Positions 1 through 64,000 of a stretch of DNA of 64,000 nucleotides are shown piece after piece; position 1 is the stretch's first letter, and each line of letters opens with the position of its first letter. The notes beneath the pieces were generated by a model that did no database searches, had not been told where the DNA came from, and saw only the letters and a program-made list of their open reading frames with translations. The stretch is taken from the NCBI GenBank assembly GCA_963575645.1, contig OY754464.1, positions 1,178,001 through 1,242,000 of the forward strand, in the 5' to 3' direction. Position numbers and translations under genes: made by a program. This stretch comes from Xanthostigma xanthostigma. Lineage: Eukaryota; Arthropoda; Insecta; Raphidioptera; Raphidiidae.

Positions 1-435
1 GTTAAGATCGAAACATTTGTAGTTACAAAACTGATAAACCGATTTGAATGCGTTTCTTTGTTTTTGTTTGAAAAAATATGATTTCGATATGACAGATTGT
101 AGATAATAGACTGTCAACAGGATTTATAGAATTTAGTTTAAAAACAAGGCAAAATAAATAAAAAAAAGTCCGAAAATTAGTAGGTAAATCCATTATACCG
201 GAACGTATTTTTGTTAGAATTCAGCGCCGTACTTATTTTTTTTTAATATTACCAGTAATTTTCAAAATACGCTCTCTCTCACGCGTCAACCTACCTGTAA
301 AGTTTTAAATACGCTTTAAATATATTTATGTGAGCTTTAAATCTCTACTCTGAAGAAAACATAACGTGCAAATTTCAAACAATCGGGTAACATTTCACGA
401 AATGAAGACGAAACAAACATTTAAAAAATTTAGAG
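1..435. other. AT-rich intergenic stretch, no gene seen
   Basis: No reading frame, RNA gene or recognisable repeat boundary could be supported here. The stretch ends at the first delimited transposon (436). Confidence 0.5.
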
Positions 436-740
436 CAGTGGTGTTAAAGATAAGGCCCGCGAGCCTCATTCGGCTCTAAAGCCACCTCAATACGGCCCGC
501 GGCCAGAATCTATCCAGTGAGAATTTTAGACACCTGACGTCAATGAGCTTATCAAAAGCAAGACCTCAGGTGTCTGGATCCTCAAGCTCCAGATAATTTA
601 CCCTTTTTATTACCTTTGTATGAAAATTGATTTAAACTAAGTAAATAGTATGTGTTTTAGTTTTTAATTTAGAGTCTGGCCCGCTAAGCCACAATAAATC
701 TTATAAATGGCCCTTTTGAAAAATCAGTCTGATACCCCTG
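436..740. mobile_element. Non-autonomous hAT-like element
   Basis: The stretch opens with CAGTGGTGTTA and closes with the inverted TACCCCTG, the CAG...CTG terminal pattern of hAT transposons. The flanking octamers atttagag (428-435) and ttctagag (741-748) match at 6 of 8 bases, which suits an aged 8-bp target duplication. The interior has only short GC-rich runs (GGCCCGCG) and no transposase frame. Confidence 0.6.
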
Positions 741-750
741 TTCTAGAGTA

Positions 751-1078
751 TCTAAAAGCTGAAGAGTTTGTTTGTTTGGTTGAACGCGCTAATCTCAGGA
801 ACTACTGATTCGAATTGACATTTTTTTTTTGCTGGATAGTCCATTTATCGAGGAAGGCTATAGGCTATATAATATCACGCTACGACCAATAGGAGCGGAG
901 CATCAATGAAAAATGTAATTCAAAATTTGTCCGTCCGACAAAAACTTTTGAACGGTAACTCCGATCATCATGAAATTTGGACACAACATTCATCTCGGTA
1001 ACTAAGTTTAACGTGCGTACTCATGCCCCTCCCCCATTCGTTCTTTTACACCCGGGTGAAACCGGGCGGGACCGCTAG
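751..1078 (+). mobile_element. Non-autonomous Helitron, family H1
   Basis: The copy begins with TC directly after an A. It ends with CTAG (1075-1078) directly before a T, as expected for Helitron insertion between A and T. Twelve bases inside the 3' end is a hairpin with stem CCCGG (1051-1055) and CCGGG (1062-1066). The 5' end is eroded compared with other copies, which begin TCTATACTAATAT. Related copies in the window lie at 16150, 20178, 32573 and 46655 on the other strand. No Rep/helicase frame is present. Confidence 0.75.
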
Positions 1079-1450
1079 TCTAAAATATATTCATACTTTG
1101 TGGCTATAACACAATTGTCAAATTATTTAATAATAATTAGAATGCTCCTAATCAATTTGCATTATGACGTGATAAAATATAAATACCTATAAGAAAAGAT
1201 AAGATTATTTATATCTTGTCGCATATTTTTTTTTTACATACATACCTGTATATTATACCAGGTAATCGATGATAATGGTATTTCCATTGATATCAGTATA
1301 TCGGTACAGTGCGCTCAAAAATGTGCAGTAGTAGATTTTTCGTAAAGACGTCGCGATATAACAAGAGGGCGTTCACAAATTACGTGGGGCGACTAGGGGG
1401 GAGGGGGTCGAGCTGAACTTCACCCAATCCATATATGTATTAATTAACTA

Positions 1451-2345
1451 TATGAATCATTGCCTACCTACTCAATGTGCGGTGAATAAACGCAACAAAG
1501 CATATCGAAAATATATCTGCGTCTCTTTCTTCGATGTAATTCCCTGATTTCTCCGATGATAGGATTGGTTGATGTACTTGCATTCAATCTGAATAAAGTA
1601 TCTTTGTTTAAAAAAACTTTGTCTTTTTCTATGACGTTAGCATGGGCGTACCCAGCTTTTGGCACAGGAGGGTGAAAATTAGAAAGTTCTTAAGCCGGGT
1701 CCCCCGTGCATGTTTGGCCCTCCTGGATACGCCAGTGCTTACGCTGTAAAAAAAGACAGAAGTATATGTTTGCACCCTAATAGTTCGATTGCGATTTTAT
1801 TTCGATGCTCGGTATAGAATAAAAGTATATGACCCAATCTCACGTGGGGGAGAGGGGGGTCTCGGCAAACAGTATAAAATTGCAAGAAAACTAGGTTAAA
1901 TTAAGTAAAAAATGTTTCTCCACTAAAATATGGCTAAATCATATGCAATAATATTTATCGCGGTTAATAATATGTTTCTATGATTCTAGACTATAATATC
2001 TTTAAAATGCTAGACTTATTAACAAAAAGAATTAAGCAATATGTTTTTTTTAATAAATCGAACGTAATCAAGGACAGATTTATGTATTTACATCAGGGGC
2101 GGATCTATAAACCCTGGGCCCTCAAGTATCAAGGGCCCACAAAAATTGATTAATTAAAAATAAACCAATAAGTAGTTTTTGAAACAGTGACTTTATTCAG
2201 ATTGAATGCATGTACAGTACATCAACCAAAATCCTATCATCGGAGAAATCAGGGAATTACATCAAAGAAAGAGATGCAGATATATTTTCGATACGCTTTG
2301 TTGCGTTCAGTCACCGCACATTGAGTAGATAGACAATGATTCATA
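1451..2345. repeat. Inverted repeat pair (about 150-bp arms)
   Basis: Segment 1451-1599 recurs in reverse complement at 2190-2345 with scattered mismatches, separated by about 590 bp of unrelated AT-rich DNA. The - strand of the left arm is open for about 60 codons, but the right arm is frameshifted in that reading, so no gene is called. It may be a decayed transposon or a foldback insertion. Confidence 0.55.
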
Positions 2346-2500
2346 TAAGTAGTCAATTGTTAAATATATATCTTCCTATTAGTCAGAAACTGTTACCTTT
2401 AGCCTTACAAGTTGCAAGTAGTCATCAATATGTTTGTATATTAGTATATTAGTGTCTTTTGAGCCAATCATTTTCGAACAAACTTTAATTTTTGTTTCAG

Positions 2501-2555
2501 ATTAACGTACTTAAGCATGAGCAAAGTGTAAATTCAACTTTATTCTGCCGTCATC
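2501..2555 (+). promoter_or_regulatory. 5'-UTR exon segment with a 4-codon upstream ORF
   Basis: A pyrimidine-rich tract ending TTTGTTTCAG (AG at 2499-2500) looks like a splice acceptor just before the DRAM start codon. This implies a non-coding first exon further upstream that I could not locate. Within the segment an ATG at 2517 opens a frame of only four codons that stops at 2529-2531, 24 bp before the DRAM ATG. It is positioned like an inhibitory upstream ORF. Confidence 0.45.
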
Positions 2556-5500
2556 ATGAATCGGAAAGTGTTTTTGTTGCCTATTGCAATGCTCCTAATT
2601 TTTCCAATTACATTTATAATAACGTAAGTTAATCTATTGTTTTAAATTTTATTCAATAAAAACTAGTAATATTAGATTCTGGTGTTAACAAGTGACACTT
2701 CATATTAGTGATGTAACGAATATTCGCATTCACATTAGCGAATGTTCGCAAAACTCATACGTATATGAATATATGAAACAAAAATCATATTTCTTTCTAA
2801 AAAAATCTTTTCTCGATCAATAGAATATCTCGAATGAGCAAAACTGTTTGACTTTTATGTTTGCGATTTCACCTTCGCCGCTTGCTTTGGGAAGATAGGC
2901 CAAAGATAAAAGGCAAACTAGTGTCCGACCGCTCATTCGTAACAGTTCGTTCAATTTCGTCGCTTGTTAGAAACCTTCGGCCTCGGCCAAAACTTCGGCC
3001 CATTTTGGCCGAAGCCGAAGGTGGCCGAAGCCAAAGCTTCGGTCGAACACTACTAAATACATATCCGCTGGATGGCTAAATACACCACAATTAGGTACTC
3101 TTATTTGATCAAAAATCTTTCAAATCGATTTATTGCCAACTATTGTTCCAGGTACACCATAGCAGTGAAGTCAGGTCATGTTCCCGCTGCGTTTCCTTAC
3201 ATTAGTGACACAGGCACCTATCCTCCAGAGAGCTGTATCTTTGGACAGCTCCTGAATATTGGTGCTATGTTGGGTAAGAAAAATTTCCAAATTGGAAAGC
3301 TTTATTGGTCGTCTTACAGTCGCACCGACTAGTTGTAGGTACCACCAATTAAAAAAAAAGCAGGATGGCCTGATCGCTCTGCAAGCTAACACAACCAGCG
3401 TAGCTCGTCTGCGCGATTTAAGTACTAACAGAAAACTGCGACTACTATACGATTCTGTATACCATGACTAGTATAATTATTTGCGGGATGTTGGGATCAT
3501 TGATCTAAAATTGTTGTTAAAAATTGCTAATTTGATGTTTTCTTTTGTTTCTAACCACACTTTTAATAAATATTCTTCATACTAATTTTTTACATTTTCG
3601 TATCCGAACCTGTATCTTGCGATGTCCAGAATTATCTTAATTAACGTTGTTAATTATGCTATTGTTATTTTTTATCCATTATAAACTTTTGATAACAATA
3701 TCTAATTGATCTATTTGTTTCTACCTGATTTTTTTTATTATTAAACAAATGGAAAAACGTCACGTGTGTGATGTGTCCTTGATTATTTAACATTTCAATT
3801 GAAGTGTTCAATATCGCGGATTCTTTCTTTTGAGGCCAAAATTTAACAGCCGGTCTTTGTGGTGAACAGCTAGACCTCGAAAGGAACAAAAAAAACAGTT
3901 TTTTTTTAATCGGTTCAGTCGTGCAATATAAAATAACATGACATCCAGATAAAGTCACAGAAAAAGCGAGTGCATAGAGAGGCTTACAATTATGTTTAGA
4001 TTCCTTTTTTTTAATTAAGTATAAATATAATCGAATGAAGTATGATTTGAAAGAGATCGGGGTTTAATAAATATTTTTTATCAACAATTTTCTTTTTCAT
4101 TTTTTGAAGTATGATTTGAAAGAGATCGGGGTTTAATAAATATTTTTTATCAACAATTTTCTTTTTCATTTTTAAAACATTGTCATTAATACCGTATAGT
4201 AAAAAATAGTTAATACCTTTTAATCATGGGTGATTTTTGACAATTTTTTGGGTGAATTTTGACATTTTTTTGATGAATTTTGACAATTTTTTGGGATGAA
4301 TTTTGACCTTTTTTTTGATTAATTTATAGTATTATTTGTTTCAATTCTGACTTTGACGTTACTAAAAATAAATTGTAAGCTCCAATTTAAAAATTCTTAA
4401 TCCAACAAAATTGGACCCATTTGACTTCAATAAGCCCCAGTCCACGTAGATCCCCCCATGGCTTGACTGTTGTCCATATATTTTAACAACATTTAAATAT
4501 ATTTTTTCCAGCTGTTTTGGTTCTGTACATTCGATACAGACAGATCTATGAATTGTGCATGCACTATTCACTTCCGAATCACCTTTATACAATGAATACA
4601 GCAACATTATGGATTGGATTCCTTATGGCCCTAGGTATAAGTTTGGTTGGTAATTTTCAAGAAACAAGCGTTATGACTGTACATATGATTGGTGCTTTGT
4701 TTGCATTTGGACTTGGGACTGTTTACTTTTTTATTCAGGTTTGTTTACTAACAATACTAAAAACTTACTTTCCCGTGGTTACGAGATAAAGTGATTGATG
4801 CCGCATTTTTTTTTTGTGTGAAACATCTAATGGCGCGTTTGGTTGGGAATAAAACCGTGCAATTAGCACGACACGTTACGTTTGTGTACGTTGGATTAAA
4901 CATGGCTCTAGGTCTAGTTGAAGGCAACGTCTATATAACAGGGCGAAATTTAGTTACTAGTATTTCGTTGGCTGACAGCACGTGACGCTTGCTTTGTGTA
5001 TGCGTCGGATTTTAACTTGGCTTTTGTTAAAGGCGACAGCTAGATGACAGAGCAAAATTTAGTTACAGGGTGACATTTAGTTACAAGGCGATATTTAGTT
5101 ACTAGAATTTCGGTAGTTGGAAGCTACTAGAATTTCGCTTAAAATTATGAAGAGTATCTCAAATCACCGAGAAATGAATGAAATTTTGTCAAGTTAGAAT
5201 CGTGACGTAAGCTACTTTATCTTGTGACCACAAACATATCGGTGAACTTTTAACAAACTAAAAATACTAATTCTCAATAACTAATCTCAAAGTGTGTCAC
5301 TCCCTTTAGCATAGTGGCTGAGCTTTATCTATACTAATGTAGGTATAAAATTCTTTGCATGTGTGTGTTTTTGAACGGATTTAACTTAAAAACTATTTGA
5401 CGATTTTTGATGAAACTTTTTTTGCAATTATTCTTATGATTACAGAAATGTTATAGGTTATGTTTTATTTCACTATTTTATCGCAAAGTTAATTTAATCA

Positions 5501-6634
5501 ATTTTTTGGCAAATACTTCTATACAAGTCTATATAAATAAAAATGTCATTTCTCGTTTGTTCAAAATCGTGAATCTCCGAAAGTTCTTCACCGATTGCTT
5601 TGAAATTTTGACACAACGTTGCGCGTGTTTTTATATACGGGTACCTATTATATAGATCTCACACCTACGACAGGTTAAAACATGCTTTTTTTGAAAACAC
5701 ACGCTGCAGTACTAAATATTATACGCCAATGGGAGCCTCATCTGTTGAACGAAACAGCGCCATCTGTTGAACGTTAAAGCAACACAAGCTATACTAAATA
5801 TTTTACGCCAATGGGTGCTCCATCTGTTGAACGTAACAGCAACACACGCACAACAGAGCCACATCTAGTATTTATTTTGAATGTCAACGAAGTGTATAAT
5901 TATATATTCTTTTAATTTCAGACAATCATTTCGTATTACTTAATACCAAATGTATGCTCAAAGCTAATGTGTCATTGCCGGCTTTTGATAAGTATACTTT
6001 GTGGAGGATTTTTTATTGGCACGTTTGCCTTCGCCGCTATCTCAACAAAATATTTCAAAGGTAATATCTGTTGCCGGGCTTGTAGACCGTGGTCTCCTAT
6101 CTGACGCTTCGTTTTCAACTACGGTAGGCACTATTAAGGGCGAAGTATTCACCTTGGCGGCTCACTGGTGTCTAAAAGCATACGTTTTCTACTCGGTCGT
6201 AGTAGGAAACACGTACTACGGCCGAGCAGAGAACACGTCGAGGATAAAAGAAGGAACAGCACTAGTCATCTACACATTAATCTGTGAGCCACCGAGGAGG
6301 ACACACCGCCTTTGATAATGTCTACACCTCAGTTGTGGACGCAAAGTCGAGTAGAAATACCCGGAAACCAAGAAAATTTAGTAATATAATATTGTTTGTT
6401 AATTTCGCAGGTGAAAGTATAATAAGCGATTGGTCGAGTGATATGGAAGGATTTGGTTACCACTTGGCAAGTACCATCTCTGAATGGTTGATGAGTTTCA
6501 TGTTTTGCATTTATATCGCAACATTTACGAGAGAATTTCAAGACATAAACGTGTCGACTCCAGAAGTTCGGATTCTTGTTGCAAATATAAATATTCAAAT
6601 CAATAATCCAAAAATTGAACCGGGAAGTTCCTGA
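2556..6634 (+). CDS. DRAM-family lysosomal/autophagy membrane protein, five exons
   Basis: Exons are 2556-2623, 3152-3273, 4512-4738, 5922-6060 and 6411-6634. Donors are GTAAGT, GTAAGA, GTTTGT and GTAATA; acceptors are TTCCAG, TTCCAG, TTTCAG and CGCAG. All junction phases agree, giving 259 residues, close to the usual 240-270 of DRAM1/DRAM2. The Frag1/DRAM/Sfk1 family signature is visible: an N-terminal membrane helix, then GHVPAAFPYISDTGTYPPE at residues 31-49, GNFQE at 110-114 and a membrane-embedded VH at 120-121. About six membrane segments are apparent. Family members sit in lysosomal or other endomembranes, and vertebrate DRAM proteins promote autophagy; that role is inferred here from homology. 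The TGA at 6632 falls where family members normally end, yet the frame stays open for 431 codons beyond it (separate entry). Introns 1 and 3 contain transposon copies, and intron 2 holds tandem repeats. Confidence 0.92.
2706..3055. mobile_element. hAT-like non-autonomous element in DRAM intron 1
   Basis: The stretch begins TAGTGATGTAACGAA and ends with the inverted TAGTAGTGTTCGACC, imperfect termini of a type common in insect hAT elements. Near its right end are repeated CTTCGGCC / GGCCGAAG palindromes; a similar CTTCGG-rich remnant occurs at about 22070-22160. No clear 8-bp duplication remains (cttcatat against aatacata). It lies wholly inside intron 1. Confidence 0.5.
4037..4174 (+). repeat. 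Exact 69-bp tandem duplication in DRAM intron 2
   Basis: Two head-to-tail copies of a 69-bp unit beginning GAAGTATGATTTGAAAGAG start at 4037 and 4106, with essentially no differences. The near identity means the duplication is recent or a collapsed polymorphic repeat. Confidence 0.85.
4229..4322 (+). repeat. Short minisatellite in DRAM intron 2
   Basis: About four degenerate 20-25 bp units read TGAATTTTGACA followed by a T-rich tract. They lie in the intron 2 sequence upstream of exon 3. Confidence 0.7.
5328..5868 (+). mobile_element. Helitron-like insertion in DRAM intron 3
   Basis: The segment starts TCTATACTAATG after an A and ends CTAG (5865-5868) before a T, which suits a non-autonomous Helitron. 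A second Helitron-style start, TCTATATAAATAAAAATG, occurs inside at about 5529, so two insertions may be merged. The 3' part carries repeats of GCCATCTGTTGAACGT, the reverse complement of the array at 38574-38890. I see no clear terminal hairpin, so the call is moderate. Confidence 0.5.
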
Positions 6635-7930
6635 TACCCAAATGACTCTCATAGCATAGACATAGATGATACGGCTGATCTCCTTGGCAGTAGTGATTCG
6701 GATAACAGTCTTCAGGAAGAAACAGTTTCGAAAGTGATAAATGAAATTGCGCCAAATGAAAATAATGTGCCATTTGTTTGTGAAAAGCAATTGTTAATAA
6801 ATGAAGAAAGTTTTAATGAAAATTGTGATATTTTAGATAATGAATTATTGAACTTAATTGATAATAAAAATAATTGTGAGGATGGTAATTCGATTGATCT
6901 TAGTGATCCAGTTTCTAGTTTAGAACTATTTAATGACAATTTGTCGATTAAGAACGATTCTATGCTATATTCGTCTTTAAATAGCAGTGAAGAAAGCAAG
7001 TACCTAAAAACCAATGATGACATATGGAAGCAAATGAATCATATTTCATTTGATAGATATGGTTCATCAAGATCCTTGATTTTATATGACGACGCCAGTC
7101 AACAATCTTTTTTGTGTACCAAAGATTATCCTACAGGATGTTCTTTAATACAACAGAATAGAACGGATGACTTTTATTTAAAAAGTCAGCATTTCGAAAG
7201 ATGCCACAATTCGAAAACGACTAGTCATAAAATAAAGAAAAATATGGTTGGTAATTCTGTAGTGAATAATTTTGTTTCGGTTGATTCTAAAGTACGCAAG
7301 CGTAGAATTGTAAAGTCCGTGTTAGCACCCAACAAACTGCGATTGCCCCATTTTACTTTGAAAAAACATAAACAGTGCCTTCTGTATAATAATTATTTTA
7401 AAAAGTATAATATTCATGCTTTTGAAAATTGCAAACTCAATATTTTTTTAAATAAATGGTGTGATAATTATAAAATGTATCGAAAAAAAATATTCGAGCG
7501 TTCAAACAAGGATATAAAGAAATATTTTTTACAAAACGAATTTGAAAATCGCGCAATTAAACAAAATTCGGTTGATGATGATAAAAATTATTTTTCCGAT
7601 AGTGAATTTCAGATTAGTAGAATAAAAAAAAAAGTAAAGCCTAAAAAAACTATAAGACGGATTAATTCCTTCGAACACATGTCGCATTATTGTTCTGATA
7701 ATGAATGCACGTATGATAATGCCTTATTAGATAGTATAAACTCCGCTTTAGAATCTTGTAAAAACACCGACGTTCAGCTACGAACAAAAAGTCATGCAGA
7801 AATTCACAAAAAATACATTTCCTTGTCACTTTCAATACTGTTAGCTGCCTTATTACAAACAATAAGAGTTCTTTCGGAGCTAATAGAAGATACTCTAGGT
7901 CAAGATGCTGAGCAGAAAATCATTTATTAG
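6635..7930 (+). CDS. In-frame 431-codon extension downstream of the DRAM TGA stop
   Basis: Reading continues in the DRAM exon 5 frame directly after TGA 6632-6634 for 431 codons, to TAG 7928-7930 and a second TAG at 7931. The first in-frame ATG is at 6962, after 109 open codons, so an ordinary separate gene start is unlikely. The product begins acidic and serine-rich (IDIDDTADLLGSSDSDNS), then has basic clusters (KVRKRRIVK, IKKKVKPKKTIRR), and ends with a hydrophobic helix near 7820-7880. I recognise no domain. Three readings are possible. First, a long isoform made by readthrough of UGA; the next base is U, not the favoured C. Second, an exon joined by a splice that skips the stop, for example acceptors near 6655, 6687 or 6716. 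Third, the original C-terminus of a 691-residue protein cut by a recent nonsense mutation or base error. Confidence 0.65.
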   Translation, partial: YPNDSHSIDIDDTADLLGSSDSDNSLQEETVSKVINEIAPNENNVPFVCEKQLLINEESFNENCDILDNELLNLIDNKNNCEDGNSIDLSDPVSSLELFNDNLSIKNDSMLYSSLNSSEESKYLKTNDDIWKQMNHISFDRYGSSRSLILYDDASQQSFLCTKDYPTGCSLIQQNRTDDFYLKSQHFERCHNSKTTSHKIKKNMVGNSVVNNFVSVDSKVRKRRIVKSVLAPNKLRLPHFTLKKHKQCLLYNNYFKKYNIHAFENCKLNIFLNKWCDNYKMYRKKIFERSNKDIKKYFLQNEFENRAIKQNSVDDDKNYFSDSEFQISRIKKKVKPKKTIRRINSFEHMSHYCSDNECTYDNALLDSINSALESCKNTDVQLRTKSHAEIHKKYISLSLSILLAALLQTIRVLSELIEDTLGQDAEQKIIY

Positions 7931-8028
7931 TAGTTTCCTTACGGCAGTGTAGTAATTAGGACATAGCAAAATGTAGGCTGTGCCCCAGACACACAAATTC
8001 TAGAGGCAATGCATTTGTTTGACGTCAG

Positions 8029-8320
8029 TAGACATGGGAAAAGTCGTTACTATGTGATCACAGTGACTGTTATTCCAGTTACACAAAAATCACAGTGAAA
8101 AATCACCGTGATTTTGCCACGTCGATCCCGATCGAGCAAACACTCGGGTCGGACGTTTACGTCGGCTACTCGGTTGGAGCGACCGTCGTGAGTGCGGTGA
8201 CATGGAACAGCATACGTTACTTTGGAACGTAGTTAACTGTTGTCAAATCACAGTGATCATTTTAAACGGCTGGTCACAGTGATTTTTTCATCGTGAAGTT
8301 ATTTATTCCCCAACTCAATA
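8029..8320. mobile_element. Short hAT-type MITE with perfect TSD
   Basis: The element is flanked by identical octamers gacgtcag (8021-8028 and 8321-8328). The ends are imperfect inverted repeats (TAGACATGGGAA against the inverted TATTGAGTTGGGGAA). The interior repeats the dyad half TCACAGTGA several times on both strands. It lies about 100 bp downstream of the DRAM extension stop, so it may sit in the 3' UTR. Confidence 0.75.
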
Positions 8321-8380
8321 GACGTCAGTGCAGTTTTCGCTCTTCAACATGCCATCCGCCTCCGCTTGTCTGTGACTCCG

Positions 8381-8600
8381 ACCGTATTTTTCGAACTATA
8401 AAACGCACCTCAAATGTATAAGATGATTTTTAGAAAAATATATTTTACTTTCGGATCGTAATTTTTATTTATTGTTAACATAAATTTCGAGACGATTTAT
8501 TGAAAAAAAAATGTTTTAACCTTACGTTCGGACCACAATACGTACCTATTTGAGTCCATTCTATGTAAAAAGGTGCGTCTTATAGTCCGAAAAATACGGT
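8381..8600. mobile_element. MITE with ACCGTATTTTTCG termini
   Basis: The termini ACCGTATTTTTCGAACTATA and, inverted at the right, ACCGTATTTTTCGGACTATA are nearly identical over about 29 bp, followed by ACGCACCT on both arms. I recognise this terminal type as widespread in animal genomes and probably Tc1/mariner-related. No transposase frame remains. Confidence 0.7.
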
Positions 8601-8624
8601 ACTAATTTTGTTCCTACGCATCTA

Positions 8625-9259
8625 TTAGTATAGGAGGGCTATCAAACATTTTTGGGTAGGTATTTGGGGCACCGTGAAAATTCTTTTGTAATGTCTGAAC
8701 ACGAAATCGAAGACCTGGCTGAAGGATACTGATGTCTACCCAAGCTTTGGATTTTTAACTTTGCGAAATTCTATTAAAATATTCTTGAGACATTTTTAAA
8801 TTTTAATACCTTCTGGCAGACATTTAGACCCGACTAAATAATCTGGCTTATTTATTCTTTATTTGATTAAATATTACATTTGAAGGCAGTACAGGTGACT
8901 TCACTGCCATATTCCAAATTTCAATCTCAAATAAAAAGTCGACTATGCTCTCTTTGTTTATATTCAGTAAATGATTTTAAATATTGATTATTATATTTGC
9001 TTTTGTACTTGACAAGTCATACGAAATGTAATTTTCCTTTTGACAATAAATATTTCTATTTCTATTCTAAAAAAAAAAATCAAAATGCCCTAAGGACATT
9101 TTTACGCAAAGTTAAACATTCAAGGCTTAGCTGGGCCCCACTACCCATTAGCCAGGTCTTAAATTTTGTGTTCAGACATTACAAAATAAGTGTTACAAAA
9201 ATTTTCATTCTGCCCCAAATACCTACCCAAAAATGTTTGTTAGCTCTTAGTCTATAATT
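8625..9259. mobile_element. Inverted-repeat element with about 160-bp arms
   Basis: The sequence around TTTTTGGGTAGGTATTTGGGG at 8652-8672 recurs inverted at about 9215-9237, and the homology continues about 160 bp inwards to ACTTTGCG. One arm is found alone at 44036-44230. This suggests a non-autonomous DNA transposon with long terminal repeats. Neither arm carries a supported gene. Confidence 0.65.
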
Positions 9260-10133
9260 TCCTATTTTAAAAGCCTTCCTAATTATCTGTGTAGTACTTA
9301 CTTCTGTCATATGATTTTATTTATATATTTATTTGAAGTTATAAATTTTTATTTAGATATTTATTCTCATCTATTGTAATGTTATTAACTTGCCAATTGT
9401 GATTTTAATTGTTTTATATATTTAAAATATGTAAAAGTAAGTACATAGAATGTTATAATTTATAGATAGCATTTACATTATTATATTGGTAGTTTCATTA
9501 TTGTTTTATAACTTGATGTTTGTGATATAGAAAATACATATTTTATGATTACTTATGTAAATAGTACCTCACTGCTTTTATTGGATAATAACAAATAAAT
9601 CTTTTTACTGTGCGATCGGCGAAAGAAGACCGATGGGGAAAGGGCAAGAAGTCGCTGATGTGTTCCCAAATTATCGGAATTCATAGGCGGCGCATAGCAA
9701 GGCATGCAAACAATGTATAGCTTTTTAAGGCATTATTTTGAGCCTCTAACTTGCACATTTTAATTACATTCGCTATGACATCCCTAGCACCACTTCTAAC
9801 TGTTTTTCCCTGTTTACTTTCCATTTTGATGATATTCAGACAACACCCCTCAACTTAGTCCCTGGACGCACGCCTATGTACTGTCTGGTGTATGATTTTT
9901 TTGTACTGTTAGCAAGTGTCACTGTATAGTCGTACGGCTATGGCAAGAGTACAATTATCGCGATACCACAATTGTGATACGATTGGTCGACTGGACTCCC
10001 TTATTGCATAGAAGCGGTTCCAGGATCATTAACCTTTTACTAATATAAAATACATGTGCGCTATTCTGCAATAAGGTCATAGGGCTACATTCCATAGACC
10101 GGTCTTCTTTTAAAAATCCTACAGTATTTCCTA
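9260..10133. other. AT-rich stretch without recognisable genes
   Basis: No protein, RNA gene or repeat boundary is supported. An AATAAA lies at about 9593-9598; it could serve a long DRAM 3' UTR, but nothing ties it to that transcript. Confidence 0.4.
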
Positions 10134-10363
10134 CTAGCGGCCCGGTCCGGTTCGCCCGGGTAAGTAGATTGCCTAGTAAAGATAGACATAATCAGATATA
10201 AGTAGTATATATATTTTTTCGCGTAACCACAAAGAAAGCGAAAATCAAAAACAATACAACATTGCTTAAAATAAAATAATTGATAACAATATTATGCTGT
10301 ATCGCGGACTTTCTTATAGAATAACAACCGTATTTGTAAGGCGTTATCATATTTTATTAATAA
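10134..10363 (-). mobile_element. Helitron 3'-terminal fragment, family H2
   Basis: On the - strand the end reads CCGGACCGGGCCGCTAG, then T. The same terminus recurs at 10364, so this is a second, head-to-tail copy whose 5' end is not clear. Confidence 0.5.
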
Positions 10364-10622
10364 CTAGTGGCCCGGTCCGGCTTCGCCCGAATTTGTAAAT
10401 TACCACCGTATTTTCGTCGACTTACGTTGCAAAATTGGTCTCCACGAAAATGACCTTTTATTTTAACACCATAATATTATATAGCCTATGTCCATCCTAA
10501 AGGTCCATTCTAAATATTGGTGGAAAAAAAATAAAATCGGATGAGTAGTTTGGAAGATTATTCTCCGAATATACACAAACTAACAAAATTCGCACTCTGT
10601 CTTTATAATATTAGTATCTAGA
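10364..10622 (-). mobile_element. Complete small Helitron, family H2
   Basis: On the - strand it starts TCTAGATACTAATATTAT after an A and ends GGACCGGGCCACTAG before a T, giving a 259-bp element with proper Helitron ends. A 5' half of the same family lies at about 32340-32522. There is no coding capacity. Confidence 0.7.
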
Positions 10623-11771
10623 TTTGCCAGAACTCTAAATTTTCCTTGCGACTAGAGGTAAATATAATATTTACTTTCTCTGTTTGTTTCCTTTGTAGTT
10701 AAAACGCACATGATACTTTTAATATGTAGTTTTGTAAGCTAACAAAGAGAGAGACATTTGTAACAGTTGACTGGCGACTTCGAACAATTCACTGTGCAGA
10801 TAAAATGTCAGCATAGTGGCTGATGAAATCAAAAGATGAACAAAAAGAGAGGAGAAGAAGAAAGCGATCGAAGTAGATTGCCTTTGGCACAACTAGGTCG
10901 ATTCGGAATGAGTTTAGTAGATTGAAGAGGGTAAAGTTTCCACTTTGATATCAGTTTAACTATAATAGGACTGGCCAATATATCTATTCGCCAAATACAA
11001 ATACTAGCGGTCCGTCCTGGCTTCACCACGATGCAAAACCGTATGACTTATTAATATAGTCTCTTCTTCTTCCCTTCTCTCGAAATAATAATTTATCTCC
11101 CCCCTCACGTGAAATTTACCCTATAATTTTAATGTATATTCCCCGAATTAAAAAGTTGACGTGAGGCTCTTATTGACCCCTCTCCCTTTAAATGAGATTT
11201 TGCCAGATTTTTCCCCTCTCAATTTTGAGCTCCATTAATGGACGTCTCCTTTTGGAACCCCTTCGATGACCGTCCGTCCGTCACGGCCAATTTTCTCTGA
11301 AACTCTTCGACGTAAAGTTGAATTTTGATTCTGGGTATTATCCAATTTTTTACTGATTAATTATTGAAGTAGATTAACGGGGAAAAAATAGTTTCTCCAT
11401 ATTTTTTCGTTTCAAAAAAAAAGAAAATTATAGTAATGGTTGGACAGACCTATCGCAAAGTACAGAACTCGTGAGATGAAGTGTGTCTTTGAGAAATGAT
11501 GGAGTATGTTCCCTTAAAAAGGTACCACTTGATGTTGCTATATTATGTAGGTTTAACTGAAAGCTATTTGCGCTGTGTAAAAGTCAAGATAGACCTTTTG
11601 TTGTGTGTTAGATTTGGTATGATACATAATACTTATACATAATACAGGACAAGAGCAGATGAGGAATTCAGGGTAGGTATTTTTGGAACGCCAAATTTTT
11701 TACAGCAACGATAGATTGAAAATTATAGACGCTAAACAATGGAGGTCACCATCGTCTATATAATAAAACTA
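10623..11771. other. Repeat debris, no gene
   Basis: A short Helitron 3' end (CTAGCGGTCCGTCC) sits at about 11004-11030 on the - strand. The rest is AT-rich, with pyrimidine-rich tracts around 11050-11290, and shows no supported gene. Confidence 0.4.
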
Positions 11772-12265
11772 CAGTATAACCTCTTTATAAAGAATCTCAA
11801 GGGACCGAGCATTTTTTTCGTTATAAAGAGTTTTCGTTATATGAAGGGAAGAAAGAAAAATAACCAAATTTCACCTAATTAATTTATTCCAAACACATAT
11901 AGTCTGTTAGCTTTGCCTGACGTTTTTTGCTATGCCAATATTTGTTTTGAATTTTATTGTCTTTATTTTATGTCTTGGGATGTGATGAAATCATCTCCAT
12001 TAAACAATAGGAATTTTTCGATAAGTTTAGCGGCATCAAGTGCTTGTTGAATAGATGGTAATGGTTCAGAATCGTCCTCTTTACGTCTGTAAATATTTGC
12101 TGACTTCTAAATATGAACACATTTATTCGTAATAGAGAATGGCTATTGCGCTATAAAGAGGGTATTAATGTATGGGTTTTAAGGTAAATCAACCAAATTG
12201 TAAAAATTTCTACGTTATAAGGAGTTTTTCGTTATAACGAAGGACGTTATAAAGAGGTTACACTG
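11772..12265 (-). mobile_element. Internally deleted pogo-like (Tc1/mariner superfamily) element
   Basis: The ends CAGTATAACCTCTTTATAA and, inverted, CAGTGTAACCTCTTTATAA are flanked by TA on both sides (11770-11771 and 12266-12267), the Tc1/mariner duplication. Extra TCGTTATAA repeats lie inside each end. The 494-bp copy keeps only the end of a transposase frame (11963-12103). Confidence 0.8.
11963..12103 (-). pseudogene. C-terminal remnant of a pogo/Tigger-like transposase
   Basis: The - strand is open for 46 codons ending at TAA 11963-11965. The peptide includes EDDSEPLPSIQQALDAAKL followed by IEKFLLFNGDD, the acidic-then-helical tail style seen at the C-terminus of pogo/Tigger (CENP-B-like) transposases. 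Upstream the frame is closed by a stop, and the DNA-binding and DDE domains are missing. This is a dead fragment, and it identifies the surrounding element. Family placement rests on the style of the tail plus the terminal repeats. Confidence 0.6.
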
Positions 12266-12597
12266 TATATCAAAACAAAAGCAAAAGAAAACAGTAAATA
12301 AAATTCAATAGAATCAAAAATATTAATAAACAAAAAAGTGTAAAAAAATGAAAAATATACCAGTCTAAACCAGTTTCGCTCAAAAAGCGAAACAGCAGAT
12401 CGACGTTACGAGGATCATTTCTTAAAACCATCAATAGATCACCTGACAATCGGGTTTGCTGTCGTGTGAAACATTCAATTAGAGCGTGTGGGAAGGTGTC
12501 ACACGTCTTACAAAAGGACGGTTACTCACGTGTCATCAAAAATTCGTAGCTTTTAGGGTGAAAAATTGACCTAGACTGTTGGGTACAGGACATTTAC

Positions 12598-12990
12598 CAC
12601 CCTGCTTGGAGGCTGGAAATAACGTCACTGCGGGCTTGCCTGCTAGCTCACAAGATAGATTTTAAAATTAGAACAGAGGCTATTTTCCTTGCTAGGTCCT
12701 CTGCTTGCTCTGAGCAAGAACCAATCAGGAAACAGACCCTTGTCACGTGGACGACATAAAACAACGCCCACAAACCAACATGGGCGGCATTCTGCTTAGA
12801 GTCAGACAACAGACACGTTTTGCTCTGTGTTTATAATTTTGAATTGTCACTGCGCGCGCGCAAGATCCATCCACAAAACAAGCTTGAAAAGACGCCTCGT
12901 GTGAAGCGAGCACATAAAAGCAATTAAGAAAACCAGCGCTATAAAACTAGTAGTCATATCTAGCAAGGAATCTGGCGGAAAATCCAGCCT
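12598..12990. repeat. Single-arm relative of the 48570-49350 fold-back element
   Basis: The run GCTAGCTCACAAGATAGATT through CCTCTGCTTGCTCTGAGC, CACTGCGCGCGC and GCGAGCACATAAAA matches the left half of the element at 48570-49350. The right arm is absent, so this is a solo or truncated copy. Confidence 0.6.
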
Positions 12991-13797
12991 CGTATGCAGA
13001 TTTTCTGACAATGTTTTCTGCAACTGAGCATAAGCTTATTTGTAAATTTTGTTTAATAATTATTGTGATATGTATGAGACAGCTTTTGGATGGAAGATTT
13101 AAATTTTAATATAGTAAATTCTATATCCAATTATGCGTTGTCACAATGTTTAAGCTCGCTCTAATCTCTTTACATGTTGTTAGTTGACTTGTATTTCGAA
13201 TATTCTAAAAGTTCCCGTCTGCGCTTTACAATATCATCATATACAGTATGTAAACGCGTAAGGTGCACATAGGGAAATTAATTGTTATTTCTATTGAATT
13301 ATCGTGGTAATCAGGGCCCTTGCGCCCTATAGTGCGATGTGTGCGATGCACGCGGGCGGCACATTCAAGGGGCGGCAAATGGCCTAGTTGTGATATGTTT
13401 TTGTGCTGTATAGAAAAAATATATAACTGATATTATTTCAATTTTATTTGCATACTCAAGCCTGCGTGATAAACTCTTACGAGTGGTTATTTATTTTTTA
13501 ATGAAATTCGAATTCGAAATATTTCGCGCGAGGTTTCGATTCGATAGTTAGTTCACATCAGCGCGTAGACAGGGCGTCCCTATCGGGAGACTCCCACATA
13601 TGTTTATATCTTGATTTTTTCCTATCGTTTCCTGCAAGATGGGAGTGAAGTAAAGTATTTTTCAATCAACAAATACTTTTTACTAATTGATAAACTAATG
13701 ATTATTTTGACTTAATGAATTTTCTCAGCTCAGCGGTGAAACTAAATTTTTCTCTCATTCATAAGTACAGGAGAAGACAGGAGAAGAACACCGTGAA

Positions 13798-13872
13798 AAA
13801 TCGCACGGAGTAAACTGTTTTTGTAGAGAACAGTTTACTTCGCGGAGTGATTTTTTTAGCGTGAAGAGAGAA
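13798..13872. repeat. Imperfect hairpin inside the hAT element
   Basis: CGGAGTAAACTGTT and AACAGTTTACTTCG pair around a short loop, flanked by further mirrored GTGAAAAATC / GATTTTTTT tracts. It may be the remains of a small nested MITE. Confidence 0.45.
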
Positions 13873-14054
13873 TTTTTGAAGTTCACTCTGTACGGAGTGA
13901 ATTTTCAAAATTCACTGTTTAATGTGTTTCATTTTAATTGAATATGTTTCATCCCGCTTTTGACCTGATTAAAAATTTGACTCGTTTTCACTTTTTGCCT
14001 ATAATTTGTAAAGTATCTTTCACTGTTACATTTTTCACATTTTTATTTGTTTTA

Positions 14055-14549
14055 AAAAACTTTTTAACAAAAAAATTAAACCGCCGAAAAACTGAAAAGC
14101 AAAAAATAATAAATCTTTTTATTTAACTAAGTTCTATTTAAGTAGTTGAACGTATGTGACAGTCTAGTATATCTAAGTAATTTTGAGTCGGCGTCAACAA
14201 TCCTTCGCCGGAAATCTCTGAGAGTTCACGAAGTTAATGTCAGCGACAGAGCAACCCGAACGGGCACACACTGAGGGCACACGTCTTTGCGAGTGGTCGT
14301 GTGGAGAGCGCATGTTTAGAATGTTAAAGTTTATCGCTTGAGATTTCACGTATCATTGTTAATTTGATTTGGTTATTTCTTTTAGTGATCTTTGTTCATT
14401 GATTGTTTGACGCCGACTCAAAATTACTTAGATATACTAGACTGTCACATACGTTCAACTACTTAAATAGAACTTAGTTAAATAAAAAGATTTATTATTT
14501 TTTGCTTTTCAGTTTTTCGGCGGTTTAATTTTTTTGTTAAAAAGTTTTT
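14055..14549. mobile_element. Fold-back MITE nested in the hAT element
   Basis: Arms of about 143 bp (14055-14198 and 14407-14549) are near-perfect reverse complements around a 208-bp unique spacer. The outer ends read AACTTTTTAACAAAAAAATT. That terminus is shared with the palindrome at 59865-60122, so both belong to one family. Confidence 0.8.
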
Positions 14550-14612
14550 ATTTTATAATTTTTTGTGGCTATATAATTTATAATTGTAATACACAACTCA
14601 GCATGAAAATCT

Positions 14613-15100
14613 GTGAGTGAACAATAAATCACCCCTATTTTTCCACCCTTAGGGTAGGAATTTTTTTTCCAAATTTATATGAGACCAACCTTGAGGTATA
14701 CCCTATCCAATAAAAAAATAATTATCAAAATCGGACTACTCTGTAAAAAGTTATGTGTGGTCATACATTACAATCAGTGAGTAAACAATCAATCATCCCC
14801 TGTTTTCCTACCCTTAGGGTTGGAATTTTTTTACCAAATTTATATGGGATCAACTGCGGGGTATACCCTTTCAAACAAAAAAATAATTATCAAAATCGGA
14901 CTACTCTGTAAAAAGTTATGTGTGGTCATACATTACAATCAGTGAGTGAACAATCAATCATCCCGTTTTCCTACCCTTAGGGTTGGAATTTTTTTACCAA
15001 ATTTATATGGGACCAACTTCGGGGTATACCCTTTCAAACAAAAAAATATTTATCAAAATCGGACTACTCTGTAAAAAGTTATGCGTGGTCATACATAAAA
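14613..15100 (+). repeat. Three tandem units of about 164 bp
   Basis: Units beginning GTGAGTGAACAAT start at 14613, 14777 and 14942. Each includes CCCTTAGGGT, then AATCGGACTACTCTG and GTGTGGTCATACATTACAAT. The array runs into a poly-A tract at about 15097-15118. Confidence 0.8.
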
Positions 15101-15248
15101 AAAAAAAAAAAAAAAAATATACGCGTCGACTTGAGAACCTCCTCCGTTTTTGTTTTTCGTCGGTTAAAAATTAATTATCTTATTAGTATTTTTACCTTCC
15201 AAATCGTTTTGTAATGACGATGTGAAGTGAAGCATTGATGTATTTCAG

Positions 15249-15411
15249 GAAAGTAATGAAAGAAAAAAACCTTCGGGTGCACAATTTCAGCAACTTAAGA
15301 AAATTAGCCAAGAAGAAAAAAAAACAAAATGTCTGATTCTATGAAGAAGTATTTGCAAAAAGACAAGGAAACAAAGTTTCTATTAATTGCACTTACAGTA
15401 TTAGTTATTTA
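15249..15411 (+). pseudogene. N-terminal remnant of a hAT (ZMYM1-like) transposase
   Basis: After an acceptor-like TATTTCAG (15241-15248) the frame encodes KKPSGAQFQQLKK followed by ISQEEKK. This resembles the KPSGA...KR..EE motif opening many TTF-zinc-finger hAT transposases. A one-base slip in the A-run at about 15316-15324 shifts the reading; in the next frame SMKKYLQKDKE continues the family pattern, then stops at 15409-15411. The zinc finger and catalytic core are absent. Orientation (+) agrees with the surrounding hAT ends. Confidence 0.6.
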
Positions 15412-15651
15412 GGATTTTTAACGTTTTGCAATTTGACATATTATCGTCTAGTGAGCTTATCCCCAATAAGGGCGTCAATTATGAATCCGCACGCGGGCGG
15501 CGTGAAACCTTACGAGGGCCCTGGTGGTAATCTTGAGGATTTCTATTTTATTTTGATTTATTTTTATTTTACTTGGCTTTTTTAATAATAAAAAGCTCTT
15601 ATAAATCATTATTTTAATTTTTTTGTACAAAAATAAAACAAAAAAATACCT

Positions 15652-15860
15652 CCATCTGTTTGGAAACATTTCATTCAAAAACTGTCTGACTGGTATGACG
15701 TATGAGCGTTGGTAAATCAGTGACCCAATGTCTTTAGGTTCAACGCGAATAGGCGGAGTATTTAATTTCGTACCATATTTAAGTATTTTTGGGAATTTAA
15801 TGTCCCATTAATAAAAAAAAGTCCGATTATGTTGTAATCATTTGAATATTTTCTTCGGTA
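15652..15860 (-). pseudogene. Degraded Tc1/mariner transposase fragment
   Basis: The - strand contains NEMFPNRW and, in neighbouring frames, pieces matching the better-preserved peptide at 36296-36529 (FINGTLNSQKYLNM, PVRQFLNEMFPNRW). Frameshifts separate the pieces. It belongs to the split mariner at 13244-15994. Confidence 0.6.
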
Positions 15861-16149
15861 GTAAGTATACACATTCATTTTGCAAAAGAATATTATCTGT
15901 CAAATTGAAAAACAAGATTTCAAGGCTCACTCTAATCCAGTCATTTTTTCCCAATGTTAATTTCCCTATGTGCACCTTACGTGTTTACATACTGTATATT
16001 AAAAGCAAAACAAGTGACGAAATAAGGGTACGTCGCGATGCGACGGCATGTTATGTAAGATGCCTTGTATCTCGTGTCTGTTTTGTAGTCAGGGTCGGGC
16101 CCGCGGCCGTTACAACTTTTGCTTATCTACTACTGCAGATATTTAATAA

Positions 16150-16730
16150 CTAACGGTTCCGCCCTGTTTCACCCGGGTGCAAAAGAACGAATGGGGGGAA
16201 GGTACATGAGTACACACGTTTCGTGATGATAGGAGTTACCGTTCAAAAGTTTTTGTCGGACGGACAAATTTTGAGTTATATTTTTCATTGATGCTCCGTT
16301 CCTATTGGTCGTATCGTGATATTATATAACCTATAGCCTTCCTCGATAAATGGATTATTCCACAACAAAAAAAAATAATTCGAACCAGTAGTTCCTGAGA
16401 TTATCGCGTTCCACCAAACAAACAAACAAGTAGGTATAAGATAGTATAGATAGAGGATAGGTAGGTACAAAAAAAATATAAACAGAAATAAGTGATGAAA
16501 ACGAAAAATTCGCTCTAGGAATTTTTAAAACTGTTCAATTACAGACTGAGTTACGATTTTATTTATTTGAATTAATTGAGCTAACTTCTGTATAATTAAT
16601 TTAAAAAACAACTCTCGCAGTATGTGGATTTTGTAATCCGTTACTATATATACAGACACCGGTCCAATTATACCATATGTAAAATATATTATAAACAAAC
16701 TCTTCAGCTTTATATAGGTATTAGTATAGA
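16150..16730 (-). mobile_element. Helitron family H1, long composite copy
   Basis: On the - strand it begins TCTATACTAATACC (after an A) and ends in CGGAACCGTTAG, a decayed CTAG end, before a T. The middle contains a second AAACAAAC...TATAGAT 5' end at about 16440, so 290 bp of extra DNA is bounded by two H1 starts. The same extra 300 bp and start recur at about 28345-28650. Confidence 0.65.
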
Positions 16731-16916
16731 TTCAACCGGCCCTGATGGATCAGTCAACTTTGTTCGATAACAAAACAGTAATTAACATTTTATCGTCTCA
16801 TCACTAAGTGCTTGTTTCTGTGTTAATATACAGAATAAATAACTAGTGTAGATTTATAGTAAAGTTGCATTAAGAAGTCACAAATGTAAATTTCGAATGT
16901 TTAATTATGTAACAAA

Positions 16917-17500
16917 AAAATTGGTTGTCTGTAAAGTCGGTTTACGGACGATAGTTTTACGTGATAACGTATTCCGTAATACATAACCTAAATTTATATA
17001 ATAATTATAATAATTCGAATCTATGATATTGCATCTTTCGCTTCAAATTTAGGTTAATTTTATTTATTAAAATTACTCACCACCTATAATATAATTGTTT
17101 TTTTAACTTTCTTTCTTTCGTATTTATTTTAAGTCTCAAAGATTAACTGTCATAATATTTTGAAAACAATTGTTTCATTGTTTATATAAAATTCCAAAGC
17201 CTACTTACAATATTTAAGTATTTTCATACGTCAAAAAATTGATTTTTATAATGATAAAATTTGTATGAAAACGATTTTTTCGAGAGATGAGACCTAGCTA
17301 AAACGATTTTTTGCCCCCCAAAATCCCTTTTCAGTAAATTTCATCCAAATCGTTAGGGCCGTTTTCGAGAAAAGCACGCACAGGGTCAGGCGGAACGTTA
17401 GGAACGTTACACTTTTTCGTGCATGCAGCCGGTGTTTCATCAATTTATAAGATTGGTGATTCATCAATTTATAAGACGTTATCACGTCAAAAATAAAAAA
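16917..17500 (+). repeat. Dispersed repeat TTGGTTGTCTGTAAAG...TTATCACGTC, interrupted
   Basis: The left part (TTGGTTGTCTGTAAAGTCGG, ACGTGATAACGT) and right part (GGTGTTTCATCAATTTATAA, ACGTTATCACGTC) match the uninterrupted copy at 18129-18390. A third copy is inverted at about 39385-39570. The ends share the dyad ACGTGATAACGT / ACGTTATCACGT. The middle is filled by the insertion at 17020-17375. Confidence 0.65.
17020..17375 (-). mobile_element. Truncated third copy of the hairpin-array element (5' part only)
   Basis: The - strand matches the 5' halves of the copies at 52991 and 54207 (GAGATGAGACCTAGC on the + strand here, CCCTTTTCAGTAAATTTCAT). The hairpin-array 3' half is missing. Confidence 0.65.
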
Positions 17501-17510
17501 AAAACACTAT

Positions 17511-17765
17511 GTTCGACATATTCGAGGTGTCAGACATTATGGTTCATGTTATTTGTCAGAGAACATTATTTTAGCGTTTTGGTTGAAGTTTTTAAGCTAT
17601 CCAATTAAAAAAACAAACAGTATCTATAAATTTTTACATGTCGTCAAAACGACATCTTTCGGAAAATTTAGAGTGAAAAGGCCCCAAAATCAAGAAAAGT
17701 CATAGAGGAAATAGGTGTCAGACTAGGCCTAGTGAAGCCATATACAAAGTTTGGGAAGAGTATGT
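17511..17765 (+). repeat. Half of the palindromic element seen at 57617-58197
   Basis: From GTTCGACATATTCGAGGTG onward this is the right arm of the later palindrome, including CATGTCGTCAAAACGACATC and CCCCAAAATCAAGAAAAG. It starts close to the palindrome centre, as if broken at the hairpin tip. Confidence 0.75.
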
Positions 17766-18128
17766 CAAAATTTAAAGTTAACACATTAGTAAAGATAAAA
17801 ATGTGCTACCAAAATTTTGTTAAAATCGGCTCGACAGGACCGGACTTAAAAATTTTTTGAAAGCGTTAGTTTGTAGATATGGATTTACTTAGTGAAGGGT
17901 GAATTTAATTTGGTAAATTGATAATAAAATTGAAATTAAGAAAAAAATATCATTTTAAGGGACGTATTAAGGGATTAAACTTTTCATTTTGGCCAAAAAT
18001 AAAAAAGTTAAGTTCACATAATAAAACCACACTGCCTGTATTAGCAATACACTACCTATATTGTCGACAGGGTTTCGCACTGCGACCCGAGTTTTTTAAT
18101 TTTACCTTAGAATATTATATCTACCAAA

Positions 18129-18390
18129 AAATTGGTTGTCTGTAAAGTCGGTTTACGGACGATAGTTTTACGTGATAACGTATTCCGCTCGAATATCATA
18201 TTTAATAATACATAACCTAAATTTTAGTATCTGTCAAACTTGGGCCGATCGTGCTTCTCTATCGCTTATACTGCGCTCTCGCTTGCACGCACAGGGTCAG
18301 GCGGAACGTTACGGCGTTACACTTTTTCGTGCGTGCAGCTGGTGTTTCATCAATTTATAAGACGTTATCACGTCAAAAATAAAAATAAAA
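18129..18390 (+). repeat. Complete copy of the TTGGTTGTCTGTAAAG repeat
   Basis: The copy is uninterrupted, from TTGGTTGTCTGTAAAG to GACGTTATCACGTC. It shows what the pre-insertion form of 16917-17500 looked like. Confidence 0.65.
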
Positions 18391-19670
18391 TCATTCTAGT
18401 AAACAAGTTGAATATGGAAAAATGTTTATTTTTCAGTTTTCTATAATATTTTGGATGAACGTTTGTTGAAACTTAGAAAATAAATCAGATTACAAAGGAG
18501 GTTAAAATGAGCTCTGAAATAGAATTCGTGTTAACATTACATTTACCTACAAGTTAAATGCATTGTATTATTAACTTTAAGCAGTGACGGCGATTGAACA
18601 TTTTAAATGGGTGTATTACAGGGTCAACCGAAGGTATGAGAGGGGGGGGTGTAATTAAATTACGAATCACATCCTGCGCGTTTATGATGTTTTAACCCCT
18701 TCGGTCCTGGCGGTCATTTCAATGGACATACTATTCTATTCTATTCTATTTAAGTCAGCGTAATTAAATATCAAATATAAACGTTTCGTTGTGCTTGGGG
18801 CTTATCTGAGATGCAGTCATGGCAAACCAAACAAATACTATGTGGGTGGGTAGAAATATCGAGTCAAGTGTTGACCGCAGTCATGGATCACATTCACGCA
18901 AAGCTGGTAAAAGTGTACATTCTGATTATTATTACTTAGTATAACTTACGCATTTTCATGACGTAATCTATTTTTCTTGTGCGGATATTTATTTTAATTT
19001 TATGATGTTAACTTTACTAATATTATACATAAAAAGTAATTATTAAACATCCTGTGCTAGTGACATAGAATTTTCCAAAATTCTGTAAATGTTAAATTTA
19101 GTTTTTCACTGAATATATCTTAATTACACCCTTAATAAGCCCAAACCCCTTAAAAAATATTTTGTGTTTCAAAAATATAAAATTCAGGTACTTACATAAC
19201 CACATCTCCAATTGACAACCTATTTTTTAAAGTCGGGTAAAAAGTAATAGACGTTAACCGACTCGGCTACCCAAAAAATCTTACTAAATCCGGCACTGCA
19301 ACACCATGTGTGTATTTTTATATTTAAGTGAAACGAACTGGTACGAGAACACAATCTTGATTTTTACGAAGGCCGAACAATTCGCCGGGCGTATTTATCT
19401 AGTGTAACATAAAAACAAAAAAATGCCGTGTTCGAAAGCTATCAATATTACAGCTATATACTGATCGCAGTGCCAAGTCCTACCGACAAAATACGGCAAT
19501 TTACGAATGCATATACGTGTAAACCAGCCATTAAAGAGAAATCAGTAATTTTTGAAGTGAATACTTCTTTAAAAACGGGGTTAAACTCGTTTCCTAGTAA
19601 CGAAACCTATGTAACTGAATTTTTCACGAAATTGTACTTAGTAACCCTGTATAAACAGTAATTCTCAGCA
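18391..19670. other. No gene recognised; pentanucleotide microsatellite inside
   Basis: A TATTC microsatellite (about four units) lies at 18728-18752 and a G8 run at about 18643. No exon with plausible splice sites and no RNA gene is evident. Confidence 0.4.
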
Positions 19671-19743
19671 AGCATCCGTAGCTCAGTGGTAGAATCCCGG
19701 CCTCTCACGTGGCCGCTCCGAGTTCGATTACCGCCAGGTGCGC
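19671..19743 (+). tRNA. tRNA-like sequence, probably a SINE head or pseudogene
   Basis: The stretch has an A box (TAGCTCAGTGGTAGAAT), a GGCC...GGCC anticodon-like stem around CTCTCACG and a B box (AGTTCGATTACC). The acceptor pairing (GCATCCG with CAGGTGC) has a mismatch, and the anticodon loop is 8 bases if the stem is paired fully. Overall it most resembles tRNA-Gly, with CTC at the anticodon position. The AT-rich tail that follows fits a tRNA-derived SINE better than a working gene. Confidence 0.45.
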
Positions 19744-19907
19744 GTAGCGAATTTTTTATTTATTTATTTTTATTTTTTTAGAGTTGCAAATCAAACGATT
19801 AATTTTTGTTTAATAATCCTATTATATATAATATTTCTTTTTATATAAAAAAATATACGAATAATTTTTCAACCCATGGAGTTATTTATTTGCAGTAAAC
19901 TAAAATT

Positions 19908-20149
19908 AAAAATGTGTTACAAGAACGCATTAAAGAAGTGATACTTCTAGTTGCAAATAACACGATTGCATTTGGACAAGTGAAAAAAAATGTTTTACGA
20001 GATAGTTTCACGTTCAGATTAAGTTGTACAGACGAAATATCTGAACGTGAAACTATCTCTTAACACATTTTCTCCACTTGTCTAAATGCAATCGTATAAT
20101 TTGCAACTAGAAGTTTCACTTCTGTAATGCGTTCTCGTAACACATTTTT
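19908..20149. mobile_element. Near-perfect palindromic MITE (242 bp)
   Basis: Arms starting AAAAATGTGTTAC and ending GTAACACATTTTT pair over about 110 bp with few mismatches. Inside, TAGTTTCACGTTCAGA pairs with its complement around a short loop (AAGTTGTACAGACG). It would fold into one long hairpin. Confidence 0.75.
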
Positions 20150-20177
20150 ATATATTTTTTTATATAATATATAGGTA

Positions 20178-20531
20178 CAAGCGGTCCCGCCCGGTTTCAT
20201 GCGGGTGCAAAATAACGAATGGGACGGGGAGGGGCAAGAGTACGCACGTTCATCTTAGTTTACTGAGATGAATATTGTGTCCAAATTTCATGACGATCGC
20301 AGTTACCGTTCCAAAGTTTATGTCGGACGGACAAATTTTGAGTTATATTTTGCAACATTTTTCATCGATGCTCCACTTTTATTGGTCTTAGCGTGATATT
20401 ATATAGCCTATAGCCTTCCTCGATAAATGGGTTATCCAACAAAAAAAATGTTTTTCAATTCGAACCAGTAGTTCCTGAGATTAGCGCGTTCAACCAAACA
20501 AACAAACTCTTCAGCTTTATATAATAGTATC
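20178..20531 (-). mobile_element. Helitron family H1 copy
   Basis: The sequence matches the H1 consensus (GGTCCCGCCCGGTTTCA, TTCGAACCAGTAGTTCCTGA) over its whole length, but both terminal tetranucleotides have decayed (CAAG for CTAG, and a lost TC). It is an old copy. Confidence 0.65.
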
Positions 20532-21003
20532 GTCTTCTCTTTCCTGTTGGTTCCTATGTGCAGTGGTACATTACCACTCCATATCTAAACCTCGTTGGTT
20601 CCCAAGAGAACAGGCACAGAACTGAGAACAGGGGATGCGTGAGTAATATAGACAAACAATGGAAAAAATATATTATCCGCTATTCACAAACTAAAAAAAT
20701 CTAATATATAATCCCCTTTGTTTTGCTGGCATGGATATTTTATGCGAAATTTTAATATTAAACGAAGTATAAACAAATCTTATGAAAATAGTTTTTCGTT
20801 TGTTTTGGTGGAAATATGCCAAGAATATTTTATTCCATTTCAAAAACAACCTTTGATCTTTTTAAAAGTTCTACAAAAGTCTGCTTATGACTTGAGTAGC
20901 AGGAATAAAATTATATGCATCAAGCGAGTTACTGTTTATTCAAAATTTAAAAGAGAAAAAACATTAAAAACTAATATAATATAACCTGTATCTCATCTCT
21001 CTA
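20532..21003. other. No supported gene
   Basis: An 88-codon open frame at 20718-20984 has no recognisable motif and lies among repeats, so it is not called. Confidence 0.35.
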
Positions 21004-21517
21004 ATGCCAATATTCACCGAACACTATTAAATATAGAAGTTACTAATCTTGGAACAAATTTATTAGTTAGAATTAAATTTACTTTCAATTTACCAAGCAA
21101 ATTATCAGGTAGAACTATACTCCTTGCTCTTTTTGTTGAATATTTTGACGTTCACTCAAAAATCCAACTGATGGCGCTAGTGTAACCGTCAGAAAAAAAG
21201 TTTTACAAAATAATAATGTTTTATCCTAACCCAACTGCACACAAAACTTCCACTAACTTTAATGTTTTACAACTATACACTTGACAAAAGGTTAATAAAT
21301 TCACAAGAGCAAACTATAGATATAATACTCCACGTTTATAGGTTAGGTATTATGATCTATGTGGCGGCCATTATTATTTTATCAGGCGAATAAATATATT
21401 ATAACTTCGAAGTAAGATAGAATAGATTTATAACCTGCAGTAAATATAATTACGTTGGGCGAATTTATTTGGAGGAACAAATGAATCGAATAAATTAAGT
21501 TCGGTGAATATGGCCAT
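21004..21517. mobile_element. MITE family T1 with TTCGGTGAATATGGCC ends
   Basis: The ends ATGCCAATATTCACCGAAC and, inverted, ATGGCCATATTCACCGAAC are flanked by TA (21002-21003 and 21518-21519), suggesting Tc1/mariner-type mobilisation. Other copies are 22811-23262, 31930-32335 (reverse) and 47790-48310 (partial). There is no transposase frame. Confidence 0.7.
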
Positions 21518-22259
21518 TAATACCTAGTATAATACAAATTCGGTATCCGCGTCTGTTTGTTTGTTCGCTTAGTTCTTTTAAACTACACAATGGATTTTGA
21601 TGCGGTTTTCGCTATCATTTAGATTTTAGAGAACTTCTTCCGGAAGGTTTACGTGTATAATACATTCATATTTAATTTAAAGATATTAAAAAAACTCGAT
21701 GATTTGTAATTATGTCATAAAAATATACTACAGAATTGTAGGTCTTTTAAATGATCAAAGTTTAGAAGAAATAATTTTGTTCTTAAGATAAAGGAGTGTT
21801 TTCTTTTTTTTTGTTGTGTGTACCTACCTAAACATATTTAAGAGGTAAATACTTTTTACTAAAAAGTAATTTTGTTTTGCATCTTTTATTTTATTTCATA
21901 ATATTAAAAAATATATTTATTTGTGTTTTTGAAATAAAGACGGTAAAACTATGAAATGATAAGTTAATTAGTTAAACTATCAGAGGCTGAATGATTAATA
22001 TGTGATTAATTAAAAAAAAAAATAAAGACTGATTATGATAATGTTTATTTTATTTTTCTCACAAAAACATGAAGTTTCGGGTTTCGGCCGAAACTGAGAC
22101 TGAGGCCAAAATTCGGTTTCGGTTTCGGCCGTAAAAACTAGTTTTCGCCCGGTCGTAAACTAATGTAGATTAATTTGTTTTTTGGCAAGTACTTGCATAT
22201 AGCATTGTTGTTTAAACGTTTTATAAAATTTGACTGCGGCAATGAACTATTTATCCATC

Positions 22260-22454
22260 CAGGGCCCGATTCAACTATTTCGCCGCTCCGGGCAAAATAA
22301 TATTTGCCGCCTTTTATCCATGCGTTGTTCCATAGATGGTGTAATTTTTTTTTATTTAACCATCTTCAAATTTTCGCCGCCGACGACGCGCCGTCCTCAA
22401 TTTTGCCGCTCCGGGAAATTACCCGGTTTGCCCCCCCCCCTAGATCGGGCTCTG
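22260..22454. mobile_element. Small hAT fragment with CAGGGCCCGAT ends
   Basis: The left CAGGGCCCGATT and right ATCGGGCTCTG are inverted. The flanking octamers tatccatc and tctgcatc agree at 6 of 8 bases. The interior repeats TTTTGCCGCTCCGGG, and a C10-C11 run precedes the right end. Confidence 0.55.
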
Positions 22455-22661
22455 TCTGCATCTATAAAAACTAAAATACTATGTGGGTCACAAATCACAA
22501 TCTAAAGTAATTGTCAAGCCAGATTTTCTGACAATACGTTATGCAATCTCGTTGGACGACTAAAGCATTTGTTGTTATGTTCAGACTTAATTTATGTGAA
22601 TACTTGAGTGGGTTATACACATCGTCGTTGCGTTCTTATGATTAGATTGGGTCACTCATAG

Positions 22662-23685
22662 TAGAGATGGGATATTTCGAGTGAAAATCATCGAACTATT
22701 CGATTATTAAAATATCTTCAGATGTTTCGACGGGTTATTCAAAATCGCACTTTATTTACTCTTTTTTTTTACTCTCTCAACATTTCACAGTATTTAATAT
22801 CATGATTACTTATGCCCATATTCATCGAACACTATTAAAAATAGAAGTTACTAATCTTGGAACAAATTTATTCGTTAGAATAAAATTTACTTTCAATTCA
22901 CCAAGCAAAATATCAGGTAGAAAAGTTAGTTAAAGAATAAATATACACTGCACTATACTCTTTGTTCTTCTTGTTGAATATTGTTGACATTTAACAACGC
23001 ATAAATAAATTCACAAGAGCAAACTACAGATATAATACTCTACGTTTATAGGTAAGGTATTATGATCTATGTGGCAGCCATTATTATTTTATCAGGCGAA
23101 TAAATATTTACACCCTCGAAGTAAGACAGAATAGATTTATATTTGCAGTACACATAATTATGTTTGTTGAATTGAATTATCGCTATTTATTCGGAGGAAT
23201 AGCTACCTAAAGAACGAATGAACCGAATAAATAACTACTTACGTTCGGTGAATACGGCCCTTAGTCTTTTATCTACCACTGTTCTGTGAACCGCTGCATG
23301 CGTGCGATTATCTCGAGTCTCATAATCGAAAACTAGAGCTAAATTCATTCGATTTAATAATGCATCATGTATATAGATAGAATAAATTGTTTTTTCATTC
23401 GCATAGTACCAATCACTCGAGATATTAATGCATTGCGCAGTATTGAATATGGTTAGCTGCGTCTTTTATCTGCGTCTGTACCATGAAGAGTCAGTATGTA
23501 GCTATCTCTCTCAAGATTGATAATCGAAATCGAGTGTAAATTCATTCGAGAGTTGAAATATTAATTAATTCACATCTCATCGTACATCATGCGAAGAAAT
23601 TATTTCGAATGAATCATTCGTTAATGAAAATCCTTCGAATAGCAACGTTTCGTTTATTAAAATCATTCGATTATTCCTGACTCTA
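22662..23685. mobile_element. hAT-like element carrying a nested T1 MITE
   Basis: It opens TAGAGATGGGATATT and closes with the inverse of TAGAGTCAGGAATA. The flanking octamers match only 5 of 8, so the boundaries rest on the termini. It is rich in ATTCGA motifs. A T1 MITE (22811-23262) sits inside. A piece of its right end recurs at 31494-31600. Confidence 0.5.
22811..23262. mobile_element. T1 MITE nested in the hAT-like element
   Basis: The termini GCCCATATTCATCGAAC and, at the right, GTTCGGTGAATACGGCC match 21004-21517, with the same internal order of motifs (GAGCAAACTACAGATATAA, ATCAGGCGAATAAATA). Confidence 0.7.
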
Positions 23686-24084
23686 CTTCGTAGCCAGACG
23701 AATAAATAATTGAAAACAATTAAACACCATATTTGTGAGCGACGTAATAAACTCAGTTAAAATTTTAATGAAACTCAAATTGAAAAAGTTTCTCCATCGC
23801 TAATGTAGTTTGTCTGCGTGCATTATTGATCTCCCGGTAGCGCATTCCCGTCCGGTTCTATACATTAGTTACGTACCGCCTGTGACGCAACGGGCACACA
23901 AACAGTGTACATTTTACGGAACCAAGAACCATGCATAATGTTACTCCGAATAATGCGCGGCACTACCCTCGATATCAGCGAATCCGAAGGTTCCAGTTGG
24001 CTGTGTTTTACAAGCTTTTATTTAGTTTCACCTGTCCCGGAGTCTGTCTGTCTGAAATCAAATCTTGCAAGTTAAATTTGACCC

Positions 24085-24330
24085 ACTTCCCGTTATCCGA
24101 TTGAGCTAAAATTTTGCATACGTATGTAGTTTCGATGACAATACAATATTATAATAACTAACTGATCGTTCCGGCATTCGTCCGGTTGCAAATCGCACTT
24201 TTTACTACTTCCCGTTATCCGATTGAGCTGAAATTTTGCATACGTGTGTAGTTCCGATGACAATACAATATTATAATAACTAACTGATCGGTCCGGCTTT
24301 CGTCCGGATGCAAATTGCACTTTAAATAAA
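24085..24330 (+). repeat. Tandem duplication of a 122-bp dispersed repeat
   Basis: Two units beginning ACTTCCCGTTATCCGATTG start at 24085 and 24207 and share GATGACAATACAATATTATA. I recognise the motif as common in lepidopteran DNA. Single related pieces occur at about 25640-25740 and 35262-35350. Confidence 0.7.
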
Positions 24331-25849
24331 GCACACTAAAAACTTAAAAATAAATAAACAATTTTTTTAAAGCAAGCTTTTATTAGTTGTTAATAAAAAT
24401 GAACTAAAAAGTTAAAAATAATTTTATTCCGATTAGAAACAAGTCACAGTCTAGGGTTTTCAAATAAAAGCGTGTTACATTTTAAGGAGGTTGAGCCGTT
24501 TTACGAAGATAATGAAAAAAATCTGAAATAAAGTTTTTTTAATAGATTTTGTTATGACAAAATTTTCTGTAAAAATCCAAAATTATTAGGAGATTTATAA
24601 AGTTAAAAATTAAAAAAAAAACTTTTATATGTAGTTTTATGGAAAATATGTCAACATGCAAACGGTACATTTTAATTTTTTGCAAATAACCAAATAATGT
24701 CAGCAGTTCCGAAAACTAACAATGTAAAGCATCGATGTCTTACGCATATTTCAATATTTTTTCCAATTTAATTAGGAGACTTTTAATCAATAAAAAAATT
24801 ATTAAACCTTAGCACTTTTCGATTATGGACTTTTATTCTTGACAATTTTATCAATATTAACTGAATTTTCAACTTTTTAATGATTTAATTAAAATTTTTA
24901 TTACTTCTAATTTCTTTTTTTTTAATTATTTACTGCAAAAAATATGTAAAATACAGATATTTACATAAATTAAATTGTTGCTGTGAGATTATTAGAACGC
25001 GAGATATGAGCAATTGAAGAAAAAAACAAAATCCAAAATGGCGGTGGACGGGGCAATTTGGAGAATGCGCAAATTCAGGGTTAAGGTCTCCATCGAAGAC
25101 CCTTTCGAATGAGCAACAAAAGAAAAAATGTATCTGAAATTTTTGGGTCACACCTATAAAATATTTCTAAATGCACTGTACTATATTGGTTTGTATGTTA
25201 TGCGCCCATGGATACTTTTTTTTAGTGGCCTTTAAACTATCAAAACCATTTTTGATCAATTTAACTTTTCCCCATCCGTCGAATTTTGATGACGCCAATC
25301 CATTATACTACAAGCAACTGCAGTTTGTTTTTAACTTATTTTTTGTTTAAATTTAATTAACAAAGCACAAATGATGAAAATGTGAATGTCCTGATTATAC
25401 GTCGCAAAATACTGAATATTTTGTTTGTTAACAAACCTTCTGGGGTAAAAGAACGCCTCGTTTGATGTGATCAATCATCATTTTCGCTTAATTAATTGAA
25501 CGAGTTTTAAGCAAAAAACTGCAATTTGTCTGCCACAGCCATCCGTTACGAACATTAGCAATGAATAACAAAATAACATTTTTATTTTTAACACGCTTAT
25601 AATAACTTGATCTGTATGTATGTATGTATGTATGTATGGTTGTATGTAAAGGAATCTTTCAGGGTAATTTTCACCAATTTCAAGAAGTCTGATTAACTTG
25701 AAAATCTGCACACGTGTGAAGGACCGATGACAATACAATTATTTCAGAAATATAAATTTGAATTTAAAAAATTTTTGTAAAAAAATTTGAAAAGAAGTTT
25801 GACCCTGCAGGCCATCCCTGTAACTTCCCGGTATTTTCGAGTTCAAACG
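24331..25849. other. AT-rich repeat debris, no gene
   Basis: No coding exon is supported. The part at about 24790-24930 recurs inverted at about 45270-45400. A TGTA microsatellite (5-6 units) occupies 25614-25645. Confidence 0.4.
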
Positions 25850-27240
25850 CTCAAAAATATAGTATAAAATATAGTAAGAAGTTTATTTTTTTGCTCTTCG
25901 AGCTCAAAAAAAAACACTTTGTTACGAAATTTTCGTTCACGATATCTCATGAACAAATGAACCGATTTTGACGCGATTTGCGGCAGTCGACGCAATTTTT
26001 TAACCTAAAAAAGTAATTTATTACAGAAAAATCGATCTTATAGGAATTTTACGAGCAATTTAAAAAAAACATTTTTTTGCAAATTTTTCGTTCACGATAT
26101 CTCGTGAACAAATGAGCCGATTTTGATGCGGTTTGCGGCGATCGACGCAGTTTTTTTAACCTAAGAAAGTAAATTACTACAAAAAAATCGATTTGATAAG
26201 AATTTTACGAGTAATTATAAAAAATAACGTATTTCCTAATTTTTCGTTCACGTTATCTCATGAACAAATGAACCAATTTTGATCTGGTTTGCGGCGATCG
26301 ACGCAGTTTTATTAGCCTAATGGGGTGTTTACACGGGTCGATTTTAGCCGTGCGGCAAGTCACCAGTCGCATCGCCTGTCCTAGCCGAATCGCTACCCGA
26401 TTTACACGAGTCGATGAAAATCGCGGGTGACTAGTTCATTTGGCATCAAAATGTCGATCAGCACGGTCGCCTGCGAATGAGCATTTTCACGGTCGATTTT
26501 AGTCACCAGCCGCATGCGGCCGGTCGCCGCGCGGCAAAAGTCGGATGCTAGTCTACTTTGGGGCTTGCGATTTTAGTCACTTGCGGCCTAGCCGAATTGC
26601 CATTTAGACGGTCGATTTTCGCCGTGCGGCGGAAATCGTGCGGCTTTAGTCACCCGTGTAAACACCGCATAAGAAAGTAATTTATTACAAAAAAATCGAT
26701 TTGATAACAATTTTAAGAGTCATTTTAAAAAAACACTTTCTTACGATTTTTTCGTTCACGGTATCTCGTGAACAAATGAACCGATTTTGATGCGGTTTGC
26801 AGAAATCGACGTAGTTTGTTAAGGAGAAGAGCTGATTAGATTTTGGAATTAATCGGTTTAGTAGTTTAGAAAATATTTTACAAAAACAAATTTTTAAAAA
26901 ATTTTCAAACTTGTTTTTTTAAGATTTCTCAAAATGTTTTCGGCCGAATCGTTTCAATTTTTCAGGAAGTCTAAGTTCACCAAGATCACGTCAGATGCCG
27001 CAAACCGCTTTTCAGTCGGACACTCCGTTCAAAAGATATAAAAGGTTTACATACATACACACACACACACACACACATACAGCCCTACGGACATCATCGC
27101 CAAAATAGTTTCAAGAGCTTCCTAGGACATCAAAACGTCGAGATCTGGCGAAAACTCGATTTTCGAAAATCGGGGTGAAAACAATAACTTCCCGATTTTT
27201 GAAAAAAAATTTTTTTTTTTTTTAAAGCAGGAAGTTAAAA
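25850..27240 (+). repeat. Large repeat R, copy 1, with about 160-bp internal units
   Basis: Units contain the dyad GTTCACGATATCTCGTGAAC (best at 26090-26109), then CCGATTTTGATGCGGTTTG, CGATCGACGCAGTTTTTT and AAAAAATCGATTTGATA. The dyad recurs at about 25928, 26090, 26246 and 26753. A CA microsatellite lies at 27057-27076. An inverted copy occupies 34360-35900. A Harbinger-type MITE is inserted at 26321-26669. Confidence 0.8.
26321..26669. mobile_element. PIF/Harbinger-type MITE with TAA duplication
   Basis: The 18-bp ends TGGGGTGTTTACACGGGT and, inverted, TGCGGTGTTTACACGGGT bound a 349-bp GC-rich insert. TAA flanks it on both sides (26318-26320 and 26670-26672). Neighbouring R units show the uninterrupted junction CCTAAGAAAGTAA, confirming the empty site. 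The interior repeats CGATTTT/AGTCAC and GTGCGGC. A three-base TWA duplication is the PIF/Harbinger habit. Confidence 0.8.
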
Positions 27241-27349
27241 AAACTTTTGAAGTTTTGAGATTAAAAATTAAGAAAATTAATTATAGTTTAAAAATAACTA
27301 AAAAAACACACTTTAATAGCAAATCGAACTAAAAGGAAGAAAATAATTA

Positions 27350-27831
27350 TCATATTATATATTAATACGTTAAGGTTAAGATGTTTGCCTCCCTTTTTAG
27401 AAAAAACCACACAATTTCTCCACATAAATTATATATCATTTTACAAATAATTGCTTGCTCTACTGACATCGACAACTAAAAAATTTAATATTGCTTTTGT
27501 TTTTGTAAATTAATTAATTAACAGAAACGCTGAACAACGTCTGCCATCTGACGGGCAACGCTAAACAACGTCACAGCAATGCTGCATGATGCCATCTGAC
27601 GGCTTAGCTCAACGCTTTTGCTACTTGCGCCTCTATATGACATTTTAGTAAAATATTTCTTCGATCTGTCATCTGAGCTTCATATTGTAATACAACAAAA
27701 AGAAGAACGTTATAAGCGGTGTGCAAAATTAGAAACGAATTGAATACCTGCAATCATATTTAAAAAATAATTTTGTAAAGTGATAATTATTATACTTATT
27801 TAGTGCGAATAATTCGCACAGGTCACACTAG
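27350..27831 (+). mobile_element. Helitron family H3, complete non-autonomous copy
   Basis: It starts TC after an A (27350) and ends CTAG (27828-27831) before a T. A perfect hairpin GTGCGAATAATTCGCAC (27803-27819) lies 12 bases inside the 3' end. Two further copies, at 29064 and 56255, share the end on the opposite strand. The body contains several variants of GTTCAGCGTTGCT / GTCAGATGGCA. Confidence 0.85.
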
Positions 27832-28290
27832 TTAACAAAATAATTCAATTATAGTAAAAAAGCGTGGGGTGCCAATTAATATCTTTTCATTATAACTCTA
27901 ATTTTATAACTATAAGGAAGTGTCCATAGGCTTTGTAACTTAAAGTTACATTAAAGCTTAATTCCAGGCATTCCAGAACTTCTCCTATTTTTTTTGCATT
28001 CAGTGATTCTGTTACAAATCTATTTTTATAAAATAATAAAAAATAACTGTCACACTAATTAATAACCCGTGAAACGTACTAAAACAAGTTCTACGTTTTA
28101 TTCGTCCTTTGTTTTATATAATTGAATTTATTGCTGTCAGTGCGTTTCCCGTATATCGATTATACCTCACTAAATATAACTTAGTGTAGTATGTGGTCAC
28201 GAGGCGAAATGGGTTACGTCAGAATTTTTTCTAACCTGAAAAATTTCAATTTTGAAAAAAAGTTTTTTGGGTTTTTTCAAACCCAAAAAT
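27832..28290. other. No gene recognised
   Basis: AT-rich DNA with no supported exon or RNA gene. The next H1-derived repeat starts at about 28291. Confidence 0.4.
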
Positions 28291-28655
28291 TTTTAGTTCT
28301 TGAGATTAGCGCGTTCAACCAAACAAATAAACTCTTCAACTTTATATATTATAGTATAGATAGAAGATAGGTACAAAAAAATATAAACAGAAAAAAGTGA
28401 TGAAAACTAAAAAAATTCGCTCTAGAAATCTTTAAAACTGTTCAATTACAGACTAAGTTACGATTTTATTTATTTGAATTAAATGAGCTAACGTCTGTAT
28501 AATTCATTAAAAAAACAACTCTCACAGTATGTGGATTTTGTAATCCGTTACTATATATACAGACACCGAACAATCATACCATATTATATTATGTAAAATA
28601 TATTATACCTAAACAAACTCTTCAGCTTTATATTATCTTAGTATAGTTTAATAAA
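28291..28655 (-). mobile_element. Truncated composite H1 Helitron
   Basis: Only the 5' end of H1 (CTCAAGAACT-type start to TATAGAT) is present, followed by the same 300-bp extra segment and second H1 start as at 16440-16730 (GTATGTGGATTTTGTAATCC, CAAACTCTTCAGCTTTATA). The 3' CTAG half is missing. Confidence 0.6.
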
Positions 28656-29063
28656 TATAATATGTGTCAAACACACACACAATCACACTCAGAATGATGA
28701 GATTGAGAAACCTCGAAATTTTCTAGTCCCACCCTAAGGTTAGTAAATTACAGAGGTTGTCTCGTTTCATCTGAAATAAAGCAATTACGAAAAAAATTGA
28801 CGCGAACGATCTTGCCTTTTGGTCACGGCTATATGTGTGTACAGTGCATATTTACACACATACCTACACATGAACACAAAGCGAGAGCCTACAAAAGAGA
28901 GGATACGACTGACTGAGCTTTATCTCTAGCATACCATGACCACCCGTGCGTCGGTCGCGGTGCTATGTCTGAGCAAATAAAGCTCGAAAGCCAGCAACAC
29001 AAAACTCTCTATATATACAGCCATTAAGAGCGAACATACAGAACGTATCAAAAATACAAAATA

Positions 29064-29469
29064 CTAGAGTAACCTGGGCGAATTATTCGCACTAAATAAG
29101 TATAATAATAATTTATCACTTTACAAAATTATTTTTTAAATATGATTGCAGGTATTCAATTCGTTTCTAATTTTGCACACTGCTTATAACGTTCTTCTTT
29201 TTGATGTATTACAATATGAAGCTCAGATGACAGATCGAAGAAATATTTTACTAAAATTGTCATATAGAGGCGCAAGTAGCAAAAGCGTTGAGCTAAGCCG
29301 TCAAATGGCATCATGCAGCATTGCTGTGACGTTGTTCAGCGTTGCTCGCTGTTTCAAAATTAAAGCCGTCAGATGGCAGACATTGTTCAGCGTTGCTGTT
29401 AATTAATTAATTTACAAAAACAAAAGCAATAATAATTTTTTTAGTTGTGATGTCAGTAGAGCAAGCAAC
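29064..29469 (-). mobile_element. Helitron family H3, 5'-truncated copy
   Basis: On the - strand it ends with the imperfect hairpin GCGAATAATTCGC and CTAG (29064-29067), then T. It is closely similar to 56255-56851 over about 400 bp, then homology stops at GAGCAAGCAA, so the 5' end is lost. An 86-codon open frame inside is only a shadow, repeated in the sister copy. Confidence 0.75.
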
Positions 29470-29946
29470 ACTTCTAGCATAAGACAGTGATAGATATGCA
29501 CTAACGTGCTGACACCAAATGCAGCACAGAGCCGATCTAAATAACACGCTATAAACTTGTGCGGGTCAGGAGTTGAACGGTGTACACCGGGGGTATCTGA
29601 CGATGACGTTTCATGTGCTGCTTCGGGGCGCAGAACAGCGCCTGAATGCAGGAAAGTCTAGCACACAGAGCACATGTGAGTTTTGTGGTCTGCCAGTGGC
29701 TGTTAAACTCTAGCGTCGATTGTTTAACTATTAAACTATTTCCTGATATTAAATATTGAAAATATAACACATACCTAAGCTTTTGGTAGTTCTGCAGTTC
29801 AGCATGGCGCACGGAGAGACCGCCATTGTATTCCCAAGTCTGTGCAATTGGGTGTTGACCATCAGTATTTCTGAAACCAATAATATTTTTCATTATTTAT
29901 TACGTCATCATTTGACATATTTGGTTTTAAAGTATGTCATCCTTTA

Positions 29947-30857
29947 AAGCTCTCACAGACCAAGGCGGCCGCGGTAAAATAAAGTTCAGACAGAAGTGCG
30001 TTCGCAAGGGCGTATAGATATTTTTTTTCTTAGGGCGGGGGAGAGGGCTAAAGCAAAAACCAATATTTTTTTTAAGTTTTATTAATACGAATGACCTTTT
30101 TTTTAGCAACCTAACGAACTTTTTAGCAGCCTAACTAAAATTTTGCCGTGTGCACATTTGAAGAGCAAAAAAAAAAAACAAGGGCCTTTCATTTCCGCAT
30201 TTTTCGTTTGTTGTGGCTAGGTCCTTTCATTTCCGCAACAAAAAGGTCTTTTTTTGTTTGTTGTGACTGGGTGCCTGCGTTTCTGGTGAATCCTGCGGGG
30301 GGTAATTACTCCCTGTACCCCCCCCCATATATACGCCCTTGCGCGTTCGCGGTCATTTTGGCGGGAATTTGCAGCGTTCATTCTAACGGCCACTATGCGG
30401 TGGCGGCAAACGCTTCATGTCGTATTTGGCCGCTGAACGCTGTGTTAGCTCTTAGACTGTTGAATACAAAATTGAAATGTCGAGTATTACCGAAAAAAAT
30501 TATCGAGCTTGTTAAAATACATAAAATTTTATATGATTTGTTCCTTCTATTTGTGCAGATTAAATACATTTTATTACGTAATAGTTGAGACACTAATAAG
30601 ACAAAAAATAAAAAAAACTTACTCTTCTTTTTCGTTGTCTTCTAAAATAGCTGCTACAAGTAAAATTTCTTCTAGTTCATAACCCGTCATAATCATATTT
30701 ATTAAACTCATTTAACTTATTGATATACCTATACGTTTTATTTCAATTTGTTTTGCGTTTTTCTATGTGCGCGATCAGGCGATAAATTCGCTTTGGTGTG
30801 TCTGGATCTGATCGCAACTATGATCGCCACCGCGGCCGCCTTGGTCTGTGAGAGCCT
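29947..30857 (-). mobile_element. PIF/Harbinger element with TTA duplication
   Basis: The ends AAGCTCTCACAGACCAAGG and, inverted, AGGCTCTCACAGACCAAGG continue as a match through GCGGCCGCGG (28 bp, one difference). TTA flanks both sides (29944-29946 and 30858-30860). A possible transposase first exon lies on the - strand at 30623-30711; the remainder is eroded. Confidence 0.7.
30623..30711 (-). pseudogene. Remnant first exon of a Harbinger-type transposase
   Basis: On the - strand an ATG at 30711 opens 29 codons with the acidic helix GYELEEILLVAAILEDNEKE, then GA|GTAAGT, a strong splice donor. The short acidic N-terminal helix ahead of an intron resembles Harbinger (HARBI1-like) transposases in insects. 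No convincing downstream exon with the catalytic core remains inside the 911-bp element. Identification is tentative and rests on the peptide style, the donor and the TTA duplication. Confidence 0.4.
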
Positions 30858-31187
30858 TTAATGTCAATTTACTATGTTGCACTATGTATAATGTACATAT
30901 CTAATAAGCAGCATAAGTATATAAAGGTAGGAGCACACAGTTTGCGTACATATATTATGTACAAAGCATTGTCTATATCCACAGCATTACAAAGTGGTTT
31001 GTATTGAAGACCTAACCTAAATTAGAGAGAGCTGTACAGAGATAAGGGTTTTAAAAGCCAATGCAACCAATGTCAATTTCTCTTGCGTAAAGGCTAATCT
31101 TTGTCAGTACTTATTTTATTGGGTCGTAAATATTTTAACGTTTTTCAGTTTGAAAACTAAAATAGGTCTTCTGCCTTTAATAAATCT
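30858..31187. other. No gene recognised
   Basis: Low-complexity intergenic DNA between two transposons, with no supported exon. Confidence 0.4.
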
Positions 31188-31235
31188 ATACTAATATATA
31201 AAACTGAAGAGTTTGTTTGTTTGCGCGTCATGATA
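31188..31235 (+). mobile_element. Isolated Helitron H1 5' end
   Basis: TCTATACTAATATATAAAAC follows an A and continues GAAGAGTTTGTTTGTTTG, then diverges. Only the replication-start end is recognisable, so the copy is truncated. Confidence 0.55.
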
Positions 31236-31493
31236 CCCGAGACGAACGCAGTGCAAGATATCACACTTTCGGCCCTTGGTGGTGTAATATACTATTTTTG
31301 GAAAAGCGTGAAATCCATTTCAAAACTATTGTAATATTCAAGCAAATTTTGAAACAATTGGAGCCCAACTGTTTCACATTTCTGTCACCGGAAGCACTAC
31401 TGTCCCCGCTAAATCACTCCGCATTTATCCCGCTAATTTTTTACAGCGTATGAGCGTAAAAAATGACTATTTTTTTACAGTGTATGAACGTAT

Positions 31494-31600
31494 GTTTTAT
31501 ACATCATGCGAAGGAATCATTTCGAATGATTCATTCGATTATCAAAATCATTCAAATAACAACCTTTCGCTTATTCCCAGCTCTAATTTCGAACAAGAAG
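31494..31600 (+). repeat. Fragment of the hAT-like element at 22662-23685
   Basis: ATCATGCGAAG...ATTTCGAATGATTCATTCG through TTATTCCCAGCTCTA matches 23585-23685. Confidence 0.55.
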
Positions 31601-31929
31601 ATATATTGTCGTATCATAATGGTGATAACAGCAGTTTTAGTTTCCTGGCAGCGGTTTTCTAATCCCACTGTGAAACTAACCTCAAAAGTTGCCGGACTCC
31701 TACGTTCGAGAGTCTATAGTCGACAAAGTTCCTTATCCTGTGTACAAACCGTAAGTTCGACTGCGGTCATGTTGCAAAATGTTATAAAGCCTTTGCATAG
31801 TCGACATCGTTCCAAAAACCGTATCGAAATGGATCTATGCTATAATATTACAAAAAGGAAAAATGTGTAATACGTTTGTTTGTCGCGGGTAAACTCAGGA
31901 GCCACTAGATCGATTTGAAAAATTCATTT

Positions 31930-32335
31930 ATGGCCATATTCACCGAACGTAAGTATAGTTATTTATTCGGTTCATTTGTTGTTCATGTAGCTCCGAATAA
32001 ATAGCGATAATTCAATTCAACAAAACATAATTATGTTTACTGCAGGTCTAAATCTATTGTCTTACTTCGAGGGTATAAATATTTATTCGACTGACAAAAT
32101 AATAATGGCTGCAACATAGATCATAATACCTAACCTATAAACGTGGAGTATTATATCTGCAGTTGCTCTTATGAATTTATTTATGTGTTATTTATTAACC
32201 TTTTTTGAAGTGCATATTTGGTGGAAGTTTTGTGTGAAATTGGGTTAGGATTCAATATTATTATTTTGTGAAACTTTTTTTTGACGTTTACACTAACGCC
32301 ATCGGTCTGATTTTTGGGTGAACGTCAAAATATTT
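31930..32335. mobile_element. T1 MITE, reverse orientation
   Basis: It begins ATGGCCATATTCACCGAACG and follows the T1 order in reverse (TTATTCGACTGACAAAATAA, GATCATAATACCTAACC). It fades out at about 32335, where an H2 Helitron fragment begins. Confidence 0.65.
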
Positions 32336-32339
32336 AACA

Positions 32340-32522
32340 AAATTGATCTCCACGAAAAACGCTTTAATTTTAACGCGATAATATATACCCTATGTCCATT
32401 CTGAAAGTTTATTCTAAATAATGGCGAAATAAATTTGAAATCGGGTGGGTAATTTCGGAGATTATCCTCCGCATACACACAAACTCACAAAATTCGCACT
32501 CTCTTTATAATATTAAGTATAG
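32340..32522 (-). mobile_element. Helitron family H2, 5' half
   Basis: The segment matches 10440-10620 (CTATGTCCATTCTGAAAG, CACAAAATTCGCACTC, TTATAATATTA). The 3' CTAG half is absent. Confidence 0.6.
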
Positions 32523-32572
32523 GTACATTCCTATTATAGGGAACAAAATTGAACTGGCAGTATATAATATAC

Positions 32573-33191
32573 TAGCGGTCTCGCCCGGTTTCACCCGGGT
32601 GCAAAAGAACGAATGGGGAAGGGATGGACATGAATACGTACATTCATCTTAGATTACCGAGATTAATGTTTAATTGAATATTTAATTATTTTTATACAGG
32701 TACCTATAGTTGTAACAGTTTTGAAATGAGCTATTAATTAGCTTTATTTAATTTTAATACGTTATAAAATTTTAAGAAATTGAAACGTAAGCCTTAGAAT
32801 AAAGCAATGTAGAAAATAAAAAAAAATAAAAATATATTCGCTGAAGTGCGGCTTGAACCCAAGACCCTGGCATTAAGAGTCTTACGCTCTACCTACTGAG
32901 CTATCCGGGCTTGTGAACGTGACGCGCTAATATTGCAATATTTAGTTAAGGCATTTCCCCTGATAATATTTTTCGGACGGACTAATTTTGAGATACATCT
33001 TGCAACATTTTTCATTGATGTTCCGTTCCAATTGTTCGTAGCGTGATATTATATAGCCTATAGCCTTCCTCGGTAAATGGGCTATCCAACAAAAAAATTT
33101 TTTTTTCAATTCAAACCAGTAGTTTCTGAGATTAGCGCGTTGAACCAAACAAACAAACAAACTCTTCAGCTTTATATTATATTAGTATAGA
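32573..33191 (-). mobile_element. Helitron H1 copy carrying an internal tRNA-like module
   Basis: On the - strand it starts TCTATACTAATATAATA after an A and ends GGGCGAGACCGCTAG before a T. It is about 290 bp longer than the 328-bp copy at 751. The extra block includes AAGCAATGTA..., A-rich DNA and a 72-bp tRNA-like sequence (32839-32910). The copy at 46655-47279 has the same arrangement with a different tRNA-like core. Confidence 0.8.
32839..32910 (-). tRNA. tRNA-Lys(CTT)-like sequence inside a Helitron
   Basis: The - strand shows GCCCGGATAGCTCAGTAGG, an anticodon loop CTCTTAA (anticodon CTT) and a B box GGTTCAAGCC, in 72 bases. The 3' acceptor strand (CACTTCAGCG) does not pair properly with GCCCGGA, and the T stem is damaged. 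It is a tRNA-derived module or pseudogene rather than a likely working tRNA. Confidence 0.5.
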
Positions 33192-34111
33192 TATAGATTA
33201 TAGTTACATAATATTATTATAACCTATAACGTATTTATATAACTGTTGCGTCGTGCGATATCGGACAGAACGAAGTAGCAAGGGCTGAAAGGGGTGAAGT
33301 GAACGTGTTGAACTCAACGGGTCAAACCTAACAACGCTGTCGATGTATAATTTAGATAGGATGTCAGGTGGTTGGTACGAATATAACACTAAAACCCTTT
33401 AATACAATTTCACTCGCGGCACATACGGTCCAGAAGCAATTCTCTAACTATACGTAGATACTAGATAACTTGAACTTGTACTTAAACTATCCTATTTTGG
33501 TCTTTATGTACATAGCACCAAAAAGGATGTGTATTATAGAGTTGCCATGCAATCCATACGAAAGTAACTCTGTCTGTTACGCTTTCACGGCTAAGCCGCT
33601 GGCCCGATTGTGATGAAATTTAATATGGAGATAGTTTGAAGCCTGAGGAAGGACATAAACTACTTATTTTTCAAAAATTAATCTCTGTGAATGAAGTGGG
33701 AGTTATAATCTTGTATATGAATTTACGCTTTGTATACCTTTGTACACGATCCACATATACGTGAGCAAGTACGTTATGTTTTGCTTGTTTATTTTTGTAA
33801 TTTTCTATTAGTCTTATCCCAACACTGGCCTATTATGAACAAGGCTAATTAATAAATCCATATCAATATCAATTTTAAACTCCATATTCACAATGAGCAG
33901 AACAAGATAGGTAGGTAGGTATAGGTAAAAACGTGCGCGCACATCTGTCGTCGTCAACAAATTACGTGGTCCAGTGCATCGGACAGACTGCCGTCGCGCC
34001 GAGGGGCGACGTGCGGGTATTCGTTGAGTTTTGTTGCAACGGTTACATGCCCGTCGCGTTAACAAACACCCACACTAACCTATTGAGCACTGCGCGTGGC
34101 CCGTCGCCCGT
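33192..34111. other. Repeat-derived DNA, no gene
   Basis: The section 33545-33700 (ACTCTGTCTGTTACGCTTTC, TTTAATATGGAGATAGTTTG, GAAGGACATAAACTACTT) is a widespread lepidopteran repeat, probably of RTE/SINE origin. The rest shows no supported gene. Confidence 0.5.
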
Positions 34112-34215
34112 TATAAAAATCGGGCCGCTATACGTTGTCGCTAACAAAAGGCCTAAGTCGTTGTAATTTCAGTCGCTTAACGCGAGTGAGTGCTCAAACG
34201 AAGACGGTGTAACAA
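34112..34215 (+). promoter_or_regulatory. Possible core promoter and first-exon donor
   Basis: In an unusually GC-rich stretch, TATAAAA (34112-34118) is followed by the arthropod initiator-like TCAGTC (34169-34174) and then a donor-like GTTAG|GTGGGT at about 34220. The TATA-to-initiator spacing, near 59 bp, is too long for a standard pair, so only one may be real. No coding exon is recognisable downstream, where repeat R begins. Confidence 0.2.
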
Positions 34216-34359
34216 CGTTAGGTGGGTAAAAGTTGCTTGGGCTATCGATCCATGTGTGCGCTGTGTGTTACACCCAGATATAAGGGGTTCAGACACCACA
34301 CAGCTCTCGCTTCCCGAAATACTCTCTGTCGTTATTCTCATTTCTCTACAAAGATATTT

Positions 34360-35900
34360 TTAACTTCCCGCTTTAAAAAAAAAAAAAATTTTTTTCAAAA
34401 ATCGGGAAGTTATTGGTTTCACCTCGATTTTCGAAAATCGAGTTTTCGCCAGATCTCGACGTTTTGAGGTCCTAGGAAGCTATTGACACTATTTTGGCGA
34501 TGATGTCCGTAGGGCTGTATGTGTGTGTGTGTGTGTATGTATGTATGTAAACCTTTTATATCTTTTGAACGGAGTGTCCGACTGAAACGCGGTTTGCGGC
34601 ATCTAACGTGATCTTGATGAACTTAAACTTCCTGAAAATTTGAAACGATTCGGCCCAAAAAATTTTGAGAAATCTTAAAAAAACAAGTTTCAAAAATTTT
34701 TAAAAATTTGTTTTTGTAAAATATTTTCTAAACTACTAAACCGATTAATTCCAAAATCTAATCAGCTCTTCTCCTTAACAAACTGCGTCGATTTCCGCAA
34801 ACCGCATCAAAATCGGTTTATTTGTTCACGAGATACCGTGAACGAAAAAATCGTAAAAAAGGGTTTTTTTAAAATGACTCTTAAAATTGTTAGCAGATCG
34901 ACTTTTTTGTAATAAATTACTTTCTTAGGCTAAAAAAACTGCGTCGATCGCCGCAAACCAGATCAAAATTGGTTCATTTGTTCATGAGATAACGTGAACG
35001 AAAAATTAGGAAAAAAGTTATTTTTTAAAATTACTCGTAAAATTCTTTTCAAATCGATTTTTTTGTAATAATTTACTTTCTTAGGTTAAAAAAACTGCGT
35101 CGATCGCCGCAAACTGCATAAAAATCGGCCCATTTGTTCACGAGATATCGTGAACGAAAAATTTGCAAAAAATTTTTTTTTTTAAATTGCTCGTAAAATT
35201 CCTACGAGATCGATTTTTATACGCTTTATATTAGTTTGGGTTGTAAGTATGTATGTCCGTAACGGAATCTTTGAGCATAATTTTCACCAATTTCCCGAAG
35301 TCTGATTAATTTGAAACTTTGCATACGTATCAAGGACCGATGACAATGCAATAATTTGATAACAGTTTCCCATTATCCTTATTAGGACCCCCAGGATTAA
35401 TAAATTCTTTTATAGATCCTCAAACTAAAAAGTGAAAAATAAAATATAGTTTAAAAAAAACTAAAAAACACGCTTTATATCGGACTAAAAAGTAAAAAAT
35501 AATTGTTTTAAAATAAGCTTAAAAAGCGTGGGGCGCTTTGTTCCACATTTTCGTACATCGAGCGCCCAACGCTTTTTAAGCTTATTTTAAAACAATTATT
35601 TTTTACTTTTTAGTCCGATATAAAGCGTGTTTTTTAGTTTTTTTTAAACTATATTTTTTCTGTAATAAATTACTTTTTTAGGTTAAAAAATTGCGTCGAC
35701 TGCCGCAAATCGCATCAAAATCGGTTCATTTGTTCATGAAATACCGTGAACGAAAATTTCGTAACAAAGTGTTTTTTTTTGAGCTCGAAGATATTTTATT
35801 TATTTTTTTAATTTATATATTTTATATATTTTTGAGCGTTTTGAACTCGAAAATAGCGGGAGGTTACAGGAATGGCCTGCAGGGTCAAAGTTCTTTTCAA
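34360..35900 (-). repeat. Large repeat R, copy 2, inverted relative to 25850-27240
   Basis: The segment is largely the reverse complement of 25850-27240, including the GT/TATG microsatellite (34518-34548) and the GTTCACGAGATATCGTGAAC-type dyads at about 34823, 34979, 35135 and 35733. It lacks the Harbinger MITE but holds another insertion, including the palindrome at 35441-35657 and same-strand sequence at 35262-35350 also seen near 25640. Confidence 0.75.
35441..35657. mobile_element. Palindromic MITE family P1
   Basis: The arms are near-perfect complements from AAAATATAGTTTAAAAAAAA inwards through CACGCTTTATATCGGAC and AAGCTTAAAAAGCGTGGGG, around a loop of about 25 bases. The outer and inner motifs are shared with 43448-43735. 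Confidence 0.8.
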
Positions 35901-36061
35901 ATTTTTTTTTTTCGTTGTCTTCAAATAATTATTTTTATCAATTTAGTTTGACATAATGTAAAACAAAATTATTATACGAGTTGATTTAAGGTAGTTCACT
36001 GAAACGGCTTTTCTTGGGAATTTAATAAAATTGAAGTACAGTGTATACTCTATACACTATA

Positions 36062-36628
36062 CAGTATTTAAACACGTAAGGTGCACATAGGGAAATTAGC
36101 ATTGGGAAAAAATACTTGGATCAGAGTTAGCCATGACTGCATTAATTGTTATTTCTGTTGAATTATCGTGGTAATCTTGAGTATTTATATTTTATTTTGA
36201 TTAATATTTATTTTACTTGGCTTTTTTAATAATAAAAAGCTCTTATAAATCATTATTTTAATTTTTTTGTACAAAAATAAAACAAAAAAACAACTCCATC
36301 TGTTTGGAAACATTTCATTCAAAAATTGTCTGACTGGTATGACGTATGCGCGTTGGTAAATCAGTGACCCAATGTCTTTAGGTTCAACACGAATAGGCGG
36401 AGATATTTGATCTCGCACCATATTTAAGTATTTTTGGGAATTTAATGTCCCATTAATAAAAAAATGTCCGATTACTCGTATGTTGTAATCATTTGAATAT
36501 TTTCTTCGGTAGTACCTATACACATTCATTTTGCAAAAGAATATTATCTGTCAAATTGAAAAACAAGATTTCAAGGCTCACTCTGATCCAGTCATTTTTT
36601 CCCAATGTTAATTTCTCTATACATACTG
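36062..36628 (-). mobile_element. Uninterrupted Tc1/mariner element
   Basis: The ends CAGTATTTAAACACGTAAGG (left) and CAGTATGTATAGAGAAATTA (inverted right) lie between TA dinucleotides (36060-36061 and 36629-36630). The 567-bp copy keeps a transposase fragment on the - strand and supplies the empty site for the hAT inserted in 13244-15994. Confidence 0.85.
36296..36529 (-). pseudogene. Tc1/mariner-like transposase fragment (DDE domain)
   Basis: The - strand is open over 78 recognisable codons reading GHFFINGTLNSQKYLNMV and PVRQFLNEMFPNRW, with KDIGSLIYQRAYVI between. Intact DDE transposases of this kind read FFINGx(2)N..KYLNML and W.QQDGAPPH..PVRQYLN..FPNRW. The QQDGAP segment with the second catalytic Asp is replaced by SLIYQRA, so activity is lost. 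N-terminal helix-turn-helix and C-terminal parts are missing. Confidence 0.75.
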
Positions 36629-36781
36629 TATAGCGACACTCAAGGGACTGTGCACTTTGTGGCGTTATTGAGAGTTGTCGTTAAACGGAGAGAAGAAATA
36701 ATTTACTATAATATATGTTTACTCATAATATATAAAATTTACAACTGACCAATAAACATTCCACAAATTACAAAGATTATT

Positions 36782-37232
36782 ATAGGCTGTGTGCACGAAG
36801 CCTACTAGCGCCGCTGGTGGCTAAAAGAGAATTATTGAACTCACTTTTTATGGAAATCGCGACATGTTTCTAAGGTGATAAGTCAAAAACTTTAGTTGGC
36901 CATGGTGTGTCAAAAAAAAAATGTAATAAGAAAAACTGATGTTAATTTGTTTACACTGACAGCGGAACGTCAAATTATGGCGCCAATGGTCTTTATTTTA
37001 CTTAAATCGCCATCAGCGCAACAGCCCGGAACACAACAAGCATTTCCAGACCTCTATGTTTTCTTTGTAATTAAAAAACTTCATAAAATTATAACTATTT
37101 TCACTTTTAATAAATATTGCTCATTGACATACGGAAAATTTGAGTTTGGAGTTTCCCATAGTGCTCACCACAAACGCTCGCATCGAAAAATTTTTAACTC
37201 CGCCTCCTTGCACATAGCCCATAGTCTGTTAT
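36782..37232 (-). mobile_element. THAP-type MITE, copy 1
   Basis: The ends are TATAGGCTGTGTGCACGAAGC and, at the right, GCCTCCTTGCACATAGCCCATA. The - strand carries a decayed version of the CCVPGC-type reading frame seen in full at 39834, 52411 and 59556. Homology with the right arm of the fold-back stops at about 37150, before the MITE's own other end. Confidence 0.65.
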
Positions 37233-37745
37233 CTTTTCTGACATTTTTCGCTACTCCAGTATTTTAATTGTATTTTCTTATATAGTTTATTCATACCCAA
37301 GTTCTAATATTTTGAGTGAAACAGAGTTACTGTCAGTATAGCTCTATCTCCTTTACTTTTACGTAGCGTTGTCAAATCTAAATACTACGTAAATCAAATG
37401 TATCTTTGATACTTGTGGTATATCGACAGGACTACCTCAAAAATCGTTCCATTTCAAATTTCCACGTTTACATTCGGTGCGTTATTGCGATTATTAAATA
37501 AGTACATATTCAAATTTTAATATAATTATTAAGCGCGTTGTTTGAACAAAGTTCAGCGACGGCAAAGAAGAAAAAGAAGATTAATCGCGAGGCATTGCCG
37601 TCGCGACTTCCTGCCCGCAGGCGGCGATTCCGAACTACATGCGTTCTTCCGTTCGCTTGACTTAAACGAAATTGAATTCCCGCTGTCGAAAAATGTTTTA
37701 TAAATACGCGATTGCCATCGAATCTATAACACGGACGCTATAGAT

Positions 37746-38441
37746 CAGGGGTGGCGAACTTATGGCACGCGCGCCAAAGGTGGCACGCGACAGATTATTA
37801 TGGGCACGGCATCAATCGAGGTGCAAAATCGAAATAATTAAAAATATGCTAGATATTTTATGTTAGGCTAGACCAGGAGTCGCAAGTCAATGGCACGCGC
37901 GCCACAGGTGGCACGCGACAGATCATTATGGGCAAGGCATCGATCTAGGTGCAAAATCGAAATAATTAAAAATATGCTACATATTTTATGTTAGGCTAGA
38001 CCAGAGATCGCAAGTCAATGGCACGCGCGCCACAGGTGGCACGCGACAGATCATTATGGGCACGGCATCGATCTAGGTGCAAAATCGAGATAATTAAAAA
38101 TATGCTAGATATTTTATGTTAGGCTAGACCAGGAGTGGCAAGTCTATGGCACGCGCGCCACAGGTGGCACGTGACAGATCATTATGAGCACGGCATCGAT
38201 CTAGGTGCAAAATCGAAATAATTAAAAATATGCTAGATAGATGTCGAAAAAAATTCACTATCACCAAATACGAAAAAGTTTCATGGCGTTCAGTGTATTA
38301 TCGAAATTATTCTTTTCACCTATGTTTGATCCATTTTTTTGACAACTAAATTTCTTTGGCTGCTTGTCGGCACGTCATGGCAACATTAAAAAATGTTGAA
38401 AAAAAAATTCACGTTAATGTCAAAAAGGTTCTCCACCCCTG
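37746..38441. mobile_element. hAT element containing a 128-bp satellite array
   Basis: The ends CAGGGGTGGCGAAC and GTTCTCCACCCCTG are flanked by ctatagat (37738-37745) and ctataggt (38442-38449), an 8-bp duplication with one difference. Four 128-bp tandem units fill the left two thirds. No transposase frame is present. Confidence 0.85.
37747..38240 (+). repeat. Four tandem units of exactly 128 bp
   Basis: The marker GTGCAAAATCG falls at 37821, 37949, 38077 and 38205, giving a constant 128-bp period. Each unit includes TGGCACGCGCGCCACAGGTG and ATATTTTATGTTAGGC (decayed in the last). The left unit contains the transposon end itself, so the array grew from the terminal region. Confidence 0.9.
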
Positions 38442-38573
38442 CTATAGGTCTTTCTATGACTCTGTTCTGAAGTCAAAAGATATAATAAAATAATATCTAC
38501 GGTCACAAAACAATGGGCTTTATGTCAGAAGAGCTATATACCCGGCCACGCGTTGCTCAATTTGGTTTGCGTG

Positions 38574-38890
38574 TATTTAGTATAGCGTGTGTTACCTTAA
38601 TGTCCAACAGATGGTGCTACTGTTGTAAAATATTTAGTATAGGGTGTGTTGCCTTAACGTCCAACAAATGGCGCTCCTGTTGTAAAATATTTAGTATAGC
38701 GTGTGTTGCTTTAACGTCTAACAGATGGCGCTCCCATCGCCGTTAACTAGTTAGTGTAGTGTGTGTTGGTTTAACGTCCAACAGATGGAACTTCCGCTGC
38801 CGCAAATTTTTTCGTATAGCGTGTGTTGTTTTAACGGACAACAGGTGGCGCCCCCGTTGCCGTAAAATATTTAGTAGAGCGTGTGTTGTT
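38574..38890 (+). repeat. Tandem array of about 57-62 bp units
   Basis: Six degenerate units read TATTTAGTATAGCGTGTGTT, then TTAACGTCCAACAGATGGCG and TCCCGTTGCCGTAAAA. The array is introduced by CCCGGCCACGCGTTGCTCAA, a phrase common in lepidopteran repeats. The same motif, reversed, occurs twice in DRAM intron 3 (5700-5860). Confidence 0.8.
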
Positions 38891-39384
38891 TACACTTTCG
38901 GAGAATTATTGTTTTGAATAAACGAAGATTTACATTTTTATTTAGAGTTGGTTTCAGTCGCTTTAGATTTTCTTCTATGGGAAAAGTGAGGTAACTGGCA
39001 GTCCACAAATCAAAAATCAAAGTATTTGAAGAGATTATAAGCAGTTGACGTAAGCCACTTTGCCTTACGGCTAAGTATATTAACAAAAATATTTTATACA
39101 TGTTCTAAAATTTTAAATATTTGAGAATGTTATACGCTGATGAAATTATTAAAGAAATTATTCCTGTTTTAACTATTGAAATTTTAATTGGAGATTATAA
39201 AATTCACCTCGTAAAAGTAATAAGCTTTTTGATAAAAAATTAAATCCTAAAGTAAACATTGAAACATGTTTTAAATCCACCCTCAGGTTACTAAATTATT
39301 TCATCATGGATATAATTTTAATGATACTTTTAAATTTTTAAATTTTTAGCGTAAAATTCAATTCAGTTTATTAAAAAAGCGTTA

Positions 39385-39570
39385 GATTTTTTGACGTGAT
39401 AACGTCTTATAAATTGATGAAACACCGGCTGCATGCACGAAAAAGTGTAACGTTCCGAAAAGTGTAACGTTCCGCCTGAGTAAAAGTATGTAATTTTTCA
39501 TCAATGTTTCTTTATGACGTTATCACGTAAAACTATCGTCCGTAAAGCGACTTTACAGACAACCAATTTT
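39385..39570 (-). repeat. Inverted copy of the TTGGTTGTCTGTAAAG repeat
   Basis: Runs from GACGTGATAACGTCTTATAA to CAGACAACCAATTTTT, matching 18129-18390 in reverse but with an internal deletion and a duplicated AAAGTGTAACGTTCCG. Confidence 0.65.
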
Positions 39571-39756
39571 TTTTTGCTAAAATCCTATCAGAAGGTGTTC
39601 GTGCTAGTTTGTCTGCATGTTTTAAAGATGAACCAATCAGAAAAGAGTATCTTGTCACGTGAGCGACATAAACAATCGTCCACAATTAACAAACATGGCG
39701 TCATGGTGTGTTGTCTGTTCGGAGACATTAAACGTTCACATTCGTACTCAAATTTT

Positions 39757-40123
39757 CCGTATGTCAGTGAGCAAGGTTTATTAAAAGTGAAAATAGTTAT
39801 AATTTTATGAAGTTTTTTAATTACAAAGAAAACATGGGCAATACTAGGCGATCTGGAAATGCTTGTTGTGTTCCGGGCTGTTGCACTGATGGCGATTTAA
39901 GTAAAATAAAGACCATTGGCGCCCTGATTTGACGTTCCGCTGTCAGCGTAAACAAATTAACATCCGTTTTTCTTATTACATTTTTTTTTGACACACCATG
40001 GCCAACTCAAGTTTTTGACTTATCACCTTAGAAACATGTCGCGATTTCCATAAAAAGTGAGTTCAATAATTCTCTTTTACCCACTAGCGGCGCTAGTAGG
40101 CTTCGTGCACAGAGCCTATAATA
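39757..40123 (+). mobile_element. THAP-type MITE, copy 2 (in right arm)
   Basis: It mirrors 36782-37140. An ATG at 39834 reads MGNTRRSGNACCVPGCCTDG, then L and GTAAAA, a possible splice donor. The right end is GCTTCGTGCACAGAGCCTATA. See the finding on THAP similarity. Confidence 0.65.
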
Positions 40124-40440
40124 ATCTTTGTAATTTGTGGAATGTTTATTGGTCAGTTGTAAATTTTATATATTATGAGTAAACATATATTATAGTAAAT
40201 TATTTCTTCTCTCCGTTTAACGACAACTCTCAATAACGTCACAAAGTGCACAGTCCCTTGAGTGTCGCTATACCAAATCCATCTTCAAAACACGCACCGC
40301 GTAAAGTGAACACACGAAAACTGGCGCCATAGCACGCTTGAAACCTAGCAAAGAATCTAGCTGCAAAACTAGCCTTGTGAGATTTTTACTACCGTTCTAC
40401 AGAAGGCCGTGCAAAACACACTTTACAGCAAATTTCCTAT

Positions 40441-40866
40441 AAAATAATAATAATAATAATGCATTTAACATTCGTTTCTCGACTTTATGTAATAACAGAC
40501 GCCATTCGCACCATTACTATTTTCCATCTATCACACTTCCCGTTATTTTCTACATTTTTAAACTTTCACTCAATAGCAATGGGCGAATGAAGGAATTTTA
40601 GAACATTAGGATAAGGTAGGCAAATTTTAAACACAGGACTTTGACAGGTAATCGGCCATGGCCTTGAATGAGGAACCATCTCGATATTCATCTGGAATTA
40701 TTGAGGGAAACCATAGAAGACCTCAACAAGATGACCGGTACAGGAATTACCGTTTCTCGGCGAGACGCAGCAGGAAAAAGTCCTGCCCCCGCCGGGATTC
40801 GAACCCGGTGCCTCACGAGTGCGAGTCTAGGGCTCTCACCACTACGCCACCCTGCTCGGTTCCTGT
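40441..40866 (-). mobile_element. tRNA-derived SINE S1, near full length
   Basis: On the - strand a tRNA-like head (GTGGCGTAGTGGTGAGAGCC, GGGTTCGAATCCCGGCGGGG; anticodon-loop CTCGCAC) lies at about 40790-40866. A body follows, ending in an ATT trinucleotide tail (40444-40460 on the + strand). A/B-box promoter, body and simple tail together define a SINE. Sister copies are 51758-52150 and 61942-62167. Confidence 0.85.
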
Positions 40867-41339
40867 CGAATATTAAAGTAGAAAAGACAATATAAATATT
40901 TTAAATAGACTTTTTTTGAAGATGCTAGTGTAGTACGTGTCCGTATAACACATAAGTGGAACACTTTCTTTTTTATACATGCGGTAAAATACCACACAAA
41001 TTCGACGTGGTGTAAATCTGCCACATTTGCAGACTGCTCCTTCCCCTCCCCCACACCTCGTACTCAAACAGAGAACAAGTGAGTTTCGCAAAAAGCAGCG
41101 CAAAGAAACTATGTTTCTCCGGAGGAAAAAACTAAAACGTGTCCGGCATGAACAGCACGCCGCCGACAGCAAACCACTGAGCTCTACTAACATGGATTGT
41201 GGATGGATGACTTTTGAGAGAGGTCGATATTTTAACGTCTGCTAATTACGTGAGCTACAATTTGGGGAAATGGATTCGGAAAAATCTCACTCAAATCTCA
41301 TTTTAATTCAGGGAATTTTGAACCTCCGTTGCACACTTT

Positions 41340-41482
41340 CAGGGGTTGAATTTTCAAAACTCCGTTCTTAGCGGATGCCTACGTCTTAATAACTATCTGT
41401 GTGCCAAATTTCAGCCCAATCCGTCCAGTGGTTTGAGCTGTGCGTTGATAGATCAGTCAGTCAGTCACGATTTCCTTTTAAC
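41340..41482 (+). repeat. Lepidopteran dispersed repeat (GCGGATGCCTACGTC type)
   Basis: TTGAATTTTCAAAACTCCG, TTCTTAGCGGATGCCTACG and GAGCTGTGCGTTGATAGATC form a well-known lepidopteran repeat, repeated at 47283-47460. Directly after it lies a Helitron end, CTAGCCGTTACCCGCGGC (41483 on), family H4, also at 46380 and about 49734. Confidence 0.7.
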
Positions 41483-42829
41483 TAGCCGTTACCCGCGGCT
41501 TCGCACGCGATTGAGACGAACAAACGGATGCATTTCCATTATTTCGCATAGTTACTCCTTTCTCGACGTAGACACCCCTAATAAATTTCAAAATTGATTA
41601 CGTTCACGTGATCAACGTCCTGACAAACTTTGGAAAAGACACCCATGTTGATTTTTAGACTATTTACCTCTTTTCACCTTCTGAAGGGGTTGTTTTTAAA
41701 AAACACGAAACACGTGTTTTATTATTTGTTGACAGAAGAAATTCTGCGCATTTTCGAATTGATACATCTATATATCCGATATATTATTTCATAAAATACC
41801 AAATATTAATTGGAAATGATATAATATTTTTTATCAAGCATTGACCTTAATGTTGATAATGAGAAAGAGCGAGAAAATTTCTCTCTATAAAAAGCCTTTG
41901 CGGCAATAGCAATGCAAGTATGGAAAAGCAATTAAAACACTTTAATTAAAAAACAGTACGCTCTCTCTATATTACTCGTCCTTTTAACGATTGTACAAAA
42001 AAAAAATAGCACACATTTATGAAAAAATAGTTTCGATTTCAAAATTGCAGCAAATATCAAAAAAAGTCGCGGTTTGTATGCATTTATCAATTAATAATAA
42101 AAAAATCTGCCACACAGAGCACACACGAGTTTTGCGATCTGGCACTGGCTATTAAACTTTAGCGTTGACTATATGTATAACTACTACACTATTTCTTAAC
42201 ATTAAATAAATAAAATATAATTAATTCGAAAACTGCAGTGAACTAGGTAAAAAAAAGCTTTGTTGCCAAATTCCAAACAACTATGAATGCGAGAAAATGA
42301 AAGAACTATCCAGCGCATATATATACCACCACTATAGCTCAGTAGAGGGACAGTTATACATTGTGCTTCATCGAGTTAACAATCGACAAATAGTTGTAAA
42401 ATAAATTGACAGTCAGTACCGTGAACAGTACTGAGGTGACTGCTCAGATAAATAAATAAATGAACTGTGTAAATAAACAGTGCGGAGTGAGAAGTGCGTT
42501 TAGTTTCTTGGTTTATTAATTTTTTGTTAACGTTTTACTATTGTAAATAAATATTTTCCACCACGAACTAGAACAGTTTTGTTACAGTAATATTGTATTG
42601 TTATCGTAGACAGCAGGCTGTTCGATCTCTAACATTATTAACAATGAAAGCAAACTAAAAAGCCGCTCTTCCAATGTGACCGAACCGATTTCCTCAGACT
42701 GTATTTCCGGCATAACGCTGTCATAGCTCATTTCCTTTACTTCGCACCATATACACACTACTACCCAAAACACTCTACACATTAAACACATGTATATTTA
42801 CCAACATTGAAAGTCGCTTTCCATTTTTA
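41483..42829. other. Repeat-derived DNA, no gene
   Basis: It starts with an H4 Helitron 3' end on the - strand (CTAGCCGTTACCCGCGG...CGACGTAGAC), also at 46380-46520. The rest is AT-rich with no supported exon; a 69-codon - strand frame at 42582-42791 has no recognisable motif. Confidence 0.4.
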
Positions 42830-43108
42830 GATCATTGGCGCCATAATTTGACGTTACGCTTTCGCGTCACGTACCTTTTATGTTATGCTATTTATATAAT
42901 GGTTTACAAATCTGACATTTATTGTATATAAAATTAACAGCAGTTTTCCGTATTACATTTTTTTTTTGACACATCATGGCCAACTAAATTTTTTGACTTA
43001 TCACCGTAGAAACATGTCGCGATTTCCATAAAAAGTGAGTTCAATAATTCCCCTATGACCCACTAGCGGCGCTAGTATAGGCTTCGTGCGCACATAGCCT
43101 ACAGTTTG
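42830..43108 (+). mobile_element. THAP-type MITE, truncated copy
   Basis: Only the right half is present, from TTGGCGCCATAATTTGACG to GGCTTCGTGCGCACATAGCC. The CCVPGC reading frame is lost. Confidence 0.6.
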
Positions 43109-43447
43109 GGAAGGTTGTCAGCAAAATTCACTGGTTCAGTAAAATGGAAAGAGCCAATTTATGCGCACACAAAAGCTTCTTCGCTCAGTCAACAACATGC
43201 TAGATGTCACGGCGTATGTAAATTCATTTGATCAAATACCAGCATAGCACATATTGTATTGAATTAATTTGCGTAATGGAAACTGCAAATTGAACGAGCT
43301 TGAACACTTTCAATAGTACCGAAATTGACAGAAAAACCGATCGCTGTTTCGTGATCAATTTCTATTCTTGGTCGTACTAGCTTTTACTCGTGACATCGCT
43401 CACGTGGATGTCGACAAAGTTTTCAATTATTGAAAGTCTTTATCAAA

Positions 43448-43735
43448 AAATATAGTTTAAAAAAACTAAAAAACACGCTTTATATCGAACTAAAAAGTAA
43501 AAAATATTTTTTTAAATAAGCTTAAAACAATAATGAATAAAAAATACTAGTATTATTGTGAAAAAAGCGTGGGGCGCTCGATGTACGAAAATGTGGAACA
43601 AGGCGCCCCACGCTTTTTTCACAATAATACTAGTATTTTTTATTCATTATTGTTTTAAGCTTATTTTAAAAAAAATATTTTTTACTTTTTAGTTCGATAT
43701 AAAGCGTGTTTTTTAGTTTATTTTAAACTATATTT
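43448..43735. mobile_element. Palindromic MITE family P1, second copy
   Basis: The outer arms match 35441-35657 (AAATATAGTTTAAAAAAAC, ACACGCTTTATATCG), as does the inner GCGTGGGGCGC. Between them is an extra mirrored block (AACAATAATGAATAAAAAAT, ACTAGTATTATTGTG). The arms pair almost perfectly around GATGTACGAAAATGTGGAAC. Confidence 0.85.
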
Positions 43736-43794
43736 ATTTTCCACTTTTTAGTTCGTTTTATTGTCAAAAATTTGTCAATTTTTTTTTCGGCGTG

Positions 43795-43880
43795 GACGGG
43801 ATTAGAAACCACGACCCGTGATTCCGAGAATTGACGTCAGCGAAGATCCGTGCCTTAGACCGCACGGCTAGCCAGTGTAC
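43795..43880 (-). tRNA. tRNA-Leu-like degenerate sequence
   Basis: The - strand shows ACTGGCTAGCCGTGCGGTCT, AAGGC and a long-variable-arm spacing to GTCGTGGTTTCTAATCCCG, resembling a class II tRNA. The B box is imperfect and the acceptor ends do not pair. It is probably a SINE head or pseudogene; an AT-rich stretch lies on its 3' side. Confidence 0.35.
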
Positions 43881-44035
43881 TTACAATGCTGGCATATTAT
43901 ACCACTATATAAACCACTTGCTGTAGTCCAAACGAGTTTACAAACATACATACTTACAAACATACATACAAATTTACAAGTGAAACTAATATAAAGCGTG
44001 TAAAAAGTAGTCCAGTCTGTGCTACGTTCGTTGTA

Positions 44036-44230
44036 GTAGGAGAGCTGTCAACAATTTTTAGGTAGGTATTTGGGGCAGTGTGAAAATGTTTGTAATGTCT
44101 AAACATAAAATCAAAAACCTAGCTGAAGGGTAGTGGGACCTAGCCAAACCTTGAATTTTTATCTTTGCGAAATTTTATTTGCAAAAAATATTTTTGAGGC
44201 ATTTTGAAATTTTAATTCCCTCAAATTCAG
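44036..44230 (+). repeat. Single arm of the 8625-9259 element
   Basis: TTTTTAGGTAGGTATTTGGGG through AAATTTTTATCTTTGCGAAAT matches the left arm at 8631-8790. Confidence 0.6.
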
Positions 44231-44519
44231 TATTTAATAAAATAAAAAATAATTATGTCAGATTAGTAGTTTCAAAACTGTGTTTCATAAAATATATCAA
44301 AAAAACACATTTGAGGCATGCTGAGATTTAGAAAGAATAATATTTTTACCTATAGAAAGAAATATTTAAGGATAGGGACTTCTACACAGCGCACATAGAG
44401 AAGCAACAAAGTGTATAGTATACGCGCGCGCACACTCAGAGCAGTCGAGAGCGGCGGCGTAAAGGGGGCATGAGTGTTATGGCGTTTGAGTCGCAGTAAT
44501 GCGCTAATGGGCTATGACT

Positions 44520-44893
44520 CAAATTTTCCGTATATCGGTGAGCAATATTTGTTAAAAGTGAAAATACTTACAATTTTACAAAGTTTTTTAATTACACAAA
44601 AAACATGGGCAAAATTAGACGATCTGGAAATGGTTGTTGTGTTCCGAGCGGCTGTTGCGCTGATAGCGATTTTAATAAAACAAAGATCATTGGCCCCATA
44701 ATTTGACGTTATACGCTGTCAGTGTAAACAAATTGATAAATAAATAATTCTCACGTACCTTTTATGTTATGCTATTTATATAATGGGCTACAATCTTAAT
44801 TTTATTGTATCATGGCCAACTAAAGTTATTGATTTATCACTACAAAAACATGTTGCGATCTAGTAGGCTTCGTGCACACAGCCTATAATAAAA
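44520..44893 (+). mobile_element. THAP-type MITE copy
   Basis: It contains ATGGGCAAAATTAGACGATC at 44605 followed by GTGTTCCGAGCGGCTGTTGCG, a CCVPSGC-like variant with an inserted codon. The right end GCTTCGTGCACACAGCCTATA is intact. Confidence 0.6.
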
Positions 44894-46380
44894 AAATACT
44901 TATTTGTTTTTAATCAAATAAACAATCTACTCTGAAATCAACTTCAGTATAGATCTGTGACTCACTTTATAAAGCTACGGTTAATTTAATCAAACCCCCG
45001 GAGCTGTTCCCTGAGACGAAAAATGATTACATACTCAGAAATTTAATGGAAATAAAAATATTCCAGATAAATAAAACCATCTCTCGCTGGAAAAAAAATA
45101 CGTTGAAGTGAAATATTTACGTGACGAACTGATATAGGTGAATGATTTCAACCTAGTGATTTTCTATTATACTAGATAGACAGTCTTATACAATTTGGAA
45201 ATAGTATATTGTGCGGCATTGTCGCACTACTTGCACATACTATTTTTTATTACGAATTAAATTAAAATTAAAATTTTGTTACGAATTAAAAAAAGAAATT
45301 AGAAGTAATAAAAATTAAAATCAAATCATTAAAAAGTTGAAAATTCAATTAAAATTGTTACAATTGTCAAGAATAAAAGTCCATAATCGAAAATTTTAAC
45401 CTCAAATCTGCTTCAAATGACAGTTTGTTTCGTTGACATTAACACCGTTATTATTTTGTTTTTTTCTCTGAATTTGCGTGCGGCAAACAATTTCAGTGCG
45501 ACAAATAAAGTTTCCGCACGCAAATGAAAATAGCTACTTTTCAACCGTAACACCATGCGTAAAGATACCACTTTTCCCGCATGAGTAATAAAAACTATTA
45601 TACAAGTACCTACTAAAAAAAACTCGGGTCGCAGTTCCAAACCCTGCCGACAATATAGTGTAAGTATTTGCTTTTAAAGGCAGTGTGGCACATTATATGA
45701 GCCTAACTTTGTTTTTGGGTAAAATAAAAAAAACTAATACACCCATGCCCGCGCCTAAAGCAGTTTCACTTCAAAAACTGAGGTTATATGATCATAATCC
45801 AAGATCATTGTCAAATCAGATTTCCTGAAAATGCGTTCTTCAACGCAGCATCAATATTTGTATCTATAGAATATAGAAAATCACTAATTCTACCTTCTAC
45901 ATAATATCTTCGACATATTCATTGCGTTCATGAACAAATATATTTTACAAAATCTTGCTTTAAGCATTGACTCGTTTTGAAATTTAAATTACTAAAATGT
46001 GCATAAGTATCAGATAAATTTAATTGAGGGTTTTCCTGTATAAGAATTGGAAACAAAGGTCACATATTCAATTTCATATCTAAATATAAAAAGATGAATC
46101 CTTGGAGCACTCTCACGAAATATGTAAAAATTCTTTATTTCTCACCAAAAGCCTAAACATTCATTTTCACACCCCTATAACTTGAGAAATGATGGGTTCC
46201 CCATAAAAACTCCTGTTTCACTCCTTTCAGGTTTTTTAAGATAAAAGGTAAGTAGTCAAGTCCTTCTTCAGGTCGCAATCTATCTCCTTGCCAAATTTTA
46301 TCGAAATCTATTCAGCGGTTGTAACGTGAAAAGATAACAAATAGAGAAACATACTTAGTTACTTTCGTATTTATAATATT
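44894..46380. other. No gene recognised
   Basis: AT-rich DNA. The part near 45280-45400 is the reverse of about 24790-24930, and 45620-45690 is the reverse of about 18055-18115. Near 46270-46375 is a lepidopteran repeat tail (ATCTCCTTGCCAAATTTTAT, TTTCGTATTTATAATATTAG). Confidence 0.4.
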
Positions 46381-46654
46381 AGCCGTTACCCGCGGCTTCG
46401 TACGCGATTGAGACGAAACACGGATGCATTCCCATCATTTGACATAGTTACTCCTTTCTCGACGTAGACCCCTCCTAATAAATTTCAAATTTGATGACGT
46501 TCACGTGATCAACGCTCTAACAAACCTTGAAAATGACACCCATGTTGATTTTTAGACTATTTACCTCTTTTCACCTTCTAAAGGGGTTGTTTTTTTTTTT
46601 ATTTGTTGACAGAAGAAATTCTGCGCATTTTCAAATTGATACATTTATCTTATA

Positions 46655-47279
46655 CTAGCGGTCCCGCCCGGTTTCACCCGGGTGTAAAAGAACGAATGGG
46701 GAAGGGAGGAACATGAGTACACACATTCATCTTAGTTTACCGAGATTAATGTTGTGTCCAAATTTCATGATGATCGGAGTTACCGTTCAAAAGTTTTTGT
46801 CGATAAAAAGCAGTTATACTTTTTTTAACTATAATATTTTTTTTTTAATTAATTAAAAGAAATTAAAATAAATTTAAATGTAAGCCTTAGAAGAAAGCAA
46901 TGTAAAAAATAAAAAAAAAAGATAAAAATATATTCGCCCAACGTAGGGCTCGAACCCACGACCCTGATATTGCCAGTCGAGTGCTTTACCAATTGAGCTA
47001 GCCGGCGCTGTATTCTTGCAGCGTTAATATGAGTATATTTAGTTAGTGCATTTCACCTGAATAGAAGCTTATATTTGAGATACATTTTGCAACATTTTTC
47101 ATTAATGCTCCGCTCCTAATGGCCGTAGCCTGATTTTATATAGCCTATAGCCTTCCTCGATAAATGGGCTATCCAACAAAAATTTTTTTTTTTCAATTTG
47201 AACCAGTAGTTCCTGAGATTAGCGCGTTCAAACAAACAAACAAACAAACAAATCCTTCAGCTTTGTATATTAGTATAGA
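46655..47279 (-). mobile_element. Helitron H1 copy with a second tRNA-like module
   Basis: On the - strand it starts TCTATACTAATATACA after an A and ends CGGGCGGGACCGCTAG before a T. It carries the same extra block as 32573-33191 (GTAAGCCTTAGAA, AAGCAATGTA) with a tRNA-like core at 46937-47008. Confidence 0.8.
46937..47008 (-). tRNA. tRNA-like sequence inside a Helitron (GGC anticodon position)
   Basis: On the - strand GCGCCGGCTAGCTCAATTGG, anticodon loop CTGGCAA and B box GGGTTCGAGCC fill 72 bases. The acceptor strands pair poorly. It differs in the anticodon from the Lys-like module at 32839 although the surrounding block is shared. Confidence 0.45.
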
Positions 47280-47282
47280 TGA

Positions 47283-47460
47283 TTTCTCCATGCAAATTTT
47301 AAACCCCCGTTACACCCTTTTAGGAGTTGAATTTTCAAAAATCCGTTCTTAGCGGATGCCTACATCATAATAATTATCTGTGTGCCAAATTTCAGCACAA
47401 TCGGTCCAGTGGTTTGAGCTGTGCGTTGATAGAGCAGTCAGTCAGTTATACGGTTTTCTT
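47283..47460 (+). repeat. Lepidopteran dispersed repeat, second copy
   Basis: It shares TTGAATTTTCAAAAATCCG, CTTAGCGGATGCCTACATC and TTTGAGCTGTGCGTTGATAG with 41340-41482. Confidence 0.7.
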
Positions 47461-47789
47461 TTATATATTTATATGTTAGGTCTTTAAGATGTCGATTCAT
47501 TGTACGTATAATTTGAGAGAGAACGAGAAAGAGAGAGAGAGAGATTGTAGGCAATAAACGTTCGACAACTAAGGCCATTAGCGTCTACTGAACTATAATG
47601 TGCCGATATATGTATAGAGCTTATCCAAACATAGTTCATGTCATGTCTGCATTTGCGATCAATATTTCAAAAAGCAATTAAATATACTTGATCCATATAA
47701 ACGATAAAACACAATGATGTAGCATGTTTTGAGTGACATTTAATCACGTAATCATTCAACTCGAGCATATCCAGATAGCTGTGATCGCT

Positions 47790-48310
47790 TTATGCCCATA
47801 TTCACCGAACACTATTAAAGATATAGAAGATATACTAATTTTGAAACAAAATTCTTTAGAATAAAATTTACTTTCAATTCACCAAGCAAAATACCTGGTA
47901 GAAAAGTTAGTTAAAGAATAAATATACGCTGCACTATACTCCTTGCTCTTTTTGACGTTCACCCAACAATCCGACCGATGGCGTTAGTGTAACCGTCAGA
48001 AAAAAAGTTTCACAAAATAATAATGTTTTATCCTAACCCAATTGCACACAAAACTTCCACTAACTTTAATGTTTTACAACTATACACTTCACAAAAGGTT
48101 AATAAACAACACATAAATAAATTCCCGTTTATAGGTTAGGTATTATGATCTATGTGGCGGCCATTATTATTTTATCAGGCGAATAAATATTTATACCCTG
48201 GAGATAAGACGGAATAGATTTATAGCTGTTTGGTGAATTGAAGTATCGCTATTTATTCAGAGGAATAGCTATCTGAAGAACAAATGAACCGAATGAATAA
48301 CTACTTACGT
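47790..48310 (+). mobile_element. T1 MITE copy, right end eroded
   Basis: It begins TATGCCCATATTCACCGAAC and follows the T1 internal order to ACTACTTACGT, where the inverted end would be expected, but the terminal repeat is replaced. Confidence 0.6.
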
Positions 48311-48569
48311 ACAACACACAACGTCTCCGATCTAACACACAGTATTTTCTAAGTAATATCCGTTTGCGTGGCAAAGGTATATCCGTCACATTAGCTTTGT
48401 TAAAAGCTGTAATTTGGTGTACAAAGTTTCTGGTATATGGCCAACGCGAGCCGACCTTTCATAAAACAGCAGAGATGTGCGAAGTAATTTATCCGGTAGA
48501 TAGAAAATATCTTGGCGTGTTTATTGTCTGTTACTTTTTCATCGCTGATAATTTCATGTACTGATAGTC

Positions 48570-49350
48570 TAAAGATCGCTGCACACGTGGCTGAAAACAC
48601 TACCTGGACTTCTGCTGGCCGACAGGCTGGATACGAGGCTGGAACTGACGTCACTGCGGGCTTGCTTGCTAGCTCACAAGATGGATTTTAAAATTAGAAC
48701 AGGGGCTATTTTTCTTGCTAGGTCCTCTGCTTGCTCTGAGCAAGAACCAATCAGGAAACAGTATCTTTTCACGTGGGCGACATGAACAAATGCCCACAAA
48801 CCAGCATGGCGTCATTCTGCTTCAGAGTCAAACAACAGACACGTTTTGCACTGTGTTTATATTTGAACTGTCACTGCGCGCGCACAAAACAAGCTTGAAA
48901 AGACGTCTCGTGTAAAGCGAGCACATAAAATAAAGAGGCTGGATTTGCCGCCAGATTTCATGCTAGATTTGACTACTAGTTTTCTAGCGCTGGTTTTCTT
49001 GATTGCCTTACCATGCCTTCACACGAGACGTCTTTTCATGCTTGTTTTGTGCGCGCGCAGTGACAGTTCAAAATATAAACGCACAGAGCAAAAAGTGTAT
49101 GTTGTCTGCCTCTGAGCAGAATGACGCCATGTTGGTTTGTGGGCGTTTGTTCATGTCGCCCACGTGACAAGATACGGTTTTCTGATTGGTTCTTGCTTAG
49201 AGCAAGCAGAGGATCTAGCAAGAAAAATAGCCTAGTTCTAATTTTAAAATCTATCTTGTAAGCTAGCAGGCGAGCCCGCAGTCTCGTACCCAGTCTGCCG
49301 GCCAGTAGAAGTCCAAGCAGTGTTTCCAGCCGCGTGTGCAGCGGCCTTAA
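48570..49350. mobile_element. Fold-back element with about 330-bp arms
   Basis: The left arm from CGCTGCACACGTGGCTG and the right arm ending CAGCCGCGTGTGCAGCGG pair through GCTAGCTCACAAGAT, CTCTGCTTGCTCTGAGCAAG and CGAGACGTCTTTTCA. The unique centre (about 48930-49010) is short. There is no transposase. A single-arm relative is at 12598-12990. Confidence 0.75.
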
Positions 49351-49885
49351 GGTGGGGGCGGAGTAGGGGGCGTAACTACAAGCTGTTTAGGTACATAATA
49401 CACGTTATTGTTCATAAATCACGTGCTGTCATCGGTTTTAATTTATTAAGTACTTACTATGTATCAAGGTAGCTACATTTAAAGCTTATACAGTTTGCCT
49501 AACTTAACTGTCCATGGTATAAAAGTACAAGATCCCGATTTGGCTCAATTTTCTAATGAAATTTGAATTTTGATAATATAATGTATCAAGAAAAATTGAT
49601 TTGGTCGACATTCAATTTCATGACAGCTATTTTTAACAAAAAATTAAAATTGCTAATTTTATTTCTGAAATGTATAGTGGAACAGAATGTAGGTAACCAT
49701 GGCTACAAAAAAAATATCGTAATATTTAATACTAGTCGTTACCCGCGTTTCTCTCATCTACAATTTCCGAACTTTAAGTCTTGAAGACCTAAACTGTGCC
49801 AGTTTTTACTGAGGCGACCAAATACCATCGAGTTCGCAATAAAATTACCTACATTTTCATATATGACAAATACAGAAACTCCTGG

Positions 49886-50210
49886 ATGTTTTCCGAAATA
49901 TAACCCAGTATACTGGCCAGTGCTAATGACGTCATGAATTCGACGTCATAATTATACTGGTGTACCACAATATTGTACTGGTGAGACAGATGTGACGTAG
50001 AATAATTATTTAACCAGATTTTTTTTATTTTATTATTTGTTATTTGCAATAATGTCTGCTTAACAAAGTAAGCAATTACTTTTGGTGGACGAGGGAAATA
50101 ATAATATACGCTGGCCAGTATATTTCGGAACGATTCAACAATATGGCGTTGATTCATGACGTCATTAGCACTGACCAGTATACTGGGTTGTATTTCGGAA
50201 CACACCCCCT
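49886..50210. mobile_element. MITE with about 60-bp terminal inverted repeats
   Basis: The left TTTTCCGAAATATAACCCAG and the right inverted GTGTTCCGAAATACAACCCA continue in parallel through TATACTGG, CAGTGCTAATGACGTCATGA. Each end carries the palindrome TGACGTCA. No target duplication could be fixed. Confidence 0.7.
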
Positions 50211-51757
50211 ATAACTGCAAAATACTAATTCGAAGGTATAGATACCTGTTTACGCCTGGTCTTGTGCCAGGAATCCCTATTTTCGCAGGTTTACCCATTT
50301 TGTTAGCCAACAAGTGGAATTCCCCAAAGTCGTTACTTTTAGTTTACGCACTATTCCTGCGGGATCTTATCAAGTTCTGCATACGGCAAGTTTATGTGGG
50401 TATATAAAATCAGGACTAAGTACTACATAATATATTATGCATGTCATTCCATAACTGTATCATACATAAAATATAGCCGTTATAAACGTATTGCAAACTT
50501 CTCAGGTGTTTATTTTGTTAAAAACACTTCAACACTAATTAAAATTAACAAGAGTCAAAAAAAAACTATTTTTCTTATCTTAATTTTGTTCCCTCCATAA
50601 TGAAGGTCCCAAAACGTCCAAAACACGTGTGAAAGCCTCATCTGTGTGAGCCCAAGGCGATATCAATTATTTATCAACACACACTTTGTCTATTATATAG
50701 TACTTTGACAGTTATACAGTGGTGTAAAATCCACCCAAAACTATTGATTTTTTTTATATAATTTTATTGTTATAACTATTGATGATAATTTTTATGACAA
50801 CCAGCAGATACGTTTTTGGCGATTTTTCTTTTAAATAAGCTTTTTTAAGGAGACATGAAATATAGTTTTTCGCATGGTGGGAGATATGGAACATTTCTGG
50901 TGGAAGTGGCGGGTTAACTACGCAAAAGACGACTAAAGAAAATAATAAGTATTGTATTATCAACGGAACTACGTATGTATGCAAAGTTTCAAATCAATTG
51001 GACATATTGTGGAAGTGAGTTAAAATTAGGTTACAAGATTTGATCCAACTAGCAAGCAATATAAATTTTGTAATAAAAATGATTGAAACAACGTTATACG
51101 ATTTCAAGCTGTTCGAAGCTTTTAGGAGTAATAAATTATTTTTTACGTAAAATTATAGCATAACACATAATAATTCGATTTTACAAATCTAAGTTATATC
51201 TCTGTCATTTGAATCCATACGACCAAAAGAGACAGAAAAGTAGGCGTTGCCATCGTAAGCAATTCACATACGATTCTAATATGGCCGAACTGAACGATCA
51301 AAAATATTGCAGATATATGATGTAAAAATCAGATATTTTATAGGAGGTACGTGCAAAAAATGTAGTATATATCTAGAACATTAAATAATAGACACATGCA
51401 GAACTATAGGGCGATGTAACATAAAATGGTTCGTTTAAAAATAATAAAATAAAATGAAATAATAAAAAAAAACATCAACCTAACTGATTTTGTTTCATGT
51501 GACCTACTTTTTTTTAAAACATGCAAATATATTCTTTTTTATTTATTTTGGTGTAGAATACATAAAACGTTAAAATAACAAAACAATTTTATTTACTGTT
51601 CTGGTATTATAACAATATGTTTTTGTTACGGGCTGTACGTGCGAATAAACAAGGGTAAAATCTAAACCTTGCAGCGCCATTTTAAAAAATATTTTTTTGT
51701 GTTCCTTTTACAACCACATTTCCTACCTATATTCACTTGAAATTTGCGACTTATAAT
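50211..51757. other. No gene or repeat boundary recognised
   Basis: AT-rich DNA with several short open frames but none with a recognisable motif or splice pattern. Confidence 0.4.
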
Positions 51758-52150
51758 AATAATAATGCGTTTAACGTCCGTTTCTCGACTTAATATCATA
51801 ACAGACGCCATTCGCACCATTACTATTTTCCATCTATCACACTTCCCGTTATTTTCTACATTTTTAAACTTTCACTTAATCAATAGCAATGGGCGAATGA
51901 AGGAATTTTAGGACATTAGGATAAGGTAGGCAAATTTTGAGCACAGAAGTTTGACAGGTAATCGGCCATGGCCTTGAATAAGGAACCATCTCGATATATA
52001 TCTGGAATTATTGAGGGAAATCACGGAAAACCTCAACAAGATGGCCGGTACAGGAACTACAGTTTTTTGGCGTGAGGCAGCAGGAAAAATTCCCAGCCGG
52101 GATTCGAACCCGGTACCTCCCCTCTCACCACTACGCTATATCACTCGGTT
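51758..52150 (-). mobile_element. tRNA-derived SINE S1, second copy
   Basis: It has the same body and ATT tail (51759-51772 on the + strand) as 40441-40866. The tRNA head is shortened: the anticodon region is deleted between GGTACCTCC and CCTCTCACCACTACG. Confidence 0.8.
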
Positions 52151-52240
52151 ATACTTGATTTCGTCCGCCTAGAACCAGTGTGTGCAATTGATATAATTGA
52201 TTAAAAAAATTATAAATTCAAGCAAGACTCTAATTTAAAA

Positions 52241-52682
52241 TAGCCCTATGGGCTATGTGCAAGGAGGCGGAGTTACAAATTTTTCGATGCGAGCGTTTGT
52301 GGTGAGCACTAGGGAAAATTTCAACCTCAAATTATCCATATGACTGTGAGCAATGTTTTATTAAAAGTGAAAATAATTATAATTTTGTAAAATGTTCAAT
52401 TACAATGAGCACATGGGCAAAACTAGGCGATCTGGAAATGCTTGTTGTGTTCCGGGCTGTTGCGCTGATGGCGATTTAAGTAAAATAAAGACCATTAGCG
52501 CCCTATTTTGACATTCCGCTGTCAGTGTAAGCAAATTAACATCAGTTTTCCTTATTACAATTTTTTTGACAGTTCATGGCCAATTAAAATTTTTGACTTA
52601 TCACCTTAGAAACATTTCTCGAGTTGAATAATTCTCTATTACCCACTAGCGGCGCTAATAGGCTTCGTTCACACAGGCTATA
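52241..52682 (+). mobile_element. THAP-type MITE, best-bounded copy
   Basis: The left end TATGGGCTATGTGCAAGGAGG and the right end CTTCGTTCACACAGGCTATA are imperfect inverted repeats. The ATG at 52411 reads MGKTRRSGNACCVPGCCADG, with GTAAAATAAAG just downstream. No later exon is present. Confidence 0.7.
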
Positions 52683-52990
52683 AACAATGTTTTTTTGTTT
52701 TACCAAATAAAAGCGCTTTTCGTGGAGACCAACTAGTAGATATGAACGGTCCGCCAGTTGACGTCATTCTGGCGCTTACGATTGATCTGATGGAACGAGG
52801 CAACCTCTGTAATCAAATAACTTTGGACACAAATATAGTATACAGTTGGCATGACAACCGCAGAATCTACGTGCTTTGTGACGTCACAGACGAGAGAGCT
52901 GTTCCTGCAGATTATATTCATTCCAAAGTCTACCGACGAAACTCTGTTAAAAGTTAATTCACAGCCTACCAACTTAGCTACACAAATATA

Positions 52991-53771
52991 TCCCTATATT
53001 ATTAAACGAGCTAATCTTGTATCTACCTATCTATGTACCTATGTCCCTAAATATTTTCTCGAAAACGGCTCTAACGATTTGGATGAAATTTACTGAAAAG
53101 GGATTTTGGGGGGCAAAAAATCGTTTTAGCTAGGTCTCATCTCTCGAAAAAATCGTTTTCTTACAAATTTTATCATTATAAAAATCAATTTTTTGACGTA
53201 TAAAAATAGTTAAATATTGTAAGTAGGTTTTGGAATTTTATACAATGAAACAATTGTTTTCAAAATATTATGACAGTTAATCTTTAATTACTATCCAAGT
53301 GAGACTTAAAATAAATATATATTTGAAAGAAAGTTAAAAACAATTATAATTATAGGTGAGTAATTTTAATAAATAAATTTTTAACCTAAATTTGAAGCGA
53401 AAGATGCAATATCATAGATCAAGATGACGGAGAATCAGTTTTACAAGTACCGGATTGCCATAAGGGCCGACAATCCTCTCCACATTCCACAAAGGAGTCA
53501 AACTGTTTCAGCAATATCTTATTGCTCCACAAAAGGAAGCGAAGCTTCCCAAGAGAACCTACGGTTCTTATATGGAGAGCCGAAGGCTCGACTAGTGTCG
53601 TTTACAACCGAGCGGGGCGCAGCCCCGCTAGGTAAGACTGTAACAAAGGTGGAGACGTAGGCTCCACAAAAGGAAGCGACAGAGAACCTACGGTTCTCAA
53701 AGTTTTGGCGATATCAGCATATCAGTATTTTATTTAACTTTCCGAGCAAAGCTCGGTCACCCAGGTACTAG
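52991..53771 (+). mobile_element. Helitron-like element with a mini-hairpin array, copy A
   Basis: It begins TCCCTATATTATTAAACGAG after an A and ends CACCCAGGTACTAG. The CCGAGCAAAGCTCGG hairpin (53742-53756) lies just inside, as in Helitrons. The base after CTAG is G, not the expected T, so classification is tentative. The AT-rich 5' 430 bp are followed by a GC-rich 3' segment with seven short palindromes (see 53535-53756). Confidence 0.65.
53535..53756 (+). repeat. Seven stem-loops with three-base loops
   Basis: Perfect or near-perfect palindromes are GGAAGCGAAGCTTCC (53535-53549), AGAACCTACGGTTCT (53554-53568), GAGCCGAAGGCTC (53577-53589), AGCGGGGCGCAGCCCCGCT (53611-53629), TGGAGACGTAGGCTCCA (53650-53666, one mismatch), GAGAACCTACGGTTCTC (53681-53697) and CCGAGCAAAGCTCGG (53742-53756). 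All have a three-base centre (GAA, TAC, GAA, GCA, GTA, TAC, AAA). GNA loops closed by C-G pairs make unusually stable DNA mini-hairpins. Confidence 0.85.
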
Positions 53772-53871
53772 GTTATAATAAGAAACACATTTCCGTAATA
53801 CTGCTTCAGTAAGGCTCGTTTACACCGATTGTGTTAACGTAGAACAAATATAAAGTATGTTATTAAATTTA

Positions 53872-55550
53872 CTCTCTAAACATGAATTAATTGCGTAAGT
53901 GAAGCTGTATTCACTTGATAATCAGTGATTTTCACAACAAATTAGTGAATTTTCACTAATAAATTTACTCTTTAAAACTGAAATAGTCAAACAGTCACCA
54001 TTTGAAATAGTGACTTCTGATGCACCTCCGGAATAGTGAACTCAAGTAAAATTCACTGTCAGAATAGTGATATCCCTGATTTTATACGACGTGTCGTTTG
54101 TGGTGCCTCCATACAGTTACCATAGATAATTATTATTATTCATGTAGAATGTAGATCGTTTTATAGCAAGTTCCTTGTAAACCGATACACAAACAAGTAA
54201 TCCCTATCCCTATATTATTAAACGAGCTAATCTTGTACCTATGTACCTATGTACCTATGTCCCTAAATATTTTCTCGAAAACGGCCCTAACGATTTGGAT
54301 GAAATTTACTGAAAAGGGATTTTGGGGGGCAAAAAATCGTTTTAGCTAGGTCTCATCTCTCGAAAAAATCGTTTTCTTACAAATTTTATCATTATAAAAA
54401 TCAATTTTTTGACGTATGAAAATACTTAAATATTGTAAGTAGGTTTTGGAATTTTATACAATGAAACAATTGTTTTCAAAATATTATGACAGTTAATCTT
54501 TAATTACTATCCAAGTGAGACTTAAAATAAATACGTATTTGAAAGAAAGTTAAAAACAATTATTATTAAGTATAGCCAGGTGTGTAATTTTAATAAATAA
54601 ATTTTTAACCTAAATTTGAAGCGAAAGATGCAATATCATAGATCAAGATGACGGCGAATCAGTTTTACAAGTACCGGATTGCCATAAGGGCCGACAATCC
54701 TCTCCACAAAGGAGTCAAACTGTTTCAGCAATATTATTATTATATTATTGCTCCTTATATGGAGAGCCGAAGGCTCGACTAGTGTCGTTTACAACCGAGC
54801 GGGGCGCAGCCCCGTGAGGTAAGACTGTAACAAAGGTGGAGACGTAGGCTTCACAAAGGGAAGCGAAGCTTCCCCAGAGAACCTACGGTTCTTATATGGA
54901 GAGCCGAAGGCTCGACTAGTATCGTTTACAACCGAGCGGGGCGCAGCCCCACGAGGTAAGTCTGTAACAAAGGTGAAGACGTAGGCTCCACAAAGGGAAG
55001 CGACAGAGAACCTACGGTTCTCAAAGTTTTGGCGATATCAGCACATCAGTATTTTATTTAACTCTCCGAGCAAAGCTCGGTCACCCAGGTACTATAATTT
55101 AACAGGTAAGTTAATGAGATTATTTAAATTATACTTTCATAGATTCAGAGTAAAGCATTGCGTATGTACTATTGTTTTTTTACCGATTTTAAATTATAAT
55201 CAATAGGATAACTAACAATAAATTCAGGTTATATTTTTTTGACGCGAATTCTTTATTGTGTATTCAATTTTTAATCGACTTGTAAAAATATAAAAGTTAT
55301 CAGTGAAAGTATCGATGACTAAAGATTTATAAAAATTTGTAATCAAAAAATTGATGATGTCAGATGACATTTAACGGTCACTTATATAATTGGTGAATTT
55401 TTACATTTATTTGTATAATTGGTGAATTTTTATATTCACTAATTCATATTGTGAGTATTCACTAATTCTGCGTGGTATGATTGTAGCATTGACAAATAGT
55501 GAAAATATGCACTTGTAATTACTGAAAATCACTGATCCATGTTTAGAGAG
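53872..55550. mobile_element. TA-flanked element with CTCTCTAAACATG ends, host of copy B
   Basis: CTCTCTAAACATG after TA at the left is mirrored by CATGTTTAGAGAG before TA at the right. The body, rich in AGTGAATTTTCAC and AAATAGTGAC motifs, is interrupted by the hairpin-array element at 54207-55094. Without it the element is about 790 bp. No transposase was seen. Confidence 0.6.
54207..55094 (+). mobile_element. Helitron-like element with a mini-hairpin array, copy B
   Basis: It has the same start (A|TCCCTATATT) and end (CACCCAGGTACTA, then T) as copy A, and the 5' halves are nearly identical. Its hairpin segment (about 54755-55080) is longer because a unit of about 140 bp, from CTTATATGGAGAGCCGAAGG to the next GAGAACCTACGG, is tandemly repeated, giving about ten palindromes. 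Some stems have decayed on one side only. Confidence 0.65.
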
Positions 55551-56254
55551 TACCTATATATTAATAGACAAGTCACGATCATCCTGTATATAAGTACTGC
55601 AGTGCAAATACATAACATTTTTGATTTATGCATGCCAGCGTTTAAATTTACAAAAATAAATGGTGCGCTGTCATTGAAATATGTATGATTTATTAATAAC
55701 AGCATACACCAGTTGAATCGAAAATAAAATCATAACGTTTTTTATTTATATATTTTATACAGCGAATTGTTGAAATATTTGTGAGAGCTTCTAGTGTTTT
55801 CCTCTCACATCTATTTGTACGATGTACGTGATGAAGTAAATATTAGAGAAAGAAATTTCACTTCAATAATTCGCTAATTTAAGTGAATTTTTTATTTGTG
55901 TGCTAAAAGGTTATACTTTTTATTTATTACTTTCAACCAATTGAAAGTAGACAATAGGTACATTTGTGAAAACTGTGCTGTAACGCGTTTTGTTACAACG
56001 TTACAAGTGAATTTATGTCATTTCGCCTGTCTAGTTTGATATATACGCGCATGCGCAATAGGTACCAGCGGTGGTGGTTAGTATAATAACCTCTCGTGAC
56101 CAAACTGCATTTGCATATAAAGTAAATAAATTTGCGATATACCTTTTCATATATTATAACATATAGTTCCAATTAACATTACTCGATTCGTGCTGAAAAC
56201 ATCGCGCTGACACGTTATGAATGACAAGACTACTAGTTACGCCAATAATTATTA

Positions 56255-56851
56255 CTAGTGTGATCTGTGCGAATTATTCGCACTAAATAAGTATAATAAT
56301 TAATTATCACTTTACAATATTATTTTTTAAATATGATTGCAGGTATTCAATTCGTTTCTAATTTTGGACACTGCTTATAACGTTCTTCTTTTTGTTGTAT
56401 TACAATATGAAGCTCAGATGACAGATCGAAGAAATATTTTACTAAAATTGTCATATAGAGGCGCAAGTAGCAAAAGCGTTGAGCTAAGCCGTCAGATGGC
56501 ATCATGCAGCATTGCTGTGACGTTGTTCAGCGTTGCTCGCTGTTTCAAAATTAAAGCCGTCAGATGGCAGTATGCAGTATTGTGTCTGTTGTATTACAAT
56601 ATGAAGGTCAGATGACAGATTGAAGTGCTGACGTTGTTTCAAAATTAAAGCCGTCAGATGGCAGACGTTGTTCAGCGTTGCTGTATTAATTAATTTACAA
56701 AAACAAAAGCAATAATAAATTTTTTAGTTGTCGATGTCAGTAGAGCAAGCAATTATCTGTAAAATGATATATAATTTATGTGGAGAAATTGTGAGGTTTT
56801 TTCTAAAAAAGGAGGCAAACATCTTAACCTTAGCGTATTAATATTATGTGA
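56255..56851 (-). mobile_element. Helitron family H3, longest copy
   Basis: On the - strand it starts TCACATAATATTAATACG after an A and ends GTGCGAATAATTCGCAC, AGATCACACTAG, before a T. It is 597 bp. Compared with 27350-27831 it has an extra duplication of the GTCAGATGGCAG / TATTACAATATGAAG segment. Confidence 0.85.
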
Positions 56852-57616
56852 TGATACTACTACGATAAAAGATAATAAATGTTAGGAAATGACTTACATT
56901 TTCTGAAGACACTTTTTTAAATGAATCTCGTTTCTAAACGTATACATTTGACACAATACACAATAAATTATAATATACCACCAACAGATAGAATTATTTA
57001 AGTCTAGTCATGGTGTCGATTTGTCATTTGATTAATAACTTTAACATCCAATTGATATATGTTTACCAGTTCTCTGAAGATCAAAGTCTGGGAACTGGGG
57101 GCTTGTAATACACGCCTACAAAGTACAAACAACACTACTCACAATAATCAACCGACAGCCTGATTAGAAAAGTCGACACTAAATTTTAAAATAAAAAGTA
57201 CCTACAACTTATTTCTATTCATTACGTCAATAATGATAGATTTTTAGATAAAAGTCATTTGAAGCGCAAATAGCGTATATAATTAAATTTTGAAATTATG
57301 CGGGACCGGTGTTCAAAACATGTACAGTAGAACCTCGTTTATTCGTGCTCGAGATGAGTAGTATTACGATTTTGTAACATTTACCACGTCTTAAAAAGGC
57401 ACGCCGCCACTGGTGTACCCTGGTGGTCATGTGGAGAAACAGAAGCAAGATGGCAGCGGAGCGTATGAACTAGGAAATAGTGTTTATGTTAAAAAACTTA
57501 AATTAATAAATATGTTGAATTAAATAATATCCATGTTACAAATTTATATTAATAAATATGTTGAATAAAATAATAATAATTGTTACAGTTTAATAACTAA
57601 TTTATGCCTGTTCATA

Positions 57617-58197
57617 TAGTCAGAGTGCCCGTCGGCAAAAATTTTATTGATACATACTCTCCCCAAACTTTGTATATGGCTTCATTAGGCCTAGTCTGAC
57701 ACCTATTTCCTCTATGACTTTTCTTGATTTTGGGGCGTTTTCCCTCTAAAGTTTCCAAAAGATGTCGTTTTGACGACATGTAAAAATTTATAGATACTGT
57801 TTGATTTTTTAATTGGATAGCTTAAAAACTTCAACCAAAACGCTATAATGATGGTCTTTGACAAAAAATACGAACCATTTAAAATGTCTGACACCTCGAA
57901 TATGTCGAACATATTCGAGGTGTCAGACATTTTAATTGGTTCATGTTATTTGTCAGAGAACATTATTTCAGCGTTTTGGTTGAAGTTTTTAAGCTACCCA
58001 ATTAAAAAAACAAACAGTATCTATAAATTTTTACATGTCGTCAAAACGACATCTTTTGGAAACTTTAGAGGGAAAACGCCCCAAAATCAAGAAAAGTCAT
58101 AGAGGAAATAAGTGTCAGACTAGGCCTAATGAAGCCATATACAAAGCTTGGGGAGAGTATGTATCAATAACATTTTTGACGACGGGCACTATGACTA
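57617..58197. mobile_element. 581-bp near-perfect palindrome
   Basis: The two halves, about 290 bp each, are reverse complements with few differences, meeting at 57907 within GAATATGTCGAACATATTC. The ends read TAGTCAGAGTGCCCGTCG and, inverted, TAGTCATAGTGCCCGTCG. Both strands therefore encode almost the same spurious 70-80 residue frame. A single half is at 17511-17765. Confidence 0.85.
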
Positions 58198-59169
58198 ATA
58201 AGTTAAGTATCTGTACTAAAAATGGGTCCAAGAATTAATTCGTTGCTATATACAGAATGACTGGTAATTGCTCGTATTCCTCTCTGGAAAAAAAACCATG
58301 ACCAATTGGAAATGATTTAACCGAAGAATTTTTATTTTATTTTTTTTATTTATTTTAAGTTTTATCACACAACACAAAATCTAACAGTTTTCGTGGTTTT
58401 TAGCTTTAGGAAGGTTAGCCAATAAGCTATTAGACTATGGAAAAAATCAGGTCAAAAAGTGAGAATATTTTTTTTTTATTTTAACTCCCAAAATTTGGAT
58501 TTTTGTAAAACGAAAATCGAAGTAGATTTTCTCGAAAATTACGCATTTCGGAGCCCTAGGGTCGGTCTGGCCTCAGAAATAACCGGGACTTTCCCCGTTT
58601 GTCCAGTTCGATCCGGATTTTCTTCTTCTTATGTTACACGGTCTCGTAAAGGCGTTTGGCAATTTTCCCGGTAATTTTTTAGGTCCCAGACCAACCCTGA
58701 AGGAGCCATTAAATATTTCACATCAAAAAAAAAAATCTGCAGTAATATGTTATTATCGTAGTTTAAACTGTAATAAAGGCGGAAGTAAGCTATTTTTTTT
58801 TAAACTGGCAACAAAAAAACCTACTTTGCTTACATCAATATAGGCAACAGGGCGCATATAACTATTCAGCATTAGGATATCTGCGCTCTGCGACGCGAGC
58901 TTTATTCGTCACCGGCGTCATTCGCAAAGCTCAAGCGAGGATAAGAGCTTAGTAATTTCTGGTGTAATTGTTTGAAACGCTGAGGAAATGGTTTCCCACT
59001 CGACTACCGTCTTGCGCCAAAGTTCACTTCCCTTATTCATTGTTGCCGTATCCTAACCTAGTAGCTTTTGCATTCTCTATCATTACAATATATTATTACA
59101 CCGTCTGCTTGAGATGAGGAAAAAACGAATCTTTTTAGCGATTTGCATTTTTGCAACCTAAATCCCGTA
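58198..59169. other. No gene recognised
   Basis: AT-rich DNA with T and A homopolymers. Open frames at 58459-58674 and 58631-58843 overlap each other and show no motif or splice context. Confidence 0.4.
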
Positions 59170-59604
59170 TAGGCTGTGTGCACAAAGCCTACTAGCGCCT
59201 CTAGTGGGTAATAGAGAATTAGTTAACTCACTTTTTATGGAAATCGCAACATGTTTCTATGGTGATAAGTCAAAAACTTTAGTTGGCCAAGATGTGTAAT
59301 AAGGAAAACTGCTGTTAATTTTATAAGTATACAATAAAATTCAGATTGTAAAGCGTTATATAAATAGCATAACATAAAAGGTACGTGAGAATTATTTATT
59401 TATCAATTATGACGTACAATATATAAATAATTAATTTGTTTACACTGTCAGCGTAACGTCAAATTATGGCGCCAATTATCTTTATTTTACATAAATCGCC
59501 ATCAGCGCAACAGCCCGGAACACAATAACCATTTCCAGATCGCCTAGTTTTGCCCATGTTTTCTTTGTAATTGAAAAATTTTATAAAATTATAACTATTT
59601 TTAA
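59170..59604 (-). mobile_element. THAP-type MITE, minus-strand copy
   Basis: The end is TATAGGCTGTGTGCACAAAGC. On the - strand an ATG reads MGKTRRSGNGYCVPGCCADG, close to the 52411 copy. The other terminus is replaced by the AACCGACTTC repeat from about 59605. Confidence 0.65.
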
Positions 59605-59864
59605 CCGACTTCAAAAAAGGAGGAGGTTCTATGTTCGACTGTATATATTTTTTATGTATGTTCGCCGATTTCTCCGTCAATTATGGACCGATTTTCAAAA
59701 TTCTTTTTTTACTCGAAAGAGTGCACTTCCGAGGTGGTCCCATCGGAACCAAGTCAGGATCTGATGGTGGAATCCGGAGAAATCGAGGGAAACTCTCAAA
59801 TTTCAAAGGCACGCATACTTGGCCTACCCATTGTAATACTTTATCTAACACTAAAAAGAGAAAA
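59605..59864 (+). repeat. Lepidopteran AACCGACTTCAAAAAAGG repeat
   Basis: It starts TTAACCGACTTCAAAAAAGG and continues AGGAGGTTCT, then CGGAACCAAGTCAGGATCTG, a phrase I recognise as one of the commonest dispersed repeats in Lepidoptera. It joins directly to the palindrome at 59865. Confidence 0.7.
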
Positions 59865-60122
59865 ATAAAATATTTTTAACAAAAAAATTGAACCGACTTC
59901 AAAATATGCACTAAAAAGTAAAAAATAATAATTATTGTTATTTTTGGAGTCGGTGTCACATCGGAATTCGAAAGTAGCAATTTAAATCTTACATGTCTCT
60001 AGTTCTCGGAATAGATTTCATTTTGGCTGACACCGACTCTAAAAACAACAATAATTATTATTTTTTACTTTTTAGTGCATATTTTGAAGTCGGTTCAATT
60101 TTTTTGTTAGAAATATTTTATT
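59865..60122. mobile_element. Palindromic MITE with TTAACAAAAAAATTGAACCG ends
   Basis: The arms pair from ATAAAATATTT through AAAATTGAACCGACTTC and CACTAAAAAGTAAAAAATAA to GAGTCGGTGTCA, with a unique centre of about 55 bp. The terminus is shared with 14055-14549, and the CTAAAAAGTAAAAAATAA tract is shared with P1. Confidence 0.75.
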
Positions 60123-60389
60123 ACTTTTAAAATCCCCGTTATGTGTCCTTAAAGCAATAATATTTATGTAATACAGCATTCTTCTTGTTGATAGTGAATC
60201 GTGTGTACTTAGTAAGATTGCCTTCATGGGCGAGGTACGTACATTACTATTGTTGTGGCATTGTTCTCATTGTTGTACCCATCTGAGATGTATCGCTCGC
60301 TCAACATCATTCTAGAATCTAAGAACCAAGACAAAACCTGAGGTGGCTTCGGGCTACCAGAGGAACGGTCGTTCTGTACAATGCATTTA

Positions 60390-60945
60390 TTTGTTTCACA
60401 AACAGTGCTTCGAATGGCATACTTCTCATTATTTCACTCTAAAATGATTTATGGTATCGAATTGTGGGGTAATGCCGCCTCTGCTTCGAAAGTGTTTTTG
60501 CAACAAAAGAAAGTTATAAGATTGATCTCGGATGCTGGGTTTAGACAGGAATGCAGGCCATTATTTAAGCGATTAAATATTTTGTCATTGCCATGTCAAT
60601 ATATATACAGCTGTTTAATTATTGTTAAAAATAATATGAACAATTTCAATAATCATACTGTGTTGCATAATCATGATACTAGGAAAAAGTTAAATCTTTG
60701 CCTACCATTACACAAATATGCTAAGACTACATACGGACCAAATTTCTATGGTGTAAAATTTTTTAATAAATTGCCATTGGAAATAAGAACTTTAGAAACA
60801 AAATATTTTAAAAGAAATGTGAAAAAATTGTTATTAGAAAATTGTTTCTATAGCATAAAGGAATTCCTTGACTGTCAGAATGTACATTAATTATGTAGAA
60901 ATGACAATAAATTATTACTATGTATGTACCTTGGTTAGATCACTG
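60390..60945 (+). pseudogene. 5'-truncated non-LTR retrotransposon (jockey/CR1-like), reverse transcriptase C-terminus
   Basis: A frame ending at 60890 reads RMAYFSLFHSKMIYGIELWG, then VFLQQKKVIRLI, CRPLFKRLNILSLPCQYIY and FFNKLPLEIR. This is the characteristic region after the polymerase palm of jockey/CR1-type LINEs (YxxLFHSxxxYGIxLWG, LQKKxIRxI, CRPLFxxLxILxLP, FNxLPxEIR). Upstream of about 60390 the homology stops, the usual 5' truncation of LINE insertions. The frame is intact to its natural stop and is followed by an A/T-rich tail, so the copy is fairly young. Confidence 0.85.
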
Positions 60946-61941
60946 ATCGCTATTAGTTGGATAGCCTATGAATTGTAGATTGCCTAAGATAGCCACTAAA
61001 CACATTATACCGTATTTACCCGACATTGCTCGGGAATAGCCGCTACGACAACATGAGACCATTCCAAATATTTTAACTGGGCGCGTCAGCTGTCATGATC
61101 TCGTAGACGCAGCCAGGATGTACCGAGGAAGAGAATAACTTCCGCAGAAAAATTAAATTGTCGTTTTGCGAAATGTCAGTTTCAAAATCCCCGCGTTTAA
61201 AGTTCCACATCAACATGGCGTCGGACAAGCTATAACGACAGTCGCGGACATACATTTAATACCCTCTATATTGCTACCAAAGATCGGGAGAAAGACTTAA
61301 ACACTACGGTGCAGACATATACGCCTGTCTCACTTATTATACTCTGAGTTTCATGCGCATGTCCGTGAATGGATGCGCGTCAGTTTGCACATGGAACTAA
61401 CTGTGAAAGGGAGGTGGCTTGCTCTATTTCACTTACCAATTGCCCCACCACAGACGCGACACTTGCGCACAACGGGTCAAGTAAAAAGAAAGAGATAGAA
61501 AACAGTCATTTGCTGTCTCACTTCATGGGCCACGTTTCCACTTACGGCCACTAGCAATATAGAAGTTATTATTCTGAATTAACATGTGACGCAGCACAAA
61601 GATTCACACAATGGCCACCGTTCTCAATCAATGTAATATTTGAGATCGGTAGGCTAGAAACTAGAGTATCATAAAACAGGGTAGATAGCTGCCTGGTAGT
61701 TTCAAGTCAACCGTGTCTACGGTTGGCACATAATATACTTCTTGTACAATGCCGTCACGGATGTTCTCTCATAATGCTAAACGGAAGTTTAAATATGCAT
61801 TATTTAACCTTGAAACTGAAATAAGACAAACCTACTGTCTTGTGTTACAAAATACCGTCAGAGATCCAGAAAATTACATTAATGTATTTAAGGTATTTCA
61901 GTTATACTGAATATTATTTCAAGAAATATTTATATCGAACG
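60946..61941. other. No gene recognised
   Basis: No exon or RNA gene could be supported. Two open frames (61073-61255 on -, 61369-61554 on +) lack recognisable motifs. Confidence 0.4.
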
Positions 61942-62167
61942 GTGACAGGTAATCGGTCATGGCCTTGAATAAGCAAACATCTCGATATTTATCTGGAATT
62001 GTTGAGGGTAACCATGGAAAACCTCAACAAGATACAGGAATTACCGTTTCTCGGCAAGAGGCAGCAGGAAAAAGTTCAAGCCACATCTTCCCCCGCCGGG
62101 ATTCGAACCCGGTACCTGCCGAATGTGAGTCTAGTGCTCTCACCGCTACGCTACACCGCTCGGTGTA
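61942..62167 (-). mobile_element. tRNA-derived SINE S1, 3'-truncated copy
   Basis: The tRNA head on the - strand reads GTGTAGCGTAGCGGTGAGAG, then GGTACCGGGTTCGAATCCCG; the anticodon loop is CTCACAT. The body matches 40650-40790, but the tail half with ATT repeats is missing. Confidence 0.8.
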
Positions 62168-62459
62168 ACATTCAATATTTTTAAACCCCAATCACATGTT
62201 CTTGCGACTAGTGAGTGCATGGCACGACGCTAATAATATTGATTGGAGAGAAGGAGGAGAGTGTGCCCTCCACATTCAAGTGAAACTTGTGAAGTATGTC
62301 AAGAATATAAGCGAGATAAAGAGGAGCTCCTTTATTCGCGCCTGGTAGAGCAGAAACAAAGCCTATTAGGCCCCACTCTAGACATATTTCAGCTTATATA
62401 TAAGCTCATTCAAGAAACGTGAATACAAACAACACATACATTATGAAGTGTACACAAAT

Positions 62460-63012
62460 TTTATAAAAAAAAGTCGGATTCGCGCACCGAGAGTTCCGTA
62501 CAAACTTGTATAGGCATGTAAATAGTTCTTCCGTCACGAGAATCGAGTCTCGAAGATTTTTCCCGCTTAGCCGTTGGAAAACTGTTATCCCCATACATCG
62601 ACAAACGTCGCGGTCAGTTTGCCAATTAAGCGTGTAATTGCAAAGCCTTCAGACGGACTACTAAACTGTATTATACCTCGTGGCTATAGCTGATGGCCTA
62701 GTTGTCGTACCGTGTTGTATGCGAGAGTTATTGCATTGTGCTGCATAAACGCACAGGTAGCGGATGCTTGTTTTGTAGGAGAACTGTTATACTGTGTACG
62801 TGCGTAGCTGTTGTTGCGGTTTAAAAACATTATTTCCACAGATTTAAAGTTTTTGTATTTTTCCCTTTACTTGTGCTGTAAGACATTGCTTCTTGCCACA
62901 TTTCATGATTCTGGATCAACGGGAAGTACCCTATAGGTTTTGATTCCCAAGAGTCTTGACAGTGATCCTATATGGGTTCCTTTTTTCCTTTTGAGGTACG
63001 GAACCCTAAAAA
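62460..63012 (-). repeat. Lepidopteran GGGTTCCGTACCTCAAAAGG repeat fragments
   Basis: On the - strand, AGGGTTCCGTACCTCAAAAG, GGAACCCATATAGGATCACT (62892-63012) is a hallmark lepidopteran repeat start. AAGTCGGATTCGCGCACCG and GAGTTCCGTACA at 62470-62505 (+ strand) is the matching other end in direct orientation. The DNA between is unrelated, with no gene seen. Confidence 0.65.
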
Positions 63013-63277
63013 TTTTAGATATGTCCACGAATTTAAACCGCAATAAAACTGCTTGACTTCTGGTGAAATAATAACTTTTAATATTCGAGCTGCTGTGCCA
63101 AGCAGTTCGCACTCAGTGAATGCAACTTGTAGACGAACAATAGAATACGTGACGTCATTTGTGTCATTTATTCCGAAATAATATAGCAGAAGATGGATAG
63201 AGCGATGCTTGTATAAGAGAAATGTGGTGTCAAATCCAAAGTTTTCATATAGCTGCAATATTTCGGTATGAAAAAAT

Positions 63278-63854
63278 TAGTGATGTGTCCACATGATTCT
63301 TTATTGGGAGCTGGCTCCGTGCGCTCCGCTCACTAAAAAGAGTCGCTCAGAGCGAGTCGTTCAAAGGAGCGACACTAGACAGTACGCACTACACAAGAGT
63401 GCAGCCTGCAGAGGTGTGAACTGTCATCATTGCACAGCACAATACACACACTCAGCTCTAAGCTCATTTTAATATGATTCTGATCTTGTATAATTATTCG
63501 CATTTCGGATAAACTATAAAGTATAACAAAAGCTTAACAATAATAATGTTTATTGTTACAATATTATATCTTTGTCAACGACGTCAATGTGAATGGTTTA
63601 AGTCACTGTAAACAGTGTGTCATTCAACATTAAAATGATTCAGCAAAGATAACTCCGTACGTGCAAAATTCACTAGTGCCTCTGTGGCCTGTGCTGTGTG
63701 CGCTCTGTAAATGTGCGAATGCAACAGTACAGAACAGCTCAGCACAGAGCAATGGCGCTCGGAGTGAGTCATTCACAAAAAAAGAGCGACTCGCTCCGCT
63801 CCGACAAAGGAGTCGTTCATTATAAACGACTCGCTCAGGAGCAACACATCACTA
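63278..63854. mobile_element. hAT element with perfect 8-bp TSD and GAGCGAC repeats
   Basis: TAGTGATGTG at the left and CACATCACTA at the right are flanked by identical gaaaaaat octamers (63270-63277 and 63855-63862). Sub-terminal arrays of AGAGCGA / GAGTCGTTCA motifs occur at both ends. The 577-bp copy has no transposase. The perfect duplication implies a recent insertion. Confidence 0.9.
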
Positions 63855-64000
63855 GAAAAAATGTTCAATAAAAAATTAAATACAGCAGCAGCAGTGAGCG
63901 CTTTTTAATTAGCAACACGCTGAGTGAATTTAGAGTGGATTTAATTTTTTTTTTGCTTTGCTTCCATCTTCAAAATATGTTATATGGATAATGCATAATA

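Follow-up and report, generated by a model that had tools for sequence, protein, structure and literature searches.

The window, meaning the whole stretch of 64,000 nucleotides that was analysed, carries on its forward strand a DRAM/Frag1 gene of five exons (2556-6634) whose product has 259 residues. Six combinations of GT-AG sites near the exon edges stay open as far as the terminal TGA, and the exon set chosen is the one in which every donor and acceptor scores above the nearby alternatives. The reading frame then continues past the stop codon. The features of the gene, and of the region that follows its TGA, are listed here with the evidence for each.

2556-2623, + strand: DRAM exon 1, with the start ATG at 2556 (splice-open combination, Pfam, site scores)
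3152-3273, + strand: DRAM exon 2 (splice-open combination, site scores)
4512-4738, + strand: DRAM exon 3 (splice-open combination, site scores)
5922-6060, + strand: DRAM exon 4 (splice-open combination, site scores)
6411-6634, + strand: DRAM exon 5, to the first stop (splice-open combination, Pfam, site scores)
6632-6634, + strand: in-frame TGA, next base T, in the context TCC TGA TAC CCA (sequence)
6635-7927, + strand: open, coding-like extension of 431 codons in the DRAM frame (open reading frame, period-3, shuffles, frame models)
6635-6994, + strand: acidic part of the extension, residues 1-120, with 28 D/E against 4 K/R (composition)
6796-6801, + strand: AATAAA, 162 bases 3' of the TGA, with another at 6863-6868 (position alone)
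7325-7684, + strand: basic part of the extension, residues 231-350, with 29 K/R against 12 D/E; it holds a sub-threshold SWIRM match (composition, Pfam)
7817-7873, + strand: most hydrophobic 19-mer of the extension, residues 395-413 (hydrophobicity; helical in a low-confidence model)
7928-7933, + strand: double TAG (TAGTAG) that closes the extension (sequence)

A Pfam profile search matches DRAM residues 6-231 to Frag1/DRAM/Sfk1 (PF10277) with an E-value of 9.1e-47. The match scores 159.9 bits, well past the gathering score of 30.3, and it is complete: the residues before the TGA cover the profile from position 3 to its end at 220, stopping 28 residues short of the stop codon. A search of the PDB with the DRAM sequence returned no relative at E-values up to 1. 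The body of DRAM family proteins consists of six helices, and the gene family is linked to autophagy. The profile has nothing that corresponds to the 431-residue tail present here, and we know of no DRAM protein, DRAM1 and DRAM2 included, with a long tail of this kind. An earlier reading of the locus, made from the sequence only, had called the extension unlike any DRAM protein; that description agrees with a family profile that ends before the TGA, the comparison being with the profile alone.

Intron 2 of the gene contains a 69-base unit present twice in tandem at 4036-4173, the two copies being 100% alike, and farther along, at 4227-4300, a 22-base unit occurs in 3.4 copies. Intron 4 (6061-6410) lies in a stretch richer in G+C (0.436 in 6001-6500), is partly palindromic by eye, and may be a small mobile element.

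The frame is open for all 431 codons between the TGA and the double TAG, as the sequence-only reading had reported. Its judgement that chance is not a credible cause also holds, with stops expected about once per 12 codons by shuffles instead of the 14 it had estimated. Dinucleotide shuffles of 6635-7930 contain 35.3 in-frame stops on average, and the lowest of 500 contains 22, against an observed count of 0. The longest open run in any forward frame among 2000 shuffles of the same region is 151 codons, and the longest in any of six frames among 100 shuffles of the whole window is 217. A listing of stop-free frames in the window, with a minimum of 120 codons and without those cut off by the window ends, has nine entries; the extension is the longest, and the runner-up has 182 codons. 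It was also correctly noted that the first 109 codons of the extension contain no ATG. An ATG first occurs at codon 110 and has T at -3, so that an ordinary downstream start leaves those 109 codons unexplained.

Comparing codon periodicity on the two sides of the TGA had been suggested as a check, and the signal is found on both. Period-3 power is 4.8 in the DRAM exons, 10.8 in the extension and 8.1 in its ATG-less first 109 codons, against background maxima of 3.4 in 281 windows of 1296 nt and 3.4 in 579 windows of 327 nt. Among 400-base windows taken in steps of 50, the strongest (8.1) is 6551-6950, which runs across the TGA, and the second strongest (5.1) is 7351-7750, within the extension too. 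Because of the period-3 power, the stop counts in shuffles and the peak window that straddles the TGA, the extension seems to be coding sequence in the DRAM frame, and coding seems to start at the TGA or no more than about 25 bases 3' of it.

Position models give a finer view of this boundary. Across 6533-6982, covered by 14 overlapping windows of 20 codons, a model trained on codons 110-431 assigns the DRAM frame 0.85-1.0 every time, both TGA-holding windows included; it drops below 0.5 in 8 of the 41 extension windows from 6653 on, the hydrophobic end included, and in three of the first four windows of exon 5. With the DRAM exons as training set, the frame receives only 0.20 and 0.15 in the two TGA-holding windows, and 28 of those 41 extension windows stay below 0.5. 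Over the 56 bases directly 3' of the TGA, the DRAM frame is preferred to the other two at 0.989. When the model is trained on 6692-7930, bases 6659-6690 are in frame at 0.97, and the first nine codons (6635-6661) are undecided between frames, at 0.63. The same 56 bases stand only 1.3 bits above background composition, which 10.7% of 5000 random stretches reach, and drop to -2.3 bits when only the acidic part is used for training. G+C at third codon positions falls from 0.355 in DRAM to 0.262 in the extension. This difference in make-up across the TGA is a point for a separate origin of the extension; a fast-evolving polar tail beside a membrane protein would be expected to differ in make-up too.

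The two AATAAA hexamers within the extension are possible early poly(A) signals, from which a short DRAM mRNA could arise. AATAAA is commoner across the window than in shuffles.

The sequence-only reading described the extension as acidic, then basic, then hydrophobic, and this order is right. Net charge is -9, -7 and -8 in residues 1-40, 41-80 and 81-120 and lies between +2 and +9 per 40-residue block in residues 161-360, with the hydrophobic 19-mer beyond. Acidic dileucine motifs act in the sorting of membrane proteins; DRAM has no match before the stop and the tail has three, the first being DTADLL at residues 12-17. A dileucine match in the first 20 residues is found in 3.6% of 5000 shuffled tails, this being one of several motifs looked for. 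Residues 258-314 resemble SWIRM (PF04433) at 15.3 and 18.0 bits, which misses the gathering score of 28.6 (E 0.024 for the whole extension, 0.0035 for a 130-residue part). No known domain was accepted in the extension, where all matches were sub-threshold and were treated as chance, with SWIRM kept as a lead. Those set aside were the Pfam matches Il2rg (E 0.03) and MitMem_reg (E 0.046) on other parts of the extension, a PHROGs match (E 0.083), and the best PDB matches, at E 1.1 for the whole extension and 0.41 for a part. An Rfam match to SNORD113 at 7007-7067 on the + strand, also inside the extension, scores 30.1 bits where the gathering score is 36, with an E-value of 0.0068, and is probably chance.

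Nuclear signals were sought in the extension by pattern. The first basic-cluster pattern matched nothing, and a bipartite pattern was not found; K[KR]x[KR] matched twice, as often as in 348 of 2000 shuffles, and a run of four basic residues occurs once, as in 222 of 2000. These patterns are not clearly commoner than in shuffles and give no evidence of a nuclear signal. A single-sequence structure model of the extension has a mean pLDDT of 37.9 and a pTM of 0.20 and is not usable. The predicted features of the tail may serve as a lead; they do not amount to a function. For comparison, a section of PMC3840789 headed 'functional' lists ten fly readthrough tails with predicted nuclear signals, and long fly readthrough extensions are described in PMC4999894 as tending to disorder, with no Pfam entity.

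To account for the open frame, the sequence-only reading had proposed three origins: an isoform made by readthrough, splicing that skips the stop, or a fresh nonsense allele of a 691-residue protein. Such splicing is disfavoured, since the sites that would bypass the TGA score poorly. Exon 5 has 13 GT sites ahead of the TGA, the best of which scores -2.0, where the four real donors score 2.1 to 3.9, and the best in-frame total for a TGA-skipping intron, with acceptors up to 7300, is -0.7; the scores are for the DNA sequence and come from rough matrices of the insect consensus.

Translational readthrough of the UGA at 6632 is the best reading of the locus, and we give it about an even chance. 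The DRAM mRNA would carry the extension in its last exon. The majority of ribosomes would halt at the UGA and release the 259-residue DRAM; for a minority, a near-cognate tRNA would add an amino acid there, as in other insect readthrough genes, and passage over the UGA would lead through 431 further codons to a 691-residue DRAM with a long tail. That tail would probably lie on the cytosolic side of the membrane, and its acidic and basic parts and hydrophobic end could change the location of DRAM or its binding partners. A more elaborate version, in which readthrough turns DRAM into a membrane-tethered regulator by translational control alone, equipped with the DTADLL sorting signal directly behind the stop, one acidic region, stretches of basic residues and, releasable under stress, a chromatin module resembling SWIRM, is very improbable.

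Figures from two sources make readthrough the prior favourite in insects: FlyBase has 328 annotated readthrough genes, with UGA the commonest stop (PMC4528330), and more than 600 readthrough stops are estimated per fly or mosquito genome, against an estimate of 17 recent nonsense changes in D. melanogaster (PMC5100048). Readthrough is reported as abundant in most insects tested, T. castaneum and A. mellifera being exceptions (PMC5100048), and the FlyBase extensions range from four to more than 1000 residues, most of them 8-300 (PMC4528330). The context of the stop is mixed. The base enriched after readthrough stops is C (PMC5100048), and here the stop is UGA, as favoured, with T as the next base instead of C. 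Among the readthrough events that ribosome profiling detects in flies, UGA accounts for only 25% (PMC3840789). RNA folding round and after the stop found no stem-loop; the sequence is less structured than shuffles in five of five folds (z +1.83 to +2.63), with z at +2.32 for the 60 nt and +1.85 for the 80 nt after the stop. A stem-loop within 60-80 nt 3' of the stop is present in part of the known readthrough genes. The missing C and the missing stem-loop count against readthrough. In drifter, according to a 2026 study, readthrough follows stem-loop stability (PMC13170385).

The customary proof of readthrough is a conserved stop codon. Searches for relatives of the extension and of DRAM gave 10 and 74 pattern matches in viral contigs and 36 and 132 in prokaryote contigs, with none confirmed in either set, where insects are not expected. 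Among the literature matches listed, judged by titles and abstract openings, there is no readthrough of a DRAM gene, and a literature search for readthrough together with CG4025, which we take to be the fly DRAM gene, found no paper. The sequence-only reading had pointed to lepidopteran orthologues of DRAM for comparison; the matches listed likewise include no worked readthrough example in Lepidoptera, and in the text of PMC5100048 the words Lepidoptera and Bombyx have 0 occurrences each.

The first alternative to readthrough is that the gene normally encodes a long-tailed DRAM and that the TGA is either a recent nonsense substitution or a wrong base in the assembled sequence, the extension being intact because too little time has passed for decay. 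We consider this unlikely. A readthrough isoform is compatible with the frame and the coding signal, and the DNA by itself fits a recent nonsense change equally, so that the proposal of a fresh nonsense allele stands as well; a nonsense change less than roughly a million generations old would leave identical DNA. The neutral half-life of the open frame was calculated as about 1.5 million generations, using an assumed rate of 2.9e-9 mutations per site per generation, an assumed 10% of indels, and 215 stop-making substitutions among 3879. What the open frame shows is therefore translation, past or present, and not readthrough today. A stop that lacks both the favoured C and a stem-loop also suits a nonsense change. 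Such a change, however, requires an ancestral DRAM with a 431-residue tail, of which we know no instance in any DRAM, and the Frag1 match is already complete when it ends short of the TGA. Nonsense changes are, moreover, few beside readthrough stops (PMC5100048).

Less probable again is that the extension serves as the last exon of a different transcript, from a gene of its own or from DRAM with exons skipped, and that its acceptor lies just 3' of the TGA, so that the TGA is never in frame. AG sites do lie close behind the TGA, at 6655, 6660 and 6691, and the last of these scores 2.4, at the 95.6th percentile of AGs in the window, and has by exon-length arithmetic the same phase as the end of DRAM exon 1. 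The drop in third-position G+C and the bad fit of the DRAM-trained model to the extension are in keeping with a separate exon, and the faint SWIRM match would be better suited to a nuclear protein than to a DRAM tail. On the other hand, the coding signal is in frame already 5' of 6691 (at 6659-6690), while the acceptors at 6655 and 6660 are poor, at the 74.8th and 77.3rd percentiles where the four real ones reach 98.3-99.8. Among the 40 AGs in 6636-7300, about two would be expected by chance at the score of 6691, and a separate exon would share the frame of DRAM by coincidence in one case out of three. An unsystematic look found no upstream exon for it. We regard a separate gene or exon as weakened, and as a weaker explanation than readthrough. 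Improbable in the extreme is a stop altered in the RNA or specially decoded, by A-to-I editing of UGA to UGG or by selenocysteine. UGA is a stop that both could use. Selenocysteine was rejected, as no SECIS is among the three Rfam matches in 6300-12500 at E up to 5, and a local editing duplex is disfavoured because the RNA near the stop is folded less well than shuffled sequence. Lepidoptera, to our knowledge, have no selenoproteins. They are recorded with SPS1-Arg, and insects without selenoproteins have lost SPS2 (PMC4561486).

Readthrough, the preferred reading, would place this gene beside kelch, headcase and drifter (dfr), in which an open reading frame, a stop and a coding-like in-frame extension follow one another in the same way. 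The FlyBase readthrough set is similar in that its stops are mostly UGA and its extensions reach more than 1000 residues (PMC4528330). The locus differs from the insect readthrough genes in having T after the stop and no predicted stem-loop, and in being known from DNA alone; dfr, a UAG case, depends on a stem-loop (PMC13170385), and none is predicted here. SPS1-UGA of Hymenoptera likewise has an insect in-frame UGA, thought to be read through without a SECIS, but that UGA is conserved, with GGG-UG[C/U] as the next bases, and belongs to an element predicted to be structured (PMC4561486). The UGA in DRAM is followed instead by TACCCA, with no stable structure predicted. If the UGA is conserved, the locus would be a case of readthrough whose extension exceeds in length the protein ahead of it, in a family linked to autophagy; if it is a young nonsense change, it would be a clear example of a gene that has lost the greater part of its length.

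Two further observations concern other parts of the window. A 182-codon open frame at 60342-60890 resembled the end of a non-LTR reverse transcriptase, with no Pfam match up to E 0.1. Just 3' of the extension, 8635-9247 contains inverted repeats, with arms 8635-8685/9197-9247 (88%) and 8674-8768/9102-9196 (78%), that enclose AATAAATATTTCTATTTCTATTCT as well as 11 consecutive A at 9069-9079; the arrangement resembles a foldback element enclosing the tail of a retroelement.
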